Shown in pieces: positions 1 through 64,000 of a stretch of 64,000 nt of DNA; the stretch's first letter is position 1; each line of letters starts with the position of its first letter. The stretch spans positions 62,001 through 126,000 of the forward strand of contig NZ_QEKW01000014.1 of NCBI RefSeq assembly GCF_003096675.1, read 5' to 3'. A program made the position numbers and the translations under genes. The notes under the pieces were generated by a model. The model worked only from the letters and a program-made list of their open reading frames with translations, ran no database searches and was not told where the DNA came from. This DNA comes from Actinomycetospora cinnamomea. Its GTDB lineage: Bacteria > Actinomycetota > Actinomycetes > Mycobacteriales > Pseudonocardiaceae.

Positions 1-167
1 CGGCGCGAGGAGTCGGCGGCGTCGAACAGCAGGTCGAGCGCGGCGAGCGTCGACGTCTTGCCCACCTCGTTGTCGCCCTGCAGCACCGTGACCCCGTGCT
101 CGGCGAGCGTGATCTCCCGGTCGTGCACGCCGCGGAAGTCGCGCAGCCGGATGCGGTGGAGCCTCAT
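1..167 (-). CDS. AAA/SMC-type ATPase, SbcC-like nuclease subunit (N-terminus only)
   Basis: Only the first 55 or so residues lie in the window; the gene runs off the left edge. The N-terminus (MRLHRIRLRDFRGV) is the usual first strand of SbcC/Rad50/RecF-type ATPases, followed by a Walker A of the form GDNEVGKTST at about residues 31-40. The start ATG is at 167, seven bases after the stop of the exonuclease gene, so the two are translationally coupled. Family knowledge: the ATPase opens DNA ends for the partner metallo-nuclease in double-strand break processing. It could be YhaN-like rather than canonical SbcC; the coiled coil and zinc hook that would decide this are outside the window. Confidence 0.85.
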   Translation of the reverse strand, partial: MRLHRIRLRDFRGVHDREITLAEHGVTVLQGDNEVGKTSTLAALDLLFDAADSSR

Positions 168-174
168 GGCACCC

Positions 175-1341
175 TCACGACCCCACCAGCCGGTGCAGCA
201 GGCGCAGGGCGTCGCGGGCCTCGACGTCGCCGGCGCCCTCGCTCGCCCGCCCGGCCGCCGCGAACAGCTCGGCGGCCGCGTCGGCGGCGAAGCCGTGCAG
301 GTCGAGCGCGTCGAGGTCGGCGTCGTCGGGCACCGTCGCGAGGTCGGAGTGCGGCTCGAGGATCTCGAGCGAGGCGAAGGCGTGGCCGTGCCCGCCGAGC
401 AGCTCGTCGAGCCGGGTGCGCTGGCGCAGCGAGAGCGTCCCCCGCAGGACGAGCCGCACCGCCGTGCGCTCCTTGTCCGCGCGGGCGGCGAGCCAGGCGT
501 CGAGGGCGTCGAGGTCGGCGTCGGTGTCGAGCGCGGCATAGTGGCGCACGAACCGCCAGCGCCCGACGGTCTCGGTGCGCACCCGCGCGGCGTGCTCGTC
601 GAGGTCGACCACGAGGACGTGGCCGGGGTCGACCTCGTCGAAGTCGGTGACCTCGGGCGTCCCGGCGTGCCGGATGCGGTCGTCCGCGGCGTCGGCCCAG
701 GCGGAGTGCCGGTCGCCGAGGGCCACGTAGTGCACCCGCCCGTCGGCCAGCGCGGCGAGCACCCCGTCGCGTCGGATGCGCGCGGGCTCGTCGTCGTCGG
801 GGTCGAGCACGTCGAGCTCGCCGTGCCCGGCGACCACCCGCAGCGTGCCCGGCGGCGCCGGGTCGAGGGCGGCGAGCTGCTCGCCGACGAGGTCGGAGAG
901 CGGGTGCTTCGAGCGCCACGGTGCGGCGACGACCTCGACGCCCGGCGCCACCGCGTGCACCCCGGGCGTGTCCAGCACCGTGACGTGCGGCGGGCGGCGA
1001 CGCACGAAGTCGGGCCGGCGCAGGAGGCAGGACGCGTCCGCGGGATCGTGGTTGCCGGGCAGCAGCAGCACCGGGGTGCGGAACGACCCCAGCGCCTCAC
1101 ACGCGCGGGCCACCACCTCGGGACCGACGAGGTTGGACTCGAACACGTCGCCGCACACCAGCACGAACGCCGCGTCGGCCTCGTCGGCGATCCGCCCCAG
1201 CGCGCGTACCGCGTCGAGCCGGGCCTCGGCGAAGCGCGCCTGCGCCTCGCCCGTGGGCCCGCCGGCCTCCCTCGCGGGCCGGGCGCCCAGGTACCGCCGT
1301 GTCATGCCGAGCTGCCAGTCGGCCGTGTGCACGAACCGCAC
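175..1341 (-). CDS. SbcD/YhaO-like DNA repair exonuclease
   Basis: A 388-residue calcineurin-like metallophosphoesterase. The metal-binding motifs appear in family order: HTADWQLG (residues 5-12), CGDVFESN, LLPGNHDP, VAGHGEL and LGDRHS. I chose the GTG at 1341 because GGGAGGAGG lies just upstream; an in-frame ATG at 1413 has no comparable site and would add an Arg-rich stretch not typical of the family. The next gene (SbcC-like ATPase) starts 7 bp after this stop. Together they should form a Mn-dependent nuclease that trims DNA ends and hairpins. A processor of long palindromes is notable in a genome that, in this window, carries perfect palindromes up to 60 bp. Confidence 0.88.
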   Translation of the reverse strand: MRFVHTADWQLGMTRRYLGARPAREAGGPTGEAQARFAEARLDAVRALGRIADEADAAFVLVCGDVFESNLVGPEVVARACEALGSFRTPVLLLPGNHDPADASCLLRRPDFVRRRPPHVTVLDTPGVHAVAPGVEVVAAPWRSKHPLSDLVGEQLAALDPAPPGTLRVVAGHGELDVLDPDDDEPARIRRDGVLAALADGRVHYVALGDRHSAWADAADDRIRHAGTPEVTDFDEVDPGHVLVVDLDEHAARVRTETVGRWRFVRHYAALDTDADLDALDAWLAARADKERTAVRLVLRGTLSLRQRTRLDELLGGHGHAFASLEILEPHSDLATVPDDADLDALDLHGFAADAAAELFAAAGRASEGAGDVEARDALRLLHRLVGS

Positions 1342-1470
1342 GCGTGCCTCCTCCCGCTGCTCGACCCTCGACCGTAGAACGACGCCGCCCCCCGCCCGGG
1401 GAACGACACGCACCGCACCGCGCTCGATCCGGCACTGGGTTCGACGCAGCGGCGCCGCGATCGGTTCCGG

Positions 1471-3108
1471 TCAGGTCAGCGGGATCTCCGCGACGGGCTC
1501 GAGGCCGCCGCGACTGCCCGACCGCTCGACGCGCACGCACGCCTGGCGGCCGGTGACCTCCAGGGTCGACACGGCGTTGCCGAACCACGGGCCGCCGATC
1601 GTCGACCACGTCAGCGGCGGGTCGCCGATGCCGGCCGCCCGCGCGACACGGCCGAGCACGTTCGTGAGCCCGCGCCACCAGCCCAGCGCGAACACGTACT
1701 CCATGAACCAGGGGACGCCGTTGCGCACCGGCGAGCAGGTCAGCTGGTAGACCCGCGAGCGCGTGGGGGACGGGTAGCGGGCCTCGGCGGCGTAGCTGTG
1801 GTGGACGTCCCCGGAGAGCACGCAGACCGTCGCCGGCGCGTTCGGCCCGGACGCGACGCCGCGGACGAGGTCGGCGAGCCGGTCGAACGACGCGCGGAAG
1901 GCCGGCCAGTGCTCGAGGTCGACGGCCTGGCGCACGGTCTCGGCGAGCCTGCTGCCCCGCGAGGCCGCCCACTCGTCGATCGACTGCACGTGGCTGACCG
2001 CCGGCGGCATGAGCCAGGGGATCGACGAGCCGAGCAGCAGGTGGTCGACGTCGTCCTCGCCCGGCGCGGCCGTCGCGTTCTCCTCGATCCACGCGAACGA
2101 GTGGTCGTTGATCATCAGTCGGTCCTGCTCGTTGAGAACCCGGGCGCAGCGCGAGTCGACCATGAGCAGGCGCGTGCGCCCGAGGTCCCAGCGGTAGCTC
2201 CAGCGCACGCCGGTCGGCTCGCCGACCTCGGCGTCGGCGCGGGCCGCGAAGTCGGCGAGCAGGTCGAAGACGTCGCCGTCGGCCTCGATCACCTTGCGGT
2301 AGAGCGGGTCGGCGTCGCGGGTCTCGGGATCGAGGTTGCCGAGGTGCTGGTAGACCCAGTACGACGCGAGGCCCGCGCGGATGCGCTGGGGCCACCACGG
2401 CTTGGCCGCCATCTGCTCGCGCCAGGTCTGCGAGGTGTTCCAGTCGTCGCGGACGTCATGGTCGTCGAAGATCATGGCGGTGGGCACCGTCGAGAGCAGC
2501 CAGCGCAGCTCGCGGTCGGTCCACGACTCGGCGTAGAGGTGCGCGTACTCGCCGTAGTCGGCGATCTCCAGCCCGGGGCCCGCCTCCGGGTCGCGGTTCT
2601 CGCGAATCCACCGCTCGGTACGAGGCGTGATCTCGTCGGCGTACACCTGGTCGCCGAGCAGGCACAACGCGTCGGGCAGGACCTCGGCGGCGTCGTCGGC
2701 CGCACCGACGAGGTCCATGAGCCGGGCGGCGTAGGCGTCGAGCGCGTCGATGCCCAGCGAGGCCTCGAGCTCGGGGTCGTCGGTCGGCGGGAAGCGGCAC
2801 GACCCGTAGACGAAGCGCAGCCGACCGGTGTCGTCGGACTCCGCGCGCGTGCGCAGGTGGCTCGGTGGGGTCGCGAGACCGGGGATCGGCCACACGACCT
2901 CGCCGTCGAGACGCACCTCGTAGGGCACGCACGTGCCGGGCTCGAGGCCCTCGACCACGACCAGCGCGTAGTGCTGACCGCAGACCTGGAAGGTCGGTGC
3001 GGAGGCCCCGAGCACCTCCACGGTGCAGCGCTCGCTGGTCTCGACCCACACCGTGGCGGTGGTGGTGCCGACGTGGCGCAGGACCGGGCCGAGCTCCAGG
3101 GACGTCAC
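1471..3108 (-). CDS. phoD: PhoD-family alkaline phosphatase / phosphodiesterase
   Basis: A 545-residue PhoD-like metallophosphatase. Visible motifs are YGSCR (about residues 101-105), LLGDQVYADE (about 151-160), FDDHDVRDDWN, LLGSSIPW and SGDVHHSYAAE, which supply the binuclear metal site. The N-terminal region (about 1-90) reads as a fibronectin-like beta domain (VGTTTATVWVET). No Tat or Sec signal is visible, so this member may be cytoplasmic, unlike secreted PhoD. It stands alone on the minus strand with spacers on both sides. Substrate (phosphomonoester or phosphodiester) cannot be told from sequence. No Pho-box was identified with confidence. Confidence 0.85.
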   Translation of the reverse strand: MTSLELGPVLRHVGTTTATVWVETSERCTVEVLGASAPTFQVCGQHYALVVVEGLEPGTCVPYEVRLDGEVVWPIPGLATPPSHLRTRAESDDTGRLRFVYGSCRFPPTDDPELEASLGIDALDAYAARLMDLVGAADDAAEVLPDALCLLGDQVYADEITPRTERWIRENRDPEAGPGLEIADYGEYAHLYAESWTDRELRWLLSTVPTAMIFDDHDVRDDWNTSQTWREQMAAKPWWPQRIRAGLASYWVYQHLGNLDPETRDADPLYRKVIEADGDVFDLLADFAARADAEVGEPTGVRWSYRWDLGRTRLLMVDSRCARVLNEQDRLMINDHSFAWIEENATAAPGEDDVDHLLLGSSIPWLMPPAVSHVQSIDEWAASRGSRLAETVRQAVDLEHWPAFRASFDRLADLVRGVASGPNAPATVCVLSGDVHHSYAAEARYPSPTRSRVYQLTCSPVRNGVPWFMEYVFALGWWRGLTNVLGRVARAAGIGDPPLTWSTIGGPWFGNAVSTLEVTGRQACVRVERSGSRGGLEPVAEIPLT

Positions 3109-3171
3109 CCGTCCTACCTACCGCAACCGACCCCCGTCGGGCCACGCGGGCGGGCCGTGCGCACCGCGTCG

Positions 3172-3804
3172 TCAGTCCGAGCGGCGGGTCAGCTGCTCCA
3201 AGCGGCTCTGGACCTGGTCGAGGCGGGCCTGCAGCAGGGCCACCTCCGCGGCGAGCAGCGGCACGAGCGCGGCGTCGTCGACGTCGTCCCCGGCGCCGGG
3301 CAGCGGGGCGAACGCGGTCGCCGCGGAGTCGTCGACGGCCTCGTCGTGATGCACCGGGACCCCGCCGCACCGCGCCCGGAACGCCTCGGGCGTCAGCACC
3401 GGGCGCGGCCCCGCGCAGAGCCCGCACACGGGGTGCAGCCGCCGCCAGCCCGTGAGACCGGGCCCGCCGTCGGCGAGCGCCGTCGCGGCGCGCCCGCAGC
3501 CGCAGCGTCCGAGGCGCACCGAGCGCACCGTCTGGCGCGCGTAGCGCAGGCCCAGCTCGTAGCGGATGTAGCGGCCCGACGCCGCGATCTCGAGCAGCAC
3601 GCTGTGCTGGTACTGCGGATCGCACGCGAGGTCGCGGGCGTCGGCGAGCGCGTGGAAGCAGTAGAAGCCGCAGTCGCACCACGACGACGGGCAGCGGTGG
3701 CGCGGGCTCTGGATGCACACCGCGTCGGCGACCGGGCCGTAGACCTGCGAGCGGCCCAGGGCGACGCCGTTGAACCCGGCACGGCGGGAGTCCGCGGAGA
3801 TCAT
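3172..3804 (-). CDS. Cysteine-rich conserved hypothetical protein
   Basis: About 210 residues with many cysteines and histidines. An early segment is rich in Cys (SSWCDCGFYCFHALADA) and a later one holds two C-G-C or CxxC pairs (GRCGCGRAA, HPVCGLCAG), suggesting structural zinc sites. The C-terminal about 45 residues (LLAAEVALLQARLDQVQSRLEQL) form a short leucine-rich coiled coil. The ATG at 3804 is the first in-frame ATG, but coding-like sequence (TGYKIAFP) continues just upstream without a good start codon and no clear Shine-Dalgarno is seen, so the true N-terminus is uncertain. I do not recognise a named family. A small gene (3857-4006) lies just upstream on the same strand. Confidence 0.65.
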   Translation of the reverse strand: MISADSRRAGFNGVALGRSQVYGPVADAVCIQSPRHRCPSSWCDCGFYCFHALADARDLACDPQYQHSVLLEIAASGRYIRYELGLRYARQTVRSVRLGRCGCGRAATALADGGPGLTGWRRLHPVCGLCAGPRPVLTPEAFRARCGGVPVHHDEAVDDSAATAFAPLPGAGDDVDDAALVPLLAAEVALLQARLDQVQSRLEQLTRRSD

Positions 3805-3856
3805 CGGGAACGCGATCTTGTACCCGGTGAGCGGACCCCCCGGCCGCGGGCGGGCC

Positions 3857-4006
3857 CTACCGATCGGCCAGCTGCTCGGCCGGCTCACGGTGCTCCGCCG
3901 TGACCTCCTCGGCCGGGGCCGGGTTCGCCGGGGTCTCGTCCGGCGCCTCGCGCGTCGCGGGCGGGTCCTCGGCGATGCCGGCGGAGAGTCGACGTCCCAG
4001 GCGCAT
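3857..4006 (-). CDS. Small hypothetical protein (49 aa)
   Basis: Starts MRLGRRLSAGI and continues as an acidic, Pro/Ala/Glu-rich tail ending EQLADR. The support is a strong ribosome binding site (GGAGG, about 7 bases before the ATG at 4006) and acidic composition unlike the Arg-rich shadow frames around it. It sits about 50 bp upstream of the Cys-rich gene on the same strand, so the two may be cotranscribed. No domain or membrane segment is visible. It could be a chance reading frame; comparison with relatives would decide. Confidence 0.4.
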   Translation of the reverse strand: MRLGRRLSAGIAEDPPATREAPDETPANPAPAEEVTAEHREPAEQLADR

Positions 4007-4105
4007 GGCGGCCTCCGAGCGATCGGGGTGACGTGCGTCCAGCGTCGTCCGCGAACCCGCCGATGTCCAGATCCGCCTTGGCGGCCGTGCACCCACGGAC
4101 GAGGG

Positions 4106-4138
4106 CCCGGTCCGGACTCGTGGGCGGTCCGGACCGGG
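4106..4138. terminator. Strong hairpin in the spacer before the tRNA
   Basis: A perfect 12-bp stem (CCCGGTCCGGAC, 4106-4117, and its complement, 4127-4138) with a 9-base loop and no T-run. It lies in the gene-free stretch 4007-4426 between the leftward small gene and the rightward tRNA. It may be a factor-independent terminator or a structural element in a transcript leader. I see nothing else convincing in that stretch. Confidence 0.45.
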
Positions 4139-4426
4139 CGCTCGCGGAAGCGGCTGTGGGGAGCGGCTCTCCTCCGTGTCCTGCTCCGGCAGGTGCCGGT
4201 CGATCACTCCACTCACTCGGAGGCCGGGCCGCGCGGGCGGCCGGGGTGTCCGACCGCGTCCCATCCGGGAAGATCCGGAATCGTGGTGCGGAGGTTTCGG
4301 TGAGCGGAACGTTCGCTCCAGCAAATCAGATCTCGCCGTCGCGAGACGCACCTCGGCGCCCGGCTCCGCCGGGCCGGTGTCGTAGGCTCGCCCCGCCGCG
4401 GTCCGTGGCCGGCGCGCGGCGCCCCG

Positions 4427-4504
4427 GGGGCAGTAGCTCAGCTGGTCAGAGCAGCGGACTCATAATCCGTCAGGTCGTCGGTTCGAGCCCGACCTGCCCC
4501 ACCA
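4427..4504 (+). tRNA. tRNA with CAU anticodon (elongator Met or Ile2)
   Basis: A full cloverleaf can be drawn: acceptor GGGGCAG pairs with CTGCCCC, D-arm GCTC/GAGC, anticodon arm GCGGA-CTCATAA-TCCGT, T-arm GTCGG-TTCGAGC-CCGAC, then A-CCA encoded in the DNA. The anticodon is CAT. Initiator tRNA is unlikely because the first pair is a normal G-C and the anticodon stem lacks the three G-C pairs of fMet. The loop CTCATAA and the sequence GAGCAGNNGACTCATAATC resemble tRNA-Ile2 (CAU, lysidine-modified) of E. coli as much as elongator tRNA-Met, so the amino acid is left open. The variable region is one base longer than usual by my folding. Confidence 0.93.
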
Positions 4505-4576
4505 CGACGGCGGATCAGACGCGGTGCGAACGCACACGCTGTGGCTCGCCACTTTGCGCGCCCCCCGCCTGTCTGG

Positions 4577-5074
4577 TCACGTCGTCGATCTCGACCTCAT
4601 GGGAGGCCCCAGCACCTCCATTTGATAGCGCCGGGCGATCGTCTCGAGCTCCTCCGGTCGCAGCCCGTGCGAGGGCTCCTGGGTCGGGGGCGGCAGTGTC
4701 AATTCCTCAGCCGGACGAGAGAAGTGGAAGAACATTTGCTCGCCTCCTGCCGGGACGAACCATGTGAGCAACCGAGCGGTCGGGCTGTCTGCTCTGAACT
4801 GGTGCGGAACCCCGCGGGGCCCCCAAACGAACGTCCCGGCCGGCCCATCGACGAACTCGTCGCCGACACGGAACGTCATGGCTCCCTCGAGGACGTAGAA
4901 CGCCTCGTCTTCGTGGTGGTGCACGTGGAGCACGGGTGAAGAGCCGCGAGGCATCAGCGACTCCCAGACGGCCAGGGCGCCTCCGGTGTCCTCGGCCGTG
5001 GCCTTGAAGAGATTCAACCCGTCGGTCCACGTCGCCCGACCGCCGTCCGGCGGCACGGCGAACGGCTCGGACAT
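4577..5074 (-). CDS. Cupin-domain protein
   Basis: A 165-residue single-domain cupin. The first metal motif is HVHHHEDEAFYVLEG (about residues 49-63) and the second is near GVPHQFR. This arrangement is usual for small cupins of the quercetinase/oxalate-decarboxylase superfamily. The ATG at 5074 is preceded by GGGAGGAG at ideal spacing. No substrate can be inferred; neighbours are the tRNA downstream and small unknown genes upstream. It is probably a soluble metal-binding enzyme or ligand sensor. Confidence 0.8.
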   Translation of the reverse strand: MSEPFAVPPDGGRATWTDGLNLFKATAEDTGGALAVWESLMPRGSSPVLHVHHHEDEAFYVLEGAMTFRVGDEFVDGPAGTFVWGPRGVPHQFRADSPTARLLTWFVPAGGEQMFFHFSRPAEELTLPPPTQEPSHGLRPEELETIARRYQMEVLGPPMRSRSTT

Positions 5075-5301
5075 GTTCTCCTCCCGATTCCTCGAGAAGC
5101 GCTGGAGAGCGTCCTGGTTCTGGACGCTTGCCTGTCCCGATCGTCCGTTGACGCTGACCCCGAAGCCAGCACGGGCACGCAACGTCGAGCGCCGAACCGT
5201 CAGGTCGATCGAATCGACCTGCCCACGTCACTCCTGCCGCTCGGGAAAGCCGGTCCCTCGATGTGCTTGCGCTCCTGCTCCCGACCCGCTCCGATGGGTC
5301 G

Positions 5302-5436
5302 ATGATCTGCCCGAGCTGTGGACTCGACCTGGAGTGGATCGTCTCCGAGAACGCCCCCGGCGGCGGGTGGTGGGAGTGCGAGGAGCACCACCGCTGGCGC
5401 CGGAGCTTCGGCGGGCTGGCGCCGGTGCAGGACTGA
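5302..5436 (+). CDS. Zinc-ribbon-like microprotein (44 aa)
   Basis: A short reading frame from ATG 5302 to TGA 5436. The protein begins MICPSCGLDLEW, continues through a Gly/Trp-rich middle (GGGWWECEEHHRW) and ends FGGLAPVQD. CPSC plus C-x2-HH makes a compact treble of metal ligands, typical of tiny zinc-ribbon proteins, and the composition is not that of a shadow frame. No strong Shine-Dalgarno is seen; translation may be leaderless or start at a nearby codon. It ends 3 bp before a convergent small gene. I do not recognise the family. Confidence 0.55.
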   Translation: MICPSCGLDLEWIVSENAPGGGWWECEEHHRWRRSFGGLAPVQD

Positions 5437-5439
5437 CGG

Positions 5440-5709
5440 TCAGCGGGCGCCCAGCCAGCGCTGGGCGGCGTCGACCCTGTCGTCCGGGCCGGTGTTGAAC
5501 GCGATCGCCGCCTGCGGCGCGTGCCGCCGGACGAGGTCGACGACACGTTCGAGGAGCTCGAGCAGCGATGACCCCGATCCTGGCGCCACGACGACGCGGG
5601 AGGTACCGGTGCCGGTGTCCGTGGCGTTGCCGATCGACGACCGCCGGGTCGCGCACCCGGGTCCGCTGATCTGGACCCGGGCGTCGACCTCGGGCACCGT
5701 GCCGGGCAT
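5440..5709 (-). CDS. Small hypothetical protein (about 89 aa)
   Basis: The C-terminal half (VVVAPGSGSSLLELLERVV, then DLVRRHAPQAAIAFNTG) has the heptad-like hydrophobic spacing of a real amphipathic helix, unlike neighbouring frames. The candidate ATG (5707-5709) overlaps the ATG of the rightward gene at 5708 in the sequence CATG, so the pair would be divergent with no spacer; a downstream GTG at 5697 is possible. Convergent with the zinc-ribbon gene. Function unknown and existence only moderately supported. Confidence 0.35.
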   Translation of the reverse strand: MPGTVPEVDARVQISGPGCATRRSSIGNATDTGTGTSRVVVAPGSGSSLLELLERVVDLVRRHAPQAAIAFNTGPDDRVDAAQRWLGAR

Positions 5710-5908
5710 GACCGACGAGGACCAGGCCCGCGCCCAGGGCGAGCAGGACGCCGCGCTCGCCCTCGCCGACGAGGACCGCTGGCGGATCGCCGGCGGCGGC
5801 ATGCTCACCGTGCACCCCGTGGAGGAGTGGGTGCCGCGGGCGCACCGCCGGGCCTACCTCGACGGGGCCGCCTCGGTCCTCGGCTACCGGCCGTTGATCC
5901 TGGCGTAG
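5708..5908 (+). CDS. Small hypothetical protein (66 aa)
   Basis: Begins MTDEDQARAQGEQDAALALA and ends with GYRPLILA. The acidic, Ala-rich N-terminal helix and a regular C-terminal half (EEWVPRAHRRAYLDGA) look like a small cytosolic protein of an actinobacterial type I cannot name. The start ATG overlaps the start of the opposite small gene. It ends 21 bp before the end of the leftward LLM oxidoreductase gene, so the two are convergent. No metal motif or membrane segment. Confidence 0.5.
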   Translation: MTDEDQARAQGEQDAALALADEDRWRIAGGGMLTVHPVEEWVPRAHRRAYLDGAASVLGYRPLILA

Positions 5909-5929
5909 GGCCTCGAGCCCGCGGGACGC

Positions 5930-6823
5930 TCAGCGCAGGCGGGGGAGGACCTCGCGCGCCAGGAGGGCGACGTCCCGCTCGGCGTCGTCGGTGGCCGGTG
6001 CGACGACGACCGACTCGGCGCCCGCGTCCCGGTACTCGGCGAGCCGCGCCGCGACCTGCTCGGGTGTGCCGTGGGGGACACAGGCGTCGACGATGCGCGT
6101 CATGTCCTGCCCGTAGGTCGCGCGCAGTACGTCGAGCGCCCGCTGCCGGGCGAGGGCCGGGTCGGGGTCGACCGCGGTCCACGCGAAGTAGGCCCCGGTG
6201 ACCCCGGCGGGGTCGCGGCCGTGGCGCTCGGCCTCCTCGCGGGCGGTGCGCAGCCCGCGGGCGACGCGGTCGGGGCTGCCCAGGTACGGCATCCACACGT
6301 CGCCGGCCCGGCCCGCGCGGCGCATCGACGCCTCCGAGCGCCCGCCCACCCACAGCGGCGGGCGCGGGCGCTGCAGGGGCAGCGGGTCGAGCGTCGCGGG
6401 CGTGCCGTCCACGTCGATCGCCCCGCCGGCGAGGAGACGCACGAGCACGTCGAGCGCGGCGTCGGTGCGCCGGCCGCGCTCGCGCACCGGCACCCCGCAC
6501 GCCGCGAACTCCACCGGGTTCTCCCCGCCGACCCCGACGCCGAGCTCGAAGCGTCCGCCCGAGACGCGGTCGAGCGTCGCCGCCATCTTCGCCGCGAGCG
6601 GCGCGGGGTAGAGCGGCAGCAGCGTCACGGCACTGAGCAGCCGCACCCGCGAGGTCACCGACGCCGCCGCCGCGAGGGCCACGAACGCGTTCGGCGTCGG
6701 GCTGCCGAACAGCACGTGCTCGCCGCTGGCGACGAGGTCGAAGCCCTGCTCCTCGGCCCGCCGCGCCGTCGCCGGTACGTCCGCCGGGTCGACCGTCGGG
6801 GGCAGGACGAGACCGAGCCTCAC
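5930..6823 (-). CDS. LLM-class (F420- or FMN-dependent) oxidoreductase
   Basis: A 297-residue TIM-barrel protein of the bacterial luciferase-like family. It shows the N-terminal MRLGLVLPPT, the cofactor loop region with SGEHVLFGSP, LDRVSGGRFELGVGVGG (about residues 84-100) and PLWVGGRSEASMRRAGR in the C-terminal half. In Actinobacteria most such proteins use F420. It is the last gene of the leftward catabolic operon, 7 bp after the CitE-like gene, so it probably acts on a pathway intermediate or side product. The substrate is not visible. Confidence 0.8.
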   Translation of the reverse strand: MRLGLVLPPTVDPADVPATARRAEEQGFDLVASGEHVLFGSPTPNAFVALAAAASVTSRVRLLSAVTLLPLYPAPLAAKMAATLDRVSGGRFELGVGVGGENPVEFAACGVPVRERGRRTDAALDVLVRLLAGGAIDVDGTPATLDPLPLQRPRPPLWVGGRSEASMRRAGRAGDVWMPYLGSPDRVARGLRTAREEAERHGRDPAGVTGAYFAWTAVDPDPALARQRALDVLRATYGQDMTRIVDACVPHGTPEQVAARLAEYRDAGAESVVVAPATDDAERDVALLAREVLPRLR

Positions 6824-6830
6824 GCCGGCC

Positions 6831-7640
6831 TCACTCCGGGACCCCCGCCCGCGCCAGCACCGCCCGCGCCATCCTCAGGTGCACGTCGTCGACCATCTCG
6901 CCGTCGACCACGCCGACCCCCGACCGACCGGCCTCGATCACCCGCCGGGCGTGGCCGACCTCCCCGTCGGTGGGCGTGAACGCCTCGTGGGCCAGGGCCA
7001 CCTGCGACGGGTGGATGCAGCACTTCCCGTCGTAGCCCAGGTCGCGGCCGGCCGCGGCGTCGGCGCGGAACGCCTCGGCGTCGCGGACGTCGACCACCAC
7101 CTGGTCCAGGACGCCCACCCCCGCGATCGCCCCGGCGAGGACGACCTCGCTACGCGCGTAGAGCACCTCGCGACCCTCCGCGGTGCGGCGCCCGCCGACC
7201 GAGGCGATGTAGTCCTCCGCGCCGAAGTACGCCGCGAGCACCCCGCCCGCGAGCAGCTCCCGGCACCGCGCGACGCCCCGGGCCGTCTCGAGACCCCCCA
7301 CGACGGGGAGGCCCACCCGGGCGCGCAGGTCCACGAGCTGGTCGACCGTCTCGAGCTTGGGCAGGACGACGCCGTCCGCCGCCGATCCCGCGACCGCGGC
7401 CACGTCGTCGGCGTACCAGGGTGAGGCCGGGGCGTTGACCCGGATCAGCACGAGCGTCCCGGTGTCGCGCGGCAGGTCGGCGACGGCCCGCACGGCGGCC
7501 GCGCGCGCGGTCTCCTTGTCCGCGGGGGCGACGGCGTCCTCGAGGTCGACCGCCACCGCGTCCGGCGACCAGCGCGGCACCTTGGCCACCATGTCCGGCC
7601 GGGACCCGGGCACGAACAGCAGGCTGCGCGGGACCCTCAT
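6831..7640 (-). CDS. CitE-like beta-hydroxyacyl-CoA lyase (HpcH/HpaI family)
   Basis: 269 residues starting [17 protein letters not shown]. Family motifs are [18 protein letters not shown] (about residues 31-39), VLPKLE and GGLETARGV, and a Lys/Cys-rich C-terminal segment [13 protein letters not shown]. The ATG at 7640 overlaps the TGA of the MaoC gene (ATGA); an upstream ATG lies inside that gene and is unlikely. Known relative: Rv2498c of M. tuberculosis, a CitE-like lyase that cleaves HMG-CoA and citramalyl-CoA in leucine and itaconate breakdown. Order here (ACAD, carboxyltransferase, ligase, MaoC, CitE) supports the same role; that is inference. Confidence 0.82.
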
Positions 7641-8089
7641 GCCGGCTTCCGATGCATCAGCCCGGTCCGTCGGCAACGGCACACCAGCTCGTCACGCTGG
7701 TTGCGGGCGCGGTGCTCGAACACCACGATCCCCGCGTCGGGCCGCGACCCCGAGGGTCGGGCCGAGATCACCTCGGTCTCCACGCGCACCGTGTCACCGT
7801 GGAACACCGGCGCCGGGAACGCCACGTCGTCCAGCCCGAGCTGCGCGACGATCGTGCCCAGCGTCAGCTCCGGCACCGACAGCCCGACGACGAGCGCCAG
7901 GGTGAACATGCTGTTGACCAGCGGCCGGCCGAACTCGGTCCGCGACGCGTAGTCGTGGTCGAGGTGCAGCGGTGCCGGGTTCATCGTCATCGTCGTGAAC
8001 AGCACGTTGTCGGTCTCGGTGATGGTGCGGCGGGTCGCGTGCTGCACGGTCAGGCCCTCGGTGAGGTCCTCGAACCACAGGCCGCTCAT
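7637..8089 (-). CDS. MaoC-family acyl-CoA hydratase
   Basis: A 150-residue single hot-dog domain protein. It starts [15 protein letters not shown], then [18 protein letters not shown], in which Asn/Pro/His match the hydratase 2 catalytic region, and [16 protein letters not shown] near the C-terminal half. The start overlaps the stop of the acyl-CoA synthetase gene, and its stop overlaps the CitE start, so the three are tightly coupled. By analogy with Rv2499c it would hydrate 3-methylglutaconyl-CoA or a mesaconyl-like CoA to the substrate of the CitE lyase. The substrate assignment rests on gene order. Confidence 0.83.
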
Positions 8090-10011
8090 CCGCGCACCGC
8101 CGCCGCCAGCGCCTTCAGGCTGCCCGGGTCCTCGAGCGCGCTGGTGTCGCTCCGCGCCTCGCCGTGCAGGAGGATCTCGCGCATCAGCCGGCGCATGATC
8201 TTGCCGGTGCGGGTCTTGGGCATCGCCGGGGTGACGATCACGCGGTCGGGCCGTGCGAGTCCGCCGATGGTGTCGCCCACCAGCGTGCGCACCTCGTCGG
8301 CCACCCCCTCGGCGTCCCCGGCGACCGTCACGAACGCCACCGGCACCGTGCCCTTGGTGGCGTCCGGCACCCCGACCACCGCGGCCTCGACCACCTTCGG
8401 GTGGGTGCCGACGACGGCCTCGATCTCCATCGTCGACAGCCGGTGGGCCGCCACGTTGATGACGTCGTCCGCGCGGCCCAGCACCCACAGGTGCCCGTCG
8501 TCGTCGACCACGGCCTCGTCGTTGGTGGCGTACCGCCCGGGGAAGCGCCCGAAGTAGGTGGACAGGTAGCGCTCGTGGTCGTCCCACACCGTCCGCGCGA
8601 GCGTCGGGAACGGCCGCGTCAGGACGAGGTTGCCCTTGGTCCCGGCGGGGACCTCGGTGCCCTCGTCGTCGACGATGGCGAACGCGTGGCCGGGCACGGG
8701 GGTGCCCGTCGAGCCGGCCTTGAGGTCGTCGACACCGGTGACGGGGTAGGTCCAGGTCGAGCCCGTCTCGGTCTGCCCGTAGGCATTGACGACCGGCACC
8801 CCGAACGTCTCGGTGGTCCAGGTGAAGGTCTCGCCGTCGAGGGGCTCCCCCTGCACGGTGATCAGCTGCAGACGGGGCAACGGGTGCGACGCGGCGAGGT
8901 CGTCACCGAACTTGCGCAGCATCCGCAGCACCGTCGGCGCGCACAGCACCTGCGTGACGCCGTGGCGTTCGCACACGTCGTAGAACCGCGAGGGCGACGG
9001 CGTGTCCAGCGCGCCCTCGTAGCAGGCGATCGTCGCGCCGTCGGCGAGCCCGCCGATGACGGCCTGGATGGGGAAGGTCAGCCAGCCGACGTCGGCGGCC
9101 ACCCAGTAGACGTCGCCCTCGACCGGGCCCGCCTGCCAGTGCACGTTGGCCCAGGTCCCGAGCAGGAAGCCGCCGACGGAGTGCACGACGCCCTTGGGGC
9201 GCGACTCGGTGCCGCTGGTGAAGATCAGGAAGGCGGCCTCGTTGGGGTCGAGGGCGACGATCGGCGCGCCCTCGGGGTGCTCCGCGAGCAGGGCGGCGTA
9301 GCCCACCTCGTCAGCGTGGAGCGGCACGCCGTTCCCGGTGCGGTCGACCACGACGACGTGCTCGACGGTCGGGGCGTCGGACCGCGCCGCGCGCAGGGTC
9401 TCGAGCAGCCGCACGGCCTTGCCGCGGCGGTGGATCGCGTCGGCGACGACGACCGCCTTCGCGCGCGCCGCGGCCAGCCGGGACGCGACGGCGTCGCGGC
9501 CGAATCCGGAGAAGAGCACGGTGTAGATCGCGCCGATGCGGTTGCAGGCGTGGATCGCGGTGAACGCCTCGACGAGGTTCGGCATGTAGACCGCGACCAC
9601 GTCGCCCTGCCGGATCCCCAACGCGCGCAGGCCCCCGGCCAGCCGGTTCACCTCGTCGGCGAGCTGTGCATAGGTCAATGTGCGCGTGTCGCCCGGCTCG
9701 CCCTCCCACACGACGGCGGGGCGGTCGGCGGTGGCGGGATCCTCGGCCCAGCGGTCGACGCAGTTGTCGGCGACGTTGATGCGCCCGCCCTCGAAGTAGC
9801 GGAAGTCGCCGAGCTCACCGGAGCGCACGGTGTGCCAGGGCGTGAGCCATCGGTGCTGCTCGGCGACCCAGGCCCAGTAGTCGTCGGGGTCGGCGTCGTG
9901 GCGGGCGCGGGCGTCGGCCAGCTCGGCGGCCCGGGCGGGGGAGCGCCACCGCTCCTCGAGGGGCCGGCGCGGCGCGGAGATCAGGGTGGTGAGGGCGTCG
10001 CGATCGTCCAT
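8086..10011 (-). CDS. Acetyl/propionyl-CoA synthetase-like AMP-forming ligase
   Basis: 641 residues, the usual length for Acs/PrpE. The N-terminal ACS domain (about 35-95, [12 protein letters not shown] and [16 protein letters not shown]) is followed by the AMP-binding core with [12 protein letters not shown] as P-loop, [12 protein letters not shown], the hinge region [17 protein letters not shown] and the acetylatable Lys motif [11 protein letters not shown] at the C-terminus. It sits between the carboxyltransferase and MaoC genes, where mycobacteria carry FadD35 and a CoA-transferase. It may activate a branched or keto acid, or salvage acetate or acetoacetate made by the lyase. Confidence 0.87.
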
Positions 10012-10033
10012 GATCGTCTCTCCTCCGGTCCGT

Positions 10034-11611
10034 CTAGACGGGGCTGACGAGGTGGTGACGGCGTCCGGGCGTGCGGGTCCAGCCGTCGGCGTGCCGCAGG
10101 CGCGCGACGAGCTCGCCGCGCAGGTCCTCGCCGGGCACGACGGCGTCGACGACGAGCTCGTCGCCCATGCGCAGCAGGTTGACCTCGGCGCGGTGCTCCT
10201 CGACCCGCGCGGCGACGAACGCGGCGCGCTCGTCCGGGTCCTCGATCGCGGCGATCTTGCCCGCGTACACGGCGTTGACCGACGCCTCGGGACCCATGGC
10301 GCCGATGAACGCGCTGGGCAGGGCGAGGGTGGCCCGCGGCTCGAAGCCCGGCGCGCACATCGCGTAGTAGCCCGCCGCGTACGCCTTGCGCAGCACGACC
10401 GTGAACTTCGGGACCTCGGCCGACGCCATCGCCGCGATCATCTTGGCGCCGTGGCGGATGATCCCCTGGCGCTCGACGGCGACGCCGACCATGAACCCGG
10501 GCACGTCCTGCAGGAACACCAGGGGGACGTCGAAGGCGTCGCAGAGCGAGATGAACCGCGTGGCCTTGTCGGCGGAGTCGACGTGGATGGCGCCGCTGCG
10601 CACCCGGGGCTGGTTGGCGACCAGGCCGACGACGCGGCCCTCGAGGCGGGCGAAGCCGACGACGATCTCCTGCGCCCAGTCGGGCTTGATCTCGAAGAAC
10701 GAGCCGGCGTCGACGAGCCGGTCGATCACCGTGAGGACGTCGTAGCCGACGGTCGGGTCCTCGGGCACCACGCCGTCCCAGCCGTGGGCCTCGGCCTCGC
10801 GGGGCTCGGCGTCGGGCGGCCGTCGGCCGAAGTGGTCGGGGAGGTAGGACAGCAGCAGGCGGGCCGCGGCGAGGGCCTGCCAGTCCTCGTCGAACACCGC
10901 GTCGCCGCACCCGGAGACCTCGGCGTGCATCCGCGCCCCGCCCATCTCCTCGGCGGTCGTGCGCTCGCCGGTGACCTTCTCGGCCACCCGGGGCGACGCG
11001 AGGTACATCGAGGCGCGGCCGTCGACCATGCCGACCCAGTCGGTGAACGCCGGCATGTAGGCCCCGCCGGCGGCGCTCGGCCCGTGCAGGCAACAGATCT
11101 GGGGGACACGTCCGGACAGGGCGACCTGCAGGTGGAAGATCTTCGACGCCCCGCGGCGGCCGGGGAAGAAGCCCATCTGCTCGGTGAGCCGCCCGCCCGC
11201 GGAGTCGACGAGGTAGAACACCGGCAGCAGGTCGCGGTCCGCCCGCTCGAGGATGCGGATCTGCTTCTCGCAGGTCCGCTCGCCCCACGAGCCGGCCTTG
11301 ACACCGAAGTCGTGCGCGATCACCGCCACCGGGCGGCCCTCGACGGTGCCGACCCCGGTGACGACGCCGTCGCCGGGCATCCCGGGCTCGGTCGCGGCGG
11401 CGAGCACGCCGTCCTCGACGAAGCTGCCGGGGTCGAGCAGGACGTCCAGCCGGTCGCGCACCGGGAGCTTGTCGGGCCAGCGGCCGGTGTCGCCGCCGCG
11501 GCGAGCCCGCTCGGCGGCCGCGAGCACGTCGTCCCCCGAGGGAGGTGCCGGCGTCCCGGGGGGACAGGACGCCGGCACCTCCCACGCGGGAGGAGTGCTG
11601 TTGGTCGTCAC
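10034..11611 (-). CDS. Acyl-CoA carboxylase, carboxyltransferase (beta) subunit
   Basis: 525 residues with both crotonase-like halves of the carboxyltransferase. The N-terminal half has VYLVDSAGGRL-type sequence (FYLVDSAGGRLTEQ) and CLHGPSAAGGAY as the first oxyanion site. The C-terminal half has FLQDVPGFMVG and VVLRKAYAAGYYAM. This pattern is typical of AccD1/PccB/MCC-beta. Its GTG start overlaps the ACAD stop (GTGA). The biotin-carrying alpha subunit expected beside it is absent from the window. The neighbours make methylcrotonyl-CoA the most likely substrate, but propionyl- or geranyl-CoA cannot be excluded. Confidence 0.87.
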   Translation of the reverse strand: MTTNSTPPAWEVPASCPPGTPAPPSGDDVLAAAERARRGGDTGRWPDKLPVRDRLDVLLDPGSFVEDGVLAAATEPGMPGDGVVTGVGTVEGRPVAVIAHDFGVKAGSWGERTCEKQIRILERADRDLLPVFYLVDSAGGRLTEQMGFFPGRRGASKIFHLQVALSGRVPQICCLHGPSAAGGAYMPAFTDWVGMVDGRASMYLASPRVAEKVTGERTTAEEMGGARMHAEVSGCGDAVFDEDWQALAAARLLLSYLPDHFGRRPPDAEPREAEAHGWDGVVPEDPTVGYDVLTVIDRLVDAGSFFEIKPDWAQEIVVGFARLEGRVVGLVANQPRVRSGAIHVDSADKATRFISLCDAFDVPLVFLQDVPGFMVGVAVERQGIIRHGAKMIAAMASAEVPKFTVVLRKAYAAGYYAMCAPGFEPRATLALPSAFIGAMGPEASVNAVYAGKIAAIEDPDERAAFVAARVEEHRAEVNLLRMGDELVVDAVVPGEDLRGELVARLRHADGWTRTPGRRHHLVSPV

Positions 11612-12777
11612 GGGACCAGCCGCTTCGCCAGGATCTCGAGCTGGATCTCGTCGGTGCCCCCGCCGATGCGCAGGATGCGCACGTCACGGTGGTGGCGCGC
11701 GATCGGCGTCTCCTCGAGGTAGCCCGCGCCCCCGAACAGCTGCACGGCCTCGTCGACGATCCACGCCGCCGCCTTCGCCGCGAAGTACTTGGCCGCCGCC
11801 ACCGACCGGTCGGCCTCGGGGTGGCCGCGGTCGAGCCGGTCGGCCGCCTTGTACGTCATCACTCGCGCGGCCTCGAGCTCGATCTCCATCGCGGCGAGGC
11901 GGTGGCGGATCGCCTGGCGCCCGGTGAGGGGCTCGCCCGCGACCTCACGGCCCCGCACGTACTCGGTGACCGTGTCGAGCGCCTCGGCGGCGTGCCCGAC
12001 GCCCATCGCCGCAAGCGCGACCCGCTCGAGCTGGAAGGCGTCCATGATCTGGTGGAACCCGCGGCCCTCGACACCGAGCACCGCGTCCTCGCCGAGCACG
12101 ACCCCGTCGAGGACCACCTCGCGCGTGTCCGACGAGTGCCAGCCCATCTTCGCCAGCGGCCGGCCCATCGACAGCCCCGGCGTCCCGGCGGGGACCACGA
12201 ACGTCGTGATGCCGCGGTGGCCCGCCCCGGGGTCGGTCTTGGCGCCGACGACCAGGACGTCGGCCAGGCCCGCGTTGGTGATGTACATCTTGCGGCCGTC
12301 GAGCACCCAGCTCCCCTCGGCGTGCTCCCCTGAGCCGGTGCGCCGCGCGCGGGTGCCGATCCCCGCGACGTCCGAGCCGGCGCCGGGCTCGGTGACCGCG
12401 ATCGCGGCGATCGCCTCGCCGGCGGCCAGGGCCGCGACCCAGTGCTCCTGCTGGGCGGGCGTGCCGTGGCGGACGAGGTGCGGCGCGGCCATGTAGGCGC
12501 TGACGAGCGCGCTGACCGCGATGCCGCCGCAGGCCCGGGTCAGCTCCTCGGCGAGCACGGCGACGGCCGTCGCCTCGCCGCCCTCGCCCGCCGAGCCGCC
12601 GAAGTCCGGGGGCGTGAGCAGGCCGAGCAGGCCCGCGTCGCCCATCTCCTTCCACAGCCGCTCGGGCGGACGCCCGTCCCGCTCGGCCTCGAGGACGACG
12701 GGACGGACCCGCTGGTCGGTGAAGGCCCGGCAGGTGCGCCGGAAGTCCTCGTGGACCTCGGAGAGGTCGTAGGTCAC
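11608..12777 (-). CDS. Acyl-CoA dehydrogenase (isovaleryl-CoA type likely)
   Basis: 389 residues, normal ACAD length. Motifs are VTEPGAGSDVAG (FAD and substrate loop), KMYITNAGLAD, the C-terminal QLFGGAGYLEETPIARHHRD and GGTDEIQ. I chose GTG 12777 since AAGGGAGC precedes it; an ATG at 12822 would overlap the operator palindrome. It heads the operon of carboxyltransferase, ligase, hydratase and lyase, matching FadE19 in the mycobacterial leucine cluster. The proposed reaction is oxidation of isovaleryl-CoA to 3-methylcrotonyl-CoA. Likely repressed by the divergent TetR protein. Confidence 0.87.
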   Translation of the reverse strand: MTYDLSEVHEDFRRTCRAFTDQRVRPVVLEAERDGRPPERLWKEMGDAGLLGLLTPPDFGGSAGEGGEATAVAVLAEELTRACGGIAVSALVSAYMAAPHLVRHGTPAQQEHWVAALAAGEAIAAIAVTEPGAGSDVAGIGTRARRTGSGEHAEGSWVLDGRKMYITNAGLADVLVVGAKTDPGAGHRGITTFVVPAGTPGLSMGRPLAKMGWHSSDTREVVLDGVVLGEDAVLGVEGRGFHQIMDAFQLERVALAAMGVGHAAEALDTVTEYVRGREVAGEPLTGRQAIRHRLAAMEIELEAARVMTYKAADRLDRGHPEADRSVAAAKYFAAKAAAWIVDEAVQLFGGAGYLEETPIARHHRDVRILRIGGGTDEIQLEILAKRLVP

Positions 12778-12795
12778 CGTGCTCCCTTGTGTCGA

Positions 12796-12807
12796 CCGAC
12801 CGGTCGG
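12796..12807. promoter_or_regulatory. Palindromic operator between TetR and the ACAD operon
   Basis: A perfect 12-bp palindrome, CCGACCGGTCGG, in the 78-bp spacer between the leftward ACAD start (12777) and the rightward TetR start (12856). Position and symmetry are what a TetR-family repressor controlling itself and the divergent operon would need. Confidence 0.6.
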
Positions 12808-12855
12808 ACGAGAGTAAGCCACATCACAGTGATGGGGTCAAGGGAAGGGGCGGCC

Positions 12856-13467
12856 GTGGCGACGCGGGGGGCGGCGGGTTCGGCACGGGGGACGCGCGCC
12901 GACGAGCAGCGGCAGCGAATCCTCGCCGGCGCCGTGGCGGTGTTCAGTCGCCGCGGCTACCGCGCCGCCTCGATGAACGACGTCGCGGCCCAGGTCGGGC
13001 TCTCGAAGCCGGCGCTCTACCACTACGTCGCGAACAAGCAGGCCCTGCTGGTCGCCGTGTACGAGGAGGTGCTCGACGAGAGCACCGCCCGCGCGGAAGC
13101 GATCGTCGCGTCGGCGCCGTCGACGCGGGAGGCGGTGCGCCGGCTGCTCGTCGACCGCGTCGCGTACACCTGCGAGCACCGCGACCTGCTGACGATCTGC
13201 TTCGAGGAGGAGTCCGAGCTGCCGGCGGAGCTCGCCGAGCCGATCCTCGAGCGTCGGCGCGCGTTCGAGGACGTCGTACTGGGCGCGGTGCAGCGCCACC
13301 TCGACGAGAGCGGGCGCACGCTGCCGATGGCGGTGCGGACGTACGTCAACGCGTGCCTCGGTGCCGCGAACTGGACCTACAAGTGGTTCGACCCCGCGGG
13401 GCCCCGGTCGCCGCGGGAGCTGGGCGAGGACATCGCCGCGGCGTTGTTGCCGGTGCTGGACGGGTGA
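12856..13467 (+). CDS. TetR-family regulator of the adjacent catabolic operon
   Basis: About 203 residues. The HTH region contains YRAASMNDVAAQVGLSKPAL followed by YHYVANKQ, the classic TetR fold, with ligand domain to the end. I chose GTG 12856, preceded by AGGGAAGGGG; an in-frame ATG at 12832 is the alternative. Divergent from the ACAD-led operon with a perfect palindrome between them, so it is probably a local repressor that releases DNA on binding an acyl-CoA intermediate. Rv2506 sits in the same place relative to the mycobacterial leucine cluster. The effector is inferred. Confidence 0.85.
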   Translation: MATRGAAGSARGTRADEQRQRILAGAVAVFSRRGYRAASMNDVAAQVGLSKPALYHYVANKQALLVAVYEEVLDESTARAEAIVASAPSTREAVRRLLVDRVAYTCEHRDLLTICFEEESELPAELAEPILERRRAFEDVVLGAVQRHLDESGRTLPMAVRTYVNACLGAANWTYKWFDPAGPRSPRELGEDIAAALLPVLDG

Positions 13468-13494
13468 TATGAGACGAACTTCGGGCCGACAGGC

Positions 13495-14304
13495 TCATGA
13501 CGGGTCGGTGAACGCCGGGTCCCTCTTCTCGAAGCCGGCCGTCACCGCCTCGACCTGGTTCGGGCTGCCGATCAGCGCGCCGATCTCGGTCTGCTCGGCG
13601 GCGAAGCCGGTGCGCAGGTCCACCCGGCCGGCGGCGTCGAGCAGGCGCTTGGTCGCGCGGACGGCGTGGGGGCTGCGGGCGGCGATCTCCCGCGCCAGCG
13701 TGAGAGCGGCCTCGCGGGGGTCGGGTTCGACGCGGGTGCAGAGGCCCAGCGCGGCGGCCTCGGTCCCGCTGACGACCCGGGCCGTGAGCGCGAGCTCCTT
13801 GGCGACGTCGCGGCCGACGAGCTCGGGCAACACCTGGGTCCCGGTCATGTCGGGGACCAGGCCCCACTTGACCTCCATGACCGACAGCCGGGCGTCCGGG
13901 GCGACGAGGCGCATGTCGGCGCCGAGCGCGATCTGCAGTCCGCCGCCGAGGGCGTTGCCCTGGATCGCGGCGATCACCGGCACCGCGAGCTCGGCCCACA
14001 CCCACGCCGCGCGCTGCCCGGTGGCCCGGGCGGGTCCGTCGGTGGGCGGGAGCTGCGCCGCCGCCGAGAGGCGTTCGCCGGAGGACATGGCGCGGAACGA
14101 GCCGAAGTCCAGCCCGGCGCAGAAGTCGGGGCCCTCACCGGAGAGGACGACGACCCGGACGCTCGGGTCGCCCTTGAGCTGTTCGCCGGTGGTGACGAGG
14201 CCCTCGAACATCGCGGGGTCGAGGGCGTTGCGCTTCTCCGGCCGCGCGAGCCGCACGTCGGCCACCCCGTCGGCGACCCTGACCCGCACCCGCTCCTCGG
14301 CCAT
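13495..14304 (-). CDS. Enoyl-CoA hydratase/isomerase (crotonase family)
   Basis: 269 residues from ATG 14304, which has GAGGAGGAG upstream; longer in-frame starts run into the repeat region and were discarded. Crotonase motifs are RPEKRNALD, GPDFCAGLDFGSF and GNALGGGLQIALGADMRL. The second oxyanion loop is complete. It is divergent from the ACAD gene at 14844 across a 539-bp spacer full of inverted repeats. A near-palindrome 33-48 bp upstream of the start matches sites at two other genes, suggesting shared control by the TetR at 17489-18088. Confidence 0.83.
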   Translation of the reverse strand: MAEERVRVRVADGVADVRLARPEKRNALDPAMFEGLVTTGEQLKGDPSVRVVVLSGEGPDFCAGLDFGSFRAMSSGERLSAAAQLPPTDGPARATGQRAAWVWAELAVPVIAAIQGNALGGGLQIALGADMRLVAPDARLSVMEVKWGLVPDMTGTQVLPELVGRDVAKELALTARVVSGTEAAALGLCTRVEPDPREAALTLAREIAARSPHAVRATKRLLDAAGRVDLRTGFAAEQTEIGALIGSPNQVEAVTAGFEKRDPAFTDPS

Positions 14305-14336
14305 CGCGCTCCTCCTCGACGAAGCGGCCACGCTAT

Positions 14337-14352
14337 CCGAACGCTCGTTCAG
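14337..14352. promoter_or_regulatory. Operator-like site 1 (CCGAACGCTCGTTCAG)
   Basis: A 16-bp imperfect palindrome upstream of the enoyl-CoA hydratase start. Read on the minus strand it matches the perfect palindrome at 14815-14830 at 14 of 16 positions, and its core CGAACGCTCG recurs at 18133-18148. Probable TetR-family operator. Confidence 0.5.
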
Positions 14353-14395
14353 CACGCACCTCGCCGCGATCGATGCGGACGGGAAGGGCGCGGCG

Positions 14396-14458
14396 CACAC
14401 GGGGTGTGCGAGCAATGCGGCTTTGCTGGCGTTCAGCGCCAGGAACGCCACATCCTCG
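14396..14458 (+). repeat. Left arm of a 63-bp inverted repeat pair
   Basis: This 63-bp stretch recurs as its reverse complement at 14684-14746 with only scattered differences. Read on the minus strand it encodes a peptide with the core NASKAALLAHPVC; the other arm encodes GASNAALLAHPVC on the plus strand. The pair frames about 225 bp with no gene. It looks like the ends of a small non-autonomous element, or two copies of a dispersed repeat inserted in opposite directions. Confidence 0.65.
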
Positions 14459-14510
14459 TCGGCGCGGCACGCCGGAGGCGGCGTACCACCGCGGGTCGAG
14501 CTCAGCGGCC

Positions 14511-14570
14511 GGTGGTCAGGGAGCACGTGTCGTCGATGACTCGTCGGTGTCGCACGGGCTCCCTGACACC
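14511..14570. repeat. Central hairpin between the 63-bp inverted repeats
   Basis: Arms TCAGGGAGC (14516-14524) and GCTCCCTGA (14558-14566) pair perfectly and extend outward as GGTG and CACC with one bulge. It lies roughly midway between the two repeat arms. With them it gives the spacer 14305-14843 a nested symmetric structure. No gene is seen in this 539-bp stretch. Confidence 0.45.
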
Positions 14571-14683
14571 GGCCTCGTAGGGCCGTCGGGAAGACCGGCA
14601 CGGGCGGTACTGGCCTGCTCGTCGAGGGGCTCACGGCGAGGCCGCGAGAGGTGGCCTGCTGCGGGCTCGGCGTGTCGCCCTCG

Positions 14684-14746
14684 CGAGAATGTGGCGATCC
14701 TGGCGTTGGGTGCCAGCAACGCCGCATTGCTCGCACACCCCGTGTG
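14684..14746 (-). repeat. Right arm of the 63-bp inverted repeat pair
   Basis: Reverse complement of 14396-14458 with a few substitutions. Similarity continues outside the 63 bp (a CGGCGTG(C/T)CGC segment beside each arm), so the repeat unit is probably nearer 85-90 bp. Confidence 0.65.
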
Positions 14747-14814
14747 CCTTGCTTGCGCAGCCCGTGTGGCGAGCGGTCGGTCTTCCGTGCGGGTGGGCGG
14801 CGCTGGCATGCTCG

Positions 14815-14830
14815 CTGAACGCGCGTTCAG
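14815..14830. promoter_or_regulatory. Operator-like site 2 (perfect palindrome)
   Basis: CTGAACGCGCGTTCAG is a perfect 16-bp palindrome, ending 13 bp before the GTG of the ACAD gene and abutting its GGAGGG ribosome binding site. A repressor bound here would block transcription or early elongation. It matches sites at 14337-14352 and 18133-18148. Confidence 0.6.
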
Positions 14831-14843
14831 GAGGGAGTCGGCG

Positions 14844-16097
14844 GTGGACTTCGAGCTCCCCGCGGAGCTGACGCAGCGGCTCGCCGACCTCGACGACTTC
14901 ATCGAGCGGGAGATCCGGCCGCTGGAGCAGCAGGACGACAACGAGCGCTTCTTCGACCACCGGCGCGAGTACGCCCGCACCGACTTCGAGAACGGCGGGG
15001 TCCCGCGCCCCGAGTGGGAGGAGCTGCTCGCCGAGATGTTCCGGCGCGCCGACGCCGCGGGCTGGCTGCGCTACGGGCTGCCGAGCGCGGTCGGCGGGTC
15101 GGACGGCACGAACCTCGACATGGCGGTGATCCGCGAGCACCTCGCCCACCGCGGCCTGGGCCTGCACAACGACCTGCAGAACGAGTCGTCGGTGGTCGGC
15201 AACTTCCCGTTCGCGCACATGCTGATGGAGTTCGGCACCGATGCGCAGCGCGAGGAGTTCCTCGAGCCGATGCTCACCGGCTCGGCACGGATCGGGTTCG
15301 GGCTCACCGAGCCGGACCACGGCAGCGACGCCACCTGGATGGAGACCACCGCGGTCCGCGACGGCGGCGACTGGGTGATCGACGGGGCCAAGCGCTGGAA
15401 CTCCGGGATGCACTCGGCCACCCACGACGTCGTCTTCGCCCGCACGTCCGGCGAGGACGGCGACGCCCGCGGCATCACCGCGTTCTTCGTCCCCACCGAC
15501 ACCCCGGGCTTCTCGGTCGACTTCCACTGGTGGACGTTCAACATGCCCACCGACCACGCCGAGGTGACCCTGCGCCGCGTCCGCGTCCCCGATGACGCGA
15601 TCTTCGGCGAGGAGGGCGGCGGGCTGGCCGTCGCCCAGACCTTCGTGCACGAGAACCGTATCCGCCAGGCCGCCAGCGGCGTCGGCGCCGGCCAGTACTG
15701 CATCGACCGCAGCGTCACCTTCGCCCGCGAGCGCCACACGTTCGGCGCGCCCCTGGCCACCCGCCAGGCGATCCAGTGGCCGCTGGTGGAGCTGCAGACC
15801 GAGGCCGAGATGCTGCGCGGGCTGGTGCGCAAGACCGCCTGGGAGCTCGACCGCGTCCCGCACGCCGAGATCAGCGACCGCGTCTCGATGTGCAACTACC
15901 GCGCCAACCGCTTCGTCTGCGACGCCGCCGATCGCGCGATGCAGGTGCACGGCGGCCTGGGCTACTCGCGGCACACCCCGTTCGAGCACATCTACCGCCA
16001 CCACCGTCGCTACCGCATCACCGAGGGCGCCGAGGAGATCCAGATGCGGAAGGTGGCGGCGTACCTGTTCGGCTTCGTGGGCCCCCGCAAGCGATGA
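14844..16097 (+). CDS. Acyl-CoA dehydrogenase (ACAD10/11-like partner of the kinase gene)
   Basis: 417 residues from GTG 14844 (GGAGGG eight bases upstream). ACAD signatures are FGLTEPDHGSDATWMET, DGAKRWNSGMHSAT, MQVHGGLGYSRHTPFEHI and ITEGAEEIQ. The stop overlaps the ATG of the kinase-like gene, so the two are coupled. ACAD10/ACAD11 of animals fuse these two domains, and Pseudomonas LvaA/LvaC keep them apart; in those systems the kinase phosphorylates a 4-hydroxyacyl-CoA and the ACAD part removes the phosphate. Inference: this pair handles 4-hydroxyacyl-CoAs. Controlled by the palindrome at its ribosome binding site. Confidence 0.87.
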   Translation: MDFELPAELTQRLADLDDFIEREIRPLEQQDDNERFFDHRREYARTDFENGGVPRPEWEELLAEMFRRADAAGWLRYGLPSAVGGSDGTNLDMAVIREHLAHRGLGLHNDLQNESSVVGNFPFAHMLMEFGTDAQREEFLEPMLTGSARIGFGLTEPDHGSDATWMETTAVRDGGDWVIDGAKRWNSGMHSATHDVVFARTSGEDGDARGITAFFVPTDTPGFSVDFHWWTFNMPTDHAEVTLRRVRVPDDAIFGEEGGGLAVAQTFVHENRIRQAASGVGAGQYCIDRSVTFARERHTFGAPLATRQAIQWPLVELQTEAEMLRGLVRKTAWELDRVPHAEISDRVSMCNYRANRFVCDAADRAMQVHGGLGYSRHTPFEHIYRHHRRYRITEGAEEIQMRKVAAYLFGFVGPRKR

Positions 16098-17488
16098 CCG
16101 ACGACCTCGCCGCCCGGCTGGCGCGCCGGCTGTCGGCCGTCGCCGACGCCCCCGTCGCCGTCGACGGGCTCCGTCGCCTGACCGCGGGGGCCAGCCGCGA
16201 GACCTGGTCGTTCACCGCCGCCCACGCCGACGGGACGCGCCGGGACCTGGTGCTGCGCCGGGACCCCCCGGGCGCCGACCGCCCCGACGGCATGGCCCTG
16301 GAGGCCGCGTCGATCGCGGCCGCCGACGCCGCCGGCGTCCCGGTCCCGCCGCTGGTCGACAGCGGGACCGACGCCACCACCGTGGGCGCGCCCTACCTCG
16401 TGACCGCGCACGTCGAGGGCGAGACGCTCGGCCCGCGCCTGCTGCGCGAGGACCGATACGCGCAGGCCCGCGCCGGGCTCGCCGCCGAGCTGGGCCGCAC
16501 GCTCGCGCGGATCCACGCGATCCCGCTCGACGACGTCCCGGGGCTCGCGGCCGCCGACCCGGTCGAGCACCTGCGCACCACGGTCGACGGGCTCGGCGAG
16601 CCGCTGCCGACGGTCGAGATCGCGCTGCGTTGGCTCGAGCGCCACCGGCCGGAGGTCGTGCCCGAGGCCGTGGTCCACGGCGACTTCCGCCTCGGCAACC
16701 TCATCGTCGACGAGACCGGGCTGCGCGCGGTCCTCGACTGGGAGCTCGTGCACCGCGGCGATCCCCGCGAGGATCTCGGCTGGCTCAGCGTGAAGTGCTG
16801 GCGCTTCGGCGCGCCCCTGCCGGTCGCGGGCCTGGGCACGCTCGACGAGCTGCTCGACGGCTACGCCGAGGTGGCGGGGGAACGTCCCGACGCCGAGGCG
16901 GTGCGCTGGTGGCAGGTCCACCGGACGACCTGGTGGGCCCTGCACTGCCGGGAGATGGCCGAGCGGCACCTGTCGGGGGCCACGCCGTCGGTCGAGCTCG
17001 CGGCCATCGGTAGGCGGGTGGCCGAGCAGGAGCACGACCTGCTGCTCGCGCTCGGCATCGGCGTCGACGAGCCGCCCGCCGTCGCAGCGAGGGACGCCTC
17101 CGCTGCGTCCCACGCAGCCAGGGACGCCCTCGCTCCCACGTCGGACCTGCTCGGCCGCCCTTCGGCCGCCGACCTCGTCGAGGCCGTCCGGACCTACCTG
17201 CGCGAGGACGTCGTCACCGCCGGCGACGAGCGCGTCGCCTACCTCGCGCGGGTGGCCGCCAACGCCCTCGCCGGCGTCGGTCGGGAGCTCGCGCTGGGCC
17301 CGGAGATGGAGCGGCGGCACCGCGAGCGTCTGGCCGCGCTCGGGTACCGCGACCAGGCGGAACTGGCGAGGGCGATCCGCCGCGGGGCCGTCGCCGCCGA
17401 CGACCCCGCGCTTCTCGCCGCGGTGCGTGCCGCGGTCAGCGACCGGCTCGCGGTGGTCAACCCCCGCTACGCCACCCTGCCGAGCTGA
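16094..17488 (+). CDS. APH-like acyl-CoA kinase fused to a DUF6285 domain
   Basis: 464 residues in two parts. Residues about 1-325 are an aminoglycoside-phosphotransferase-like kinase: TAGASRETWSF as the nucleotide loop, the catalytic VVHGDFRLGNLIV (about residues 193-205) and VLDWELVHRGDPREDLGW for metal binding. Residues about 352-464 match the DUF6285 pattern (AADLVEAVRTYLREDV, ARVAANALAGVGRELALG, VVNPRY), usually a separate gene next to such kinases. The linker (about 331-347) is encoded by a 49-bp palindromic repeat also found at 25314 and 63488. Start ATG overlaps the ACAD stop. The stop directly abuts that of the convergent TetR gene. Confidence 0.85.
   Translation: MTDDLAARLARRLSAVADAPVAVDGLRRLTAGASRETWSFTAAHADGTRRDLVLRRDPPGADRPDGMALEAASIAAADAAGVPVPPLVDSGTDATTVGAPYLVTAHVEGETLGPRLLREDRYAQARAGLAAELGRTLARIHAIPLDDVPGLAAADPVEHLRTTVDGLGEPLPTVEIALRWLERHRPEVVPEAVVHGDFRLGNLIVDETGLRAVLDWELVHRGDPREDLGWLSVKCWRFGAPLPVAGLGTLDELLDGYAEVAGERPDAEAVRWWQVHRTTWWALHCREMAERHLSGATPSVELAAIGRRVAEQEHDLLLALGIGVDEPPAVAARDASAASHAARDALAPTSDLLGRPSAADLVEAVRTYLREDVVTAGDERVAYLARVAANALAGVGRELALGPEMERRHRERLAALGYRDQAELARAIRRGAVAADDPALLAAVRAAVSDRLAVVNPRYATLPS
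17086..17134. repeat. 49-bp palindromic repeat, family C, copy 1 (inside a gene)
   Basis: Begins AGCGAGGG, has GCTGCGT-CCC-ACGCAGC at its centre and ends CCCTCGCT. The same 49-bp layout occurs in spacers at 25314-25362 and 63488-63536. Here it is translated in frame as ARDASAASHAARDALA between the kinase and DUF6285 domains. Confidence 0.75.
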
Positions 17489-18088
17489 TCAGCCCCGGTG
17501 GTCGACGATCCGCAGCGCGATGTCGCCGTAGCGCTCGACGAGGTCGGCCAGGGTGATGTCCCCGCCCGGCTCGTACCACTGCGCGATCGCGTTGCACGCG
17601 GCGATCACCGACCGCCGGGCGTCCTCGGGGTGGGCGCACCGGAAGACCCCGCGCGCGACGCCCTCGGCGATCAGGTCGCTCCACAGCCGCGTGGCCGCCT
17701 GGCGCAGCCCGTCGAGGCGCTCGCGGTTCTCGAGCGAGAGGTTGCGCCACTCGGAGGCCGCGATGGCGCTCTCGACGCGGCGGCTCACCCGGTACTCGAC
17801 GGTGGCGCGCACGAGCGCGCGCAGGCGGTCGGCGGGCTCGTCGCCCTCCTCGCGCAGGGCCGCGTCGCAGCGCTCGAAGTACTCCTGGGTGCTCTCCTCG
17901 ACCAGGGCGGCGAGGAGGTGCTGCTTGCTGGGGTGCCAGTAGTAGAGCGCGGATAGCGACAGCCCCGCGTGGCGGGCGATGTCGCGCACCGAGGTCCCGT
18001 GGTAGCCACGCTCGGCGAAGATCTCGCGGGCGGCGTCGGTGATGGCGTCCCGGCCGGCGCCGCGCGGCACGGTCGGCAGGGAGGTCAC
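17489..18088 (-). CDS. TetR-family regulator of the second acyl-CoA region
   Basis: About 199 residues from GTG 18088. The HTH is HGTSVRDIARHAGLSLSAL followed by YYWHPSKQHLL; the rest is a typical ligand-binding helical domain (YRVSRRVESAIAASEWRNLS) of the kind seen in fatty-acid and acyl-CoA repressors. No clear Shine-Dalgarno is visible, so the transcript may be leaderless. It is divergent from the enoyl-CoA hydratase at 18158, with the operator-like site 18133-18148 between. Similar sites near 14337 and 14815 suggest it controls the whole block 13.5-19.7 kb. Confidence 0.85.
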   Translation of the reverse strand: MTSLPTVPRGAGRDAITDAAREIFAERGYHGTSVRDIARHAGLSLSALYYWHPSKQHLLAALVEESTQEYFERCDAALREEGDEPADRLRALVRATVEYRVSRRVESAIAASEWRNLSLENRERLDGLRQAATRLWSDLIAEGVARGVFRCAHPEDARRSVIAACNAIAQWYEPGGDITLADLVERYGDIALRIVDHRG

Positions 18089-18132
18089 GGGGTGGAGGAT
18101 AGGTGGGACGGTTCCGGGGGTTCCACCGCTTG

Positions 18133-18148
18133 ACGAACGCTCGGTAAG
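18133..18148. promoter_or_regulatory. Operator-like site 3 (ACGAACGCTCGGTAAG)
   Basis: Lies in the 69-bp divergent spacer between the TetR gene (17489-18088) and the hydratase at 18158. It shares the core CGAACGCTCG with site 1 (13 of 16 matches overall). Likely autoregulatory site. Confidence 0.5.
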
Positions 18149-18157
18149 TTCCGGCGC

Positions 18158-18949
18158 GTGGCCGATCGCGAGGACGAGGTCCTGCTCACCCGGCTCGAGG
18201 GTGGGGTCCTGACCCTGACGCTCAACCGCCCGCACCGCCGCAACGCCCTCGACCTCGCGTTGTGGGACGCGCTGCGCGAGCAGCTGGTCCGCGCCCGCGA
18301 CGACGCGGAGGTGCGCGCGGTGGTGGTCACCGGGGCGGGCGGGGCGTTCTGCGCCGGCGCCGACCTCTCCGCACCCCGTGAGGGTCACCCGCTGGAGCGC
18401 ATGCGCGGCGTCAACGAGATCGCGATGCTGCTGCACGAGCTGCCGAAGCCCTCGGTCGCGCGGGTCGACGGCGTCGCGGTGGGCGCGGGCTGGAACCTGG
18501 CGCTGGGCTGCGACCTCGTCGTCGCGACGCCCTCCGCCCGGTTCTCGCAGATCTTCGCCAAGCGCGGGCTGTCGCTGGACTTCGGGGGCTCGTGGCTCCT
18601 GCCGCGGCTGGTCGGGATGCAGCAGGCCAAGCGGCTCGCGCTGCTCGCCGAGATGATCGACGCCGAGGAGGCGCACCGGCTCGGGCTGGTGACGTGGGTG
18701 GTGGCGCCCGAGGAGCTCGACACGTTCGTCGACGACCTCGGCGCGCGGCTGGCGTCGATGGCGCCCGTGGCGGTCGCCCAGTCCAAGGCGCTGCTCCACG
18801 AGAACGCCGACCGGCCGCTGCGCGAGGCGCTGGCCAGCGAGGCCCGCGCCCAGTCCGTCAACTTCGCCACCGCCGACGCGCCCGAGGCGTTCGCGGCCTT
18901 CAGCGAGAAGCGCGAGGCCACCTTCACAGGGCAGTGGGCGGTCCGGTGA
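18158..18949 (+). CDS. Enoyl-CoA hydratase/isomerase (crotonase family)
   Basis: 263 residues starting at GTG 18158. Crotonase motifs are NRPHRRNALDLAL, GAGGAFCAGADLS (first oxyanion loop) and GVAVGAGWNLALGCDLVVAT (second). The end FSEKREATFTG is standard for the family. Its TGA overlaps the GTG of the SDR gene, so the two form an operon under the divergent TetR. Together they could hydrate and then oxidise a short or medium acyl-CoA. The exact chain is not readable from sequence. Confidence 0.85.
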   Translation: MADREDEVLLTRLEGGVLTLTLNRPHRRNALDLALWDALREQLVRARDDAEVRAVVVTGAGGAFCAGADLSAPREGHPLERMRGVNEIAMLLHELPKPSVARVDGVAVGAGWNLALGCDLVVATPSARFSQIFAKRGLSLDFGGSWLLPRLVGMQQAKRLALLAEMIDAEEAHRLGLVTWVVAPEELDTFVDDLGARLASMAPVAVAQSKALLHENADRPLREALASEARAQSVNFATADAPEAFAAFSEKREATFTGQWAVR

Positions 18950-19713
18950 CCGACCTCTTCGATCTCACCGGGCACGTCGCGCTCGTGACCGGCGGCAACT
19001 CGGGGATCGGGCTGGGGATGGCGCACGGGCTCGCGCGGTGCGGCGCGGACGTCTGTGTCTGGGGGACCAACGCCGAGCGCAACGCCGCAGCGGCGGAGGA
19101 GCTCGCGCGGCACGGCACCCGGGTGCGGGCCCTGCGCTGCGACATCGGCGACGAGGACGCGGTGGAGGAGAGCTTCGCGGCGACGCTCGAGCACTTCGGA
19201 CGCGTCGACTCCTGCTTCGCGAACGCCGGGGTCAGCGGGTCGGGCGCGCGGTTCGTCGACACCACGCTCGAGGAGTGGCGCCGGGTCACGCGGATCGACC
19301 TCGACGGCGCGTTCCTGACCCTGCGCGCGGCCGCCCGGCACATGGTCTCCCGGGGCGACGGGGGCGTGCTCGTCGGGACCTCGAGCGTCTCCACCGTTCA
19401 CGGCGCGCCGCGCAACCAGGCCTACGCGGCGAGCAAGGCGGGACTCACCGCGATCATCAAGGGCTGCGCGGTCGAGCTCGCGCGCTACGGCATCAACGCC
19501 CACTCGCTGGTCGTCGGCTGGACCGAGACGCCGATGACCGAGCGCGGGCTGCACGACGAGCGCTTCGAGGGCGCGGTGATGCCGCGCATGCCCCAGCGAC
19601 GGTGGGGGGCACCGGACGACTTCGCCCGCCTCGCGGTGTACCTGGCCGGCGGTATCGGCGGCTTCCACACCGGCGACGAGATCGTCGTCGACGGCGCCTA
19701 CTCGATCTTCTGA
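18946..19713 (+). CDS. Short-chain dehydrogenase/reductase
   Basis: 255 residues from GTG 18946, overlapping the hydratase stop. Classical SDR motifs are VTGGNSGIGLGMA (cofactor loop), ANAG, Ser in TSSVSTVHGAP and YAASKAG (catalytic Tyr/Lys), and the C-terminal DGAYSIF. The Asp/Asn pattern after the first strand (CVWGTNAERN) slightly favours NADP. In context it would act as a 3-hydroxyacyl-CoA or hydroxyacid dehydrogenase. Its stop codon is the left edge of a perfect 60-bp palindrome. Confidence 0.87.
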   Translation: MTDLFDLTGHVALVTGGNSGIGLGMAHGLARCGADVCVWGTNAERNAAAAEELARHGTRVRALRCDIGDEDAVEESFAATLEHFGRVDSCFANAGVSGSGARFVDTTLEEWRRVTRIDLDGAFLTLRAAARHMVSRGDGGVLVGTSSVSTVHGAPRNQAYAASKAGLTAIIKGCAVELARYGINAHSLVVGWTETPMTERGLHDERFEGAVMPRMPQRRWGAPDDFARLAVYLAGGIGGFHTGDEIVVDGAYSIF

Positions 19714-19770
19714 CGCCTACGTGCGTGATCTTCTCAGCTATAGCTGAGAAGATCACGCACGTAGGCGTCA
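19711..19770. repeat. 60-bp perfect palindrome, family A, copy 1
   Basis: Two 30-bp arms with no loop and no mismatch. The first three bases are the TGA of the rightward SDR gene and the last three are the TGA of the leftward CoA-transferase gene. The core GTGCGTGATCTTCT-AGCTATAGCT-AGAAGATCACGCAC type recurs at 34307, 50502 and 51582. As RNA from either strand it is an extreme hairpin, so it could be a bidirectional terminator or 3' end protector. Confidence 0.9.
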
Positions 19771-21051
19771 GCGGAGGATCGCCAGCTCCTTCGCCTCGTG
19801 GCGCAGCGCGTCGCGGTGCTCGGGATGGGCGATCGCGACGAGCTCGCGGGCCCGGGCGGCGATCGAGCGCCCGCGCAGCGAGGCGACGCCGTACTCGGTG
19901 ACGACATGGTCGACGGTGTTCTTCAGGGTCGTCACCACGCTGCCCGGCGTCAGCTGCGCGCGGATGCGGCTGAAGCCCGTGCTGGTCGCGGCGTGGGTGA
20001 CGAGGAACGCGCGGCCGCCGGGGGAGTACATGGCGCCGCGCGCGAAGTCGGCCTGCCCGCCCGAGGACGACCAGTAGCGCCCGCCGATCGTCTCGCTCGC
20101 CGCCTGGCCCAGCAGGTCGACCTCGGTGGTGGCGTTGATCGAGACGAAGTTCGGCTCATGAGCGACGGTGCGCGGGTCGTTGGTCCACTCGACGGGCATG
20201 AACGCGACGTCGTCGCGGCCGTCGAGCCAGCGGTGCATCGCCTCGTCGCCGATGGAGAACGTCGTGACGTGGGTGCCCGGCATCTGTTGCTTGCGTGCCC
20301 CGGTGACGACGCCCGCGTCGACGAGCCGGGCGAGTCCGGCGGCGAGGCACTCGGTGTGGATGCCGAGGTCGCGGTGGCCGGTCAGGGCGGCGGTGACCGC
20401 GTCCGGGGTGCCGCCGACGCCGATCTGGAGGCACGCGCCGTCGGGCACGAGGTCGGCGACGAGCGCAGCGATGGTGTGGTCGGCGGGCGACGGAATGCGG
20501 TGGCGGACGGGGGTCAGGGCGCGGTCGGTGGCGATCCAGCCGGCGACCTGGTCGGCGTGCACGAGGTTCGCCCCGCGGGTGAAGGGCATCGCGGAGGTCA
20601 CCTCGAGCAGGAACGGGACCTCGCCGATCATCGAGGCGACGTAGTCGGCGTTGGTGCCGAGGCTGAAGTACCCGTCGGCGTCGGGGCCGGCCGCGGCGGC
20701 CAGCACCACCGAGCGCTGGGTGGCCTGTCGCAGCAGCAGCGGCATCTCGGAGAAGTGGTTGGGCACGAGGTCGCAGGTGCCGTTCCAGTAGGCCTGGCGC
20801 GAGCCCGGACCGAGGTAGTAGTCGACGTGGCGCAGGCGGTCGCCGAACTCGCCGCGGATGTAGGGGCGCTCGACGAACGGGTCCATCCGGTGGACGCGCA
20901 CGCCGTCGAGGCGGTCGGCGTTCTCCTCGAGCACGTCGAGCAGGGTCTGCGGCTCGCCCTGCCCGATCGGGACCACGACGTCGGCGCCCGGGGGCACGAG
21001 CTCGAGCAGCCGCTGCGTGGCGTGGGCCTGGTCGAGGGGTGCGGGCGTCAC
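19768..21051 (-). CDS. Acetyl-CoA hydrolase / 4-hydroxybutyrate-type CoA-transferase
   Basis: About 427 residues from GTG 21051. It shows the class I CoA-transferase pattern of the Cat1/AbfT group: VVVPIGQGEPQTLLD, LGTNADYVASM, LQIGVGGTPDAV, and in the C-terminal half the likely catalytic Glu region LLEVTSAMPFTRG with GGQADFARGAMYSPGGRAF. Upstream in-frame sequence (Arg/Pro-rich) lacks family similarity. Next to the ACAD/kinase pair, it could transfer CoA to a 4-hydroxy acid to start its breakdown; this is inference from context. Confidence 0.82.
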   Translation of the reverse strand: MTPAPLDQAHATQRLLELVPPGADVVVPIGQGEPQTLLDVLEENADRLDGVRVHRMDPFVERPYIRGEFGDRLRHVDYYLGPGSRQAYWNGTCDLVPNHFSEMPLLLRQATQRSVVLAAAAGPDADGYFSLGTNADYVASMIGEVPFLLEVTSAMPFTRGANLVHADQVAGWIATDRALTPVRHRIPSPADHTIAALVADLVPDGACLQIGVGGTPDAVTAALTGHRDLGIHTECLAAGLARLVDAGVVTGARKQQMPGTHVTTFSIGDEAMHRWLDGRDDVAFMPVEWTNDPRTVAHEPNFVSINATTEVDLLGQAASETIGGRYWSSSGGQADFARGAMYSPGGRAFLVTHAATSTGFSRIRAQLTPGSVVTTLKNTVDHVVTEYGVASLRGRSIAARARELVAIAHPEHRDALRHEAKELAILR

Positions 21052-21106
21052 GGGGGCTGGGTGCCCCTGCGGGCCATGGTGATCACGTCGGTGTGACGGC
21101 ACTAGC

Positions 21107-21970
21107 GTGCGACCGGTGTCCGGGCTGCTCGGCGAGGCGGGGCTGCTGCTCGTCGCGGTGGTCGGCATCTCGTTCTCGGCGCCGCTCGCCGCGGCGGCGG
21201 CCGTGCCCGCGCTGTCGATCGCGTTCTGGCGCACGGCGATGGCGTCGGCGGTGCTGGCGCCGCTGGCGGTCCGGTCCGGCCGCGTCACGGGCCGGGACGT
21301 GCGCACGTGCGCCCTCGCCGGGGTGCTGCTCGCGGTCCATTTCGGGACCTGGATCCCGAGCCTGCTGCTGACGTCGGTGGCGACCTCGACGGCCCTGGTC
21401 TGCACGACGCCGCTGTGGACCGCGGTGCTGACGCGGCTCGTCGGGGGCCGGGTGCCGGGGGTGGTGTGGGCGGGCGGGGCGCTGGCGCTGACCGGGGTGG
21501 TGCTCGTGGCCGGGGTCGATCTCGCCGGCTCGCCGCGCGCGCTGCTCGGGGACGCACTCGCCCTGCTCGGCGGCGTGGCGATGGCCGGCTACCTGCTGGT
21601 CGGCGCCGCCGCCCGCGCCCGTCTGCCCACCGTGACCTACACGCTGCTCTGCTACGCGACGGCGGCGCTGACGCTGCTGGTGGTGGTGCTCGTGGCCGGG
21701 CAGCCGCTGGTCGGGTGGCCGGCGCGCGGGTGGCTGGCGCTGGTCGGGATCACGGTGTGCGGGCAGTTCCTCGGGCACACGCTGCTCAACCGGGCGCTGC
21801 GCACCGTCGGCGCGCCGGTGGTGGCCGTCGTGTCGCTGCTGGAGGTGCCGGGCGCCGCGGTGATCGCTGCGCTGTGGCTGGGGGAGCGGCTGGCCCCCAC
21901 GACCCTGGCGGGTCTGATGGTGCTGCTCGCCGGGGTCGCCCTGGTCGCGCACGGCGGGCGGGGCCCGTGA
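21107..21970 (+). CDS. EamA/DMT-family transporter
   Basis: 287 residues, about ten hydrophobic segments in two repeated halves as in drug/metabolite exporters. Clear EamA features are FWRTAMASAVLAPLA after the first helix, TALVCTTPLWTAVLTRL, and in the second half QFLGHTLLNRALRTVGAPV and SLLEVPGAAVIAALWLGE. GTG 21107 or 21116 can start it; neither has a strong ribosome binding site. Divergent from the CoA-transferase with a 55-bp spacer. Substrate unknown; an exporter of an amino acid or small acid would be typical. Confidence 0.82.
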   Translation: MRPVSGLLGEAGLLLVAVVGISFSAPLAAAAAVPALSIAFWRTAMASAVLAPLAVRSGRVTGRDVRTCALAGVLLAVHFGTWIPSLLLTSVATSTALVCTTPLWTAVLTRLVGGRVPGVVWAGGALALTGVVLVAGVDLAGSPRALLGDALALLGGVAMAGYLLVGAAARARLPTVTYTLLCYATAALTLLVVVLVAGQPLVGWPARGWLALVGITVCGQFLGHTLLNRALRTVGAPVVAVVSLLEVPGAAVIAALWLGERLAPTTLAGLMVLLAGVALVAHGGRGP

Positions 21971-22097
21971 CACTGCAACCTGCGTGCAACCCCTGCGTCG
22001 GCGCGCGTGATCGGCTTCACTGTGGGGAGCCACACGACCGCGGGCGGAGAGCGGGCGGACGCCCCGGTCGGCCGAGGTCGCCCGCGTGGAGGTAGCA

Positions 22098-23915
22098 GTG
22101 ACCCAGACCGTCGAGGGTGCCCGCACCGATGCCGGCACGCGGGTGGACTCCTGGCTCGCCGAGTTCGCCGCCGCGCTCTCGGACGGCGACGCCGACCGTG
22201 CCGCGGCGCTCTTCGCCGACGAGTCCTACTGGCGTGACCTCGTGTCGTTCACCTGGAACCTGATCACCGTCGAGGGCCCGTCCGGGGTCGCCGACGTGGT
22301 GCGCTCGGAGGCCGCGCGGCAGATGGCGCCGGTGACCTTCGAGGTCAGTGGTGAGCCGACCGAGGCCGACGGGGTCACCGAGGCCTGGCTGAAGTTCGAG
22401 ACCGCGATCGGACGCGGCACCGGCCACCTGCGGCTCGACGCCCAGGGCAAGGGCTGGATCCTGCTCACCACGCTCGACGAGCTGAAGGGGCACGAGGAGC
22501 CGCGCGGCGAGCGCCGGCCGTTCGGCACCGAGCACGGCGCCAACCCCGACCGCGTCACCTGGCGCGAGCAGCGCGAGGCCGAGGCGGCCGAGCTGGGCTA
22601 CACCCGCCAGCCCGAGGTCGTCATCATCGGCGGCGGGCAGGGCGGCATCGCGCTCGGCGCGCGGCTGCGCCAGCTCGGGATCGAGACGATCATCGTCGAG
22701 ACCAACGAGCGGCCGGGCGACTCCTGGCGCAAGCGCTACAAGAGCCTCGCCCTGCACGACCCGGTCTGGTACGACCACCTGCCCTACCTGAAGTTCCCGG
22801 ACAACTGGCCGGTCTTCGCGCCGAAGGACAAGATCGGCGACTGGCTCGAGATGTACACGAAGATCATGGAGCTGAACTACTGGGGCTCCACGACGGCCAA
22901 GAGCGCGACGTACGACGAGTCCTCGGGCGAGTGGTCCGTGGTCGTCGACCGCGACGGCGAGGAGGTCACGCTCCGGCCCCAGCAGCTCGTGTTCGCCCTC
23001 GGCGTCTCGGGCAAGCCGAACGTCCCCGAGGTCCCGGGGCGGGAGAAGTTCCGCGGCGAGGTGCAGCACTCGTCGCAGCACCCGGGCCCGGACGCGTACA
23101 AGGGCAAGAAGTGCGTCGTCATCGGGTCGAACAACTCGGCGTTCGACATCTGCGGCGCGCTGTGGGAGGTCGGCGCCGACGTGACGATGGTGCAGCGCAG
23201 CTCGACGCACATCATCAAGTCGGACTCGCTGATGGAGTACGCCCTCGGGGATCTGTACTCCGAGCGCGCCGTGGCCTCGGGCATCGACACCTACACCGCC
23301 GACATGGTCTTCGCCTCGTTGCCGTACCGGATCATGGGCGGCTTCCTCAAGCCGGCGTACGACAAGGCCCGCGAGGTCGACGCCGACTTCTACCGCCGCC
23401 TGGAGGAGGCCGGCTTCGACCTGGACTTCGGCGACGACGACACCGGGCTGTTCATGAAGTACCTGCGCCGCGGCTCGGGCTACTACATCGACGTGGGCGC
23501 GGCGGACCTCGTGGCCGAGGGCAAGGTGAAGCTCGCGAAGGGTCAGATCACCGAGTTCACCGAGGACGCCGTCGTGCTCGACGACGGCACCCGCCTCGAG
23601 GCCGACCTCGTCGTCTTCGCCACCGGCTACGGCTCGATGAACCAGCGGGCCGCCGACATCATCGGCCAGGAGATGGCCGACAGGGTCGGCAAGGTCTGGG
23701 GCCTGGGCTCGGGCACCACCAAGGACCCGGGTCCCTGGGAGGGCGAGGAGCGCAACATGTGGAAGCCCACCCAGCAGGAGGCGCTGTGGTTCCACGGCGG
23801 CAACCTGCACCAGTCGCGCTTCTACTCGCTCTACCTCGCCCTGCAGCTCAAGGCCCGGTCGGTCGGCATCCCGACCCCGGTCCACGGGCGGCAGGAGGTG
23901 CACCACACGGCGTGA
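22098..23915 (+). CDS. Flavin-containing monooxygenase with N-terminal SnoaL-like domain
   Basis: About 605 residues from GTG 22098 (GGAGG seven bases upstream; an earlier GTG at 22086 is less good). Residues 1-130 resemble an NTF2/SnoaL cone (SWLAEFAAALSDGDADRAAALF, then ESYWRDLVSF). The rest is a class B flavoprotein monooxygenase: VVIIGGGQGGIALGARL (FAD), NERPGDSWRKRYKSLALHD, VVIGSNNSAFDICGAL (NADPH) and FATGYGSMN. Such fusions are common in Actinobacteria and are assumed to hydroxylate or do Baeyer-Villiger oxidation. It is monocistronic with a strong hairpin after its stop. Confidence 0.85.
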   Translation: MTQTVEGARTDAGTRVDSWLAEFAAALSDGDADRAAALFADESYWRDLVSFTWNLITVEGPSGVADVVRSEAARQMAPVTFEVSGEPTEADGVTEAWLKFETAIGRGTGHLRLDAQGKGWILLTTLDELKGHEEPRGERRPFGTEHGANPDRVTWREQREAEAAELGYTRQPEVVIIGGGQGGIALGARLRQLGIETIIVETNERPGDSWRKRYKSLALHDPVWYDHLPYLKFPDNWPVFAPKDKIGDWLEMYTKIMELNYWGSTTAKSATYDESSGEWSVVVDRDGEEVTLRPQQLVFALGVSGKPNVPEVPGREKFRGEVQHSSQHPGPDAYKGKKCVVIGSNNSAFDICGALWEVGADVTMVQRSSTHIIKSDSLMEYALGDLYSERAVASGIDTYTADMVFASLPYRIMGGFLKPAYDKAREVDADFYRRLEEAGFDLDFGDDDTGLFMKYLRRGSGYYIDVGAADLVAEGKVKLAKGQITEFTEDAVVLDDGTRLEADLVVFATGYGSMNQRAADIIGQEMADRVGKVWGLGSGTTKDPGPWEGEERNMWKPTQQEALWFHGGNLHQSRFYSLYLALQLKARSVGIPTPVHGRQEVHHTA

Positions 23916-23940
23916 CCCACCCGGTCCGGGTCCCTGTCAC

Positions 23941-23970
23941 CGGGCGGGGGCGCCCCCGCGCCCCCGCCCG
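23941..23970. terminator. GC hairpin terminator between convergent genes
   Basis: Perfect 12-bp stem (CGGGCGGGGGCG and its complement) with a 6-base loop, between the monooxygenase stop (23915) and the stop of the leftward gene at 23971. No T-run; suits termination from both sides in a GC-rich genome. Confidence 0.65.
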
Positions 23971-24360
23971 TCACGACACGCGCAGCCGACGCTGGTGGTC
24001 GCGGACCGCGGCCAGGAGCGCGCGGCGGGACAGGGTCCGGGGCCCGCACTCGCAACGGGCCGGGAGCTCGTCGTCGTCGAGCGCGTCCGGTCCCGTCTCG
24101 AGGACGTCGGCCCACGCCCGGGCGGCGTCGCCCTTGTGGGCGGTGTCGACGCGGTCACGCCGGCCGTGCCCGCGCGGCCCGGGCCACGACAGGTAGACGA
24201 GGGTCCCGTCGACGTCGTGGACCTCGGCGACGTGGTGGCTGCGTGCGCACTGCACGCGGAGCCTGACCCGGCCGGGATGGTCGCTGCTCGGGTCGAGGAG
24301 CCGGTGCGCGTGCGCCCGGCGCTGGGGCGGTGTGGGCGGCGTGGGGGTCGTCGAACTCAT
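23971..24360 (-). CDS. Conserved hypothetical protein downstream of hpf
   Basis: 129 residues, start ATG 24360 with GTGAGGA upstream. N-terminus is Thr/Pro-rich (TTPTPPTPP); the body contains CARSHHVAEVHDVDGTLV, followed by CECGPRTLSRRALLAAV. One Cys near residue 38 and a C-E-C near the end with nearby histidines hint at a metal site. It follows the hibernation factor gene by 10 bp on the same strand, so it is probably cotranscribed and may act in dormancy or ribosome storage. No named family recognised. Confidence 0.6.
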   Translation of the reverse strand: MSSTTPTPPTPPQRRAHAHRLLDPSSDHPGRVRLRVQCARSHHVAEVHDVDGTLVYLSWPGPRGHGRRDRVDTAHKGDAARAWADVLETGPDALDDDELPARCECGPRTLSRRALLAAVRDHQRRLRVS

Positions 24361-24370
24361 CGGGATGTCC

Positions 24371-25174
24371 TCACCCGGCCGGGGCGATCAGGCCGTAGTG
24401 CCCGTCGAACCGGCGGTAGATGACCGCGCCCCGCCCCCGCTCGAGGTCGAGGAAGAAGAGGAACGGCAGGCCCAGCAGGTTCATCCGCTCCACGGCCGCG
24501 GCGGGAGTCAGCTCGGGGGCCGGCTGCGAGCTGACGGTGACGGGCAGCTCGAACGGCGCGAGGTCGTGGGGGGCGGGCGGCGTCGTCTGGGCGAGCCGGA
24601 AACCGGTGTCCCCCGACCGGTAGATCACCGTGTCCCGCCCGCTGCCCTGCTCGGTGAACAGGTGGAAGTCGAGGTCGAGCAGGCCCATGTCCCGCGCCGC
24701 GTCGTCGACCGAGCAGACGTGCGGCGTGAACGACTTGCGGCGCACGATCTCCCGCTCCTCCTCCGGGCGCGGGAACCAGGCCTCCGGTCGGCGTGGCGGT
24801 GAGTCGTGACGCCACTCGTGGGGCTCCTCGGACGGCCGTCGACCCCGTCGCGCCTCCCATCCCTCCGCGACGCGTTCGAGGCGCCGGCGCAGGCGATCGG
24901 ACAGTCGGTCGATCGCTTCGGCGGCGGTGGGCCCGTCGGCCTGCGCCCGGACCCGGCGGCCGCCGACCTCGAGGTTGCCCTGCGCGATCACCGGGCGGCG
25001 CACGGCCGGATCGCCGTGGCGGGTGAGCCGCACCCGCGCCGAGGTCACGGGCCTGCCGCCGAGGTGCAGCAGGCGGCCGATGACCTCTCGGGCGTGCTGC
25101 GGGGCGTCCTCGGCGATGCGCCCGTCGGTGCTGATCTGGATCGTGACCTCGTCGGGCGAGGACAAGGTGCCCAC
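24371..25174 (-). CDS. hpf: Ribosome hibernation factor with doubled C-terminal domain
   Basis: About 267 residues from GTG 25174 (GAGGGGG upstream). Residues 1-95 look like the HPF/RaiA ribosome-binding domain (TIQISTDGRIAEDAPQHARE, GGRPVTSARVRL, GNLEVGGRRVRAQADGPT). Two copies of the S30AE C-terminal dimer domain follow: RRKSFTPHVCSVDDAARDMG ending VIYRSGDTGFRLA, and AAVERMNLLGLPFLFFLDLE ending VIYRRFDGHYGLIAP. One copy is normal for long HPF; two copies occur in dormancy-associated mycobacterial proteins of the Rv0079 kind. Expected to dimerise and silence 70S ribosomes in stress or stationary phase. Confidence 0.8.
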   Translation of the reverse strand: MGTLSSPDEVTIQISTDGRIAEDAPQHAREVIGRLLHLGGRPVTSARVRLTRHGDPAVRRPVIAQGNLEVGGRRVRAQADGPTAAEAIDRLSDRLRRRLERVAEGWEARRGRRPSEEPHEWRHDSPPRRPEAWFPRPEEEREIVRRKSFTPHVCSVDDAARDMGLLDLDFHLFTEQGSGRDTVIYRSGDTGFRLAQTTPPAPHDLAPFELPVTVSSQPAPELTPAAAVERMNLLGLPFLFFLDLERGRGAVIYRRFDGHYGLIAPAG

Positions 25175-25313
25175 GGCGTGACCCCCTCGGCTGCGTCTGT
25201 TCACGCCGTGACCGTCGCCGGTCCCGCGGGAGCCGCGCACCGGGCATGGGGCCCGCCCGACCCGGGACGCAGGTCCCGGACGACCCTCGGGCACGCGAGC
25301 GCCGTCGCGGGGG

Positions 25314-25362
25314 AGCGAGGGTCACCTTCGCCGCGTGCCACGCAGCCGAGGTGACCCTCGCT
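25314..25362. repeat. 49-bp palindromic repeat, family C, copy 2
   Basis: Same layout as copies 1 and 3: AGCGAGGGTCACC, centre CGCGTGCCACGC, end GGTGACCCTCGCT. The outer 13 bp pair perfectly. It lies 48 bp before the aldo/keto reductase start, in the divergent spacer 25175-25409, and could influence either promoter. Confidence 0.75.
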
Positions 25363-25409
25363 GCTCGGGGAGGTGCATCGAGCGGCGGCCGGCGGGGCAC
25401 GCTGCCGGC

Positions 25410-26381
25410 ATGGAGTACACGAAGCTCGGCATGACCGGGCTGGACGTCTCGCGGATCTGCCTGGGTTGCATGAGCTACGGGGTGCCGGACGCGGGCGGGT
25501 GGCCGTGGTCGCTCGACGCCGACGAGGCTGAGCCGTTCTTCCGCCAGGCCCTCGACGCCGGGATCAACTTCTTCGACACCGCCGACGTCTACTCGGCCGG
25601 CACGTCGGAGGAGATCACCGGGCGCTGGCTGAACCAGATGGCCGACCGGGACGAGGTCGTCGTCGCCACCAAGGTCTTCAACCGGATGCGTCCCGGGCCC
25701 AACGGCGCCGGCCTGTCCCGTAAGGCGATCATGACCGGTATCGACGCGTCGCTGCGGCGGCTCGGCATGGACTACGTGGACCTCTACCAGATCCACCGCT
25801 GGGACGACGAGACGCCGATCGAGGAGACGCTCGAGGCGCTGCACGACGTGGTCAAGGCGGGCAAGGTCCGCTACATCGGCGCCTCGTCGATGTACGCGTG
25901 GCAGTTCGCGAAGGCGCTGCACCGCCAGGACGCGAACGGCTGGACCCGCTTCGTCACGATGCAGGACCACTACAACCTCCTCTACCGCGAGGAGGAGCGC
26001 GAGATGCTGCCGCTGTGCGCCGACGAGGGCATCGGCGCGATCCCCTGGAGCCCGCTCGCGCGCGGCAAGCTGACCCGCGACTGGGACGAGTCCACGACGC
26101 GCGGGGAGACCGACGAGTTCGGCAGGACGCTCTACCGCGACACCGACCGGCACATCGTCGAGCGCGTCGCCGAGGTCGCCGAGAAGCGCGGCGTCTCCCG
26201 GGCCCAGGTGGCGCTGGCGTGGGTGCTGAACAACCCGGTCGTCGACGCCCCGATCGTCGGCGCGACGAAGGCCCACCACCTCGCCGACGCGATCGCCGCC
26301 GTCGACCTGCGCCTCGACGACGACGAGATCGCCGCGCTCGAGGAGCGCTACGAGCCGCGCGGGATCGCCGGGCACCGCTGA
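25410..26381 (+). CDS. Aldo/keto reductase
   Basis: 323 residues with ATG 25410. Family motifs are FFDTADVYSAG (catalytic Asp and Tyr), VVATKVFNRM (Lys), VDLYQIHRWD (His) and IGASSMYAWQ, plus the C-terminal PIVGATKAHHLADAI for NADPH. It belongs to the group of AKRs often annotated as YajO/L-glyceraldehyde reductase type. Monocistronic; a hairpin repeat follows its stop. Divergent from the hpf gene. Role likely carbonyl detoxification. Confidence 0.86.
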   Translation: MEYTKLGMTGLDVSRICLGCMSYGVPDAGGWPWSLDADEAEPFFRQALDAGINFFDTADVYSAGTSEEITGRWLNQMADRDEVVVATKVFNRMRPGPNGAGLSRKAIMTGIDASLRRLGMDYVDLYQIHRWDDETPIEETLEALHDVVKAGKVRYIGASSMYAWQFAKALHRQDANGWTRFVTMQDHYNLLYREEEREMLPLCADEGIGAIPWSPLARGKLTRDWDESTTRGETDEFGRTLYRDTDRHIVERVAEVAEKRGVSRAQVALAWVLNNPVVDAPIVGATKAHHLADAIAAVDLRLDDDEIAALEERYEPRGIAGHR

Positions 26382-26399
26382 CCCGCGTCGGCGACGCAA

Positions 26400-26444
26400 C
26401 GAACGCGCCGTTCGTGCGCATAGAAGCCGCGAACGGCGCGTTCG
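26400..26444. repeat. Double palindrome hairpin, family D
   Basis: Two 15-bp arms, CGAACGCGCCGTTCG (26400-26414) and its exact complement (26430-26444), 15 bases apart. Each arm is itself a small hairpin. Located just after the aldo/keto reductase stop in the gene-free stretch 26382-26638; likely a terminator or a dispersed repeat. Nothing else is seen in that stretch. Confidence 0.65.
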
Positions 26445-26638
26445 CTCCGGCCCCGGACCTCACCGGGTCGGCGTCGGCGGCGACGGCCCGCACGCACGGG
26501 TCGTCGAGGGCGCAACGAAGGCCAGGACGAGCACCGGCACCAGGCGACCACGCGCGACCGTCCGCACTCCGCCTCCTCCTCGTCACGTGGCGGAGGCGGA
26601 CACCGGTGCGGAGGGCGGACGACCGGGCGACCACCGGA

Positions 26639-27079
26639 TCAGCCGCGACGCGGCGTGGCCCCGGACGCGACGCGCTTGCGCAGCTCGCCGACCTCGGTGG
26701 CCGCGAACCCGTGCGCCGCGAGCCAGGTGCGCACGCCGTCGCCGTCCGGGTGCCGCGTCGGGACGACGTTGTAGACGTAGTTGAGCTGGCGGGCCGCGGC
26801 CTCACGCTCGAGGTGCTCGAGCACGAAGCGGCCGACGCCGGTCCCGCGCACCGCGGGTGCAGCGATGATGAGGATCTCCGCGTCGCCCCACGTGTCGTCG
26901 AGCCGGCCGTAGCCCACGGCCCGGCCGTCGTCGTCCTCCACGCGCCACCACGTGTCGCCGAGCGGCCGGCCGACCTCGGGGTGGCCGAGCCCGAACAGCG
27001 TCGGGGGCAGGTCGCCCAGCGCGGCGGCCTTGTCCTGGTCCCAGCGGGGCTCGTGCTCGGCGATCCAGTGCCACGTCAT
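26639..27079 (-). CDS. GNAT-family acetyltransferase
   Basis: 146 residues from ATG 27079 with GGAGG upstream. The acetyl-CoA loop is IIAAPAVRGTGVGRFVLEHL (about residues 73-92), the canonical RxxGxG/A pattern, followed by a C-terminal NYVYNVVPTRHPDGDGVRTW. The N-terminal part includes GDTWWRVEDDDGRAVGYGRL. Substrate unknown. It is divergent from the box operon; the 86-bp spacer must hold both promoters. Confidence 0.82.
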   Translation of the reverse strand: MTWHWIAEHEPRWDQDKAAALGDLPPTLFGLGHPEVGRPLGDTWWRVEDDDGRAVGYGRLDDTWGDAEILIIAAPAVRGTGVGRFVLEHLEREAAARQLNYVYNVVPTRHPDGDGVRTWLAAHGFAATEVGELRKRVASGATPRRG

Positions 27080-27165
27080 CGGGGCCTCCGAAAGTTCTAC
27101 AGGTCTATGCACCGGCGTCTGATTCTCGTAGACTGTGGTCCGCACGACAAGGGAGGACCACCACC

Positions 27166-28911
27166 GTGACCGTTCTCGAGGACGCGCCGGCCACGTCACG
27201 AGCCCCCGGGTCGGAGCCCGTGCCGCAGGTCGACTTCGACACCGACCCCTCGCGTTACCGCCACTGGCGGCTGGAGATCGAGGGGGAGACGGCCTGGGTC
27301 TACCTCGACGTCGCCGAGGACGGCGGGCTGGTGCCGGGCTACGAGCTCAAGCTCAACTCGTACGACCTGGGCGTCGACATCGAGCTCTACGACATCACCC
27401 AGCGCCTGCGCTTCGAGCACCCCGAGGTGCGCAGCGTGGTGCTCACCAGCGGCAAGGACTCGAACTTCTGCGCGGGGGCCAACATCCGCATGCTCGCGCA
27501 GTCGAGCCACCCGTGGAAGGTGAACTTCTGCAAGTTCACCAACGAGACGCGCAACGGCATCGAGGACATGACCGCGCACTCGGGGCAGACCTGGGTGGCC
27601 GCGCTCAACGGCACCGCGGCCGGCGGCGGCTACGAGATGGCCCTGGCCTGCGAGACGATCCTGCTGGTCAACGACCGCTCGAGCGCCGTCGCGCTGCCCG
27701 AGGTGCCGCTGCTGGGCGTGCTGCCCGGCACCGGCGGGCTCACGCGCGTCACCGACAAGCGTCACGTCCGCAAGGACCGCGCCGACATCTTCGCCACCAA
27801 GTCCGAGGGCTTCCAGGGACCGAAGGCCGTCGAGTGGAAGCTCGTCGACGAGACCGTGTCGCGCAAGCAGTGGGACTCCACGGTCCGGGCCCGGGCCGCC
27901 GAGGCCGCGGCGGCGTCGCACCGCCCGACACCGTCCGGCGGGCTGGTTGCGCAGGGCATCACCCTGCCGCCCCTGCAGCGCGAGGTCACCGAGGACGCGA
28001 TCACCTACCCGAACGTCCGCTGCGCGATCGACCGCGACGCCCGCACCGCCACGATCACCGTGCTCGGGCCCGAGGCCGGCACCGTCCCCGAGTCGCTCGA
28101 GCGCATCCACGCCCTCGGTGCCGACTTCTGGCCGCTGGCGATGACGCGCGAGCTCGACGACCTGATCCTGCGGCTGCGCACCAACGAGCTCGAGATCGGT
28201 ACCTGGTTGATCAAGACCCAGGGCTCGATCGAGGGCGCTTTGGCCTTCGAGCGGGTCATCGCCGAGCACTCGGGCAGCGACTGGCTGGTCAACGAGATCC
28301 GCCACTACTTCAAGCGGACGCTCAAGCGCCTCGACGTCACCAGCCGCAGCCTCATCGCGCTGATCGAGCCGGGCAGCTGCTTCGCCGGCGCCCTGCTCGA
28401 GCTCGCCCTGGCCTGCGACCGGCAGTACATGCTCGAGGGCACGTTCGAGGACCAGGATGGTTCAGCCGAGGAGCAGGACCCGGCGCAGATCGTGCTCACC
28501 GAGTCCAACTTCGGCGCCTTCCCGATGGGCAACGGGCTCACCCGGCTGCAGTCGCGCTTCTACGGCGACGACGAGACGGTCGAGGAGCTGGCCGGGCGCA
28601 CCGGTGAGCGCATGACCGGCGCCGACGCCGAGGAGGCCGGCCTGGTCACCGACGCCCCGGACGACATCGACTGGGAGGACGAGATCCGCATCCTGCTCGA
28701 GGAGCGGGCCTCGCTGTCCCCCGACGCCCTGACCGGCATGGAGGCGAACCACCGATTCGTCGGCCCGGAGACCATGGAGACACGGATCTTCGGGCGCCTC
28801 ACGGCGTGGCAGAACTGGATCTTCAATCGGCCCAACGCCTCGGGCGACGAGGGTGCGCTGCGCCGCTACGGCACCGGACGCAAGGCCGACTTCGACCGGA
28901 AGCGTGTTTGA
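27166..28911 (+). CDS. boxC: Benzoyl-CoA-dihydrodiol lyase (BoxC)
   Basis: 581 residues, typical for BoxC. It is made of two crotonase-like halves: the first with VVLTSGKDSNFCAGANIRML and GTAAGGGYEMALACE, the second with SLIALIEPGSCFAGALLELA and TESNFGAFPMGNGLTRLQ. GTG 27166 has GGGAGG upstream. BoxC opens the 2,3-epoxide ring of benzoyl-CoA by hydrolysis and releases formate, giving 3,4-dehydroadipyl-CoA semialdehyde. It is first in the operon boxC-boxB-ligase. The formate it releases gives a plausible link to the formate dehydrogenase gene at 46480, though no regulation joins them visibly. Confidence 0.93.
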   Translation: MTVLEDAPATSRAPGSEPVPQVDFDTDPSRYRHWRLEIEGETAWVYLDVAEDGGLVPGYELKLNSYDLGVDIELYDITQRLRFEHPEVRSVVLTSGKDSNFCAGANIRMLAQSSHPWKVNFCKFTNETRNGIEDMTAHSGQTWVAALNGTAAGGGYEMALACETILLVNDRSSAVALPEVPLLGVLPGTGGLTRVTDKRHVRKDRADIFATKSEGFQGPKAVEWKLVDETVSRKQWDSTVRARAAEAAAASHRPTPSGGLVAQGITLPPLQREVTEDAITYPNVRCAIDRDARTATITVLGPEAGTVPESLERIHALGADFWPLAMTRELDDLILRLRTNELEIGTWLIKTQGSIEGALAFERVIAEHSGSDWLVNEIRHYFKRTLKRLDVTSRSLIALIEPGSCFAGALLELALACDRQYMLEGTFEDQDGSAEEQDPAQIVLTESNFGAFPMGNGLTRLQSRFYGDDETVEELAGRTGERMTGADAEEAGLVTDAPDDIDWEDEIRILLEERASLSPDALTGMEANHRFVGPETMETRIFGRLTAWQNWIFNRPNASGDEGALRRYGTGRKADFDRKRV

Positions 28912-28922
28912 CCTGCGGTCTT

Positions 28923-28962
28923 GTGAGCGCGTGTCCGTGCCGGGGCACGGACAAGCGCGCAC
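28923..28962. repeat. 40-bp hairpin repeat, family B, copy 1 (inside the box operon)
   Basis: Arms TGTCCGTGCC and GGCACGGACA pair perfectly and are extended by GTG-GCGC/GCGC-CAC. A tail with AGCGCGAAGCGCAAAG follows and runs into the AAAGGAG ribosome binding site of boxB. A matching 40-bp unit with a similar tail is at 38693-38732. In the boxC-boxB spacer it could set mRNA processing or relative expression. Confidence 0.6.
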
Positions 28963-28987
28963 AAGCGCGAAGCGCAAAGGAGTCCCG

Positions 28988-30415
28988 ATGACCAGCGCAC
29001 GCCCGAAGATCGACTTCGACGCGAAGATCCCGAACAACGTCGACCTCGCGTCCGACCGCAAGCTCCAGCGCGCTCTCGAGCGCTGGCAGCCCAACTTCCT
29101 CGACTGGTGGGGCGACATGGGCCCCGCCGTCGACACCAAGGACGTCTACCTGCGCACGGCGGTCGACGTCGGCCGCGAGGGCTGGGCGCACTTCGACCAC
29201 GTGCCCATGAACGAGTACCGGTGGGGCGTCTTCCTCTCCGAGCACGACCCGGACCGCAAGATCGCGTTCGGCGAGCACAAGGGCGAGCCGGTGTGGCAGG
29301 AGGTGCCCGGCGAGTACCGCGCCGACCTGCAGCGCCTGATCGTCATCCAGGGCGACACCGAGCCCGCGTCGGTCGAGCAACAGCGCTTCCTCGGCGCCAC
29401 GGCCCCGTCGCTCTACGACATGCGCAACCTGTTCCAGGTCAACGTCGAGGAGGGCCGTCACCTCTGGGCGATGGTCTACCTGCTGCACGCCTACTTCGGG
29501 CGTGCCGGGCGCGAGGAGGCCGACCAGCTCCTGCAGCGCAACTCCGGCTCCGACGACTCCCCGCGCATCCTCGGGGCGTTCAACGAGGAGACGCCCGACT
29601 GGCTGTCGTTCTACATGTTCACGTACTTCACCGACCGCGACGGGAAGTACCAGCTCGGGACGCTCAAGGAATCGGGCTTCGACCCGCTGTCGCGGACCTG
29701 CGAGTTCATGCTCAAGGAGGAGGCCCACCACATGTTCGTGGGCACCACCGGCATCGACCGCGTGGTCACCCGCACCGCCCAGCTGATGAACGAGCACGAC
29801 TCCGAGGACGTCGCCGGGGCCGGCGGCATCCCGCTGGACACGATCCAGAAGTACATCAACTTCCACTACACGGTCTCGCTGGACCTGTTCGGCAACGAGT
29901 CGTCCACCAACGCCGCCAACTACTTCACCGCCGGGCTGAAGGGCCGCTGGCAGGAGGAGCGGCGCAAGGACGACCACGTGCTCACCGACGACGCCGGCGC
30001 CGTGGACGCCGTGCGCGACGGGCAGATCACCACCAGCGAGGTGCCGGCGCTGCTCGCGCTGAACCAGGACCTGCGCAGCGAGTACATCGGCGACTGCTCC
30101 AACGGTCTCAAGCGCTGGAACCGGATCCTCGAGAAGCACGGCATCGACCGGCGCCTGACGCTGCCGCACGTCGGCTTCAACCGGCACGTCGGCGCGTTCG
30201 CCGACCACCACATCACCCCGGAGGGCCGGATGGTCTCGACGGAGGAGTGGAAGGCGAACGAGGGGCGGTGGCTGCCCACCGAGGTGGACAAGACCCACGT
30301 CCGCGGGCTCATGCACCCGGTGCTCGAGCCCGGGAAGATCGCCGGCTGGATCGCCCCGCCGACCAACGGGATCAACGACAAGCCCGTGGACTACGAGTAC
30401 GTCCACTTCAACTGA
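28988..30415 (+). CDS. boxB: Benzoyl-CoA 2,3-epoxidase, oxygenase component (BoxB)
   Basis: 475 residues from ATG 28988 (AAAGGAG upstream). BoxB is a diiron enzyme; candidate ligands are Glu125, the Glu154-155 and His158 group in VEEGRHLW, and Glu244-245 with His247-248 in KEEAHHMF. Conserved stretches include KIPNNVDL, WWGDMGP, EYRWGVFLSEHDP and LSFYMFTYFTDRDGK. It epoxidises benzoyl-CoA with O2. The electron donor BoxA (an iron-sulfur flavoprotein) is normally beside it but is absent here. The ring product goes to BoxC. Confidence 0.94.
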   Translation: MTSARPKIDFDAKIPNNVDLASDRKLQRALERWQPNFLDWWGDMGPAVDTKDVYLRTAVDVGREGWAHFDHVPMNEYRWGVFLSEHDPDRKIAFGEHKGEPVWQEVPGEYRADLQRLIVIQGDTEPASVEQQRFLGATAPSLYDMRNLFQVNVEEGRHLWAMVYLLHAYFGRAGREEADQLLQRNSGSDDSPRILGAFNEETPDWLSFYMFTYFTDRDGKYQLGTLKESGFDPLSRTCEFMLKEEAHHMFVGTTGIDRVVTRTAQLMNEHDSEDVAGAGGIPLDTIQKYINFHYTVSLDLFGNESSTNAANYFTAGLKGRWQEERRKDDHVLTDDAGAVDAVRDGQITTSEVPALLALNQDLRSEYIGDCSNGLKRWNRILEKHGIDRRLTLPHVGFNRHVGAFADHHITPEGRMVSTEEWKANEGRWLPTEVDKTHVRGLMHPVLEPGKIAGWIAPPTNGINDKPVDYEYVHFN

Positions 30416-30488
30416 GGCGTCTTCCGCTCCGGCGTGGCGCGGTCCACGATCGGGTGTCCGTCCGTCCACCACCACCGAGGGGCAGCGC

Positions 30489-32150
30489 ATGGCGGAGTCG
30501 AGCACTGCGGAGTCGTTCAACGCGGCGGACTACCTGGTCGGCCGTCGCCTCGCCGCGGGTGACGGCGACCGGGTGGCCGTGCGGGCGCCGTCCCGCACGC
30601 TGACCTACGCCGAGCTCGACACCGAGATCGGCCGGGTCGCGGCGGGCCTGGCGGCGCTCGGCGTGCAGCCCGAGCAGCGGGTCGTGCTGTGCATGGTCGA
30701 CGAGGTGGAGCTGTTCGCCGGCATCCTCGCGACGATGCGCCTCGGCGCGGTGGCCGTGCCGGTGTCGACGATGCTGCGCGGCCCGGAGCTCGCGGTGCTC
30801 GTCGCCGACTCGCGCACCCGGCTCCTGCTGTGCTCCGCGACGTTCGCCGACACCGCACGGGTCGCGGTGCCCGAGGCGCTGGCCCGTGGTGGGGACGTCG
30901 CCGAGGTCGTCGTCACCGGCGACGACCCGACGGGCTTCGGCACCGGCGTCGGGGTGCGGACGTGGGACGAGATGCTCGCCGCGGGGGAGGCGCTCGGCGG
31001 CGCCCCGCCCGCGTACGACACCTGGGACGAGTCCCAGGCGCTGTGGCTCTATACGTCGGGCACGACGGGCAAGCCCAAGGCCGCGATGCACCGGCACGCC
31101 GACATCCGCACGGTGTGCGAGACCTACGGCCGGCAGGTGCTGGGCATCCGGCCCGACGACCTGTGCCTCTCGGTGGCCAAGCTCTTCTTCGCCTACGGCA
31201 TCGGGAACTCGATGTTCTTCCCGCTGTCGGTGGGCGCCGCCGCGGTGCTCGAGCCGTCCCGGCCGAGCCCGGCGCTGCTGGCCGAGCTCGTCTCCCGCCA
31301 CGGCGTGACGATGTTCTTCGGCACGCCGAGCTCCTACGGCCCGCTGCTCGCCGCCGGCGAGGCCGGGCAGATCGACCCGGGTGCGTTCGCGACGGTCCGC
31401 CGCGGGGTGTCGGCGGGCGAGGCGCTGCCCGCGCGGATGGTGAACGGGATGCGCGAGCGGTTCGGGGTGGAGGTGCTCGACGGCATCGGTTCCACCGAGG
31501 CGCTGCACATCTACCTGTCGAACCGGCCGGGCGAGGTCGCCCCGGGCACGTCCGGGGTGCCCGTACCGGGCTACGACGTGGAGATCCGTGGCAGTGACGG
31601 CCGGCCCGTGCCGGACGGCGAGACCGGCACGCTCTACGTGCGCGGCGACTCGATCTGCACCGGCTACTGGTGCCGCACCGCCACCAACCGGCTCGTCTTC
31701 GAGGGCGAGTGGCTGCGAACCGGCGACACCTACGTCCGCAACCCCGACGGCACCTACACGTGCCTGGGCCGCACCGACGACGTGCTCAAGGTCGGCGGCA
31801 TCTGGGTGACGCCGGCCGAGGTGGAGGAGCGGCTCGTCGCGCACCCGTCGGTCGGCGAGGTGGTGGTGGTTGCGGTGCCGGACGCCGACGGCCTCGACCT
31901 GCCGGTGGCCTGCGTCGTGCCGCGCGAGGGGCACACGGTGGACGAGCCCGCGCTGGTGGCCTGGTGCCGCGAGGGCCTGGCCTCGTTCAAGCGTCCCCGT
32001 CACGTCCTCGCCATCGACGACGTGCCGCGTACCGCGACGGGCAAGGTGCAGCGGTTCCGCCTGCGGGAACTGGCCGCCGAGCGCCTGGCGGCGAGCGGCA
32101 CCCCGGCGCCGGCCCAGGGCGGGGACGTCGAGCTCGAGGCCGTGCGCTGA
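30489..32150 (+). CDS. bclA: Benzoate-CoA ligase
   Basis: 553 residues, AMP-forming ligase of the benzoate-CoA ligase group. Motifs are LWLYTSGTTGKPKAAMHRH (P-loop), LFFAYGIGNSMFFPLSVGA, GIGSTEALHIYLSN, GRTDDVLKVGGIWVTPAEVE and the C-terminal catalytic Lys in RTATGKVQRFRLR. The FFAYGIGNS and STEALHI segments are the ones usually seen in aryl-CoA ligases for benzoate. ATG 30489 is preceded by GAGGGGCAG. Third gene of the box operon; it makes the benzoyl-CoA used by BoxB. Confidence 0.9.
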   Translation: MAESSTAESFNAADYLVGRRLAAGDGDRVAVRAPSRTLTYAELDTEIGRVAAGLAALGVQPEQRVVLCMVDEVELFAGILATMRLGAVAVPVSTMLRGPELAVLVADSRTRLLLCSATFADTARVAVPEALARGGDVAEVVVTGDDPTGFGTGVGVRTWDEMLAAGEALGGAPPAYDTWDESQALWLYTSGTTGKPKAAMHRHADIRTVCETYGRQVLGIRPDDLCLSVAKLFFAYGIGNSMFFPLSVGAAAVLEPSRPSPALLAELVSRHGVTMFFGTPSSYGPLLAAGEAGQIDPGAFATVRRGVSAGEALPARMVNGMRERFGVEVLDGIGSTEALHIYLSNRPGEVAPGTSGVPVPGYDVEIRGSDGRPVPDGETGTLYVRGDSICTGYWCRTATNRLVFEGEWLRTGDTYVRNPDGTYTCLGRTDDVLKVGGIWVTPAEVEERLVAHPSVGEVVVVAVPDADGLDLPVACVVPREGHTVDEPALVAWCREGLASFKRPRHVLAIDDVPRTATGKVQRFRLRELAAERLAASGTPAPAQGGDVELEAVR

Positions 32151-32338
32151 TGGCGGGGGAGCGCAGCGAGCACACCGACCCGCTCGCCACCGCCGACCAA
32201 CCCCCGGCGCAGGGCGAGCCGCCCTACCGGCCGGAGGTCGAGCCCGGCGGCGACGTGCCCGGCGCGGTGCAGGGCTCCGACCACGAGGAGCCCATCGACG
32301 GCGTGGAGCCGGAGCCGGGATCCCCGGACGGGCGCTGA
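32150..32338 (+). CDS. Small acidic hypothetical protein (62 aa)
   Basis: ATG 32150 overlaps the stop of the ligase gene by one base (TGATG), so it is probably the last gene of the box operon. The protein is Pro/Glu/Asp-rich (GEPPYRPEVEPGGDVPGAV, EEPIDGVEPEPG) with no hydrophobic core; it looks disordered. No function can be assigned. A 12-bp tandem repeat starts 15 bp after its stop. Confidence 0.55.
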   Translation: MAGERSEHTDPLATADQPPAQGEPPYRPEVEPGGDVPGAVQGSDHEEPIDGVEPEPGSPDGR

Positions 32339-32353
32339 TCAGCCCGTGAGCCG

Positions 32354-32408
32354 GCCCGCCCGTCAGCCCGCCCGTCAGCCCGCCCGTCAGCCCGCCCGTC
32401 AGCCCGCC
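32354..32408. repeat. 12-bp tandem repeat (4.6 copies)
   Basis: Unit GCCCGCCCGTCA repeated four times plus seven bases, with no variation. It lies between convergent genes and runs through the stop codon of the leftward gene (32399-32401), so a change in copy number need not disturb that protein. Not CRISPR: no spacers. Confidence 0.85.
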
Positions 32409-33316
32409 AAGCGCTTCGCCGGGTCGGGCGGGGCGGCGTCGAGCGCGACGAGCGCGTCGGACCACTCGCCGAGCTGCTTGGTGAGCGCGGGCAGGTCGTC
32501 GCCGATCGCGTCGACCACCGACTGCTGCATGGCGTCCGTGCGCGCCTCGAGCTCCGCGCGGTGGCGGACACCGTCGGCGCTCAGGGCGTCGCCGTCGACC
32601 AGCCCGCGCCGGTGCAGGCCCGCCACGGCGGTGTCGATCTGCTCCGGGCTCCATCCGCGCGACGGTGTGTAGGCACCCAGGGGATAGCCGCACCAGAGCT
32701 CGGTGAGCACGTTCATCTGCACCGGGTCGAGGCCGTCGACGGCGCACACCGCGAGGTGGGAGTCGCCGCGGTGCTCGCGCAGGACGTGGCAGGCGTGGAC
32801 GAGCGCGGCGAGCGTGTCGGCGGGCCACGGCTCGGTGGTGAGGCCGGTGAACAGCGGGCGGGCCGTGCGGTCCCCGGCCTCGATGCCCCGGCGCAGGGCG
32901 GTGACGGCCGCGGCGGCCTCCGCGTCGACGTCGCCGAGCAGGCGGCGCAGGGTCGCGCCGGGCGCGTCGAGGCGGATGCGGACGAGGTCGTCGTGGGCGA
33001 TCGCCGCGACGCCCGCCTCGTACTGCGGCCCGACGAGGTCCGGGGCGAAGACGCCGAGCGCCATGACGGCGACCGCGGTCGGCGGCGTCCCGAGCGGGGC
33101 GGTGCGCTGGAAGACGTAGGCCGCGAAGTAGTCGTCCAGGCCGTGCGCGGCGTAGCCCTCCGCGGCCTCGGGCGACCAGATCGACAGGCAGGCCAGCGGC
33201 TCGATGGCGTCCCGCAGGGCGCGCGCGGGCGACGGGTCCCGGCCGGCGGGGGGATCGGTGGGCCGCGGGCGGTCGGGGGGCGCGAAGAACAGGCCGCGCA
33301 TCGTCGGGTAGTCCAC
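32399..33316 (-). CDS. SCO6745-family protein (probable)
   Basis: 305 residues, all-helical and Ala-rich. The pattern IEPLACLSIWSPEAAEGYAA (about residues 38-57), DDYFAAYVFQRTAPLG and CHVLREHRGDSHLA followed by WCGYPLG resembles the actinobacterial SCO6745 group, which has a winged-helix-like C-terminal part. I assign it from memory of that pattern, so the name is tentative. No enzyme motif is visible. It is followed (leftward) by the tandem repeat and preceded by another unknown gene 22 bp upstream. Confidence 0.55.
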   Translation of the reverse strand: MDYPTMRGLFFAPPDRPRPTDPPAGRDPSPARALRDAIEPLACLSIWSPEAAEGYAAHGLDDYFAAYVFQRTAPLGTPPTAVAVMALGVFAPDLVGPQYEAGVAAIAHDDLVRIRLDAPGATLRRLLGDVDAEAAAAVTALRRGIEAGDRTARPLFTGLTTEPWPADTLAALVHACHVLREHRGDSHLAVCAVDGLDPVQMNVLTELWCGYPLGAYTPSRGWSPEQIDTAVAGLHRRGLVDGDALSADGVRHRAELEARTDAMQQSVVDAIGDDLPALTKQLGEWSDALVALDAAPPDPAKRLAG

Positions 33317-33338
33317 GCTGAGCTCCTTGTCGCTCCGG

Positions 33339-33857
33339 TCAGGTTCCGGCGGGGTCCGCGTCGTCCAGGGCGTGCCACACGACCCAGGACGAGACGGGGT
33401 CGGTCGCGGTCAGGACGCCGTGGACGCGCGCGATCTGCGCGACCAGCCACTCCGGCTCCCGGTCGTGCCCCCTGGCCTCGCGCTCGAGCACCGCGGTGAG
33501 GAGCTCGCCGGCACCGCGGGCCCGTCGGCGGCAGAGCCGGGTGCCCAGGACGCGGGCCGTCTCCTCGACCACGCGGTGGTCCTCGGGGCTGCCCGGCTTC
33601 GCGCCGCGGGCGAGCACCGGCCTTGTCGCGGCCGCCCACGCCCGCAGCGCCGCGCCCCGGGCCAGCGGCCAGGGCAGGACGGCGCCGTGGGCCTCGGCGT
33701 CGCGCAGGGCGAGCAGCAGCCCCGACACCTGGCCGAGGGCCGTGACCCACTGCCGGTACGTGCCGGGCACACCGGGGACCGCGTCCTGCGGCATCCGCGG
33801 GGTAGGCACGGCCGCGGGTGCGACGTGCGGCGCCTCGTCGTCCCTCATCGCCCGCAC
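33339..33857 (-). CDS. Hypothetical protein (172 aa)
   Basis: Helical, Arg/Ala-rich protein (GTYRQWVTALGQVSGLLLAL, LARGAALRAWAAATRP). The regular hydrophobic periodicity and the coherent codon third-position GC suggest a true gene, but no domain is recognised. ATG 33857 or 33848 could start it. It precedes the SCO6745-like gene by 22 bp on the same strand, so the two probably share a transcript. The spacer 33858-33965 holds no gene. Confidence 0.55.
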   Translation of the reverse strand: MRAMRDDEAPHVAPAAVPTPRMPQDAVPGVPGTYRQWVTALGQVSGLLLALRDAEAHGAVLPWPLARGAALRAWAAATRPVLARGAKPGSPEDHRVVEETARVLGTRLCRRRARGAGELLTAVLEREARGHDREPEWLVAQIARVHGVLTATDPVSSWVVWHALDDADPAGT

Positions 33858-33965
33858 CCCCTCGTCCGCCCGTGTCGCGTACCGCGACGGTAGGGAGGGG
33901 CGGGGTGTCGGCGCGTCGGGGAACGACCCCGAGAGAAACGCCGCGGTCAGGGGGAGGGGTGGGCG

Positions 33966-34163
33966 TCAGGCCACGAGCTGCGGGTACCAGGCGCTGATCT
34001 CGAGGTCGAGCTCGACGAGATCGGGGTGGGCGAAGAGCGCGCTCTCGTCCGGGCTCAGGCGCTGGGGGCGCCGTCCACCGGTCGGGCAGCCCTCCTCGTG
34101 GCGCAGGGGGTGGAGCTTCCACACCCGCACGGACTCGCAGTAGTGGCACTCACCGGTGATCAT
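33966..34163 (-). CDS. Small zinc-finger-like protein (65 aa)
   Basis: Starts MITGECHYCESVRVWKLHPL, with CHYC and a later Cys (HEEGC) as possible zinc ligands, then SALFAHPDLVELDLEISAWY. ATG 34163 has GAGGT at good spacing. Downstream of the phosphotransferase gene on the same strand, but separated by a family A palindrome. I do not know the family. Confidence 0.6.
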   Translation of the reverse strand: MITGECHYCESVRVWKLHPLRHEEGCPTGGRRPQRLSPDESALFAHPDLVELDLEISAWYPQLVA

Positions 34164-34306
34164 CGTGGGACCTCGGGCACGTCGGCGGCGTCGGGGGAGC
34201 GGTCCCCGCGCGCCGACGCCCGGGGGCCACCCCCATTGTGGTGCCCCGAACGTGCCGTCCCGCCCCCGCTCCGTGACCGCGCCCACCGTGTGACGCGCGC
34301 CCACCC

Positions 34307-34354
34307 CTACGTGCGTGATCTTCTGAGCTATAGCGCAGAAGATCACGCACGTGG
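34307..34354. repeat. Palindrome, family A, copy 2
   Basis: Arms ACGTGCGTGATCTTCTG (34309-34325) and its complement (34336-34352) with centre AGCTATAGCG. It ends directly at the TGA of the leftward phosphotransferase gene and precedes a codirectional small gene, so here it would end one transcript before the next gene. Confidence 0.85.
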
Positions 34355-35371
34355 TCAGCCGCCCAGCTCCGCCAGCGCCGTCTCGGCCTGGAGGATGATC
34401 GCCTCGGGGCCGGTGACCTCGTCGGGGTCGGCGTCGGCGCCCATGTCGCCCGCGCGGTAGCGCGTCCACACCCCGGCGTGGATGCACGCGGCGCGCCAGC
34501 GGGCGAAGGCCAGGTAGTACGACACGTCGACGTCCCCGGTGCCGGTCGCCGCGGTGTAGCGGGCGACGAGCTCCGCACGGGTCGGGTAGCCGCCCGCCGG
34601 CGTCGGGCTGGGCAGCGCCTCGGGCACCGTGTCGCCCGGCTCGGTCCAGGACACGAGCAGGTGCCCCAGGTCGCAGAGCGGGTCGCCGATCGTCGCCAGC
34701 TCCCAGTCGAAGACCGCGACCGCCTGCCCGTCGGGCGCGTAGGCGATGTTCCCGGGCCGGAAGTCGCCGTGGACGATGCCGACCGCGCCCTCGGGGACCC
34801 GCGCGGCGAGCGCGTCGTGGGCGGCGTCGAGGGCCGAGAGGTCCTCCATCGCCGACGAGTGCGCCTGCCGGTGCCAGCGCTTGAGCTGGCGCGCGACGAA
34901 GTTGCCGGGCCGGGCGAGGTCGTCGAGGCCCACCTCGGCGGGCTCGACGTGGTGCAGCGCGGCCAGGACGTCGATCGTGGACGTGCCCACCACCGTGCGC
35001 GCGGCCTCGGGAACCTCGGCGCCCGACTCGGTGTCGTTGAGCACCCGCCCGGGCGCGAAGTCCATGACGTAGAGGTCGGCGCCCCACACGTCGTGGTCGT
35101 CGCAGAACGCCCGCGGCGTCGGGACCGGCACCTCGGTGGGGTTCAGCGCCGCGAGGAAGCGCCACTCGCGGCGCATGTCGTGGGCGGTCTCCAGCACGCC
35201 GCCCAGCGGCGGGCGGCGCAGCGCCCACGCGTGCCCGGCCTCGTCGGTGACGCGGTAGGTGAGGTTCGAGCGCCCGCCCGCGATGCGCGTGAACTCGATC
35301 GAGCCCTCGATCTCGTCGATGTGCGACCGGAACCAGCGGACGACCGCGTCCGGGACCTCCTCGGCTGCCAT
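34355..35371 (-). CDS. APH-family kinase (FadE36/ACAD10-like)
   Basis: About 338 residues. Kinase motifs are IAGGRSNLTYRVTD (nucleotide loop), VGIVHGDFRPGNIAY (catalytic loop) and VFDWELATIGDPLCDLGHLL (metal loop), the signature of acyl-CoA-linked aminoglycoside-phosphotransferase-like proteins rather than antibiotic kinases. ATG 35371 is chosen; an ATG at 35383 is equally possible, neither with a good ribosome binding site. Divergent from a TetR gene, with a palindrome in the spacer. May phosphorylate a hydroxyacyl-CoA; no ACAD lies beside this copy. Confidence 0.82.
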   Translation of the reverse strand: MAAEEVPDAVVRWFRSHIDEIEGSIEFTRIAGGRSNLTYRVTDEAGHAWALRRPPLGGVLETAHDMRREWRFLAALNPTEVPVPTPRAFCDDHDVWGADLYVMDFAPGRVLNDTESGAEVPEAARTVVGTSTIDVLAALHHVEPAEVGLDDLARPGNFVARQLKRWHRQAHSSAMEDLSALDAAHDALAARVPEGAVGIVHGDFRPGNIAYAPDGQAVAVFDWELATIGDPLCDLGHLLVSWTEPGDTVPEALPSPTPAGGYPTRAELVARYTAATGTGDVDVSYYLAFARWRAACIHAGVWTRYRAGDMGADADPDEVTGPEAIILQAETALAELGG

Positions 35372-35454
35372 GGCGGCGAGCATGCCGGTCCATCGATCAC
35401 CGTGCACCCCGCGGGCCCCTGGTGGACACCGCGAGCGAGGTCTACCGTGACCGT

Positions 35455-35477
35455 TGACCGGATTCATCATCTGGTCA
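35455..35477. promoter_or_regulatory. Operator-like inverted repeat before the TetR-P450 operon
   Basis: TGACC-n-GAT, five bases, ATC-n-GGTCA: eight of nine arm positions pair. It sits 22 bp before the TetR start and upstream of the divergent kinase gene. TTGACC at its left edge could also serve as a -35 box. Good candidate for TetR autoregulation. Confidence 0.5.
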
Positions 35478-35498
35478 CGACAGCGCGAGGAGGTGCCC

Positions 35499-36182
35499 GT
35501 GAGCCGGGTGCAACGGATGCTCGACGCGGCGGGGGAGCTCCTGCTCGCGCACGGGTACCGGCGGGTGACCGTCGACGACGTGGCCCGCCGCGCCGGCGTG
35601 GGCAAGGGCACCGTGTACCTGCACTTCGCGAGCAAGCTCGACCTGTTCGCCGGGGTCCTGCTGCGGGACTCCGTCGGCATCACGCGGGACCTGCGCGACG
35701 CGCTGCGCGCCGACCCGCGCGACGCCGCGCTCGACGCGACGATGCGTCGGACGTTCCTGGCCGTGCAGCGCCGCCCGCTGACCCGGGCGCTGCACACCGG
35801 TGACGCCGACATGCTCGGCGCGATCGCCACGGACACGAAGGCGGGACTCGAGGTCGTCACCGACAAGACGGCATTCGCGGCGGCGCACTTCGCCCTGCTC
35901 TACCGCCACGGTCTCCTCGCCGAGGACCCCGCCGCCACCGCGGACCTGGCCTACCGGTTCGCGGCCGCGTGCACCGGCTTCTTCCTCGACCACCTCGTCC
36001 CGGCCGGCGCCGGGATGGACGCGACGGCCCGGGCCGACGCCCTCGCCGCCGTCGTCCGGGCGGGGTTCACCCCGCCCGGCGAGCCCGACCCGGCCGCCCT
36101 CGTCGCGGCGGCGGACGAGCTCGCCGCGCTCTACGAGCACACCATCGACCACCTCGCCGCGGCCCTCCCGGAGGAGCCATGA
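35499..36182 (+). CDS. TetR-family regulator of the P450 operon
   Basis: 227 residues from GTG 35499 (GAGGAGGTG upstream). The HTH is YRRVTVDDVARRAGVGKGTV followed by YLHFASKLDLF. The rest is a helical ligand domain. The TGA overlaps the ATG of the P450 gene, so regulator and enzyme are cotranscribed. It likely senses the P450 substrate or product. A 23-bp inverted repeat upstream fits autoregulation and control of the divergent kinase. Confidence 0.86.
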   Translation: MSRVQRMLDAAGELLLAHGYRRVTVDDVARRAGVGKGTVYLHFASKLDLFAGVLLRDSVGITRDLRDALRADPRDAALDATMRRTFLAVQRRPLTRALHTGDADMLGAIATDTKAGLEVVTDKTAFAAAHFALLYRHGLLAEDPAATADLAYRFAAACTGFFLDHLVPAGAGMDATARADALAAVVRAGFTPPGEPDPAALVAAADELAALYEHTIDHLAAALPEEP

Positions 36183-37372
36183 CCACCCACCGCTCGACAC
36201 TGCTCGACCGCGACCTCCCTCCCGACATCGCCGACCTGCCCGCCGTGCTCGAGTGGCTCGCCGCGCTGCGTGCGCAGGCGCCGGTCTGGCGCGACCGCTA
36301 CGGCATGCACCACGTCACCCGGCACGACGACGTGCAGCTGGTGCTGCGCGACCACGCCACGTTCAGCTCGGACTTCTCGGCGGTGATGCCGGGCTCCGAG
36401 ACGATGACCAAGGGGATGCTCACCCGCCTCGACCCCCCGGAGCACCGGGCGCTGCGACACCTGGTGAGCGCCTCGTTCACCCCGCGGCGCGTCGCCGGGC
36501 TCGAGCCACGGATCCGCGAGCTCACGAGGCGGATGCTCGACGAGGCCGGCGAGGCGTTCGACCTCGTCGACACGCTCGCCTTCCCGCTGCCGGTGACCGT
36601 CATCGCCGAGATGCTCGGGCTGCCGGCCGCCGATCACCCGCGGTTCCGCGCCTGGGCCGAGGGCCTGTTCTCGATGCAGGTCGACGACCCGAAGGAGGCC
36701 GTGAACGATCCGCGCGTGCGCGACGCGATGGGCGAGGTCACCACCTACCTCGGGGACTGGTGCCGTGCCCGCCGCGAGGACCCGACCGACGACCTGGTGT
36801 CGGCGCTCGTCACCACCGAGGTCGACGGCCGGCGCCTGGACGACGAGGAGGCCGCCAACTTCTCGATGCTGCTGCTGTTCGCCGGGCACATCACCACCAC
36901 GCTGCTGCTCGGCAACGCGATCCGGGTGATCGACGGGAACCCCGGCGCCTGGGCGTCGCTGCGTGCCGACCCCTCGACGATCCCGGCGACGATCGAGGAG
37001 GTGCTGCGACTGCGCCCGCCGTTCCCTCTGACCGCGCGCGCCACCACCCGCGACGTCGACATCTCCGGGATCACGGTGCCGGAGCGGTCGATGGTCATGC
37101 CGTGGCTGCTCTCGGCCAACCACGACCCCGACGCCCACCCGGACCCGGAGCGCTTCGACCCGTCCCGCCCGGGGATCGGCGGCGGGTCCCAGCTGGCGTT
37201 CGGCCACGGCATCCACTTCTGCCTCGGCGCCCCGTTGGCCCGTCTCGAGGCGCGCGTGGCGCTGGAGGAGATGACCGCTCGCTACGCTGCGCTGTCCGTG
37301 GGCGAGGGGGAGCAACAGCCGTACACGAGTCGTGTGCTCGGCACCCGCCACCTCCCGGTGGTCACGACCTGA
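36179..37372 (+). CDS. Cytochrome P450
   Basis: 397 residues, a typical soluble bacterial P450. It has the I-helix AGHITT (235-240, with Ile where Glu or Asp is common), the K-helix EVLR (274-277) and the heme loop FGHGIHFCLGAPLAR with Cys348 as the thiolate ligand. The I-helix variant may change proton delivery but the Thr pair is kept. No ferredoxin or reductase is adjacent; the 2Fe-2S ferredoxin at 40231 is of a different fold. Substrate unknown. Confidence 0.9.
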   Translation: MTTHRSTLLDRDLPPDIADLPAVLEWLAALRAQAPVWRDRYGMHHVTRHDDVQLVLRDHATFSSDFSAVMPGSETMTKGMLTRLDPPEHRALRHLVSASFTPRRVAGLEPRIRELTRRMLDEAGEAFDLVDTLAFPLPVTVIAEMLGLPAADHPRFRAWAEGLFSMQVDDPKEAVNDPRVRDAMGEVTTYLGDWCRARREDPTDDLVSALVTTEVDGRRLDDEEAANFSMLLLFAGHITTTLLLGNAIRVIDGNPGAWASLRADPSTIPATIEEVLRLRPPFPLTARATTRDVDISGITVPERSMVMPWLLSANHDPDAHPDPERFDPSRPGIGGGSQLAFGHGIHFCLGAPLARLEARVALEEMTARYAALSVGEGEQQPYTSRVLGTRHLPVVTT

Positions 37373-37437
37373 TCGGGTGAGCGTCACCCCGGGTGACCGT
37401 GTGCTGATTACCCATCACGATCAGTCACGATGAGCGC

Positions 37438-38157
37438 GTGTCCCGCGCCGCGCTCGCCCGCCTCCTGCTCGGGGTCGCCGTCGCCGTCTGCGCGGCCGCC
37501 GCCGTGGTCACGCTGACGACGGCGCACGTGCCCACCGCCCCCGTCGCCGCCCCCGTCACCGCCCCCGCGCCCGATCCGGCGGCCGCCCTCACCGGCCTCG
37601 CGGCGGCACCGCCGGGGGAGCGGGCCGTCGTCGCGCGGGTCGTCGACGCGGTCACGTTCGACGCGCGCCTGCCCGACGGCGGGCCGGTGGTGCGGGTACG
37701 CGCGCTGGGCGTACAGCCGCCCGGCGCCTGCTACGGCGAGCAGGCGACGGCGTTCGCGTCGCGGGTGCTGGCCCGACGCGCGGTGACCCTCGTGGCCGGG
37801 CCGGGCCGGGCCGCCGACCGGTTCGACCGCCGCCTCGCCACCGTCACGCTGGACGGCGGCGGGGACTACGCCGTGCTCGCCGCCGAGGCGGGGATCGCCC
37901 GCGCCTACGCCGCCGACGCCGCGCCCGAGGCGATGCCCGCGGTACGCGCTGCCCAGGACCGCGCCCGCCTCGCGGAACGGGGCGTCTGGGGCGCGCCGTG
38001 CCGCGGCGCCGAGGCCGCGCGGGACACGCCGAGCGCGGGCAGCACGGCCAGGAGCAGCACGGCCACGAGCAGCACGGCCACGAGCAGGACGACCGCCTCC
38101 ACCGCGGCCGGGAGCGGCGCGGCCCGGGGCGGCGCGGCCGGGGTCGACGGCTCCTGA
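37438..38157 (+). CDS. Secreted SNase-like protein with altered active site
   Basis: 239 residues. A signal or membrane anchor (LARLLLGVAVAVCAAAAVVT, about 7-26) leads to an SNase-like OB fold (about 62-180): ARVVDAVTFDARLPDGGPV, RVRALGVQPPGACYGEQATA and FDRRLATVTL. In true thermonucleases the strand after VRxxGI carries D-T-P-E, with Glu as general base; here it reads V-Q-P-P-G, so that Glu seems lost, though an Arg is kept. The C-terminus is a low-complexity Ser/Thr/Ala tail with a 15-bp repeat (STATSS). It may bind nucleic acid without cutting. Confidence 0.65.
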   Translation: MSRAALARLLLGVAVAVCAAAAVVTLTTAHVPTAPVAAPVTAPAPDPAAALTGLAAAPPGERAVVARVVDAVTFDARLPDGGPVVRVRALGVQPPGACYGEQATAFASRVLARRAVTLVAGPGRAADRFDRRLATVTLDGGGDYAVLAAEAGIARAYAADAAPEAMPAVRAAQDRARLAERGVWGAPCRGAEAARDTPSAGSTARSSTATSSTATSRTTASTAAGSGAARGGAAGVDGS

Positions 38158-38160
38158 CCG

Positions 38161-38652
38161 TCAGTCGCCCGGGCGCGCCTCGTGGTGCCGCCGCCCGTGG
38201 GTGCGGCGGTCCTCCTTCATGGCCGCCTCGAACACGTGGCGCCGGCCGCCGGCGAGCCGTTCGCGGGCCCGGCGTTCGTGGTCGCGCACGACCGACCAGT
38301 ACGTGTCGTCGTACTCCTCGACGATCTGGAAGCTCCAGCGGCCCTCGAGGAGGTTGCGCCCGACGAGGTCGGCCTCGATCTCGTCGGCGATCCCGTCGTG
38401 GCCGGCTCCGCGGAGGGCGTCGACGGCCTTGCCGATCGTGAGGTCGGCGGTGCCCGAGAGCTGGTGGAACGCGTAGAGGTGCCCGCGGGCGCGCTCGACG
38501 AACTCCATGCCCTCGGAGAGCTTGCCGAGCGCCTCGACGGTGGCCTGGTCGAGGTCGCCGCGACGGTCGGGGCCGAGGGCGTCCTCGCCGGTCTCGTGGC
38601 GGACCGAGCCGCCGTGGTCGTCGTACGCGTCGGGGGCCGGGACGTCGCTCAC
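38161..38652 (-). CDS. Conserved hypothetical protein (163 aa)
   Basis: Acidic N-terminus followed by a helical body: LGKLSEGMEFVERARGHLYA, HQLSGTADLTIGKAVDALR, LLEGRWSFQIVEEYDDTYW, and a basic His/Arg-rich tail. This looks like a small actinobacterial cytosolic protein that I have no name for. It ends 3 bp after the convergent SNase-like gene. No metal motif stands out in the body. Confidence 0.6.
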   Translation of the reverse strand: MSDVPAPDAYDDHGGSVRHETGEDALGPDRRGDLDQATVEALGKLSEGMEFVERARGHLYAFHQLSGTADLTIGKAVDALRGAGHDGIADEIEADLVGRNLLEGRWSFQIVEEYDDTYWSVVRDHERRARERLAGGRRHVFEAAMKEDRRTHGRRHHEARPGD

Positions 38653-38692
38653 GCCGCGGACTTCCCGGGGGTGTCGGGTCGGAAACGGTGGT

Positions 38693-38732
38693 GTGCGTGC
38701 TTACCCGTGCCCTGGCACGGGAGAGCACGCAC
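38693..38732. repeat. 40-bp hairpin repeat, family B, copy 2
   Basis: Arms GTGCGTGCTTACCCGTGCC and GGCACGGGAGAGCACGCAC pair at 17 of 19 positions across a 2-base centre. The tail GAGAGCGGAGCTCAAAG resembles that of copy 1 at 28923. It lies just after the stop of the leftward oxidase gene. Confidence 0.65.
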
Positions 38733-38743
38733 GAGAGCGGAGC

Positions 38744-40141
38744 TCAAAGCACCTTGCCGGGGTTGAGGATCGCGTGGGGGTCGAGGGCGGCCTTGACCGC
38801 GCGCTGCATGGCCAGGACCTCGGGCGCCTGCTCGCGCTGCAGGCCGTCGCGCTTGAGCAGCCCGACCCCGTGCTCGCCGGTGACCGTGCCGCCGAGGGCG
38901 AGGGCCTCGGCGAGGATCTCCTCGAACGCCGCCTGCGCGCGCTCGCGGGCCGGCTCGTCGCCGACCGGGGTGATCAGCAGCGGGTGGAGGTTGCCGTCGC
39001 CGGCGTGCGCGAGGTTGGCGATCGTCGTGTCGTGGCGGCGTCCGATCTCCTGGATGCGCGCGAGCATCTCGGGCACCGCGGCCCGCGGCACGCAGACGTC
39101 CTCGGTGAGCACCGGCCCGAGCCGCTCCAGGGCGGGGTAGGCGAGGCGCCGGGCGGCGAAGAGCGCGTCGGCCTCCTCGGCGTCGGCGGCCTGCGCGGCG
39201 AAGCTGGCACCGGCCTCGGAGAAGTGCCGCACCATCTCGCCCGCCTCGGTGTCCCCGGCGGCTCCCGGCGCGTCCGAGCGCCCCAGCAGCACGACGTCGG
39301 CCTCGCCCGCCAGGCCCATCTTCTTCCAGGCGTCGACGGCCTCGAGGCACGTGCGGTCCACCAGCTCCAGCGCCGACGGCGTCAGCCCCGCGGCGGTGAT
39401 CGCGGCGACGGCGCGTCCGGCGTCGACGACGGAGCCGAAGTACCCGGCGACGGTGTGCTCCGGCGCGCGGGCCGGGCGCAGCTTCACGGTGACCTCGGTG
39501 ATCACCCCGAGCGTGCCCTCGGACCCGACCATCAACCCGGCCAGGTCGAGCCCCGCGACGCCCTTGGCGGTGCGCCGGCCCAGCCGCACGAGCTCGCCGA
39601 GTCCGTTGACGACCTGCATCCCCAGCACATAGTCGCGGGTGACGCCGTACTTGACGCAGCAGACCCCGCCGGCGTTGGTGGCGACGTTGCCGCCGATGGT
39701 CGACCAGGGCGAGCTGGCCGGGTCCGGCGGGTACCAGAGCCCCAGCTCCGCGCACGCCGCGCGCAGGTCGTCGTTGACCACCCCGGGCTGGACGACCGCG
39801 AGCCGCTCGGCCGGGTCGATCTCGAGGACGCCGGTCATGTGCTCGGTGGACACGACGACCGCGCCCTCGGTCGCGTTGGCACCGCCCGAGAGCCCCGTGC
39901 CCGCGCCGCGGGGGACCACCGGCGCCCGGTGGGACAGGCACGCCTGCACGACGGCCTGCACCTCCTCGGCCGTGCGCGGGCGCACCACGGCCGCCGGCAG
40001 GGCGTGCGGCGCCCACTCGGCGTCGTCGTGGGCGTAGCTCGCGAGGACGTCGGGGTCGTCGAGCACCCGTCCCGCGGGCAGCGCCGCGACCAGGGCCCCG
40101 ACGACCGCGGACGCCGCCACGGGTTCGGCGGTGGTGCTCAT
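38744..40141 (-). CDS. FAD-linked 2-hydroxyacid oxidase/dehydrogenase (GlcD-like)
   Basis: 465 residues, PCMH-type FAD domain followed by the glycolate-oxidase C-terminal domain. Motifs are VVPRGAGTGLSGGANA, STIGGNVATNAGGVCCVKYG, GSEGTLGVITE, LAHAGDGNLHP and VTGEHGVG; the NPGKVL end is standard. These enzymes oxidise glycolate, lactate or D-2-hydroxyacids. No GlcE or GlcF partner is nearby, so it may be a stand-alone D-lactate or 2-hydroxyglutarate dehydrogenase type. Start ATG 40141; the gene is followed by the family B hairpin. Confidence 0.87.
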   Translation of the reverse strand: MSTTAEPVAASAVVGALVAALPAGRVLDDPDVLASYAHDDAEWAPHALPAAVVRPRTAEEVQAVVQACLSHRAPVVPRGAGTGLSGGANATEGAVVVSTEHMTGVLEIDPAERLAVVQPGVVNDDLRAACAELGLWYPPDPASSPWSTIGGNVATNAGGVCCVKYGVTRDYVLGMQVVNGLGELVRLGRRTAKGVAGLDLAGLMVGSEGTLGVITEVTVKLRPARAPEHTVAGYFGSVVDAGRAVAAITAAGLTPSALELVDRTCLEAVDAWKKMGLAGEADVVLLGRSDAPGAAGDTEAGEMVRHFSEAGASFAAQAADAEEADALFAARRLAYPALERLGPVLTEDVCVPRAAVPEMLARIQEIGRRHDTTIANLAHAGDGNLHPLLITPVGDEPARERAQAAFEEILAEALALGGTVTGEHGVGLLKRDGLQREQAPEVLAMQRAVKAALDPHAILNPGKVL

Positions 40142-40230
40142 GGCGTCCCCCTCGTCGGCTCGCTCGGTCCACCGTAACCGGCAGCGGCTCCCGGGCGGGG
40201 GCGTCGCGCGACGGCTACCGTCCCCGCTCG

Positions 40231-40590
40231 ATGAGCGCCGTACCGACCCTCACCGTCTGCCGCGGCTGCTGCTGCGGCACGTCCACCAAGCACCCCGGCG
40301 TCGACCACCGCGCCCAGCTCGAGCGCCTGCGCGCCGCCGCCGGACGTGTCCGGGTCAGTGACTGCCTCGACGCGTGCGCTTACTCGAACGTCGTGGTCGT
40401 GTCGCCGTCGCCCGCGGGCCGGCGTGCGGGGGCCCGCCCCGTGTGGCTGCTCGGCGTGCTCGACGCGGAGACCGAGGACGAGGTCGTCGCGTGGGTCCGC
40501 GCGGGCGGGCCGGGCGTGGCCGAGCCGCCGGGCATGCTCGACCTGCGGATCTTCACGCCGTCGCGCCGGGTCCGCGCCGCCGTCGACTGA
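40231..40590 (+). CDS. Thioredoxin-like [2Fe-2S] ferredoxin domain protein
   Basis: 119 residues starting MSAVPTLTVCRGCCCGTSTK. Cysteines 10 and 13-15 at the N-terminus and 45 and 49 in SDCLDACAYSN fit the four-Cys cluster of thioredoxin-like ferredoxins (C-x-n-C, then C-x3-C). The C-terminal half (PVWLLGVLDAETEDEVVAWV) completes the fold. Such proteins accept electrons or handle small redox tasks. It is followed 28 bp later by the alcohol dehydrogenase on the same strand, so they may be cotranscribed. Confidence 0.78.
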   Translation: MSAVPTLTVCRGCCCGTSTKHPGVDHRAQLERLRAAAGRVRVSDCLDACAYSNVVVVSPSPAGRRAGARPVWLLGVLDAETEDEVVAWVRAGGPGVAEPPGMLDLRIFTPSRRVRAAVD

Positions 40591-40618
40591 TCCCCGCCGG
40601 GGCGTGTAGGACGGTGCG

Positions 40619-41626
40619 GTGACCGATCAGCAGCGGGTGGCCGTGCTCCAGGAGCCGGAGCGCATGACCGTCGAGACCCGTCCGGTGCCCACGCCGGGCA
40701 CGGGCGAGGTCCAGGTCGCGGTGCGGGCGGTGAGCGTGTGCGGCTCCGACGTCCACTACTACGACCACGGGCGCATCGGCGGCTTCGTCATGCACGCCCC
40801 GCTGGTGCTCGGGCACGAGACGTCGGGCGTGGTCAGCGCGGTGGGCGAGGGCGTCGAGGAACCGGCGGTGGGGACGCGCGTCGCGGTCGAGCCGCAGCGC
40901 AACTGCGGGCGCTGCGAGCAGTGCGCCCGCGGGCGCTACCACCTCTGCCCGTGGATCGCGTTCTTTGCCACGCCGCCGGTGGACGGCTCCTTCGCGCAGT
41001 ACGTCGTCGTCCCCGCGGTGCGGGCGCACCCGGTGCCCGAGGCGCTCTCCGACGATGCCGCGGCGATGATCGAGCCGCTGGCGGTGGCCGTGCACGCGGC
41101 GGGCAAGGCCGACATCGGCCCGGGCGCGCGGGTGTTCGTCAGCGGCGCGGGCCCGGTGGGGCTGCTCTGCCTGCAGGTCGCGAAGGCCCGGGGCGCGGCG
41201 CACGTGAGCGTGTCCGACCCGGTGGCGCGGCGCCGTGACAAGGCGCGCGAGTTCGGCGCCGACACCGTCCTGGACCCCGCGGAGGCGGGCGAGGTCGGGC
41301 CGACGGACGTCGTGCTCGAGTGCACCGGGGTCCAGGCGGCGATCGACCTCGCGGTCGCCGCGACGACGCCGGCGGCGACGGTGGTCCTCGTCGGCACTGG
41401 GGCGGAGGTGACCCTGCCCCTGGACCTCGTCCAGTCCCGCGAGCTCGTGCTCAAGGGGACGTTCCGCTACGCCCACGTCTACCCGGCGGCGATCGCGCTG
41501 GCCGCGTCCGGCGCGGTGCGCCTCGACGCGATGGTCACCTCGCACCACGACCTGGACGGTGCCGAGGACGCGCTGCTGGCCGCGCGCCGCGATCCGGAGG
41601 CCATCAAGGCGGTCGTGCGGCCCTGA
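40619..41626 (+). CDS. Zinc-dependent polyol/alcohol dehydrogenase
   Basis: 335 residues from GTG 40619. Catalytic zinc ligands are Cys41, His66 and Glu67 (VCGSDVHYYDHG, LGHETSG). Structural zinc Cys 96, 99, 102 and 110 lie in NCGRCEQCARGRYHLC. The NAD loop is SGAGPVGLLCLQVAKARG. CGSDVHYY is the sorbitol/xylitol dehydrogenase signature, so a polyol is likely. Followed by a strong bidirectional hairpin terminator. Confidence 0.87.
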   Translation: MTDQQRVAVLQEPERMTVETRPVPTPGTGEVQVAVRAVSVCGSDVHYYDHGRIGGFVMHAPLVLGHETSGVVSAVGEGVEEPAVGTRVAVEPQRNCGRCEQCARGRYHLCPWIAFFATPPVDGSFAQYVVVPAVRAHPVPEALSDDAAAMIEPLAVAVHAAGKADIGPGARVFVSGAGPVGLLCLQVAKARGAAHVSVSDPVARRRDKAREFGADTVLDPAEAGEVGPTDVVLECTGVQAAIDLAVAATTPAATVVLVGTGAEVTLPLDLVQSRELVLKGTFRYAHVYPAAIALAASGAVRLDAMVTSHHDLDGAEDALLAARRDPEAIKAVVRP

Positions 41627-41664
41627 GACGACACCGGCCCTGAGCCACCACCGACCCGGGGACA

Positions 41665-41703
41665 CCACCGGCCGGCGCCGCGGTCCGCGGTGCCGGCCGG
41701 TGG
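41665..41703. terminator. Bidirectional hairpin terminator
   Basis: Arms CCACCGGCCGGCGCCGCGG and its complement with one mismatch and almost no loop. It sits between the dehydrogenase stop (41626) and the leftward membrane protein stop (41720); this suits termination of both convergent genes. Confidence 0.7.
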
Positions 41704-41719
41704 GGTGGCGCGCCGAGGA

Positions 41720-42412
41720 TCAGGCGGCGACGGCGGAGCCGATGCTGCTGACCGCCGAGCCGGCGCGGCGGGCGATGCCGCGGAGCTGGTCACCCGGGCG
41801 CTGCTGCTCGTTGGCCTGGGCCGAGAGCACGACGATCGCGCCGGTGAGCACCGGGACCGCGTACTGCAGGGCGTGCAGCTGGCGGTTGGCGCGGGCGACG
41901 TCGACCGGCAGCTGCTCGGCGACGTTGCTGACGGTCTGGCCGGCGCGCTTGTCCGCCTCGCGGGCGGCCTCGCCGGCACCGCTCGAGGCGCCCTGCTTCG
42001 TGGTGGCGTCCGACAGCGGCGAGGTGGTCGACGACGAGGCGTCGCTCGCCTGATGGATCACCGCGTCCTCGACCTTCTTGCCCACGAGGCGGGTGTAGCC
42101 CGACGCGGCGATCGCAGCGACGGTCAGCGCGAGCTTGGCGTTGACCGTGCCGGTGTGGCCCTTCTGCGCGAGGGCACGCTTGCGGTTCTCGGCCAGCAGG
42201 CCGGCGCCGCCGATGGTGTGCGCGGCGATCGCCGCGAAGTTCACCGGGCTCCACTTGGCCCAGCCGATGCTGGAGACGCGGTCGGCGGTGCGCCGGTCGC
42301 CGGCCTCCTCGGCCGCGGCGTTGAGGCCCGCGAGGCCGAACAGCGAGCCGCCGAACCAGGCGGCGAGGCCGACGTCGTGGAGGGCGTGGAGGACGGTGTT
42401 GCGCGTGCTCAT
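41720..42412 (-). CDS. Membrane-associated hypothetical protein
   Basis: 230 residues. Four weak hydrophobic segments: VLHALHDVGLAAWFGGSLFG, WSPVNFAAIAAHTIGGAGLL, LALTVAAIAASGYTR and YAVPVLTGAIVVLSAQA, with a Ser/Thr/Ala-rich loop (ASSSTTSPLSDATTKQGASS). The topology suggests a small integral membrane protein of a conserved actinobacterial type. No transporter motif recognised. Start ATG 42412. The 165-bp spacer upstream holds no gene. Confidence 0.65.
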   Translation of the reverse strand: MSTRNTVLHALHDVGLAAWFGGSLFGLAGLNAAAEEAGDRRTADRVSSIGWAKWSPVNFAAIAAHTIGGAGLLAENRKRALAQKGHTGTVNAKLALTVAAIAASGYTRLVGKKVEDAVIHQASDASSSTTSPLSDATTKQGASSGAGEAAREADKRAGQTVSNVAEQLPVDVARANRQLHALQYAVPVLTGAIVVLSAQANEQQRPGDQLRGIARRAGSAVSSIGSAVAA

Positions 42413-42577
42413 GGGACTCCCTGGCCGTTGCGGGCACGCGGATCCGCCGCGGCGATCACCGCGGGGGCGCGTGCGGGGCGGCGGAACGTGTCCGCCTCGG
42501 ATGGGCTGTCCTGCTCAACCCGGTACACGGGGGTGACCGGTCGAGCCGCCGCGAAACCGCGACTCAGAGCCCACGAC

Positions 42578-44017
42578 TCAGAGCCCGTAGCTCTCCAGGA
42601 GGCGCAGCCACACCTCGCTCATCGTCGGGAACGACGGGACCGCGTGCCACAGGCGCTCGAGGGGCACCTCGCCGACGACCATCACCGTGGCGGCGTGCAG
42701 CATGTCGGTGACGTCCTGGCCCACCAGCGTGGCGCCGACGACCACGCGGCGCTCGCGGTCGACGACGATCGTCGCCAGTCCCGAGTAGCCGTCGGCCTGC
42801 AGCGATCCGCCCGCCGTGCTGCCGATGTCGTAGCTGACCGACTCGACGTCCAGCCCGGCGTCGCGGGCCGCCCGCTCGGTGAGGCCGACGGCCGCGACCT
42901 GCGGGTCGGTGAACACCACCTGGGTCACCGCGGTGCGCTCGGCGGTGGTGGCGGTCTTGGCGTAGCGCCCCCCGAGCATCGCCGTCTCGCCCTTCGAGCG
43001 GGCGACGATGACGTCGGCGCACGCGCGGGCCTGGTACTTGCCCATGTGCGTGAGCTTGGCGCGGTCGGTGCAGTCGCCGACGGCGTAGAGCCACTCGCCG
43101 TCGACCCCGGTGACCAGCGTCGTGTCGTCCACGGGCAGGACGTCGCCGTCCCGCATCCCGACCGTGTCCAGACCGACCCCCCGGGTGCCGGGACGGCGTC
43201 CGGCAGCGACGACGAACTCGTCGGCGGTGACCTCACCGCCGTCGTCGAGCGTCGCGTGCACCGTGGAGCCGTCGCGGCGCACCGCGGAGACCGAGGTGCC
43301 AAGCCGGACGTCGACGCCGTCGTCGCGCAGCGAGGAGAGCACGCGCTCGCCGGCGGCGGGCTCCATGGTGGGCAGGAGGCGTTCGCCGTGCTGGACGAGC
43401 GTCACCGAGGAGCCGAGGCGCCGCCAGGCCGTCGCGAGCTCGCAGCCGACCGCCCCGCCGCCGAGGATGATCATCGAGCCGGGCACCCGTGGCGCGCCGG
43501 TGGCTTCGCGGTTGGTCCAGGCGCCCACGTCGTGGATCCCGTTCACCGGGGGCATGGTCGGCACGCTGCCGGTAGCCACGACGACCGCCCGGGTAGCCGC
43601 CAGCGAGGTGGTGGTGCCGTCGTCGTGGTCGACCTCGACCCGGCGCTCCCCGGACAGGCGCCCGCGACCGCGGACGAGCAGGGCGCCCGTGCTGCCGATC
43701 CAGTCCGCCTGGGAGGAGTCGTCGAAGTGGTGCACGAACTCGTCGCGACGCGCGAGGACGGCGTCGGCGTCGACGGACCCGTCCCCGGACCCGTCGAGGA
43801 CCTCGCGCACACCCGGCATCCGGTCCGCCGCGGCCCGCAGCTCGACGGGGCGCAGCAGGGCCTTGCTGGGGATGCACGCCCAGTAGGAGCACTCGCCCCC
43901 GGCGCGTTCCGACTCCACGATGGCGACGCTCAGCCCGGCGCGGACGACACGGTCGGCGACGTTCTCGCCGGCGGGTCCGGCGCCGAGGACGACGACGTCG
44001 ATCTCCTGGGTGCTCAT
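42578..44017 (-). CDS. Pyridine nucleotide-disulfide oxidoreductase (class I)
   Basis: 479 residues. It shows VVVLGAGPAGENVADRVVRA (FAD), the redox disulfide GGECSYWACIPSKALLRP (CxxxxC), VVVATGSVPTMPP, MIILGGGAVGCELATAWRRL (NAD(P)H), YAVGDCTDRAKLTHMGKYQA and the C-terminal dimer domain with HAVPSFPTMSEVW. The C-terminal His of LWHAVPSFPT is the usual proton shuttle. Resembles dihydrolipoyl dehydrogenase/mercuric reductase; GGECSYW in place of GGTCxNxG suggests a distinct substrate. Divergent, 42 bp from an SDR gene. Confidence 0.85.
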   Translation of the reverse strand: MSTQEIDVVVLGAGPAGENVADRVVRAGLSVAIVESERAGGECSYWACIPSKALLRPVELRAAADRMPGVREVLDGSGDGSVDADAVLARRDEFVHHFDDSSQADWIGSTGALLVRGRGRLSGERRVEVDHDDGTTTSLAATRAVVVATGSVPTMPPVNGIHDVGAWTNREATGAPRVPGSMIILGGGAVGCELATAWRRLGSSVTLVQHGERLLPTMEPAAGERVLSSLRDDGVDVRLGTSVSAVRRDGSTVHATLDDGGEVTADEFVVAAGRRPGTRGVGLDTVGMRDGDVLPVDDTTLVTGVDGEWLYAVGDCTDRAKLTHMGKYQARACADVIVARSKGETAMLGGRYAKTATTAERTAVTQVVFTDPQVAAVGLTERAARDAGLDVESVSYDIGSTAGGSLQADGYSGLATIVVDRERRVVVGATLVGQDVTDMLHAATVMVVGEVPLERLWHAVPSFPTMSEVWLRLLESYGL

Positions 44018-44059
44018 GGGGCCCAGCCTGCCCCTGATTCCGCGAGCCGGAAACGCCCC

Positions 44060-44989
44060 GTGGCGATCGTGCTCGGGGCCAGCCGGGGTCTGGGCTTCCT
44101 CGTCGCGCAGGAGCTGGGGCGGCGGGGCCACGACCTCGCCGTGGTCGCGCGGTCCGCCGAGGGGCTCGAGGCGGCGCGCGGCGACCTGGAGGCGACCGGG
44201 GCGTCCGTGCTCGCGCTGCCGGCGGACCTGTCGTCCCGGCCTGCCGCCGAGTCGGTGGTCGAGGCCGCCGCCCGGCACTTCGGGCGGCTCGACGTGGTGG
44301 TCGCCAACGCCGGGATCATCCAGGTCGCCCCGGTGCGCGCCCTCGACCCGCAGGACGTCGCCGACGCCCACGACGCGATCTTCTGGAGCGCGGTGTACCC
44401 CGTGCTCGCGGCGGTCGGGGTGATGCGCCGCCGCGGCGTGGGCCGCGTCGTCGTGATCACCTCGATCGGGGGGAAGATCCCGACGCCGCGGCTGCTGCCC
44501 TACACGGCGGCGAAGTTCGCGACGGTCGGGTTCGCCGAGTCCCTGCGCACCGAGGCCGGGCGCGACGGGATCACCGTGACGACCGTGGTTCCGGGGCTGA
44601 TGCGTACCGGCTCGACGCGCAACGCGTTGGTGGGCGGCGACCGGCAGGCGGAGCTGCGGTGGTTCACCGCGCTGGCGTCGCTGCCGCTGCTGTCGATGGA
44701 CGCGGGCGCGGCCGCGCGGCGGATCGTGGCCGATGGGCTCGCCGGACGCCCGGAGGTGGTGCTGACGCCCGCGGCGAAGCTGGGCCTGCGGGTGCACGGG
44801 CTGGCGCCGGGGCTGACGCAGCGGGCGCTCGCCCTGGTCGACCGGATGCTGCCCGCACCGGGCGTGGACCCACCGCAGCCGGGGCACACGCTGCCCGAGC
44901 AGCCGTGGTGGCAGCGGGCGCTGACGGCGCTGGACCGCCGCGCCGCCGTGCGCCACCACGAGCTCGACGACGAGACGCCCCGCCGGTGA
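44060..44989 (+). CDS. Short-chain dehydrogenase/reductase
   Basis: About 309 residues from GTG 44060. Motifs are IVLGASRGLGFLVAQEL, DVVVANAG, ITSIGGKIPTPRLLPYTAAK (Ser, Tyr and Lys of the catalytic set) and VVPGLMRTGS. The C-terminal extension (about residues 215-309) is hydrophobic then basic and Pro-rich, longer than classical SDRs, typical of the group with a membrane-touching tail. Substrate unknown. Followed by a palindrome (44996-45037). Confidence 0.83.
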   Translation: MAIVLGASRGLGFLVAQELGRRGHDLAVVARSAEGLEAARGDLEATGASVLALPADLSSRPAAESVVEAAARHFGRLDVVVANAGIIQVAPVRALDPQDVADAHDAIFWSAVYPVLAAVGVMRRRGVGRVVVITSIGGKIPTPRLLPYTAAKFATVGFAESLRTEAGRDGITVTTVVPGLMRTGSTRNALVGGDRQAELRWFTALASLPLLSMDAGAAARRIVADGLAGRPEVVLTPAAKLGLRVHGLAPGLTQRALALVDRMLPAPGVDPPQPGHTLPEQPWWQRALTALDRRAAVRHHELDDETPRR

Positions 44990-44995
44990 CCCCTG

Positions 44996-45037
44996 TGTGA
45001 GCGATGTTCCCAGCTATAGCCGGGAACATCGCTCACA
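44996..45037. repeat. 42-bp palindrome, variant of family A with different arms
   Basis: Arms TGTGAGCGATGTTCCC and complement with centre AGCTATAGC; one mismatch in 42 bp. Centre, size and placement between convergent stops match family A, but the arm sequence is different (GATGTTCCC for GATCTTCT). Confidence 0.8.
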
Positions 45038-45046
45038 TGGGATCGC

Positions 45047-45274
45047 TCAGCTGCCGCTCTTCGACGTGATCTGGGCGAGGAACTGGTGGCACTGGTGCGC
45101 GCGCTCCGAGTCCTCGCTCATCACCTTGCGGAAGAAGTCGGCGACCTCGTTCAGGCCCGCGTTCTCGGCGTCGCGGACGTACTGGCCGTAGTCGTGCCCG
45201 GCCTTCAGGGCGTGGTACTGCACCGAGACGAGGTCGAAGGTGACGTCGTCGAAACCGGTCTCTCCGGTGGCCAT
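45047..45274 (-). CDS. Small helical protein, ferritin-like pattern (75 aa)
   Basis: Starts MATGETGFDDVTFDLVSVQY with GGAGG before ATG 45274; an ATG 12 bp upstream is less well placed. Sequence is two amphipathic helices (HALKAGHDYGQYVRDAENAG, EVADFFRKVMSEDSERAHQC) with Glu/His spacing as in half of a four-helix bundle. Likely dimerises. Function unknown; the resemblance to ferritin-like proteins is weak. Confidence 0.6.
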   Translation of the reverse strand: MATGETGFDDVTFDLVSVQYHALKAGHDYGQYVRDAENAGLNEVADFFRKVMSEDSERAHQCHQFLAQITSKSGS

Positions 45275-45380
45275 GACTGCCTCCACGGATGCGTGGGCGG
45301 ACGTGTCCTCCGGGCTGCTCGCTCAACTCGGACCGCACCGGCCTACCCGACCCGCGCTGCGCCGCTAACGCGCGGCGACG

Positions 45381-46307
45381 TCAGGCCGCCTTCTCGGCCG
45401 AGGCGTCCGTGTCCTGCTCGGAGGCCATCTCCTTGCCGAGCTCGGGCAGCATGAGCCAGCTCCCGACGAGGAAGGCGATGCCGCCGACGAGGAAGCCGAT
45501 CTTGACGATGGAGGCGCCCGGCTCGCCCTCGGCCTGGAGCGACCCCGTGATCGAGAAGCCGGGGACGGCGCCGACGGTGAACCCGACCGAGCCGAGCACG
45601 AACATCGCCCCGACCCACCACGACACGTTGCGCAACGTCTTCGGGAAGTACCCGTGACCGGCCTCGAAGGTCTGGAGCACCGAGGCCACGAGGAAGAACA
45701 GGGCGCCGACGAGGCTGGTCCACCACAGCCCCACCTCCTCGGGGATGAGGTGGGCGGTGGAGAGCAGGGCCGCGATCGTCTCGTAGTTGAAGATCACCGC
45801 GCCGATGAGGAACACGAAAGCCCACACGAAGCCGAGGTCCCTGATCTTGAAACCGACCCACCGCCACGACTCGGGAGGCCGGCTCGAGCCGTCGGAGGTG
45901 ATCCGGTCGTCCTCGTTGAGGCTCTCGAGGATCTGCCCGTAGACGGCCGCGGTGTAGAGCAGGGCGCCGAGGGTGTACGCGACTTCGGCGAACAGCGACA
46001 TCGCCGTCTTGTCGCCCCCGAAGGCGCTCGGCACCAGCGAGCCCGCGGCGCCCAGGATGAACAGTGCCGAGCCGACGACGAACGACACCGCCACCCACCA
46101 CGCCAGCCGGTCGGGCGCCCAGTAGCCGCTGCGGGGACGGGCGCCGCCGCGCCGCGCGCCGTGGCCCTTGCGGTGGGGACGGTCCTGCCAGGTGTAGGCG
46201 AGGTCGTCCGGCCCGCGGTACTCCCGCCACGTCGTGAAGGGGCGCGGTCCGCCGCTGCGGACGAGTTGCCAGTCCGACGGTACCTGGGGGCCCACGGTCG
46301 CAGACAT
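45381..46307 (-). CDS. Multi-pass membrane protein (YrhK-like domains)
   Basis: 308 residues. About eight hydrophobic segments in two similar sets: AWWVAVSFVVGSALFILGAA, AEVAYTLGALLYTAAVYGQI, FVWAFVFLIGAVIFNYETIA, LWWTSLVGALFFLVASVLQT, WWVGAMFVLGSVGFTVGAVP, and GFLVGGIAFLVGSWLMLPE. WWxGxxFxxGSxxF is the YrhK-type repeat. The first about 60 residues are soluble and basic. Start ATG 46307. Divergent from the formate dehydrogenase gene, spacer 172 bp. Function unknown. Confidence 0.72.
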   Translation of the reverse strand: MSATVGPQVPSDWQLVRSGGPRPFTTWREYRGPDDLAYTWQDRPHRKGHGARRGGARPRSGYWAPDRLAWWVAVSFVVGSALFILGAAGSLVPSAFGGDKTAMSLFAEVAYTLGALLYTAAVYGQILESLNEDDRITSDGSSRPPESWRWVGFKIRDLGFVWAFVFLIGAVIFNYETIAALLSTAHLIPEEVGLWWTSLVGALFFLVASVLQTFEAGHGYFPKTLRNVSWWVGAMFVLGSVGFTVGAVPGFSITGSLQAEGEPGASIVKIGFLVGGIAFLVGSWLMLPELGKEMASEQDTDASAEKAA

Positions 46308-46479
46308 GACGCGGGCCTTACCCGATCCGTGCTACCCGCTACCCGCGCCGGGGAGGTGCACCTGCCCGGGCTGCCGGCTCCCGTTTGCGGCGCGGGCAGG
46401 GCGGTGACACCGTGCTCACACCGGTTCACCCCCCAGCCGGCGCCCGCCCGATCCGGACCGCCACCCGGAGGCGCCTGCC

Positions 46480-49400
46480 GTGAGCCTGTCCCGCCGTGCG
46501 GCCGACCTGGTGCGTTCCTGGCCCCTGGTCCGCCAGCTGACCGGCCCCGATCCGCTGGGTCGCGGCGCCGCTGTCGAGTCCAACGCGTCCGACGAGTGGC
46601 ACGCGCGCACCGCCGACGCCGACACCGTCACCCGCTCGGTCTGCCCGTTCTGCGCGGTCGGCTGCGGACAGCGGATCTACAGCAAGGACGGTCGCGTCAC
46701 CCAGATCGAGGGCGACCCCGACTCGCCGATCAGCCGCGGCCGGCTGTGCCCGCGCGGCTCGTCGAGCCTCTCGCTGGTCACCGCCCCGTCGCGGCTGACC
46801 CGCGTGCGCTACCGGCGTCCGGGCGGCACCGACTGGGAGGACCTCGACCTCGACACGGCGATGGACATGATCGCCGACCGCGTCGTCGACACCCGGGCGC
46901 GCACCTGGGAGGACACCGACGACGAGGGCCGCATCCTGCGGCGCACGCTCGGGCTCGCCCACCTCGGTGGGGCCACGCTGGACAACGAGGAGAACTACCT
47001 CCTCAAGAAGCTCTACACCGCGATCGGCGCGGTCCAGGTGGAGAACCAGGCGCGCATTTGACACAGCTCCACCGTCCCCGGTCTGGGGACCAGCTTCGGT
47101 CGCGGCGGCGCCACCAACACCCAGCAGGACATCGCGCAGGCCGACTGCGTGGTGCTCGAGGGCTCGAACATGGCCGAGGCGCACCCGGTCGGCTTCCAGT
47201 GGGTGATGGAGGCGAAGGCCCGCGGCGCGCAGATCATCCACGTCGACCCGCGGTTCACCCGCACCAGCGCGGTCGCCGACACGCACGTCCCGATCCGTCC
47301 CGGCACCGACATCGCCTTCCTCGGCGGGCTGATCCGCCATGTGCTGGAGAACGAGCGCGACTTCCGCGAGTACGTCGTCGCGTACACGAACGCGCCGATG
47401 CTGGTGCGCGAGGAGTTCGTCGACGCCGGTGACGACGACGGCCTGTTCTCCGGCTGGGACCCGGAGACGCGCTCGTACGACACGTCGACGTGGCAGTACG
47501 AGGGCGCGGACGTGGCCGCGGCGTCGGGTGACCGCGACCAGTGGGACGCCGACGAGCACCAGCCGGCGGCGCGCCGCGAGTCGCACCGGCTGACCCACCT
47601 GCTCGGCCAGTCCGAGGAGGCCGGCTCGGGCGGGGCGACGATCGTGGGCACGCCCGAGCGCGACGAGACCCTGCAGCACCCGCGCTGCGTCTACCAGGTC
47701 CTCAGGCGCCACTTCGCCCGCTACACCCCTGAGATGGTCTCGCGGGTGTGCGGGATGTCGGTCGCGCAGTTCCACCAGGTCGCCGAGGCGATCTGCGCGA
47801 ACTCGGGCCGCGAGCGCACGACGATGTGGGTGTACTCGGTGGGCTGGACCCAGCACACCGTCGGCGTGCAGTACATCCGCTGCGCCTCGATCCTGCAGGG
47901 CCTGCTCGGCAACGTCGGACGCCCGGGCGGCGGGATCATGGCGCTGCGCGGGCACGCGACGATCCAGGGCTCCACCGACATCCCGACGCTCTACGACCTG
48001 CTGCCCGGCTACATCCCGATGCCGCACGCCCACAAGAAGATGGAGCTGTCGGACTTCCTCGAGGCCGACGCGGCGTCCAAGGGCTTCTGGGGCAACATGC
48101 CCGCCTACATGGTGAGCCTGCTCAAGGCCTGGTACGGGGACGCCGCCACGCCCGAGAACGACTTCTGCTTCGACCTCGTCCCGCGCATCACCGGCGACCA
48201 CAGCACGTTCACCACGGTGCTGAACATGATCGACGGGAAGTGCGAGGGCTACTTCGTCCTCGGCGAGAACCCGGCCGTGGGCACGACGAACTCGAAGCAG
48301 CAGCGGCAGGGCCTCGCGGCCTTGAAGTGGCTCGTGGTGCGCGACCTGCAGGAGATCGAGACGGCGACGTTCTGGAAGAACGGCCCGGAGATCGAGACCG
48401 GCGAGATGCGCACCGAGGACATCGACACCGAGGTGTTCCTGCTCCCGGCGGCCACGCACATCGAGAAGGAGGGCTCGTTCACCAACACCCAGCGGCTGCT
48501 CCAGTGGCGGCACAAGGCCGTCGAGCCGCCGGGCGACGCGCGCAGCGACCTGTGGTTCGTCCACGAGCTGGGCAAACGGATCCGGGCGCGGCTGGCCGAC
48601 TCGGAGCTCTCCCGCGACGACGCGCTCCGCGCGTTGACCTGGGACTACCCCACCGAGGGTCCGCACGGTGACCCGGACGCCCACGCGGTGCTCCGCGAGA
48701 TCAGCGGCGTCGACGTGAACGGCGACCCGGTGTCGGGCTACACCGCGCTGAAGGACGACGGTTCCACGTCCTGCGGCTGCTGGATCTACTCCGGCGTCTT
48801 CGCCGACGGCGTGAACCAGGCGGCACGGCGGAAGCCGGCGGGCGGGGAGAGCCCGGCCGCGCTGGAGTGGGGCTGGGCGTGGCCGATGAACCGCCGCGTG
48901 CTCTACAACCGCGCGTCGGCGGACCCGGAGGGCCGGCCGTGGAGCGAGCGCAAGGCCTACGTCTGGTGGGACGAGGAGTCCGGGCGCTGGACCGGGCACG
49001 ACGTGCCCGACTTCGAGGCGACCAAGCCGCCCTCGTACCGGCCGCCGGAGCACGCCGTGGCCCAGGACGCCATCGGCGGGGACGAGCCGTTCATCATGCA
49101 GGCCGACGGGCGCATCTGGCTCTACGCGCCGACGGGGCTCGCCGACGGGCCGATGCCGGTGCACTACGAGCCGGAGGAGGCCCCGACCCGCAACGCGCTG
49201 CACCCGCTGACGCGGTCGAACCCGGCGCGGGAGCGCTTCGAGCGCCCCGACAACCTCTACAACCCCTCGGACCACCAGCCCGGCTCCGAGGTGTTCCCGT
49301 ACGCGTTCACCACGTTCCGCATCGCCGAGCACCACACGGCCGGTGGGATGAGCCGGTGGACCCCGTACCTCGCCGAGCTCGCGCCGGAGATGTTCGTCGA

Positions 49401-49755
49401 GGTCTCCCCGGCGCTGGCCGCCGAGCGCGGGCTGGAGCACACGGGGTGGGCCACGATCGTCACCGCGCGCAGCGCCATCGAGGCCCGGGTCGTGGTCACC
49501 GAGCGGATGAAGCCCCTGACCATCAACGGCGAGCTCATCCACCAGGTGGGCCTGCCGTGGCACTGGGGTCAGAACGGCCTCGTGACCGGTGACGCGGCCA
49601 ACGAGATCATCGGGATCTCGCTGGACCCGAACGTCCACATCATGGACACGAAGACGGGCACGTGCGACGTGGTGGCCGGGCGCCGGCCGCGGGGCGAGGA
49701 CCTGCTGCGCTTCGTCGACGGCTACCGGCAGCGGGCGGGGCTCACGACGGAGTGA
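46480..49755 (+). CDS. fdhA: Selenocysteine-containing formate dehydrogenase, catalytic subunit
   Basis: 1091 residues when TGA 47059-47061 is read as selenocysteine (residue 194). The frame continues without a break, and the context A-R-I-Sec-H-S-S-T-V is the active-site signature. Cys55, Cys58, Cys62 and Cys90 (CPFCAVGC, RLCPRG) hold a [4Fe-4S] cluster. GTSFGRGGATNT, RCASILQGLLGNVGRPGGG and GENPAVGTTNSKQQ are molybdopterin segments; the C-terminal barrel has NGELIHQVGLPWHWG. No clear Tat signal, so probably cytosolic. GTG start with GGAGGCG upstream. No beta or gamma subunit follows. Confidence 0.92.
47059..47090 (+). promoter_or_regulatory. Selenocysteine UGA codon and SECIS hairpin
   Basis: Bacterial SECIS immediately after TGA 47059-47061: stem GTCCCC (47074-47079) with GGGGAC (47085-47090) and apical loop GGUCU. 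The GGUCU loop and its distance from the UGA (GGU at nucleotides 22-24 counting U as 1) equal those in E. coli fdhF. This is the binding site expected for SelB. Confidence 0.88.
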
Positions 49756-50422
49756 CGTCCAGCTCGACCCGGCGGCTCTCCTCCAGTGAGGCGAGCGGCC
49801 GGGCCGAGCCGACGCCGATCACCCGCAGACGAGCGGGGGGGACGCCGGCGGCCTCGAGCCGCCGGGCGATCTCCGCCGCGCGGTCCTCGGACAGCGCCAC
49901 GGCTCGCTGCCCGCCCTCACCGACCGGGGCGGTGTGGCCCTCGACGGTGACCGTCGGCCCGGGGCTGGCGCGCAGGGCGGCCGCGAGACGGTCGACCGCG
50001 GCGGCGGCCTCGGGGGTCGGCGTGGCCGTGTCGGGGGCGAAGCGCAGGGGAGCTTCGGCCGTGACCTCGTCGAGGGTCTGCTGGAGGACGCGCGGGTCGG
50101 TGGTGCCGGTCTCGCCGGCGGCGCCCGGCGCGGCGTCGGGCCGCGGCGACGGGGGAGCGGCCGCGGTCGGGGGCGCCGGCTCCTCGCCGCCGAGGGCGAG
50201 CGCGGCGACGACCCCGCCGGCGGCGAGCACCGCGAGCAGGGTCACCAGCGCGAGCACGCCGCGGCGCCCGCCCGCCCGTGCGGCGTGGCTGCCGCCGCCC
50301 GCCGGCCCGGTGCCGCCCCACCAGCGCGCGCCGCCGGGCCGGCCCGTGACGCGCCCGCGATGCAGTCCGCCGCCTCCGCCCGTCACGGCCCGCGCCACCT
50401 CCTCACCCAGGTCGTGACGCAC
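49742..50422 (-). CDS. OmpA-family peptidoglycan-binding protein
   Basis: About 226 residues from GTG 50422. N-terminal soluble part, one membrane segment (LALVTLLAVLAAGGVVAALA, about residues 60-80), a Pro/Ala linker, then an OmpA-like domain (about 120-226): VTVEGHTAPVGEGGQRAVAL, SEDRAAEIARRLEAAGV and VGSARPLASLEESRRVEL. The Arg-rich helix fits binding to diaminopimelate of the wall. Its 3' end overlaps the 3' end of the formate dehydrogenase gene by 14 bp. Likely an inner-membrane anchored cell-wall tether. Confidence 0.77.
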   Translation of the reverse strand: MRHDLGEEVARAVTGGGGGLHRGRVTGRPGGARWWGGTGPAGGGSHAARAGGRRGVLALVTLLAVLAAGGVVAALALGGEEPAPPTAAAPPSPRPDAAPGAAGETGTTDPRVLQQTLDEVTAEAPLRFAPDTATPTPEAAAAVDRLAAALRASPGPTVTVEGHTAPVGEGGQRAVALSEDRAAEIARRLEAAGVPPARLRVIGVGSARPLASLEESRRVELDVTPS

Positions 50423-50501
50423 TGTGCCCGTTCCGATGCCCGACTCGCCCGGCTCCGGACGAGAAGGGGCCGGACGGCGCTGCGGGGGCTGCGTCGAACG
50501 G

Positions 50502-50551
50502 CCTACGTGCGTGATCTTCTGAGCCATAGCTCAGAAGATCACGCACGTAGG
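50502..50551. repeat. 50-bp palindrome, family A, copy 3
   Basis: CCTACGTGCGTGATCTTCTG arm, centre AGCCATAGCT, then the complement; one central mismatch. Unlike copies 1 and 4 it lies between divergent genes (OmpA-like leftward, OCD-like rightward), upstream of both starts, so termination is not its only possible role. Confidence 0.85.
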
Positions 50552-50566
50552 GGAGCATGGCGGCCC

Positions 50567-51580
50567 GTGGCGATCCCGAATGCCGAGCCGGCCCTGCGCG
50601 TGCTGCGCCGTGACGACGTCCTCGCCGCGGCGGCCGACGTCGACCCGGTGGCCAGCGTCGAGGCCACCCTGCTGGCGCACGCCCGCGGGGCGACGACGCT
50701 GCCCGACGAGGCGTACCTGCCGTGGCACACCGCGTCCGGGGCGTTCGCCCGCAGCCTGGCCCTGCCCGGGGCGGTGTGGGGGGACCGCCCGGCGGTGGGC
50801 CTGAAGATCATCAACTCGAGCCTCGACAACCCCGGCCGCGGGCTGCCTCGCGCCCAGGGCTGGACGTTCCTCTTCGACCCGGACACCGCCCGCCCGATCG
50901 CGATGCTGGAGGCCGCCTGGATCTCCGCGACCCGCACCGCGGCCTACACCGTGCTCTCGGCGCGCCTGCTCGCCGCGCCGGGCGTGGACCGGGTCGCGGT
51001 GCTCGGCTGCGGCGCGCTCGCCGAGGCGCACCTCGACCTGCTGGGCGCCGAGCTCCCGGAGGCGTCGGTGGTGGTGCACGACCTCGACCCCGCGCGCGCC
51101 CGCGCCCTGGCCGCCCGCCGGCGTGCCGAGGTCGCCGACGACCCGCGGACCGCCGTGGACGGCGCCGGGCTCGTCGTCTGCACGACCACGACGACCACCG
51201 GCTACCTGGCGCTGGACTGGCTCGCGCCGGGCGCGCTGGTCGCCCACGTCTCACTCGACGACGTGCTGCCCGAGGTGGTGACGGGCGCCGACCTCGTGGT
51301 GGTCGACGACTGGGCGCTGGTCGCCGCCGACGATCGCCGGCTGCTCGGGCGGATGCTGCGCGAGGGCACGCTCGCGGCACCCGGGGAGTCGCGGCCGGGG
51401 GCCCGGACGGTGGACGCGACGCTCGCCGACGTCGTCGCCGGCGCCCACCCCGGCCGGGCGCACGAGGGCGACGTCGTGCTGAGCAACCCCTTCGGCATGG
51501 GCGTCCTCGACGTCGCCCTCGCCGCCGCCGTGCACGACGCCGCCGTCGCCCGCGGCCTGGGCACGCTCCTGGACCCCTGA
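50567..51580 (+). CDS. Ornithine cyclodeaminase / mu-crystallin family protein
   Basis: About 337 residues from GTG 50567 (GGGGAG upstream, a little far). Rossmann signature VAVLGCGALAEAHLDLL (about 138-154), conserved MLEAAWISATRTAAYTVLSA just before it, and ADLVVVDDWALVA after. Family members are NAD-dependent cyclodeaminases, imine reductases or alanine dehydrogenases. Convergent with the GlcG-like gene. No pathway neighbour shows the substrate. Confidence 0.82.
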   Translation: MAIPNAEPALRVLRRDDVLAAAADVDPVASVEATLLAHARGATTLPDEAYLPWHTASGAFARSLALPGAVWGDRPAVGLKIINSSLDNPGRGLPRAQGWTFLFDPDTARPIAMLEAAWISATRTAAYTVLSARLLAAPGVDRVAVLGCGALAEAHLDLLGAELPEASVVVHDLDPARARALAARRRAEVADDPRTAVDGAGLVVCTTTTTTGYLALDWLAPGALVAHVSLDDVLPEVVTGADLVVVDDWALVAADDRRLLGRMLREGTLAAPGESRPGARTVDATLADVVAGAHPGRAHEGDVVLSNPFGMGVLDVALAAAVHDAAVARGLGTLLDP

Positions 51581-51581
51581 C

Positions 51582-51629
51582 CCACGTGCGTGATCTTCTG
51601 ACCTATAGCTCAGAAGATCACGCACATGG
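51582..51629. repeat. 48-bp palindrome, family A, copy 4
   Basis: CACGTGCGTGATCTTCTGA arm, centre CCTATAGCT, then the complement with one change (ACATGG). Fills the gap between the OCD stop (51580) and the TAG stop of the leftward gene (51630). Confidence 0.85.
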
Positions 51630-52064
51630 CTACTCGGCGCCCGTGCGGGGGGTGAGGCCGGCGGCGCGGATGCCGGCGACGACGGCCTCCTCGTCGGCGG
51701 TCGACGCGTCGCCGCTGGCCCCGGCCGCGCCGAGCAGGGTGCCGGCGTCGTCGTGGATGAACACCCCACCGGGCACCGAGAACACCTTGCCCCCGGTCAG
51801 CGCGGCGACCGAGGTGAAGAACTCCGCCGAGTCGGCCGCGCGGGCCGCGATCGCCCGGCTGTCCATCCCCAGCCCGAGCACCCCGTAGGCCTTCGACGTC
51901 GCGACGTCGGGGCGCAGGAAGCCCGAGCCGTCCTCGCGGCCCAGCGCCACCAGCGCGCCGCCCGGGTCGAGCACGGCGACGGTGAGCGGCTTGAAGTCCT
52001 GCGCGCGGGCGTGCGCGAGCGCGGCGGACACGATGCTCTGCGCCTGCTCCAGGGAGATGCTCAT
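51630..52064 (-). CDS. GlcG/HbpS-family heme-binding-like protein
   Basis: 144 residues, one GlcG/HbpS domain: LEQAQSIVSAALAHARAQDF, VAVLDPGGALVALGREDG, ATSKAYGVLGLGM, FSVPGGVFIHDDAGTLLGA and the Gly/Ser/Thr-rich end SGDASTADEEAVVAGI. HbpS of Streptomyces binds heme and signals oxidative stress; many relatives are uncharacterised. No signal peptide here, so it is cytosolic. Divergent from the phosphatase/B12/STAS operon across a 231-bp spacer containing a palindrome. Confidence 0.82.
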   Translation of the reverse strand: MSISLEQAQSIVSAALAHARAQDFKPLTVAVLDPGGALVALGREDGSGFLRPDVATSKAYGVLGLGMDSRAIAARAADSAEFFTSVAALTGGKVFSVPGGVFIHDDAGTLLGAAGASGDASTADEEAVVAGIRAAGLTPRTGAE

Positions 52065-52113
52065 GGCGGGCCGGTACCCATCCGGTGGCCCGTCCTCACC
52101 CCGGGCACCGCAC

Positions 52114-52129
52114 GTGATCGTGCGATCAC
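52114..52129. promoter_or_regulatory. Palindrome in the spacer before the phosphatase operon
   Basis: GTGATCG-TG-CGATCAC, with a further CGATCAC half eight bases on. It lies in the divergent spacer 52065-52295 and could be an operator for either gene. A GC hairpin (52149-52168) follows. I searched this spacer for a cobalamin riboswitch and saw none. Confidence 0.35.
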
Positions 52130-52295
52130 CCGCCGATCACCGCGCCCGGCCGGTCGCCACCGACCGGCGACCCCGCGCCGCCACCGCTCGTCCGCCGGTC
52201 GTCGACGGCTCAGCGTGCCGGGCCTCGCAGGTCAGGACGGGGATGATCGCCGTCGACTAGGGTGGCCGCGACCGTCACGGAGGGAGGCGACGGCG

Positions 52296-54023
52296 ATGGA
52301 CGGCCGTCCCGGCGTCCCGACGCGTGACGCCACCACGGACACCGGCCCGCAGACCCCACCGCGGCTCACTCCCGAAGCGCCGCCGGCCCCGCCGGCGCCC
52401 CCGTCGCGCGGCCCCGGCCTGCTCGACGGGCTCGAGGAGGGCGTGGTCGTCTGCGACCGCGACGGTGTCGTGCGCGCCGCCAACCCCGCCGCGCGCCGCC
52501 TGCTACCAGGACTGCGCCTCGGCGAGGTCGTCGACGTCGCGCGGTGCGAGTCGCTCACCCGCGCCGTGCACGAGGGACGCCACGGGCCCGAGAGCGTCGA
52601 GGTCGTCATCGACCACCCGGAGGGCGAGCGCCACCTGCGGGCCCGGCGCGGGCCGGTCCTCGGCCCGATCCCGCCTCCGCCGCTGGAGACCGGCGACGGC
52701 GACACGTGCTGGTACCTGCGCGACGTCACCGGCGAGCAGCAGCGCACCGACACCCTGCTCGCCGCCCAGGAGCGAGCCGCGTTCCTCGCCGAGGCCGGGC
52801 GGGCGCTGCACGGCGTGCTGCACCTCGACCGCACCGCCCGCCGGGTGGTCGCGCTCGCCGTCCCGCGCCTGGCCGCCGGTGCGACGCTGGTGGTCCGCCA
52901 CGACGACACGGTCACGTGGGCGACCGCCGAGCTCGGCGGCGGGCGCCCGCGCCTCGGTCACACCGGCACCGTCGACCTCGCCCGCGTGCCCCGCCTCGCC
53001 GCCGCCCTGGCCGGCGAGGGCGTGGGCGCGGGTTGCCCCTGGCTCGGCGAGGAGCTGCGCACGCTCACCGGACGCGACGCGGCCGGCGCCGGCAGGGCCC
53101 TGCGCGCCTGCCCCGTGCCCACCACCGGGATCGTCGAGGGTCTCGTGGTGCTCGCCGGTGCCCGTGCCGACCAGGCCGCCGACGAGCTCGGCACCGTCGA
53201 GGAGGACCTGCTCTCCTCCTACGTCGCGCGCGCCGGTGCCGCGCTGGCCGCCGCCGCGCTGCACGAGGAACAGGCCCACCTCGGCGCCGTGCTCCAGGAG
53301 AGCCTCGCCGCCCCGCGCCTGCCCGAGACCCCGGGCGTCGAGTGGGGCGCGGCCTACCGCCCGGCGCGCGAGACGCTGCGGGTCGGCGGCGACTTCTACG
53401 AGGTCGTGGCCACCGGGACGGGGCAGCGCTCGGCCTTCCTGCTCGGCGACGTCTGCGGCAAGGGCATCGAGGCCGCGGTGCTCTCCGGGCGGGTGCGGCA
53501 GTCGTGGCACGCGCTGCGCCTGCTCGAGGACCAGCCCGGGCGCCTGCTGTCCCTGCTCAACACCGCGCTGCTCGACGCCGTCGCCACCCGCGACGAGGAC
53601 CCGCGCTTCGCGACGATGGTGCTCGGTGACGCGCTCCCGCGGGACGACGGCACGGTCCTCCTGCGCCTGGCCACCGGGGGCCACCCGCCGCCGCTGGTCC
53701 TGCGCGCCGACGGCACCGTCGAGCCGGTGCCCGTCGCCGGGATGCTGGTCGGCGGCCTGCGCGAGGCCCGCTTCGGCGAGGCGGAGGTGGTGCTCGCGCG
53801 CGGTGACACCTGCCTGCTCTACAGCGACGGCGTGGTCGAGGCCCGCGGGCCCGGCGACTTCTTCGGCGAGGAGCGCCTGGCCGAGACGCTGCCCCGCTGT
53901 GCGGGAGCGCCGGCGCCGGTGATCTGCGAGCACCTCGAGCAGACCGTCGTCTCCTGGCTCGACGGTCACGACCACGACGACGTGGCCCTGCTCGCGATCC
54001 GCGCCCCGAGGAGGGACACGTGA
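52296..54023 (+). CDS. PAS/GAF-linked SpoIIE-type PP2C phosphatase
   Basis: 575 residues from ATG 52296 (GGAGG upstream). The N-terminal about 40 residues are Pro-rich. A PAS-like domain (about 48-160) starts LDGLEEGVVVCDRDGVVRAA and ends CWYLRDVTGEQQ. A GAF-like region (about 165-325) follows. The SpoIIE catalytic domain (about 340-575) has VGGDFYEV, LLGDVCGKGIEAA, ATGGHPPPLVL, LLYSDGVVEARG and DDVALLAI, supplying the metal-binding Asp residues. Such phosphatases dephosphorylate STAS anti-anti-sigma factors. Its stop overlaps the next gene; the STAS gene two down is the obvious substrate. Confidence 0.87.
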   Translation: MDGRPGVPTRDATTDTGPQTPPRLTPEAPPAPPAPPSRGPGLLDGLEEGVVVCDRDGVVRAANPAARRLLPGLRLGEVVDVARCESLTRAVHEGRHGPESVEVVIDHPEGERHLRARRGPVLGPIPPPPLETGDGDTCWYLRDVTGEQQRTDTLLAAQERAAFLAEAGRALHGVLHLDRTARRVVALAVPRLAAGATLVVRHDDTVTWATAELGGGRPRLGHTGTVDLARVPRLAAALAGEGVGAGCPWLGEELRTLTGRDAAGAGRALRACPVPTTGIVEGLVVLAGARADQAADELGTVEEDLLSSYVARAGAALAAAALHEEQAHLGAVLQESLAAPRLPETPGVEWGAAYRPARETLRVGGDFYEVVATGTGQRSAFLLGDVCGKGIEAAVLSGRVRQSWHALRLLEDQPGRLLSLLNTALLDAVATRDEDPRFATMVLGDALPRDDGTVLLRLATGGHPPPLVLRADGTVEPVPVAGMLVGGLREARFGEAEVVLARGDTCLLYSDGVVEARGPGDFFGEERLAETLPRCAGAPAPVICEHLEQTVVSWLDGHDHDDVALLAIRAPRRDT

Positions 54024-55120
54024 CCACGGCGACCGCCACCGATCCTGCCACCGATCCCGCCACCGATCCCGCCACCGATCCCGCCACCCTGCGTGCCGAC
54101 TACCTCGAGCGGCTCGCCGCCTCCGACGAGGCGGGCGCCGTCGCGGTGGCGATCGACGCGGTCGACGCGGGCGTCGACCCCGAGGTCGTGCTGCTCGACG
54201 TCGTCGCCGGCGCGCAGCGCGAGGTCGGCGAGCGCTGGGCCGCGGGGGAGTGGACCGTGGTCCAGGAGCACGTGGCCACCCACATCAGCGAGCGGGTCGT
54301 CGGCGCCGTCGCCCGGCGGGCGCCCGCGCCCGCCCCGACGGGCATCGGCCGGGTGGCCGTGGCGTGCCTCGACGGCGAGTGGCACGGGCTCCCGGCGCGC
54401 CTGCTCGCCGAGGTGCTCGCCCGCCACGGCTGGGCGGTGGAGTTCCTCGGCGCCTCGGTGCCCGCCGCCCACCTCGCCACCCACGTGCACCGCGCCGGCC
54501 CCGACGTCGTCGCCATCTCCAGCTCGCTGCCCTCGCGCCTGCCCGTGGCCCGCCGGATGGTCGAGGCGTGCCGCGCGACCGGCACCCCCGTGCTCGCCGG
54601 CGGCCCCGCCTTCGGCGCCGACGGCCGGTGGGCCCGCGCGGTCGGCGCCGACGGCTGGGCCCCCGACGCCCGCGCGGCCGCGGAGATGCTGGCCGCCGAC
54701 CCCGACGGCCCCTGGTTCGCCGACGGCCCCGCCGGCGCGGGCGCCGACGACCGCAGCGCCCGCGAGGAGCAGACCGTGCTGCACGCCCGGCGCGCCGAGC
54801 TCGTGGGCGTCGCCGCCGGCGCCGCCCGACCGCGCACCACCGACACCGGCGACGTCCCCGACGTCCCCGACGTCCCCGACGAGCTCGCCGACGACCTCGG
54901 TCACCTCGTCGACTTCCTCGCCGCCGCGGTCTTCGTCGACGACCCCGCGCTCTTCGAGGGCTTCGTGGCCTGGGTCGGGTCGGTCGCGATCCCGAACGGG
55001 CTGCGGGCCGAGGAGGTCGGGCCCGCGCTCGCCGCGCTCGCCGCCGCGCTGGCCGACTCCCCGCGCACCGCCCGGCTCCTGCGCGACGCCCGCGGGCGCC
55101 TCCCCGTGGTGCCGGCGTAG
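54020..55120 (+). CDS. CarH-like cobalamin-binding protein (possible B12/light sensor)
   Basis: 366 residues. The N-terminus carries a 12-bp repeat coding TDPA four times (residues 7-22). Residues about 24-100 form the helical cap with W73-x9-E83-H84, the Wx9EH motif of CarH-type AdoCbl photoreceptors. Residues about 110-225 are the Rossmann B12 domain with DGEWHGLP; His122 should be the lower cobalt ligand. A DVP repeat (279-287) follows. There is no MerR DNA-binding domain, unlike CarH. GTG 54020 overlaps the phosphatase stop. With a STAS gene behind it, it probably regulates a phosphatase or sigma switch. Cofactor form is inferred. Confidence 0.82.
   Translation: MTTATATDPATDPATDPATDPATLRADYLERLAASDEAGAVAVAIDAVDAGVDPEVVLLDVVAGAQREVGERWAAGEWTVVQEHVATHISERVVGAVARRAPAPAPTGIGRVAVACLDGEWHGLPARLLAEVLARHGWAVEFLGASVPAAHLATHVHRAGPDVVAISSSLPSRLPVARRMVEACRATGTPVLAGGPAFGADGRWARAVGADGWAPDARAAAEMLAADPDGPWFADGPAGAGADDRSAREEQTVLHARRAELVGVAAGAARPRTTDTGDVPDVPDVPDELADDLGHLVDFLAAAVFVDDPALFEGFVAWVGSVAIPNGLRAEEVGPALAALAAALADSPRTARLLRDARGRLPVVPA
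54026..54082 (+). repeat. In-frame 12-bp repeat at the start of the B12 gene
   Basis: GCCACCGATCCC-type unit (one copy has GATCCTGCC) repeated four times, coding T-D-P-A. A unit of 12 keeps the frame, so copy number can vary without loss of the gene. Confidence 0.7.
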
Positions 55121-55130
55121 GGACCCCGCC

Positions 55131-55448
55131 GTGGCCGACCTGACGATCAGCACCGAGCACGCGGGCGACGAGGTGGTCGTCGCCGTCGGCGGCGACCTCG
55201 ACTACGACAGCCACACCCGGCTCGAGGCCGCGATCGACGCCGCCCTCCACTCCGCCGTCGGCGGCTCGCCGGGCGGGCTGGTGCTCGACCTCGCGGCGGT
55301 CACCTACTGCGACTCGTGCGGGCTGCGCGTCCTGCTCGGCGCGCACCGCCGGGCGACCGAGGTCGGCGCCACGTTCGCCCTGCGCGGCGCCCACGGCCAG
55401 CCCGCCCGGGCGCTGCGGCTCACGGGCCTGGACCAGGTGTTCGGCTAG
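55131..55448 (+). CDS. STAS-domain anti-sigma factor antagonist
   Basis: 105 residues from GTG 55131, ten bases after the B12 gene stop. STAS pattern: LTISTEHAGDEVVVAVGGDL, GGLVLDLAAVTYCDSCGLRV and LRLTGLDQVFG. The Ser in CDSCGLRVL is the site phosphorylated by anti-sigma kinases; Cys follows it where Ser or Thr is usual. When dephosphorylated such proteins bind the anti-sigma factor and free the sigma factor. The matching phosphatase is two genes upstream; no anti-sigma kinase is in the window. Confidence 0.88.
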   Translation: MADLTISTEHAGDEVVVAVGGDLDYDSHTRLEAAIDAALHSAVGGSPGGLVLDLAAVTYCDSCGLRVLLGAHRRATEVGATFALRGAHGQPARALRLTGLDQVFG

Positions 55449-55463
55449 ATGGGTTGCGCCCAC

Positions 55464-55505
55464 GTGAGCAGTTCGCAGCGCTCCAGCACTCCGAACTGCT
55501 CACGA
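55464..55505. terminator. Hairpin between STAS operon and hydrolase gene
   Basis: Arms CGTGAGCAGTTCG and CGAACTGCTCACG pair perfectly and partial pairing continues inward (AG, GCT). It lies between the STAS stop (55448) and the stop of the leftward hydrolase (55511). Likely bidirectional terminator; same position as the family A palindromes but unrelated sequence. Confidence 0.7.
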
Positions 55506-55510
55506 GCGCG

Positions 55511-56560
55511 TCAGCGCACCGACTCCAGGAAGGCCCAGTACGTCGCCGCCCACTGCTCCGCGGCGTCGACGTGCGGGCCGTGGCCCGACTCCGGGTACTC
55601 CTCGATCTCCACGCGCCCGCCGGCGCCGCGGTAGGCCTCGAGCACGTCGCGGATCTGGCTGACCATCGGCTGGGGCGGGAAGACGTCCGCGCCCGGCCAG
55701 TCGGGCACCACGCCGCCGGCGCCGAGCGTCCCGAGCTCGAGCGCCGAGCCGTCGGCGACCACGACGTCCTGCCCGCCGTGGGTCCACAGCACCGGCGGCT
55801 TCTCGGCCAGCGTCGGCAGCCACGACCAGTCGCAGTACTTCGGCGAGAGGGCGTTGAGCAGCCCGCGCGTCCCCGGCGCGGCGCCCGGCCAGTTCTCCGA
55901 CGGCGTGGCGTCCCCGGGATAGCCGTCGTCGGAGATCGTGGTCAGCAGGATCTCGTCGACGAGCACGTCCTCGCGCTCGGGCGGCTCGCGGTGCCCGGCC
56001 CGCCAGTACGTCGCGTTCATGACGTTGCGCGGGGAGAGGGGGCTGTCCTCCGACCGGTCGCCCTCGCGCAGGCGGCGCACGAACTCCGGGTTCGCGACGC
56101 CGGCCCCGGAGCCCGCGAAGTCCGGCCAGCACGGCTTCCCGTCGCGGAACACCCCGCCGAAGCCGTACGGCGAGACCGGGTCGAGGAAGGTCAGCGACGC
56201 CACCCGCCGCGCCCGGGCGACCAGCGCGATCGCCGCGCCCGCGGTGGACCAGCCGACGAGGTGCGCGGGTCGGTCGACGTCCAGCGCGTCGAGGAAGCCC
56301 CCGAGGTCGTCGGCCCAGTCGCCCAGCCCGCGCGTCGCGTCGATCGGGGCGGCCTCGCTGCGCCCGAAGCAGCGCATGTCCGGGGCGAGGATCCGGAAGC
56401 GCTCCGGCGCGCCGGGCATGAGGTGCTCGAAGAACCGGCTCGTCGAGAGGTTGCCGTGCACGAACACGACGGGCTCGCCGTCGGCCGGGCCGGACTCGAG
56501 GTAGTGGGTCCGGATGCGGCCGTCGACCTCGGCGGCGCGCACCCCCGGCATCAGGTCCAC
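55511..56560 (-). CDS. Alpha/beta-fold hydrolase
   Basis: About 349 residues. HGNLST (35-40) gives the oxyanion hole, GWSTAG (103-108) the nucleophile Ser105 in a less common GWSxAG context, GGQDVVV the acid and ESGHGPH the histidine. The large cap (about 130-230) suggests haloalkane dehalogenase- or epoxide-hydrolase-like topology. GTG 56560 starts it four bases after the AidB stop, so AidB and hydrolase share an operon. Substrate unknown; a lactone or ester is plausible. Confidence 0.82.
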   Translation of the reverse strand: MDLMPGVRAAEVDGRIRTHYLESGPADGEPVVFVHGNLSTSRFFEHLMPGAPERFRILAPDMRCFGRSEAAPIDATRGLGDWADDLGGFLDALDVDRPAHLVGWSTAGAAIALVARARRVASLTFLDPVSPYGFGGVFRDGKPCWPDFAGSGAGVANPEFVRRLREGDRSEDSPLSPRNVMNATYWRAGHREPPEREDVLVDEILLTTISDDGYPGDATPSENWPGAAPGTRGLLNALSPKYCDWSWLPTLAEKPPVLWTHGGQDVVVADGSALELGTLGAGGVVPDWPGADVFPPQPMVSQIRDVLEAYRGAGGRVEIEEYPESGHGPHVDAAEQWAATYWAFLESVR

Positions 56561-56563
56561 CGA

Positions 56564-58285
56564 TCAGCTCCTGAGGGTCGGGGTCGGGGTCGGGGTCGTG
56601 TCGGGCAGGCGGTCGATCACCGCGTCCACGTCGGTCCCGCGGGGCAGCGTGCCGAACGCCTGGCCGTGGTCGCCGGCCACCCGCGACCCGACGTACGCGT
56701 CGGCCACCGCCGACGGGGCGTGGCGCACCAGCAGCGCGCCGGTCAGCAGCACCGCCATGCGCTCGGCGAGCCGGCGCGCGCCCCGCTCGTCCGGGGCGGC
56801 GAGCTCGGGCTCGAGGTCCTTGTAGCCGGCGTCCACGCGGTCGTCGACGCCGAGCACCTCGTCGCGGTAGGCCTCCAGCGCCGCGGGCTCGCGGGCGAGG
56901 ACCCGCAGCAGGTCCAGGGCGTTGACGTTGCCCGAGCCCTCCCAGATCGAGTTGAGCGGCGACTCGCGGAACAGCCGCGGCATCCCCGACTCCTCGACGT
57001 AGCCGTTGCCGCCGAGGCACTCCAGCGCCTCGCCGACCACCGCCGTCTGGCGCTTGCAGATCCAGTACTTGCCCAGCGTGACGCCGATGCGCCGGAACGC
57101 GGCCTCGCGCTGGTCGTGCCCCGCCCGGTCCTGCGCCCCGGCCAGGCGCATCGCCAGCGTCACCGCGGCCTCGGACTCGCAGGCGAGGTCGGCGAGCACC
57201 TCGCGCATCAGCGGCTGGTCGACGAGCGTGCGCCCGAACGCGGCGCGGTGTCGGGTGTGGTGGGCTGCGCGCGACACCGCCGCCCGCATGCCCGCCGCCG
57301 AGCCCAGCGTGTTGTCCAGCCGGGTACAGGCGACCATCTCGATGATCGTGCGCACCCCGCGGCCCTCGTCGCCGACCCGCCAGGCGACGGTGTCGTCGAA
57401 CTCCGGCTCCGACGAGGCGTTCGACCGGTTGCCGAGCTTGTCCTTGAGTCGCTGGATGCGGAACGTGTTGCGCGTGCCGTCCGGGAGGATCCGCGGCACG
57501 AGGAAGCACGTCAGCCCGGCTCCGCCGCCCGCACCCGTCGCCCCGCCGCCCGCACCCGTCGCTCCGCTCGCCCCGCCGCCCGCACCCGTTGCTCCGCTCG
57601 CCCCGTCGGCCTGCGCGAGCACCAGGAACAGGTCGCACATCGGCGCGCTGGTGAACCACTTGTGCCCGGTGAGGCGGTAGACCTCGCCGTCGGGGCGGGC
57701 GACCGTGGTGTTGGCGCGGACGTCCGACCCGCCCTGCTTCTCGGTCATGCCCATCCCCGCGAGCAGGCCGCGCTTCTCCGCGGGCGGACGGAGCCCGGGG
57801 TCGTGCACGCGGCTGGTCAGGCCGGGGCCGTAGGTGGCGAGCAGCTCGGGGGCGGCGCGCAGGGCGGGCAGAACCGCGTAGGTCATCGAGATCGGGCAGC
57901 CGTGGCCGGCCTCGAGCTGCGACCAGGTCAGGAAGCCCGCCGCCCGAGCCACGTGGGCGCCCGGCCGGTCGTCGGCCCACGGGGCGCCGGCGAAGCCGTG
58001 CTCGACGGCGACGCGGGTCAGCTCCTGGTAGGCCGGGTCGTAGTCGACCTCGTCGACGCGGTGCCCGACCCGGTCGTGGGTGCGCAGCCGGGGCTCGTGG
58101 CGGTGCGCGGCGTCGGCCCACTCCTGCGCGGTCGCCGAGCCCGCCAGCCGGCCCACGGCGTGCAGCTCGTCGCGGGCCCAGCCCGCACCCTCGCGCTCGA
58201 GCGCCTCGAGCAGCGGGGGGTCGGCGGCCACGTCGTGGCCGACGAGGTCGGGGACCTGGTTGATCACCTCATGGGTCGGGGGCAC
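56564..58285 (-). CDS. aidB: AidB-like acyl-CoA dehydrogenase
   Basis: 573 residues, long like AidB. Features are THDRVGHRVDEVDYDPAY, GHGCPISMTYAVLPALR, GMGMTEKQGGSDVRANTT, GHKWFTSAPMCDLFLVLAQ, GGNGYVEESGMPRLFRESPL and NSIWEGSGNVNALDLLRV. In place of a short loop after LAQADGAS there is a low-complexity Gly/Ala/Ser/Thr insert of about 27 residues encoded by a 30-bp-type repeat, and the C-terminus ends TPTPTPT. E. coli AidB binds DNA and protects against alkylation; its reaction in Actinobacteria is unknown. ATG 58285 overlaps the broken Crp-type gene. Confidence 0.85.
   Translation of the reverse strand: MPPTHEVINQVPDLVGHDVAADPPLLEALEREGAGWARDELHAVGRLAGSATAQEWADAAHRHEPRLRTHDRVGHRVDEVDYDPAYQELTRVAVEHGFAGAPWADDRPGAHVARAAGFLTWSQLEAGHGCPISMTYAVLPALRAAPELLATYGPGLTSRVHDPGLRPPAEKRGLLAGMGMTEKQGGSDVRANTTVARPDGEVYRLTGHKWFTSAPMCDLFLVLAQADGASGATGAGGGASGATGAGGGATGAGGGAGLTCFLVPRILPDGTRNTFRIQRLKDKLGNRSNASSEPEFDDTVAWRVGDEGRGVRTIIEMVACTRLDNTLGSAAGMRAAVSRAAHHTRHRAAFGRTLVDQPLMREVLADLACESEAAVTLAMRLAGAQDRAGHDQREAAFRRIGVTLGKYWICKRQTAVVGEALECLGGNGYVEESGMPRLFRESPLNSIWEGSGNVNALDLLRVLAREPAALEAYRDEVLGVDDRVDAGYKDLEPELAAPDERGARRLAERMAVLLTGALLVRHAPSAVADAYVGSRVAGDHGQAFGTLPRGTDVDAVIDRLPDTTPTPTPTLRS
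57527..57606. repeat. In-frame repeat inside aidB
   Basis: Three imperfect copies of a unit near GCCCGCACCCGTCGCTCCGC-TCGCCCCGCC (the first shorter), coding G-A-T-G-A-G-G-G-A-S on the minus strand. It enlarges a surface loop and should vary between strains. Confidence 0.65.
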
Positions 58286-59030
58286 GCGCGGATCCGACCA
58301 CGCCGCGCGCCCGGGAGCCAGGCCCGGGGGCCGGTCCGCCGCGCGCCAGCGCGACGAGGGCGGCGCGGTCGCGCACCTCGTACTCGCCTCGGCCGATGGG
58401 CGCGACGATGCCGCGCTGGGTCAGGGTGGCCAGGGCCTGGTTCACCGACTGGCGCGCCGCGCCGAGCCGGCTCGCGAGCTCCGCCTGCCGCGGCGTCACC
58501 ACCACCAGGCCGGAGTCGTCGCGCTGCGCGGTGAGCAGGTACTTGGCCACGCGGCGCATCACCGGCAGCGAGCCCAGGTCGGTCATCTGCTCGGTGAAGG
58601 CCTGCAGGCGCTCCGGCGATGTGACGCGCGATCGCGATGCCCAGTCCGCGGTCGGTCTCGAGCATCCGGGGCAGCAGCGAGGCCGGGACGCGCAGCACCC
58701 TCGGTGCTCTCGGCGAGCCCGCGCATCGTCGCGAATTACGGGATGTCGGCCACGACGTTCTCGAGGCACAGGCTGTCGTGGCGGCGGTCGGTGACGAAGT
58801 AGAGCATCGACTCGGGGTCGGCCGGCTCGCCCCGCCAGGCCCCGACCCGGCCGCGCAGCAGCACGTAGAACGCGTCGGGAGCGTCCCCCGAGCGGTACAG
58901 CACGCCGTCGCGGGCGAGCGTCACGATCGAGCAGGCGCGGGCGACGGCGTCGCCGTGGGCGGGCGGCAGACGCCGGAACCACTCGATCTCGCCGAGCTGC
59001 TCGACGGTCGGCCGCCCGGATGCGGAGCCT
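58269..59030 (-). pseudogene. Crp/Fnr-family regulator, broken
   Basis: Three reading frames together rebuild one protein. The cNMP-binding part (LYRSGDAPDAFYVLLRGRVG, then ESMLYFVTDRRHDSLCLENV) ends at TAA 58736-58738 after VADIP; a Tyr codon (TAC) would restore it. The frame resumes as FATMRGLAESTE, then needs a 1-base shift near 58703 to read VLRVPASLLPRMLETDRG, and another near 58620 to read PERLQAFTEQMTDLGSLPVM and the Crp HTH (AELASRLGAARQSVNQALATL). The start codon is also unclear. Either a decayed gene or errors in the assembly. AidB follows. Confidence 0.75.
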
Positions 59031-59124
59031 AACGATCGTCGATCACCCCTGCCGGTCGGCCTTGTCCCTCGCGGGGATGGGCGTGCACCGTGGGCCGCGT
59101 CACGATGATCTCGAGGAGGAGCTC

Positions 59125-60087
59125 ATGGCCGACGTGCCGTCGATGCGGGAACTGCTGGGCGACGACCCTCCCCAGAACTGGGGCAAGTGGGGCTCCGACG
59201 ACGAGGTCGGCGCGTTGAACTACCTCGACGCGGCCCAGGTCCTGCGCGGGGTGGGCAGCGTGCGCGACGGTCAGGTCTTCACGCTGCAGTGCCCGATGGG
59301 CCACCCGCACGGCGACCCCGTCTTCCCGGGCCGGGAGGGCATCAAGCGCGAGATGGTGTGGGACCAGGAGCTCTTCGAGTCCGGGCAGGGCCCGAGCTTC
59401 CCCGGCGGCATCCGCGCCACCGACGACAAGGCCGAGATCTTTCTGCAGGGCTCGTCGCAGTACGACGCGCTCGGTCACGCCTGGTACGACGACACGCTCT
59501 GGAACGGGCGTTCCGCCGACACCACCAACGGTGGCGGCATGAGCTGGGCGTCGATCCTGCCGATCGCCGAGCGGGGCGTCGCCGGCCGCGGCGTCCTCAT
59601 CGACATGGCGCGCCACCGCGGCAAGGACTGGCTGGACAAGGGCGAGACGTTCACCCACGCCGACCTCGAGGACGCCGCGGCGGCGCAGGGCGTGACCATC
59701 GAGGACCGGGACGTCATCTGCATCCGCACCGGCTTCCTGAAGTACTTCTACTCGGTCTCCCACGAGGAGTTCTACGACGGCTTCGTCGAGCCGGGCCTGA
59801 CCTACTCGCGCGAGCTCGTCGAGTGGTTCCAGCGCAAGGAGATCCCCAACCTGGTCACGGACACCATCGCCAACGAGGTGACCGCCGACCCCGGGAGCGG
59901 GGTGCTGCTGCCGCTGCACGCCTCGCTGCTGCGCAACCTCGGGGTCAGCCTCGCGGAGATCATCTGGCTGGACGACCTCGCCGAGGCGTGCGCCGCCGAC
60001 GGGCGCTGGGACTTCCTCTACACGGCCGCGCCGCTGAAGATCCACGAGGCGACGGGCTCGCCGGTCAACCCCGTGGTGATCCGCTGA
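59125..60087 (+). CDS. Cyclase-family protein (kynurenine formamidase-like)
   Basis: 320 residues from ATG 59125 (GAGGAGGAG upstream). Signature of the cyclase/KynB-like fold: SSQYDALGHAWYDDTLWNG for metal His/Asp residues, ITRTGF-like sequence (CIRTGFLKYF) and VTDTIANEVTADP in place of the second metal site. Members hydrolyse amides or lactones using Mn or Zn. Its stop overlaps the ATG of the AMP ligase, so they form an operon. A ring-opening hydrolase plus CoA ligase suggests breakdown of a cyclic compound. Confidence 0.78.
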   Translation: MADVPSMRELLGDDPPQNWGKWGSDDEVGALNYLDAAQVLRGVGSVRDGQVFTLQCPMGHPHGDPVFPGREGIKREMVWDQELFESGQGPSFPGGIRATDDKAEIFLQGSSQYDALGHAWYDDTLWNGRSADTTNGGGMSWASILPIAERGVAGRGVLIDMARHRGKDWLDKGETFTHADLEDAAAAQGVTIEDRDVICIRTGFLKYFYSVSHEEFYDGFVEPGLTYSRELVEWFQRKEIPNLVTDTIANEVTADPGSGVLLPLHASLLRNLGVSLAEIIWLDDLAEACAADGRWDFLYTAAPLKIHEATGSPVNPVVIR

Positions 60088-61751
60088 TGGGCGTGTACGA
60101 CGAGCGCCCCTGGCTGGCGCGTTACCCCGAGGGCCAGGCCCACGACATCGAGCCCGAGTTCCCCAGCGGCCTGGCGATGTTCGCCGACGCGCTGCGGCGG
60201 GCCCCGGACACCGAGATCGTCCGGTACTTCGACGGGACGATCACGCTCGCCGAGCTCGACCGGCTCTCCGACCGCTTCGCCGTCGCGCTGGCCGACCGCG
60301 GCTTCGAGCGCGGTCACCGCCTCGCGACCTACCTGCAGAACATCCCGCAGGTGCTCATCGCGGTGATCGGCACGTGGAAGGCCGGCGGCATCGTCGTCTC
60401 GATCAACCCGATGAGCCGCACCCGGGAGCTGACGACGCTGCTCTCCGACTGCGAGGCCACCGCGCTGCTCGCCGAGGAGGACCTGTTCGGGCAGGTGGCG
60501 CGCGAGGTCGTGCCGACGATCCCGTCGCTGCGGATCGCGTGGACGACCTCGCCGCTGGAGTACCAGACACGCCACGACCCGCGCCTGTTCGCCGGCGTGG
60601 AGCGGGTGCGCCACGACGGCACCGAGGACCTGTCCGAGGTGCTGGACTCGGTCGGCGACCGCACGCCCGAGCCCGTCGAGCTGGGCGGAGACGACGTCGC
60701 GTTCCTCGGCTACACCTCGGGCACCACCGGCCCGCCCAAGGGCGCCATGAACACCCATCGCAACGTGGTGTTCAACGCGCAGACCTACCGCGACTGGGTG
60801 GGCCTGACGCCCGAGGACTCGGTGCTCGGCGTGGCGCCGCTGTTCCACATCACGGGCGTCGTCGCCCACACGGCGGTCTGCCTGCTCGTGCCCATGCCGC
60901 TGGTGCTGGCCTACCGCTTCGAGCCGAACGTGCTGCTCGACGCGATCCGCGAGCACCGCCCGACGTTCACCGCCGGGTCGATCACCGTGTTCATCGCGCT
61001 GATGAACACCGAGGGCGCGACGAAGGATGACCTGTCGTCACTGACGAAGATCTTCTCCGGCGGCGCGCCGATCCCGCCGTCGACGGTGAAGGCGTTCGCC
61101 GACCAGTTCGGGACCTACATCCACAACATCTACGGGCTCACCGAGACCACCTCGCCGTCGCACGGCGTGCCGCTCGGGGGCCGGGCGCCCGTGGACGAGG
61201 CGTCCGGAGCCCTGTCCGTGGGCGTGCCGATCTTCTCGACCGTCGTGCGGATCGCGCGCGACGACGGCAGCGACGCCGACGTCGGCGAGATCGGGGAGAT
61301 CGTGACCCGCGGGCCGCAGGTGGTGCCGGGCTACTGGAACAAGCCCGAGGAGACCGAGAACGCGCTGCGCGCCCCGGACGGGTCGGTCGAGCTGAAGACC
61401 GGCGACGTCGGCTACATGGACGCCGAGGGCTGGTTCTACGTCGTCGACCGCAAGAAGGACCAGATCAACGCCGGCGGCTACAAGGTCTGGCCCCGCGAGG
61501 TCGAGGACGTGCTCTACGAGCACCCCGCGGTCCGCGAGGCGGCGGTGGTGGGCGTGCCCGACGAGTACCGCGGCGAGACGGTCAAGGCGTTCGTGTCCGT
61601 GCGTCCTGGACAGAGCGTCGACCCCGAGGAGCTCATCGCGTTCTGCCGGGACCGGATGTCGGCGTACAAGTACCCGCGCCAGGTCGAGCTGCTCGACGAG
61701 ATCCCGAAGACCGTCACGGGGAAGCTGCTGCGGCGGGCCCTGCGGTCGTAG
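60087..61751 (+). CDS. Acyl/aryl-CoA ligase (AMP-forming)
   Basis: 554 residues. Motifs are FLGYTSGTTGPPKGAMNTHRN (P-loop region), APLFHITGVVAHTAV, IYGLTETTSPSH, GDVGYMDAEGWFYVVDRKKD and the final PKTVTGKLLRRALRS with the catalytic Lys. Class I adenylating enzyme similar to medium-chain and 4-coumarate-type ligases. The start overlaps the stop of the cyclase gene (TGATG). It likely activates the acid produced by that hydrolase. Chain specificity unknown. Confidence 0.87.
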   Translation: MGVYDERPWLARYPEGQAHDIEPEFPSGLAMFADALRRAPDTEIVRYFDGTITLAELDRLSDRFAVALADRGFERGHRLATYLQNIPQVLIAVIGTWKAGGIVVSINPMSRTRELTTLLSDCEATALLAEEDLFGQVAREVVPTIPSLRIAWTTSPLEYQTRHDPRLFAGVERVRHDGTEDLSEVLDSVGDRTPEPVELGGDDVAFLGYTSGTTGPPKGAMNTHRNVVFNAQTYRDWVGLTPEDSVLGVAPLFHITGVVAHTAVCLLVPMPLVLAYRFEPNVLLDAIREHRPTFTAGSITVFIALMNTEGATKDDLSSLTKIFSGGAPIPPSTVKAFADQFGTYIHNIYGLTETTSPSHGVPLGGRAPVDEASGALSVGVPIFSTVVRIARDDGSDADVGEIGEIVTRGPQVVPGYWNKPEETENALRAPDGSVELKTGDVGYMDAEGWFYVVDRKKDQINAGGYKVWPREVEDVLYEHPAVREAAVVGVPDEYRGETVKAFVSVRPGQSVDPEELIAFCRDRMSAYKYPRQVELLDEIPKTVTGKLLRRALRS

Positions 61752-61806
61752 CACGCCGGTCCCCGGGCCCGCACCACGGCGAGGTCACTGCCCGTCGGCC
61801 ACGATC

Positions 61807-62361
61807 TTGACGATGCTCCGCGCACTCGTGGTCGTGCTGCTCGTCGTCCTCGCGCCGGCGGGGTGCGCCGACGCGCCCGTGACCCCGCCGGCGCCCGACC
61901 CGGCCGCGGTCGACGCCGCGTTCCTGTCGGGGATGATCCCGCACCACGAGCAGGCGCTGGATCTCACCGCGATGGTCGACCATCGGGACGTGTCACCCGG
62001 TCTCGACGCGGTCGCGCTGCGGATCGACCGCGAGCAGGTCGAGGAGATCGGCCAGATGCAGGGGCTGGCCCGGGCGCGCGGGCTACCGGTGACCACCGCA
62101 CCGCACGGCGGGCACGACATGCCCGGGATGGCCGACCGGGCGACCCTCGACCGGCTGCGGACCCTGCAGGGGCCCGCGTTCGAACGGTCGTGGCTCGACA
62201 CGATGATCCGTCACCACGAGGGCGCGCTGGTGATGGCCCACGACTACCTCGCGGTCGGCACCGACGAGACGCTGCGGCGGTTCTCCCGGGTCCTGCTCAC
62301 CTCCCAGTCCCGCGAGATCGCCGTGCTGCAGGAGTTGAGGACTAGCATCGCCAGGCCATGA
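61807..62361 (+). CDS. DUF305 lipoprotein
   Basis: 184 residues. A signal peptide with lipobox LAPAGC (cleavage before Cys at about residue 20) precedes a DUF305 domain. Two metal-like helix motifs, MIPHHEQAL and MIRHHEGAL, flank a His/Met linker (HGGHDMPGM). Such proteins are exported and may bind copper or other metals. TTG 61807 or ATG 61813 starts it. Its stop overlaps the ATG of the HAD-like gene. Confidence 0.83.
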   Translation: MTMLRALVVVLLVVLAPAGCADAPVTPPAPDPAAVDAAFLSGMIPHHEQALDLTAMVDHRDVSPGLDAVALRIDREQVEEIGQMQGLARARGLPVTTAPHGGHDMPGMADRATLDRLRTLQGPAFERSWLDTMIRHHEGALVMAHDYLAVGTDETLRRFSRVLLTSQSREIAVLQELRTSIARP

Positions 62362-62891
62362 CCCCACCGTCGCGGCCCGCGGTGCCGATGCTGTTCGTCG
62401 AGGTCGAGGGCGTCCTGCGCAAGACGCCCGACGACCTCGGCCGCCCGTGGAGGGGTCCGTTCGACATCGAGGTCTTCCCGGACGCCGTCGAGCGCCTGCG
62501 GCTGTGGAAGGGCGCGGGCGGGCGGATCCTCGGGTTCAGCCAGCAGGGCGGGGTCGCGCTGGGGGAGACCGACGAGCAGACGGCCCTGCGCACGCTGTGG
62601 ACGGTGCGCGAGCGCGTGGCCAACCTCCTCGACCACGTCGTGCTCTGCCCCCACCACCCCGACGCGCCGATGCCCGACCACGCGCGCTGCTGGTGCCGCC
62701 TGCCCAAGCCCGGGATGCTCATCGCCGGGCAGCACGAGGTCGCGCTGCGCCAGCAGGAGCACTACCCGATCTGGATGGCGCTGCTCGTGGCCCGCTCACC
62801 CGAGGCGCTGCAGGCGGCGCGGGACCTCGACCTCGACCACCTCGAGGGCGACCGCTGGCGCCGCGACGGGGGCGCGCCGGCGGGCGTGTGA
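62358..62891 (+). CDS. HAD-like phosphatase (GmhB/HisB-N type) with altered nucleophile
   Basis: 177 residues. The zinc loop of GmhB-like enzymes is present: Cys97 and His99 (CPHHPD), Cys111 and Cys113 (CWCRLPKPGM), with Lys116. But the first motif, normally FLDRDGVL, is FVEVEGVL: both catalytic Asp are Glu (15 and 17). This should abolish or strongly reduce phosphoryl transfer. ATG 62358 overlaps the DUF305 stop. Probably a non-catalytic or repurposed HAD. Confidence 0.7.
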   Translation: MTPPSRPAVPMLFVEVEGVLRKTPDDLGRPWRGPFDIEVFPDAVERLRLWKGAGGRILGFSQQGGVALGETDEQTALRTLWTVRERVANLLDHVVLCPHHPDAPMPDHARCWCRLPKPGMLIAGQHEVALRQQEHYPIWMALLVARSPEALQAARDLDLDHLEGDRWRRDGGAPAGV

Positions 62892-63046
62892 GCGCGCAAT
62901 CGTCGTGAACTGCGTATGGCGGGCGGCGGAAACCCGAGCGGACGATCCCCCCGACCGTCGTGGACGCGATCGCCCGGACCCGAAGTGCGGGTGGACGTCG
63001 GCCGCGGGGGCCCGGAGGTCACGACACCTGGAAGGACCGATCAACG

Positions 63047-63421
63047 ATGGGCGAGCAGGGGAAGACCAACATCGTCGCCATGTGGACGGCCACGACTCCG
63101 GAGCAGGTGGACGAGGGCGACCGCATCTTCCGGAGTCATGCCAAGTGGATGGAGGGCCACTCCCGCTCCGGCGACACGGCCCTGCTCTCGTACCGCATCT
63201 CCAAGGGTCCGCGTCTGACGAACCCGCTCGATCCGTCGTCCGAGCGCACCGGTGACACCATCTTCGTCCTCAGCGAGATCTACGAGACCCCTGCCGGCGT
63301 GACCGAGCACTGGCGCCTCGCCACCGAGACATGGGAGGACTTCCCCGCGTTCCTGGACTGGAGCAGGGACTGCGGCATCTCGACCCTCCACAGCGGCACC
63401 GTCGAGCACGCCCTGTGGTGA
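63047..63421 (+). CDS. DUF3303-like small protein
   Basis: 124 residues from ATG 63047 (GGAAGGA upstream). Pattern TNIVAMWTATTPEQVDEGDR, IFVLSEIYETPAGVTEHWRL and TWEDFPAFLDWSRD resembles the DUF3303 ferredoxin-like fold. Probably soluble; function unknown. Assignment from pattern memory, so moderate. A family C palindrome follows 67 bp after its stop, before a convergent gene. Confidence 0.6.
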   Translation: MGEQGKTNIVAMWTATTPEQVDEGDRIFRSHAKWMEGHSRSGDTALLSYRISKGPRLTNPLDPSSERTGDTIFVLSEIYETPAGVTEHWRLATETWEDFPAFLDWSRDCGISTLHSGTVEHALW

Positions 63422-63487
63422 GAGCCGCCGGCGCGGCGACGGGCCCGGGGGTGGTGACGCGGGCGCCCGGGCACGGGGTGACGCCGC

Positions 63488-63536
63488 AGCGAGGGGCGCC
63501 CCGGCTGCGTGGCACGCAGCAAGGGTGACCCTCGCT
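63488..63536. repeat. 49-bp palindromic repeat, family C, copy 3
   Basis: AGCGAGGGGCGCC, centre GCTGCGTGGCACGCAGC, end GGTGACCCTCGCT. It lies between convergent genes (stops at 63421 and 63548). Same length and centre as the copies at 17086 and 25314. Confidence 0.75.
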
Positions 63537-63547
63537 CCGCCCAGCCC

Positions 63548-64000
63548 TCAGGACGTGAAGCGCTGCTCCAGCTCGCGGATCTCCGCCAGCCCCTCGCGGT
63601 CGGCGAAGGCGTCGAGGCCCCCGATCTCGTCGAGCACCCCAGCCGGGGTGCCGTCGGCGCGCAGGCGGGCGAGCACCGAGCGCATGGCCGTGTCGGCGGC
63701 CAGCAACGTGGAGACCGGGAACAGGACGAGCGCGAAGCCCATCTCCGCGAGGCGGTCGAGCGAGAGCGGGGGCGTCCGGCCGCCCTCCGCCCAGTTGAAG
63801 AGCAGCGTGTGGCCGGAGAGCTCCTTCGCGACGGTCTCGATGGCCTCCTCCGAGGTCGGTGCCTCGACGAAGAGGACGTCGGCGCCGGCGTCGGCGAAGC
63901 GGCGCGCCCGCTCGATCGCGGCGTCGAGGCCCTCGACGGCGGCGACGTCGGTGCGGGCGATGATCACCATGTCGTCGGCGCGCGCCGCCACGGCCGCGCG
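63548..64000 (-). CDS. PEP mutase / isocitrate lyase-family protein (C-terminal part)
   Basis: The last 150 residues are in the window; the rest lies beyond the right edge. Motifs ARTDVAAVEGLDAAIERARR, DAGADVLFVEAPTSEEAIET and LLFNWAEGGRTPPLSLDRLA are typical of the oxaloacetase/methylisocitrate lyase/carboxy-PEP mutase group. The Arg-Thr-Asp segment binds metal. The catalytic Cys region of PrpB is not visible, so the activity cannot be settled. Convergent with the DUF3303-like gene. Confidence 0.83.
   Translation of the reverse strand, partial: RAAVAARADDMVIIARTDVAAVEGLDAAIERARRFADAGADVLFVEAPTSEEAIETVAKELSGHTLLFNWAEGGRTPPLSLDRLAEMGFALVLFPVSTLLAADTAMRSVLARLRADGTPAGVLDEIGGLDAFADREGLAEIRELEQRFTS

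What the first reader, a model, noticed from the sequence alone, without database searches (positions are those of the whole stretch)
52296..55448. Phosphatase / CarH-like B12 protein / STAS operon: a possible cobalamin- or light-gated sigma-factor switch
Three overlapping or tightly spaced genes code for a PAS/GAF SpoIIE-type phosphatase, a cobalamin-binding protein with the Wx9EH cap motif (W73, E83, H84) and a cobalt-ligand His122, and a STAS anti-anti-sigma factor. Seen: the motifs and the overlaps. Known: Wx9EH marks AdoCbl photoreceptors such as CarH, and SpoIIE phosphatases act on STAS proteins. Inferred: the B12 protein, which lacks any DNA-binding domain, passes a B12 or light signal to the phosphatase or STAS protein by contact.
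Basis: partly seen in the sequence, partly recalled or inferred. Interest (0 to 1): 0.88.

Follow-up and report, generated by a model that had tools for sequence, protein, structure and literature searches.

The report
Photocobilin operon with phosphatase and STAS
Three coupled genes in an actinomycete encode a vitamin-B12-and-bilin light receptor of a recently described kind together with the phosphatase and switch protein it probably controls, which could let light turn on a stress-type sigma factor.

Summary
The three genes are real, at the stated coordinates, and tightly coupled. The residues for AdoCbl (W73, E83, H84, H122) and biliverdin (H151, D292, W318) are present. A SpoIIE/RsbU-type PP2C gene lies immediately upstream in 97 of 101 Pseudonocardiaceae loci, 11 of 20 from a phylum sample and 44 of 57 from a class sample; STAS follows immediately in 68, 7 and 17. 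In nine other loci a GGDEF-type gene takes the phosphatase's slot. The phosphatase is therefore the likeliest direct target. Most likely mechanism (inferred): green light, or red light through biliverdin, breaks AdoCbl and changes the photocobilin, which alters the phosphatase and so STAS phosphorylation, an RsbW-type kinase and a SigB/F-type sigma factor encoded elsewhere. Photocobilins, and a possible link of SasPcob to STAS/SpoIIE, are already in print (PMC10979010). SasPcob itself has no adjacent phosphatase; its paralogue in the same genome does.

The parts
52296..54023 (+). RsbU/SpoIIE-type PP2C phosphatase: PAS-like unit (about 52419-52724), second sensor-like unit (about 52824-53156), long helix, catalytic domain (Pfam match about 53421-54005)
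   Evidence: Pfam SpoIIE 9.8e-43; model with pLDDT 86.8, best fold match the RsbU-RsbW construct of Rv1364c, 3ke6_A, Foldseek E 1.4e-12; Asp366, 385, 511 and 562 conserved in 108, 107, 107 and 108 of 108 aligned
54020..55120 (+). Photocobilin: four-helix and Rossmann AdoCbl-binding module plus C-terminal bilin-binding globin-like domain
   Evidence: phmmer to 8j2x/8j2w over residues 25-358, E 1.6e-79/1.9e-79; model pLDDT 91.6, Foldseek TM 0.80/0.88 to 8j2w_A
54236..54238 (+). W73 (= SasPcob W61, stacks on the adenosine)
   Evidence: W in 107 of 107 PP2C-linked homologues; role from PMC10979010
54266..54271 (+). E83-H84 (= SasPcob E71-H72, dimer-interface cap)
   Evidence: both conserved in 107 of 107 PP2C-linked homologues; role from PMC10979010
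54383..54385 (+). H122 (= SasPcob H108, lower axial cobalt ligand)
   Evidence: H in 120 of 120 homologues aligned
54746..55096 (+).
   Evidence: aligned to the SasPcob globin-like domain; helical in the model
54893..54895 (+). D292 (= SasPcob D270, holds biliverdin rings A-C)
   Evidence: D in 92 of 120 homologues, C in 12, V in 8; role from PMC10979010
54971..54973 (+). W318 (= SasPcob W296, packs on bilin ring D)
   Evidence: W in 106 of 107 PP2C-linked homologues
55131..55448 (+). STAS anti-anti-sigma factor (RsbV/SpoIIAA type)
   Evidence: TIGR00377 ant_ant_sig 66 bits, cut-off 53.45; STAS_2 2.8e-16
55314..55316 (+). Predicted phospho-Ser in the D-S-x-G motif of STAS
   Evidence: Ser in 75 of 75 operon STAS proteins aligned; that this Ser is the phosphorylated one is recalled from RsbV/SpoIIAA
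52258..52263 (+). TAGGGT, possible -10 element upstream of the phosphatase
   Evidence: same hexamer at this place in the window and 5 of the 14 other genus upstream regions aligned; weak

Best explanation
The operon encodes a light-gated partner switch. Shown here by sequence: a complete photocobilin with AdoCbl and biliverdin residues, an intact RsbU-type phosphatase upstream and a STAS protein with a conserved Ser downstream, coupled and conserved. [quoted passage not shown] Green light, or red light absorbed by biliverdin, breaks the Co-C bond, the photocobilin changes its fold and oligomeric state, and through contact, probably with the N-terminal sensor region, it changes the activity of the phosphatase on the STAS Ser (light probably activates, by analogy with the photocobilin-diguanylate cyclase AbDPcob). 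Dephosphorylated STAS binds an unlinked RsbW-type kinase and frees a SigB/F/G-type sigma factor. The sign of the response and the identity of the kinase and sigma factor are open.
For: Photocobilin identity: full-length match to SasPcob and AbPcob, fold, all chromophore residues present. The light signature GxxW, EH, GxxH, GxxxP given in PMC11796333 (passages) reads G70-W73, E83-H84, G119-H122, G144-P148 here. Partner: PP2C immediately upstream in 97 of 101, 11 of 20 and 44 of 57 loci, with a 4-nt overlap in 57 of the 97 family pairs. STAS immediately downstream in 68 of 101, 7 of 20 and 17 of 57. In 9 of the 26 loci without PP2C at -1 a gene matching the script's GGDEF profile takes that slot (6, 3; listed), in line with the published activation of a diguanylate cyclase in trans by photocobilins (PMC10979010). 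Some loci add a switch-kinase gene: a same-strand HATPase match within 4 genes in 16 of 101 family loci (5 tested, all PF13581 above cut-off), in several giving STAS-kinase-PP2C-photocobilin-STAS. Own genome: heme oxygenase, cobalamin adenosyltransferase, three SigBFG sigma factors over cut-off, one in a STAS-kinase-sigma cluster and one beside a kinase gene. Pairwise distances of photocobilin follow the phosphatase (r 0.94) more closely than STAS (r 0.79; 74 loci).
Against: No kinase or sigma gene lies in this locus, so the output half is inferred. 17 of the 26 loci without PP2C at -1 have no GGDEF-type gene there either (one, L263, has PP2C two genes up). Of the 16 kinase calls, two (L091, L115) are in proteins of about 370 aa, unlike RsbW, and two (L072, L073) are near-identical loci. 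Two of the GGDEF-labelled genes (L182, L185) look degenerate in the printed sequence, and only L180 and L186 were tested with Pfam. The phosphatase's N-terminal region is not exclusive to photocobilin: 5 of 41 matches, all in genus g17, stand alone. SasPcob itself, the stand-alone photocobilin with biochemistry, has no adjacent PP2C. No fused photocobilin-phosphatase or photocobilin-STAS gene was seen. Heme oxygenase was not found in 30 of 98 photocobilin genomes. In print, full-length AbDPcob stayed dimeric in light, and AdoCbl-only SasPcob acted in the opposite sense in the trans assay, so neither monomerisation nor the sign is assured. The distance correlation is confounded by shared ancestry and by STAS being short.
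Confidence: 0.62

Rival explanations
1. The photocobilin acts on the STAS protein rather than the phosphatase, as an in-trans version of RsbR, in which a non-heme globin domain is fused to STAS.
For: STAS immediately downstream in 68 of 101 family loci, with a 4-nt overlap in 46 of the 68. The RsbR globin domain has been used as outgroup to photoglobins (PMC10151467 passages). SasPcob has a STAS gene 356 bp upstream but no PP2C. Some loci without STAS at +1 have one nearby: 3 of 29 family, 9 of 27 class, 2 of 4 phylum.
Against: STAS is not at +1 next to 29 of the 97 PP2C-photocobilin pairs in the family and 27 of 44 in the class sample, while PP2C is usually kept; 26 of the 29 have no STAS match within 4 genes. 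Distances follow PP2C better. A GGDEF-type gene, not a STAS gene, fills the slot in 9 other loci.
Confidence: 0.14
2. The protein is a dark sensor of AdoCbl supply (or of bilin) rather than of light; adenosyl status sets phosphatase activity.
For: CarH-type proteins need AdoCbl to act, so cofactor level is an input in any case (recalled). Heme oxygenase is not universal among photocobilin genomes.
Against: The adenosine-capping and light-signature residues are conserved in all PP2C-linked homologues, and the close relative SasPcob is photoactive (PMC10979010). The bilin Asp is kept in 92 of 120.
Confidence: 0.12
3. The genes are co-transcribed members of a stress or light regulon without direct regulation of one by another.
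For: No fusion protein was seen. No contact was modelled, because the structure tool takes single chains. 17 of 178 loci have neither a PP2C nor a GGDEF-type gene at -1.
Against: Same order in 152 of 178 loci examined, mostly overlapping or closely spaced.
Confidence: 0.08
4. The B12 protein is a corrinoid protein of a methyltransferase system.
For: Weak NCBIfam matches to corrinoid proteins (pyl_corrinoid, MtgC, MtbC: 28-37 bits).
Against: Those scores are far below the cut-offs (215-370 bits). Full-length photocobilin match including the C-terminal domain. No methyltransferase gene in the operon.
Confidence: 0.01

Closest known systems
SasPcob, stand-alone photocobilin of Saccharothrix syringae (8J2W/8J2X; PMC10979010)
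   Same: Similar length, same domains and chromophore residues; about 50% identical.
   Different: The SasPcob gene (L068, identical over the 337 aligned residues of 8j2x) has no adjacent phosphatase; the window protein sits in a PP2C-photocobilin-STAS operon, like the paralogue L071 in the genome that holds SasPcob.
AbDPcob, photocobilin fused to a diguanylate cyclase (8J2Y; PMC10979010)
   Same: Photocobilin controls an enzyme; homologous sensor (E 1.3e-41).
   Different: Fused in cis, output is a GGDEF domain, and the bilin Asp is a His; here the sensor is a separate protein, the neighbour is a phosphatase and the Asp is present.
CarH / LitR AdoCbl photoreceptors
   Same: AdoCbl module with W-x9-EH and the His ligand.
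   Different: No MerR DNA-binding domain; extra bilin domain; NCBIfam CarH model 48.3 bits against a cut-off of 400.
RsbU/RsbV/RsbW partner switch (e.g. Rv1364c, Bacillus SigB)
   Same: RsbU-type phosphatase fold (3ke6 best match) and RsbV-type STAS with conserved Ser.
   Different: The likely input is a separate B12/bilin photoreceptor; no kinase or sigma gene in the locus.
YtvA/RsbR stressosome light input (recalled)
   Same: Light input into a STAS/SigB-type cascade; non-heme globin relatives.
   Different: Flavin LOV domain and STAS in one chain; here B12/bilin chemistry and separate chains.

Membership tests
Photocobilin | AdoCbl-binding four-helix plus Rossmann module | tested here: met
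   Pfam PF02607 and PF02310 above cut-off
Photocobilin | W-x9/10-EH cap and E/DxH cobalt ligand | tested here: met
   W73, E83-H84, E120-W-H122
Photocobilin | C-terminal bilin-binding globin-like domain | tested here: met
   Full-length alignment to 8j2w/8j2x and model match TM 0.80/0.88
Photocobilin | Biliverdin contacts Asp270 and Trp296 (SasPcob numbering) | tested here: met
   D292 and W318 in the alignment
Photocobilin | Binds AdoCbl and biliverdin; green/red photoconversion; light-dependent change of oligomer | not testable with these tools
   Needs purified protein
CarH | MerR-type DNA-binding domain and repressor model match | tested here: not met
   No HTH match; NF052513 48.3 bits against cut-off 400, matched over its B12 part
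RsbU/RsbV partner switch | PP2C phosphatase with metal-binding Asp residues | tested here: met
RsbU/RsbV partner switch | STAS protein with phosphorylatable Ser | tested here: met
   Ser present in 75 of 75 aligned; phosphorylation itself not testable
RsbU/RsbV partner switch | Cognate HATPase kinase and sigma factor | tested here: inconclusive
   None in this locus; several candidates elsewhere in the genome; a same-strand HATPase match near the operon in 16 of 101 family loci, two of them in proteins too long for RsbW
RsbR stressosome sensor | Globin and STAS in one chain | tested here: not met
   Separate genes

The most novel reading that the evidence does not exclude
Across Actinomycetia the photocobilin is the dedicated light-sensing subunit of an RsbU-type phosphatase, so that B12-bilin photochemistry directly gates partner switching of alternative sigma factors by green and red light; in other lineages the same sensor was re-paired with a diguanylate cyclase in the same gene slot.
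Probability: 0.55. Interest if true: 0.78.

Novelty: new member of a known kind. Interest (0 to 1): 0.6.

Why it matters
The photocobilin paper says that the function of stand-alone photocobilins 'is less clear'. The conserved operon names their probable target, a neighbouring RsbU-type phosphatase, and gives a compact three-protein system that can be reconstituted. If confirmed, light would act on stress or developmental sigma factors of many actinomycetes through vitamin B12 and biliverdin, and the module could serve as a two-colour optogenetic switch for a phosphatase.

Tried and rejected
Corrinoid methyltransferase reading: rejected. CarH membership: rejected for lack of a DNA-binding domain. 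SigB-type promoter (GTTT-N14-18-GGGTA, recalled consensus) upstream of the phosphatase: 0 of 107 against 19 of 710 control upstream regions; with the looser pattern 0 against 21, so no sign of autoregulation by such a sigma factor. Exclusive pairing of the phosphatase N-terminal region with photocobilin: comparing coordinates by eye, 36 of 41 matches lie beside a photocobilin; the other 5, all genus g17, do not. Heme oxygenase co-occurrence in 249 genomes: 68 of 98 photocobilin genomes against 73 of 151 others (Fisher p 0.001, not corrected for relatedness); suggestive only. Fusions: none in the 121 loci nor in the 60. A search of solved structures matched only the part of the phosphatase from about residue 324 on. 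A VIA-align search could not run. Gene calls in loci come from my own codon-position script, not from an annotation; starts can be off (the script began the window's photocobilin later than the GTG accepted here), some calls are cut or split (L090, L177, L289, L293, L295), and the STAS, kinase and GGDEF labels come from profiles that I built from these loci (E below 1e-3), so divergent genes may be missed.
Full report
What is there. The window lies in a genome whose nearest named relatives found are Actinomycetospora, family Pseudonocardiaceae (the family name is recalled taxonomy). Three genes run in one direction. A SpoIIE/RsbU-type phosphatase (52296-54023) overlaps by 4 nt a B12-binding protein (54020-55120), followed after 10 nt by a STAS protein (55131-55448).

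What the middle protein is. Its best solved relatives are SasPcob (8J2X/8J2W, E 1.6e-79 and 1.9e-79, residues 25-358) and AbPcob (8J2Y, E 1.3e-41); CarH entries follow at about 1e-7. An AlphaFold2 model from an alignment of 58 sequences (pLDDT 91.6) also has SasPcob and AbPcob as its best matches, TM 0.80/0.88 to 8j2w_A. It is therefore a photocobilin, a B12 and biliverdin photoreceptor (PMC10979010; I read parts 1-4 of 8 and some passages). Counting along the printed alignment, SasPcob W61, E71, H72, H108, H137, D270 and W296 correspond to W73, E83, H84, H122, H151, D292 and W318 here. The first four are conserved in all 107 PP2C-linked homologues, W318 is W in 106 of 107, H151 is H in 65 of 107, and D292 is D in 92 of all 120 homologues.

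Is the operon a unit? I fetched 100 of the 112 other matches found in 249 Pseudonocardiaceae genomes (98 of the 249 genomes have a match), the 20 best of 33 other matches from a phylum sample of 396 genomes (28 with a match), and 60 stretches covering the matches from a class sample of 394 genomes (68 with a match) that were not already held. Genes were called by script. With the window counted in the family set, PP2C is the gene immediately upstream on the same strand in 97 of 101, 11 of 20 and 44 of 57 loci (three of the 60 class stretches had no photocobilin gene called), and STAS the gene immediately downstream in 68, 7 and 17. In the family, PP2C appears at any other single offset within 5 genes in at most 3 loci. 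The 4-nt overlap is the commonest junction in the family (57 of 97 and 46 of 68). Catalytic Asp residues of the phosphatase and the Ser of STAS are conserved. The loci are related to each other, so these are not independent events; in the class sample 28 of 138 genera are represented among the matches.

Which partner is direct? Three observations favour the phosphatase. First, STAS is not at +1 beside 29 family, 27 class and 4 phylum loci that have PP2C; 26 of the 29 have no STAS match within 4 genes, but 9 of the 27 and 2 of the 4 do have one nearby. STAS without PP2C beside a photocobilin was seen only at SasPcob among the 26 loci without PP2C at -1. Second, in nine loci outside the family a GGDEF-type gene occupies the -1 slot (six, three; Pfam confirmed for the two tested, L180 and L186; L182 and L185 look degenerate), which fits the published activation in trans of a diguanylate cyclase domain by photocobilins. 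Third, pairwise distances follow the phosphatase (r 0.94) more than STAS (r 0.79) in 74 loci, although STAS is short. Against: SasPcob itself (L068, identical over 337 residues of 8j2x) has no PP2C neighbour, only a STAS gene 356 bp upstream, while its paralogue L071 in the same genome has the full operon. A related phosphatase stands alone in five genomes of genus g17. Seventeen of the 178 loci have neither PP2C nor a GGDEF-type gene at -1 (one of them, L263, has PP2C two genes up).

Output and cofactors. No kinase or sigma gene is in this locus. In 16 of 101 family loci a HATPase match is nearby on the same strand (five tested with Pfam, all confirmed); two of the 16 are in proteins of about 370 aa and so are probably not RsbW-like, and two are near-identical loci. 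The window's genome has 41 HATPase_c_2 matches, many of them presumably histidine kinases, three SigBFG sigma factors above cut-off, one in a STAS-kinase-sigma cluster and one beside a kinase gene, a heme oxygenase and a cobalamin adenosyltransferase. Heme oxygenase is present in 68 of 98 photocobilin genomes and 73 of 151 others. Among genomes of the fetched family loci it is present in 52 of 68 with Asp at the bilin site, 3 of 12 with Cys and 8 of 8 with Val: the Cys figure hints at a loss of biliverdin use, the Val figure speaks against a simple rule, and genera are not independent.

Mechanism. I commit to a light-gated partner switch in which the photocobilin controls the phosphatase. The sensor identity is near certain (about 0.97); the control of the phosphatase is likely (about 0.7); the whole chain to a sigma factor, without committing to the sign, I put at 0.62. 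The photochemical steps are taken from SasPcob and AbDPcob, not measured here; in print SasPcob becomes monomeric in light whereas full-length AbDPcob stays dimeric.

Known or new. Photocobilins are published. The same paper says, from interaction networks, that SasPcob 'potentially interacts' with STAS, SpoIIE and PP2C-like phosphatases. The earlier photoglobin paper (Schneider 2022) is not held and may describe such operons, so I make no priority claim. In the listings of my literature searches I saw no experiment on such an operon. What this analysis adds is the measured conservation of the operon, the ranking of the phosphatase as the more constant partner, the PP2C/GGDEF exchange, and the finding that the crystallised SasPcob is an exception to the usual gene order.

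Noticed in passing
window 51630-52064 (-): A divergent HbpS-like (PF03928, 'haem degrading', E 1.3e-26) gene shares the upstream region of the operon; a gene of 132-144 aa with a similar N-terminus was called at that place in 12 of 14 other Actinomycetospora loci. Whether it is linked to biliverdin supply is unknown.
   Followed up: partly
L068 and L071 (genome G224): The crystallised SasPcob (L068) lacks an adjacent phosphatase, while its paralogue in the same genome is in the PP2C-photocobilin-STAS operon; that genome is also not among those with a PF01126 heme oxygenase match at E 1e-10.
   Followed up: partly
L117-L121, L123, L125, L128-L130, L134, L135; L122, L124, L126, L127, L131-L133, L136: A second photocobilin type has Cys (12 loci) or Val (8 loci) at the position of the bilin Asp and goes with shorter phosphatases (medians 413 and 444 aa against 531). 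STAS at +1 in 1 of 12 Cys and 8 of 8 Val loci; heme oxygenase in 3 of 12 and 8 of 8 genomes. The Cys might bind a bilin covalently or mark loss of biliverdin.
   Followed up: partly
L117:7456-8355, L119:7445-8194, L121:7327-7995 (-, coordinates in the oriented locus): A B12-binding gene on the opposite strand lies downstream of the photocobilin; in L117 it carries a MerR-like N-terminus, in the other two the called N-terminus is shorter.
   Followed up: no
L257, L258: Tandem photocobilins: PP2C-photocobilin-photocobilin-STAS.
   Followed up: no
L175, L176, L180, L182, L185, L186, L278, L282, L284: A GGDEF-type gene replaces the phosphatase in the -1 slot; only L180 and L186 were tested with Pfam, and L182 and L185 look degenerate.
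   Followed up: partly
window about 54038-54085 (+): Short 12-nt tandem repeat near the start of the photocobilin gene encoding repeated Asp-Pro-Ala-Thr.
   Followed up: no
L204 (G000 C9, about 192,870-194,630): STAS, HATPase kinase and SigBFG sigma factor in a row: a candidate output for the light switch.
   Followed up: no
L197-L201 (genus g17): A phosphatase with a related N-terminal region stands without photocobilin or STAS neighbours in five genomes.
   Followed up: partly
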